DNA of 6,039 nucleotides from positions 1 to 6,039 of the forward strand of contig DYMR01000121.1 in the NCBI GenBank assembly GCA_020721485.1. The letters run 5' to 3'. The position numbers and the translations under genes were made by a program. Under the pieces are notes generated by a model. It worked only from the letters and a program-made list of their open reading frames with translations. It was not told where the DNA came from and made no database searches. Each line of letters begins with the position of its first letter. Within the stretch, counting starts at the first letter, position 1. The DNA is from Halothiobacillus neapolitanus. GTDB taxonomy: Bacteria; Pseudomonadota; Gammaproteobacteria; Halothiobacillales; Halothiobacillaceae. Shown here one piece after another: positions 1 through 6,039 of the stretch.

Positions 1-152
1 AAAAAACCCACTTCGACAGCGGCACCCGCACCACCCTCACCGCGCTAAACGCCGCTGAACGCATCGAGGAAATTGCCCGCATGATGGGTGGCGTGGCGAT
101 TACCGAACAAACGCGCAAACTCGCGGCGGAAATGCTGACGCGGGGGCGTTAA
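1..152 (+). CDS. recN: DNA repair protein RecN, C-terminal end (5' part outside window)
   Basis: The reading frame is open from the window edge (first full codon at position 3) and gives 49 residues before a TAA stop at 150-152. The tail contains THFDSG, then AERIEEIARMMGG and a final TRKLAAEML helix. This matches the C-terminus of RecN, where the RIEEIARMLGG block follows the ATPase core. RecN is an SMC-like cytoplasmic ATPase of about 550 residues that acts in recombinational repair of double-strand breaks. Only the extreme end is present, so Walker motifs, the coiled coil and the promoter (often LexA-controlled in this family) cannot be seen. The gene converges on the CBS-domain gene. Its stop codon forms the foot of a hairpin (150-177). 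Confidence 0.9.
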   Translation, partial: KTHFDSGTRTTLTALNAAERIEEIARMMGGVAITEQTRKLAAEMLTRGR

Positions 153-177
153 CAGGCGGTTAAAGAACCGCCGGTTA
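150..177 (+). other. Hairpin starting at the recN stop codon
   Basis: Bases 150-161 pair with 166-177 over 12 positions with one A-G mismatch (154/173) around an AAAG loop: TAACAGGCGGTT against AACCGCCGGTTA. It is placed like a transcription terminator for recN, but the bases that follow are G-rich with no T tract, so it is not a canonical intrinsic terminator. It may act as a 3'-end stabiliser. The left arm resembles the terminal motif TTAACAGGCTGTT of the large repeats at 2522-2691 and 4080-4264, so it may be a relic or minimal member of that family. Confidence 0.6.
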
Positions 178-202
178 GGGTGGGGATGAAGTCCGATACT
201 TA

Positions 203-280
203 GGGGTAGGATCCCCCTTCCCTTGAGGGGGGCGAAGCGGGTCGCGTTGCCCCGCGACCCCGGACGGGTTGGGGGGGGTG
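203..280. repeat. GC-rich intergenic hairpin cluster, REP-like
   Basis: The spacer between the convergent recN and CBS genes holds two adjacent hairpins. In the first, 213-218 (CCCCCT) pairs with 226-231 (AGGGGG). In the second, 239-246 (GGGTCGCG) pairs with 253-260 (CGCGACCC) around a 6-nt loop. A run of eight or more G follows at 271-278. No open reading frame or RNA gene is apparent in 153-317. Paired GC-rich palindromes between converging genes are typical of dispersed REP-type elements or of bidirectional transcript ends. Only one copy is seen here, so repetition in the genome is inferred. Confidence 0.4.
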
Positions 281-317
281 AAACATAATACTCCGGGCGG
301 GATACCCCAACCGCCGG

Positions 318-977
318 CTAAGACCACAACTCCAGCGGCGCATAGTTCACCAACGCGCGCAGAATATCCCCGCGCGTGACGATGCCCGCCACCCGCCGTT
401 CGGCGTCCATAATCGGCAGGCCGCGAATGTCCTGCGCGAGCAGTACGCGCGCCAGTTCGCGGATATTGGTGTCGAGGGTGGCGGTGAGTACCTTCGGGTT
501 GGCGATGGTCATCACCGATTGCGGTGCCAAATCGGCAAACCGCACGCGCTGACGGCTGATGTCGCCCTTGGTGGCGATGCCCACCAGCTGTTCGCTGGCG
601 TCGATGATCGGCACGAGGCCGATGCCGTAGCGATCGAACAGCGCGCGCAAATCACCGATACTGCCTCCCGGCGGCAGCGCAAAGACGGGGGTGGTCATCA
701 ACTGGCTGGCGAGCACAATGGGGCGGCGTTCGTCCGTGGCGGCGCGCACGGCCCCATAGGCCGAGAGCCGTCCGGAACGCCCACGCTGGCTCGATGAATC
801 CCGCAGGGAATTGGGGCGCGGCGGCGGCTGGCTCAAGCCGTTATCGGCCGTGCGCGATTCCTCGCTGCGGGCGACGGGCTCAATCGCTCGGGGCGCCGCA
901 TTCATCACCGGCTGAATCAAGGCTTGGTTGAGCGTGAGTTGATCGCTCACGCCGGGCCCGAACACGACAAAACTCAT
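318..977 (-). CDS. Two-CBS-domain protein with a disordered N-terminal region
   Basis: This 219-residue soluble protein starts at ATG (975-977) behind a GAGGTG Shine-Dalgarno-like stretch and ends in TAG. Two CBS motifs form a Bateman module. CBS1 covers about residues 92-145 (LMTTPVFALPP... VPIID... LVGIATKGDI). CBS2 covers about 154-211 (VMTIANPKVLTAT... GLPIMD... VAGIVTRGDILRAL). Such pairs commonly bind adenine nucleotides and regulate a partner domain or protein. No catalytic or membrane domain is attached. The first 10 residues (MSFVVFGPGV) look like a short structured strand. Residues about 30-85 are rich in Pro, Ser, Arg and Glu and are probably flexible. The gene lies 32 bp downstream of sbcB on the same strand, so co-transcription is likely. 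The ligand and the partner are unknown. Confidence 0.85.
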   Translation of the reverse strand: MSFVVFGPGVSDQLTLNQALIQPVMNAAPRAIEPVARSEESRTADNGLSQPPPRPNSLRDSSSQRGRSGRLSAYGAVRAATDERRPIVLASQLMTTPVFALPPGGSIGDLRALFDRYGIGLVPIIDASEQLVGIATKGDISRQRVRFADLAPQSVMTIANPKVLTATLDTNIRELARVLLAQDIRGLPIMDAERRVAGIVTRGDILRALVNYAPLELWS

Positions 978-1009
978 GGCACCTCACCCTTGTGGCGGGC
1001 GCCGCGTCG

Positions 1010-2494
1010 CTATCGCGCTGCGGTTTTCGCTCGCCCCCATTGTTCCAGTTCATCCAGCAACCGTTGAGTGGTTGCACTTAAATCCGGCGCGGCGCGTTCA
1101 ACCGCCAGCGCTTCAAAAAAGCTCGGCAAGCCCTTGGGCGATTGCCATTGCGCACGCACCCAATCGGCCCAGTCCGCCCGCGCCGAGGCGGCGAGTGCCG
1201 AGGGCCAATGCCGCGCGACGAAGCGGGGCACCAACGCCGTTAAGCGGGCGTCCTGCCAATCGGCGGCCAACAACTGAGCCAAGGCCGGCGCCAAAGCCTG
1301 CGCAAGCGTTTCCGCCGGGGCGCCCTCCGCGCGTGTTCGGGCGTGATCGAAGGCGCGGCCAAATTGATCCAATCGGCTGCGATCTTGCCGATCAAGAAAT
1401 CCGTCGTACAACGCACACTCGGCCATTTTCGGCGCGAACTCTGTCGATAGTTCCATGACTGCACGCAATTTATCGGCCATTTCCGGCAGATATTGAGTCA
1501 CCAGGGATTGATGCTGCCGCAGGGCGGATAAATCCAGCCGCAAGCGCTCGGCCACGCCCGCTTCATTCACCAGCGCATAGGGCGCCACCAAGGGGACGCG
1601 ATTGAGGTGTAACAGTTTGATTGGTAAACGAATGGTGTCACTCGCCGCATCGCCGCGCACAAAGCGCGCCGCCGCCAATGCTTCGACCGATTCCTCCAGC
1701 AGGCGGGTGGGATCCGCGCGCAAATCCCACAAAATACGCTGGGTTTTTATCCCCTGCGGCACGCCCAAGTTGGCAAAAACCGAGGTATTGCCGTCTGCGG
1801 TGGCAATCATCGGGGAAACATGCACAAACCCCGTGCGGCGCTGGGGATGATCGACAAATTCAGCCACCGCCTGCTTGTTGCGCAGGCTCAGCAGATACGC
1901 GACCAGTTTGGGTTGGGCGCGCTGACACAATGCCAGCACATCGCGGGTGGCGCGCACATCCGCCAAGGCATCGTGCGCGCCCACATGGGCGATGCCGTTG
2001 GCCGCCGTGAGGGCTTCCAGTCGCAAGCTGGGCACCCCCGCCGCATCGACCGGCCAGCAGATGCCATCGGGTCGCAGCGCCCGCAGCGCCCGCGCGCAAT
2101 CGAGCACATCGAAACGGCTGTTTCCGTCCTGCCATTCATGCCCATACGGTTCGCGCAGATTGCGCCAGAACAGGTAGCGCAGCAGCTCGGCATCAAACCG
2201 CAGGCTGTTGAAACCCACCGCGCAGGTGCCCGGTTCGTGCATGAGCGCATGAATCTGCGCCGCAAATTCTGCCTCCGGCAGGGCGCCGAGGGCGGGCAAG
2301 GCACTCGGCAGGATGCCGGTGATTCGCGCCGCCGTCGGGTGCATCAGCACTTCGTCGGACAGCTGACAATAAAGCATGACCGGCTCGCCGATCGGGGCGA
2401 AGGCTTCGTCGGTTCGCAGGGCGGCAAACTGGACGGGGCGGTCGCAGGCGGGATCCGCGCCGGTGGTTTCAAAATCGTAAAACAGATAATTCAC
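1010..2494 (-). CDS. sbcB: Exodeoxyribonuclease I
   Basis: This 494-residue protein (the E. coli enzyme has 475) belongs to the DEDDh superfamily of 3'-5' exonucleases. ExoI degrades single-stranded DNA from the 3' end and takes part in recombination and mismatch repair. Catalytic residues are recognisable: D7 and E9 in YDFETTG, D101 in GFNSLRFDAELL, and H174 with D179 in HDALADVRAT. Each lies 7-8 residues before its E. coli counterpart (D15, E17, D108, H181, D186), so the spacing is conserved. The SH3-like and helical C-terminal domains follow and include IKLLHLNRVP and a D-rich, Q-rich tail. The start codon is GTG (2492-2494), with AAGGA six bases upstream. The terminal repeat of copy A ends only 27 bp before the start codon. 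The CBS gene follows after 32 bp. Confidence 0.95.
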   Translation of the reverse strand: MNYLFYDFETTGADPACDRPVQFAALRTDEAFAPIGEPVMLYCQLSDEVLMHPTAARITGILPSALPALGALPEAEFAAQIHALMHEPGTCAVGFNSLRFDAELLRYLFWRNLREPYGHEWQDGNSRFDVLDCARALRALRPDGICWPVDAAGVPSLRLEALTAANGIAHVGAHDALADVRATRDVLALCQRAQPKLVAYLLSLRNKQAVAEFVDHPQRRTGFVHVSPMIATADGNTSVFANLGVPQGIKTQRILWDLRADPTRLLEESVEALAAARFVRGDAASDTIRLPIKLLHLNRVPLVAPYALVNEAGVAERLRLDLSALRQHQSLVTQYLPEMADKLRAVMELSTEFAPKMAECALYDGFLDRQDRSRLDQFGRAFDHARTRAEGAPAETLAQALAPALAQLLAADWQDARLTALVPRFVARHWPSALAASARADWADWVRAQWQSPKGLPSFFEALAVERAAPDLSATTQRLLDELEQWGRAKTAAR

Positions 2495-2500
2495 GGATCT

Positions 2501-2505
2501 TCCTT
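2501..2505 (-). promoter_or_regulatory. Ribosome binding site of sbcB (fixes the GTG start)
   Basis: The minus strand reads AAGGA here, six bases before GTG at 2494. The encoded MNYLFYDFETTG begins exactly where the first strand of the exonuclease fold should, so this GTG is the likely start. Confidence 0.7.
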
Positions 2506-2520
2506 GCGCACGCGGCGGCG

Positions 2521-2549
2521 ATTAACAGGCTGTTGAACAATGGTTTCAA
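2521..2549 (-). promoter_or_regulatory. Candidate sigma70-type promoter at the outer end of repeat copy A, facing sbcB
   Basis: On the minus strand TTGAAA (2544-2549; five of six matches to TTGACA) is followed, after exactly 17 bases, by GTTAAT (2521-2526; four of six matches to TATAAT). The -35 lies inside the first hairpin of the repeat. The -10 spans the repeat terminus and takes its last base from the flank. Transcription starting about 7 bases downstream would give a leader of roughly 20 nt containing the sbcB ribosome binding site. This is a pattern match only. Confidence 0.4.
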
Positions 2550-2691
2550 CAGCCTGTTAAAGCAAGCCAAGGATGGCTTGCCCGAAGATCAAGCATCGTA
2601 ACTGCTTGATCTTCGCCCATCGTTACGGGCGTGTACCGGAACGATGGGGTTGAAAAAACGACAGGGAGGTCTTTTTTCAACATCTTGTTAA
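2522..2691 (+). repeat. Modular palindromic repeat, copy A (170 bp), MITE-like
   Basis: Non-coding element bounded by TTAACAGGCTGTTGAA (2522-2537) and TTCAACATCTTGTTAA (2676-2691), imperfect terminal inverted repeats matching at 14 of 16 positions. Inside are five hairpins: H1 2522-2560 (16-bp perfect stem, 7-nt loop); H2 2562-2581 (8-bp stem, 4-nt loop); H3 2583-2615 (13-bp stem, 7-nt loop); H4 2616-2648 (9-bp outer stem plus inner CGG/CCG); H5 2649-2681 (10-bp stem GTTGAAAAAA/TTTTTTCAAC plus inner GAC/GTC). H3, H4 and H5 are each 33 nt and abut exactly. An inverted second copy lies at 4080-4264. The element lies between the kinase-Rieske gene and sbcB and encodes no transposase, which fits a non-autonomous element. 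Confidence 0.92.
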
Positions 2692-2703
2692 CTCTAGCAC
2701 AGC

Positions 2704-2727
2704 GCCCAGCCCGTTGCGTCACTGGGC
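2704..2727. other. Stem-loop just downstream of the kinase-Rieske gene
   Basis: GCCCAG (2704-2709) pairs with CTGGGC (2722-2727) around a 12-nt loop, 10 bases past the stop codon of the kinase-Rieske gene. Read on the minus strand it is not followed by a T tract, and read on the plus strand only TTTGT follows. It could contribute to a transcript end but is not a convincing intrinsic terminator in either direction. Confidence 0.3.
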
Positions 2728-2737
2728 TTTGTAGGGA

Positions 2738-3985
2738 TTATTCCACGGCATCCGTGGCGGGGGAATGCCCGGCGGGCGGCGTGTCGCGCACGATGCGCCC
2801 GTGTTCGATGCGGATGGGCAGCGGGGTTAGCGCTTCGCCGGGGCAGGGGCCGTGGGTGCAACTGCCGCCGTTGAGGCTGAAGCGGGCGTTGTGGACGGTG
2901 CAGCGCAGCATCAGCGCGCCGTCCCGTTCGAGGGTGTAGCCGCGATAGCCGCGCGCCAAGGGGGATCCATTGTGCGGGCAGACATTGCGGAACGCCTGCA
3001 CGCGCCGGCCATCGCGCACGATGATGATGCTGGGCACGCCGCCGACGGGCGCGACGCCAATCGCATCGGCAGGGCCGAGGTCATCCAGTCGGCACAGGGC
3101 GTCATCGGGCGCGGCGGCGGGGTTGAGATCCTCCAGGCCGATCTGCTGAAGTTTGCGTTCGGCGAGGCGCGCGCCGAAGGTGACGGCCTCTGCCCAGCTT
3201 TGGCCGATCAGTCGTGCGTGAATGGTGCCGGCGATGAGGGTATCTCCGGCGCCGACGCTGTCCACCGGTTGCCCGATCGGTTCGCTGGGAATGGCGATGG
3301 CCTCGGCCAGCGGTTCTTGCACAAACGCGCCGCTGGCGCCCCAGGCGAGGACGCAGACGGCCTGCGGCGCCCAATCGCGGGCGGCGGCGAGCGCGGCTTC
3401 CGGCGTGCTCAGCCCGCGCCCTTCGGCAAAGGCGCGGCCGATGAACAGCACATCGGACAGCGGAAATAGCTGCGCGAGGTAGGGGCGTTCTTTTTCGACT
3501 TCTAACGAGCGAATCGCCTGCCGCTGCTTGGCCTGCGCCAAGGCCATCATCGCGGCGGTGTCCATGCAGTGCCGCCCTTCAAAATGCAGCCATTCGAACG
3601 GGCTTAAATCGATCGCCAAGAATGCATTGAGGTCGAATTCCGGCAAATCGCGGTAGTGCACAATCGTGCGGCTGCCGGTTTTGCGGTTCAGCGTGATGTA
3701 GGAAGTCGGCGTGGTGCCGAAGCCGGTGCGGTGGCAGGCGGTGGTATTCAGCCCGCGTGCCGCGAGGGTGTCATGGAGCGTTTGCCCGCCCGCATCCGGT
3801 GCCAGCACGGCGGCGAGGTGGCATTGATGGCCGAATTGCGCGAGCACGCTCAGGCTGTTGGTGACATTGCCGCCGGGGGTTTGCCGTTGAGCCAGCGCGC
3901 GTTGCTCACTGTCTTCGCGCGGGTAGCCCTCGGTTTCGTTGATGATGTCGAGGGTGGCGATGCCGACGCCGAGAATCGTGGCCAT
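2738..3985 (-). CDS. Ketohexokinase-like PfkB kinase fused to a Rieske [2Fe-2S] domain
   Basis: A 415-residue protein with two complete domains in one frame. Residues 1-287 are a PfkB/ribokinase-family kinase closest to ketohexokinase. D13 (ATLD), D25 (YPRED), N40 and N43 (GGNVTN), R106 (GSRTI), the LHFEGR block (133-138), EVEKER (162-167) and the anion-hole and catalytic motif DSVGAGDT (242-249, base D248) all match that family in order. Residues about 297-400 form a Rieske domain that begins LCRLDDL. The cluster ligands are C336-x-H338 and C362-x2-H365, followed by GGSCTHGPCPGEALTPLP. A linker of about 10 Ala/Pro/Asp residues joins the two. The expected reaction is ATP-dependent phosphorylation of a ketose-like sugar; the Rieske half could transfer or sense electrons. 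ATG at 3985 is preferred to an in-frame TTG at 4030, which has no ribosome site. The substrate is unknown. Confidence 0.88.
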   Translation of the reverse strand: MATILGVGIATLDIINETEGYPREDSEQRALAQRQTPGGNVTNSLSVLAQFGHQCHLAAVLAPDAGGQTLHDTLAARGLNTTACHRTGFGTTPTSYITLNRKTGSRTIVHYRDLPEFDLNAFLAIDLSPFEWLHFEGRHCMDTAAMMALAQAKQRQAIRSLEVEKERPYLAQLFPLSDVLFIGRAFAEGRGLSTPEAALAAARDWAPQAVCVLAWGASGAFVQEPLAEAIAIPSEPIGQPVDSVGAGDTLIAGTIHARLIGQSWAEAVTFGARLAERKLQQIGLEDLNPAAAPDDALCRLDDLGPADAIGVAPVGGVPSIIIVRDGRRVQAFRNVCPHNGSPLARGYRGYTLERDGALMLRCTVHNARFSLNGGSCTHGPCPGEALTPLPIRIEHGRIVRDTPPAGHSPATDAVE

Positions 3986-4018
3986 GGTGCGATGAATTCC
4001 CCAGTCGAGAAGGGGTGA

Positions 4019-4024
4019 ATTATG
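4019..4024 (-). promoter_or_regulatory. Candidate -10 element for the kinase-Rieske gene
   Basis: The minus strand reads CATAAT, five of six matches to the -10 consensus, 33 bases before the ATG at 3985. No good -35 hexamer is found at 16-18 bases. If used, transcription would begin about 26 bases before the ATG, which excludes the upstream TTG as start. A GGGGA stretch (3998-4002) is the only ribosome-site-like sequence and lies rather far (12 bases) from the ATG. Confidence 0.25.
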
Positions 4025-4079
4025 CCGCAAGGCCGTGTCGGGTTCCGAATGCCGGCGGCGTTTTTTCGCTCACAGGCTG

Positions 4080-4264
4080 TTAACAGGATGTTGAAAAAAG
4101 ACTTCCCTGTCGTTTTTTCAACCCCATCGTTCCGGTACGCGCCCGTAACGATGGGCGAAGATCAAGCACTGACGATGCTTGATCTTCGGGCAAGCCATCC
4201 ATGGTTTGTTTGAACTTGGCTTGCTTTAACAGGCTGTTCAAACCATTTTTCAACAGCCTGTTAA
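4080..4264 (-). repeat. Modular palindromic repeat, copy B (185 bp), inverted relative to copy A
   Basis: Reverse complement of copy A with seven substitutions over 170 aligned bases plus a 15-nt insertion. Terminal inverted repeats are TTAACAGGATGTTGAA (4080-4095) and TTCAACAGCCTGTTAA (4249-4264). Hairpins in plus-strand order: H5 4090-4122, H4 4123-4155, H3 4156-4188 (each 33 nt, abutting), H2 4190-4224 (same 8-bp stem as copy A but a 19-nt loop), H1 4226-4264 (one mismatch at 4239). An extra CACAGGCTG (4071-4079) abuts the inner end. Its outer terminus overlaps the TAA stop of the metallophosphoesterase gene (4261-4263). It lies upstream of the kinase-Rieske gene. Confidence 0.92.
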
Positions 4265-4791
4265 AACGCGCCAGGTACTGGCTGCACCACCCAGGCGTCG
4301 GGCGTGGCGTGCAGAATCAGGCAGCCCGCGCCGCCGTGGGCGCGTACCCGTCCGGCGGCGCCGGGGTTGAGCACCCAAATCGGTTCGTCTTGGTCGATGG
4401 CGCGCCAATGGGTGTGGCCGTAGACAATCGCGCGGGCGGTGGGATGTTTGAGCCGCAGTTTTTGGTGGCGCTGGTGCGCGGGGTGCACGCGGTGGCCGTG
4501 TTCGACGACGAGTAAGCCGCCCGGCAGTGAAAGGTGGACGGTTTCCGGCAGCGCATCCAAAAGGTGGCGGGTGCCTGCCGGCCATTGGTCGGCGGTGTCG
4601 TTGTTGCCGCGCACCGCGAGCACATGGCCGCTTTGCGGGGTGATTTGACGCAGGATGTCGGGGTCGAGAATGTCGCCCGCGTGCACCACCACATCGCAGC
4701 ATTCCAGCGCGTGCAGCAGGTTGCGTTCGATGCTGCCGTGGGTGTCCGAAAGAATGCCGACACAAACCGAGGGGCGGGCTGCCAGATCCAC
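4261..4791 (-). CDS. YfcE/MJ0936-type metallophosphoesterase
   Basis: A 176-residue soluble calcineurin-like phosphodiesterase of the small YfcE/MJ0936 class, which hydrolyses phosphodiesters with two metal ions. The metal and active-site motifs occur in order: D16 and H18 (ILSDTHG), D40 (HAGDI), N63 (RGNND), H98 (VEHGH) and H126/H128 (YGHTH), then LNPG at 141-144. The length is normal for the class. The chosen start is GTG at 4789-4791, with a perfect AGGAGG (4796-4801) four bases upstream. A TTG at 4818 would add nine residues but has no ribosome site. The last codons (PVPGAF) run into repeat copy B, whose terminal TTAA supplies the TAA stop, so the original C-terminus may have differed slightly. 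The physiological substrate is unknown. Confidence 0.9.
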   Translation of the reverse strand: MDLAARPSVCVGILSDTHGSIERNLLHALECCDVVVHAGDILDPDILRQITPQSGHVLAVRGNNDTADQWPAGTRHLLDALPETVHLSLPGGLLVVEHGHRVHPAHQRHQKLRLKHPTARAIVYGHTHWRAIDQDEPIWVLNPGAAGRVRAHGGAGCLILHATPDAWVVQPVPGAF

Positions 4792-4795
4792 ACAT

Positions 4796-4801
4796 CCTCC
4801 T
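4796..4801 (-). promoter_or_regulatory. Perfect AGGAGG ribosome binding site of the metallophosphoesterase
   Basis: The minus strand reads AGGAGG, four bases before GTG at 4791. It falls inside the frame if the upstream TTG (4818) were used, so it decides the start in favour of the GTG. Confidence 0.7.
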
Positions 4802-4848
4802 GATTTGTTGTGGGCCAAGGGGTTTATTCAGCACGAATGCCAAAGCTG

Positions 4849-4908
4849 GCCGGAATGATATGCCGGTTTAGCCGGAATATCGACTGCGCGCCGCGCGCGG
4901 GGTTCCCC
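4849..4908. repeat. GCCGGAAT direct repeats and a GC-rich palindrome between the two phosphatase genes
   Basis: GCCGGAAT occurs at 4849-4856 and 4871-4878, 22 bases apart (about two helical turns), with a further GCCGG at 4862-4866. Next to them is the perfect 10-bp palindrome CCGCGCGCGG (4891-4900) and GGGG-TT-CCCC (4899-4908). The block lies after the HAD gene stop and before the metallophosphoesterase start. It could hold a transcript end or an operator, but no T tract or clear promoter accompanies it. Confidence 0.3.
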
Positions 4909-4923
4909 GGCGGGGCGGGCGGA

Positions 4924-5721
4924 TCAGGCCGGAAAGAGGGTGGCGAGTGCGTCCTGCACATCGCGGGCGACGCGCGCGCCCGGCGGCAGGGCGGTTAAAT
5001 CTTCGGGGCGGAATTTGCCGGTTTGCACCAACAGGGCGCCCAAGCCGGCGGCCTGCGCGCCGCCAATGTCGCTGTGGACATCGTCGCCGATCAGGGTGAT
5101 CGACTCCGGCGGCAGGCCGAGCGCGGCGCAGGCGCGGGCAAACACCGTTGCGCCGGGTTTGCCGCAAGCGATGGCGGTGGTGGTGGCGGCCATTTCGAGC
5201 AGTCGCACGAAGGGGCCGGCATCGAGGGAAAGCCCGTCCGGTTCCTGAAAATAGCGGCTGTCCGACAGGGAATACAGGCGGGCGCCGGCCATCAGGGCGC
5301 GAAACGCGCGGTTGAGGGTGGCGTAGCTGAAGGCGTCGGCGGCATCGCCAATCACCACCGCATCGGGGGATTGGCCGTCGATCAACGGCGGGCAGTGCGC
5401 GAAATCTTCGGCCAGATTGGGGTGAATCACGCACAGCGCCCGGTGATTCGCGGCGCAAAGGGCGTCGGCGGCGGCGCGCGCGGGGGTGAGCAGTTGTTCC
5501 GGCCGCAGCGCAAAGCCGGCCTGAATCAGGCTGGCGTAGAGCTGGGCGTGGCTCTGGCGGGTGGTGTTGGTCAGCAGGAGGAACGGGATGCCGCGCGCGC
5601 GCAGGGTGTCGAGCGCCGCGCGGGCGCCGGGCAGGGCGGCACGCCCATCGGTGAGCACGCCGCCGATGTCAAAAATAATGCCCGCAGGCGGGGGGCGGTT
5701 TGGGCTGGGGTCGTGGGACAT
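4924..5721 (-). CDS. HAD-superfamily IIA phosphatase, LHPP-like
   Basis: A 265-residue cytoplasmic hydrolase of the HAD subclass IIA, closest in pattern to LHPP (phospholysine/phosphohistidine/inorganic pyrophosphate phosphatase). The nucleophile is D18 in IIFDIGGVLTDG. Motif II is T51-N52 (LLLTNTTRQS), motif III is K188 (CGKPG), and motif IV is IGDDVHSDIGGAQAAG with D213, D214 and D218. The cap between motifs II and III carries HPNLAEDF, VVIGDA, LNRAFRALM and a DGLSLDAGPFV block typical of the LHPP group. The second aspartate of the usual DxD motif is replaced by Gly20 (Ser in LHPP). ATG at 5721 follows GGAGGT by five bases. The gene lies 50 bp after the upstream gene and about 130 bp before the metallophosphoesterase, on the same strand. 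The substrate is not determined by sequence. Confidence 0.88.
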   Translation of the reverse strand: MSHDPSPNRPPPAGIIFDIGGVLTDGRAALPGARAALDTLRARGIPFLLLTNTTRQSHAQLYASLIQAGFALRPEQLLTPARAAADALCAANHRALCVIHPNLAEDFAHCPPLIDGQSPDAVVIGDAADAFSYATLNRAFRALMAGARLYSLSDSRYFQEPDGLSLDAGPFVRLLEMAATTTAIACGKPGATVFARACAALGLPPESITLIGDDVHSDIGGAQAAGLGALLVQTGKFRPEDLTALPPGARVARDVQDALATLFPA

Positions 5722-5743
5722 CGGACACCTCCGAAGATGCGTC

Positions 5744-5772
5744 GTGCGGTCGGTTCATTTGTGCGGTCGGTT
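5744..5772. repeat. 12-bp direct repeat GTGCGGTCGGTT, two copies 17 bases apart
   Basis: The identical 12-mer occurs at 5744-5755 and 5761-5772, separated by five bases. It fills most of the 50-bp gap between the HAD gene and the gene to its right; the second copy just touches that gene's stop codon. It may be a local tandem duplication or paired binding sites upstream of the HAD gene. No inverted symmetry is seen. Confidence 0.5.
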
Positions 5773-6039
5773 TAATCTCGCGGTGGTCGTTGCGCTTGAA
5801 ACCGCACGCCCTGTTGGCTGAGCGCCTGCGAGAGCGCCTGCATGGCGACTTCGACGCGCGCCCCCTCGCCTTTGAAGCCTAACTCAATCAGGCGCAGTTG
5901 TCCCTGCCGGGTCGGTAGGCTGAACAGCTTGAGCGTGGGGTAGTCGGCCACCAGCCGTTCCATCAGCGGTAACAAATCATTTTCCGAGGCATCGATCGTC
6001 CACAGCGCGGCTTCGCGGTAGTCGTGCTGCCCCAACGCA
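5772..6039 (-). CDS. C-terminal part of an unidentified protein, possibly CinA/MoaB-like (5' end outside window)
   Basis: The frame is open to the right edge, so the 88 visible residues are the end of a longer protein ending in a TAA stop (5772-5774). An apparent start near 6035 is an internal TTG Leu codon. The visible part has a regular beta-alpha-beta-beta-alpha-beta pattern, as in ferredoxin-like folds: strand ALWTID, helix ENDLLPLMERLVADY, strand KLFSL, strand LRLIELGFKG, amphipathic helix ARVEVAMQALSQALSQQG, and a short last strand. Such a tail with an IELG-KG strand recalls the C-terminal domain of short competence/damage-inducible (CinA, MoCF-type) proteins, but I do not recognise it with certainty. 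No signal or membrane segment is visible. It lies 50 bp upstream of the HAD gene, probably in the same transcription unit. Confidence 0.6.
   Translation of the reverse strand, partial: ALGQHDYREAALWTIDASENDLLPLMERLVADYPTLKLFSLPTRQGQLRLIELGFKGEGARVEVAMQALSQALSQQGVRFQAQRPPRD

Follow-up and report, generated by a model that had tools for sequence, protein, structure and literature searches.

The window, that is, the whole 6,039-nucleotide stretch of Halothiobacillus neapolitanus DNA analysed here, carries on its minus strand at 2738–3985 a frame of 415 codons and a stop whose product is a PfkB kinase of the ketohexokinase type with a Rieske [2Fe-2S]-type domain C-terminal to it. The kinase-Rieske fusion is a real, conserved and apparently undescribed architecture. 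The best explanation for it, given slightly less than even odds, is that the Rieske part of the single chain tunes kinase activity to the redox state of the cell or to the state of the cluster. The strongest evidence comes from the pairing of a kinase gene with a Rieske gene in 17 other gammaproteobacterial families, together with an invariant extra pair of cysteines within the Rieske part.

The fused gene runs from an ATG at 3985 to a stop codon ending at 2738, giving a product of 415 amino acids, and a start at an in-frame TTG at position 4030 would lengthen it by 15 residues. The Pfam models recognise a PfkB kinase (PF00294, 100.8 bits against a cut-off of 25.8) and, C-terminal to it, a Rieske domain (PF00355, 39.9 bits against 20.3). 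The kinase domain occupies residues 1–285 (3131–3985, minus strand, as for all coordinates within the gene) and contains a GAGD motif at residues 245–248 (3242–3253) with Asp248 as the predicted catalytic residue, as aligned across fused and unfused sequences. The Rieske domain extends from about residue 296 to 400 (2786–3100) and holds two ligand pairs, C336-x-H338 (2972–2980) and C362-x-x-H365 (2891–2902). The first-pass annotation, which had described an uninterrupted frame joining a ketohexokinase-like kinase with GAGD to a complete Rieske domain with both ligand pairs, is thus confirmed in its reading frame, strand, coordinates and domain content. A contig search returned one locus.

Amongst solved structures the kinase part is nearer to ketohexokinase (KHK) than to other PfkB kinases, both by sequence and by fold, the VIA-align fold comparisons covering residues 1–291 only and hence being silent on the Rieske fold. 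Residues that align with D15, D27, N42, N45, R108, K174 and D258 of human KHK, which we take to be its sugar, phosphate and catalytic residues, are all present in the window protein, and in the 81 fused sequences listed they are kept wherever the column is filled, save for one D27 that is replaced by Asn. Among the matches listed, A246, G247 and D248 of the GAGD motif are found in 81/81 fused and 39/39 unfused sequences, and G245 is replaced by Ala in 25 of the fused and three of the unfused. As the human KHK residues are kept in aligned positions, fructose or a related ketose is the most probable substrate, with phosphorylation predicted at C1. The fused protein scores only 35.9 bits against the FruK profile TIGR03828, the cut-off of which is 292. 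No 1-phosphofructokinase above that cut-off was found in any of the 26 genomes searched; the closest score, 274.6 bits in G002, may represent a true 1-phosphofructokinase. The fate of fructose-1-phosphate can be guessed at as either aldolase cleavage or a signalling role. A role as a fructokinase for sucrose breakdown may also be considered: the sucrose synthase/phosphate synthase-type family PF00862 gives a match in 12 of 26 relatives, including 11 of 17 family genomes, but not in G000, and so does not track the fusion.

A fusion seen once might reflect a frameshift or an assembly error, and this is ruled out by the close relatives. Within the 25 family genomes, the window's own included, 24 contain a match, and in all 24 the kinase motifs, the ligands and the extra cysteines lie in one uninterrupted frame; the sole miss is G023, which is 85% complete. 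The matches in G016 and G020 had contained stops, but the frames that span both domains in these two genomes are 414 and 491 codons long. Homologues were taken as the best 120 of 1124 above threshold, with scoring confined to the candidates sharing most words, and 81 of these 120 carry the Rieske part. All four ligands are conserved in each of the 81 fused homologues listed. The two outcomes that would have spoken against the first-pass annotation, namely separate genes with a stop between them in close relatives and ligands that vary, were therefore not encountered. Fused homologues named among the matches listed come from Halothiobacillus, Guyparkeria, Thiosulfatimonas sediminis and Galenea microaerophila, presumably all sulfur-oxidising chemolithoautotrophs. 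Their database names include ‘PfkB family carbohydrate kinase’, ‘Rieske 2Fe-2S domain-containing protein’ and ‘ketohexokinase’, indicating that the architecture is present in databases without a stated role. In a sample of 299 genomes across the phylum, an uninterrupted match across both domains was found only in the window's own genome, and G367 gave a weaker match across both domains with one stop inside.

The Rieske part belongs to a distinct subfamily. It contains two extra cysteines, C376 and C381, within a GxCxxGPC motif (2843–2860) that is found in 81/81 fused sequences listed and in 38/38 unfused members examined. C381 sits at what we take to be the position of the alanine of the GPAP loop in other Rieske proteins. 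Three other Rieske proteins were matched in the window's genome and do not have the GxCxxGPC motif, one of them (L004) having bc1-type extra cysteines in its ligand loops. The two ligand pairs are separated by 20–29 residues in 78 of the 79 fused sequences counted, with one missing the spacing pattern. A region search with the Rieske part returned nine proteins, all of them close fused ones. In a Rieske tree built on few columns, members that are fused, adjacent to a kinase gene or separate from it are intermixed.

Evidence that the two parts belong together also comes from genomes in which they are not fused. In a class-wide draw of 275 gammaproteobacterial genomes the kinase was counted in at least 76, of which seven have the fusion and 69 an unfused kinase; these counts apply among the matches listed and may hide weaker kinases, and the set of 69 was hand-picked, with weak PfkB matches such as G152 (27%) and G031 (28%) left out. 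A direct search (E up to 1e-5) found the GPC-type Rieske family in 38 of the 69. It adjoins the kinase gene on the same strand in 22, spread over 17 taxonomic families, lies elsewhere in the genome in 16, and was not found at that threshold in 31. The Rieske gene is downstream in 21 of the 22 adjacent pairs, matching the order of the two domains in the fused protein, and upstream in one (G253), with gaps of −7 to 134 nucleotides, those for G026 and G153 being approximate as the kinase ends were entered by hand. Over the class draw, and among the matches listed with E up to 1e-12, the Rieske family occurs in 43 of the 76 genomes with a kinase and in 62 of the 199 without one (p 1.6e-4, kinship ignored). 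Without the fused genomes, at the same threshold and again among the matches listed, the figures are 36/69 against 62/199 (p 0.002, kinship likewise ignored). The occurrence of the two as neighbouring genes in distant bacteria suggests that kinase and iron-sulfur part probably act together; the 31 kinase genomes without the Rieske family and the 62 kinase-less genomes with it indicate that each part has some role alone.

The history of the fusion was followed on trees of the kinase part. A quick tree of 124 sequences, in which the fused state was assigned by a protein length above 365 amino acids or by locus, needs six changes of state, and starred branches make at least five of these unavoidable. 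The fused sequences fall into four groups: Halothiobacillaceae with G162, a group with Thiosulfatimonas and Galenea, metagenomic proteins (P0064 and its kin), and G078. Two unfused sequences, P0062 and P0071, lie inside the Halothiobacillaceae group and are perhaps truncated or perhaps losses of the Rieske part. A thinned tree of 76 sequences, from which P0062, P0071, the three long sequences L056, L048 and L064, and near-copies were removed, needs four changes, and holding all fused sequences together on it is not rejected (p-AU 0.295). Several separate fusions, or splittings, appear on these alignments to be favoured over one origin, for which that same p-AU stands.

An AlphaFold2 model of the protein, built with 54 sequences, has a mean pLDDT of 93.8 and a pTM of 0.84. 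Two blocks around the linker (residues 281–300) have pLDDT values of 90 and 82, and residues 407–415 are disordered. Ketohexokinase dimers are formed by a beta-clasp; the model is of a single chain, and its values in the linker blocks would suit a fixed arrangement of kinase and Rieske domain.

From these elements a mechanism can be proposed. The kinase would phosphorylate fructose, or a related ketose, at C1, whilst a Rieske [2Fe-2S] cluster would be assembled on the same protein and its domain would pack against the kinase in a fixed way. Reduction, oxidation or loss of the cluster would then raise or lower phosphorylation, and C376 and C381 could perhaps act as a thiol-disulfide element in the gating. 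Rieske centres are familiar from respiratory complexes and oxygenase systems, and the reaction of a sugar kinase requires no electrons; most simply, then, the cluster would signal its state to the kinase. The points counted in favour of redox gating are the fusion in 24/24 family loci, the retention of ligands and extra cysteines, the 22/69 gene pairs, the tree, the model and the missing PF00848 match in 12/17 family genomes. Those counted against it, the first three as arguments against a strict coupling, are the 31/69 genomes lacking the Rieske family, the 62/199 kinase-less genomes having it, the lack of a recognised redox partner beside the pair and the p-AU of 0.295 for a single origin. 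A broader proposal, in which a ketohexokinase and a dedicated GPC-type Rieske protein make up a two-part module with an on-board redox switch, present as one fused gene in sulfur-oxidising autotrophs and as a pair of genes in other gammaproteobacteria, is tentative and would sooner prove wrong than right.

The Rieske part could instead carry electrons for a distinct oxidoreductase whose target is the substrate or product of the kinase, so that two steps of a pathway are kept together and the kinase itself is unregulated. By sequence, the solved structures closest to the Rieske part are indeed those of NirD and the soluble oxygenase ferredoxins, all of them weak matches (E 7e-5 to 1e-3), and the frequent occurrence of the Rieske family without the kinase is as expected of a shared carrier. 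The fused protein reaches only 25.5 bits on the NirD profile TIGR02378 (cut-off 74.65) and 24.3 bits on NF042948, the profile of the 3-phenylpropionate dioxygenase ferredoxin HcaC (cut-off 150). Of 17 fusion-bearing family genomes that were searched, five have a ring-hydroxylating oxygenase (PF00848), but no match to it was obtained in the other 12, amongst them the window's own genome (81% complete), which makes a dedicated oxygenase ferredoxin less likely. Inspection of the gene clusters next to the kinase-Rieske pair revealed neither a reductase nor an oxygenase nor any known redox regulator, and no oxidoreductase recurs there. A carrier role is considered unlikely, if far from negligible.

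The gene neighbourhood bears on a second alternative. In 14 of the 15 resolved family loci besides the window (L026–L037, L039 and L042, with L041 as the exception; L038 and L040 were not resolved by ORF calling and lie outside the count) the fusion is followed by a gene of a GGDEF/EAL cluster, the copy in L026, the sole one so checked, having PAS, GGDEF and EAL domains by Pfam. Many of the loci L026–L037, L039 and L042 also have BolA and HDOD genes downstream of the fusion, and the window is without them. This family neighbourhood has a signalling and iron-sulfur flavour. In the window, no GGDEF/EAL gene adjoins the fusion, the best relative being on contig C61; as GGDEF/EAL genes give 32 matches in the window's genome, no such link is claimed outside the family. 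The fused gene of the window has exonuclease I and CBS protein genes downstream and, upstream, genes for a YfcE-type phosphodiesterase (4261–4818, minus strand, by Pfam/profile match) and a HAD-IIA hydrolase (4924–5721, TIGR01458, 188.5 bits against a cut-off of 175.95). Of the 59 loci in which a kinase was recognised, 14 have a YfcE-cluster gene no more than six genes away from it. Inverted repeats flank the fused gene at 2522–2692 and 4079–4264 (137 nucleotides at 93% and 50 at 96%), and a 148-nucleotide piece has 45 matches in the window's genome, some partial, which identifies a dispersed repeat and could be the reason why the neighbourhood is rearranged.

BolA proteins have links with iron-sulfur handling, and their genes downstream of the fusion in many family loci favour a version in which the cluster senses iron-sulfur or iron supply, or oxygen damage, and not electron flow, the kinase working solely when the cluster is intact, or solely when it is not. 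This version shares its genetic evidence with redox gating and the present data do not separate the two. In the window no BolA gene adjoins the fusion, and sensing of cluster supply is given a rather small chance.

Around unfused kinases, a divergent gene for an NTF2-like protein (SnoaL_3/DUF4440) lies 29–73 nucleotides from the kinase in six of the 59 recognised-kinase loci (L046, L049, L051, L052, L057 and L060), all six having an adjacent Rieske gene. Such a gene is also near six of 19 Rieske genes located away from a kinase (a set of 20 loci, of which L094 gave no ORF). The SnoaL-like protein is a possible third part of the kinase-Rieske module; a search for it in relatives, run without a positive control, was empty. 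A transporter gene of the SBF (bile-acid/sodium-symporter) family follows the pair in L046, L047, L051, L052 and L054, the L052 copy being the sole one checked by Pfam. Very long proteins (987–1860 amino acids as called) adjoin the kinase or the pair in L045, L050, L053 and L058, and three of the four start, by eye, with an apparent cyclic-nucleotide-binding stretch.

In L043 (G026) the Rieske start codon directly follows the kinase stop in the same frame, such that a single in-frame stop parts the genes, and in L064 (G153) the two genes share a frame across one stop. An accidental merger of neighbouring genes of unrelated roles, without functional coupling, would be the easy step that L043 suggests and would fit the many genomes in which kinase and Rieske lie apart, but it is very doubtful given that adjacency recurs in 17 families and that the fused form persists across the family and in three further groups of the kinase tree.

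If the preferred reading of redox gating is true, a metabolic kinase is gated directly by a Rieske centre, and sugar phosphorylation is tied directly to electron flow or cluster supply. A conserved partnership of this kind would be a new use for Rieske centres, and since nature offers the two parts fused, as neighbours and apart, the coupling is open to direct test. The titles and opening parts of abstracts found by searches of open-licence papers contain no description of a ketohexokinase/PfkB-Rieske architecture, in keeping with the first-pass annotation, which knew of no described function for the arrangement. There is almost no known physiology for prokaryotic ketohexokinases.

Amongst known systems, human and mouse KHK (PDB 2hqq, 6ul7, 6p2d) have no Rieske domain, unlike the window protein, in which E227 and N107 of the human enzyme are replaced by Ala and Ser at the aligned positions. 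The sulfofructose kinase YihV (7ag6), at 22–23% identity, is likewise without a Rieske domain. The soluble Rieske-type oxygenase ferredoxins (1fqt, 2e4p, 3gce) and NirD (4aiv) are not fused to a kinase, and the Rieske part of the window is further set apart from them by its ligand-pair spacing of 20–29 residues and its extra GxCxxGPC cysteine pair. The Chloroplast Sensor Kinase is a sensor kinase, not a sugar kinase, and is not known to be a Rieske fusion. In that protein an iron-sulfur cluster is reported to confer a redox-sensing role on a kinase (PMC6949291). The haloarchaeal ketohexokinase, the subject of a 2024 paper that terms its result the first report of in vivo KHK function in prokaryotes, is described in that paper as a PfkB-superfamily kinase that yields fructose-1-phosphate, is only distant kin of the eukaryotic KHKs and is clustered with 1-phosphofructokinase and aldolase genes (PMC11519228). 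Compared with that account, the window kinase differs in resembling the eukaryotic KHK and in having no such 1-phosphofructokinase/aldolase cluster seen around it.
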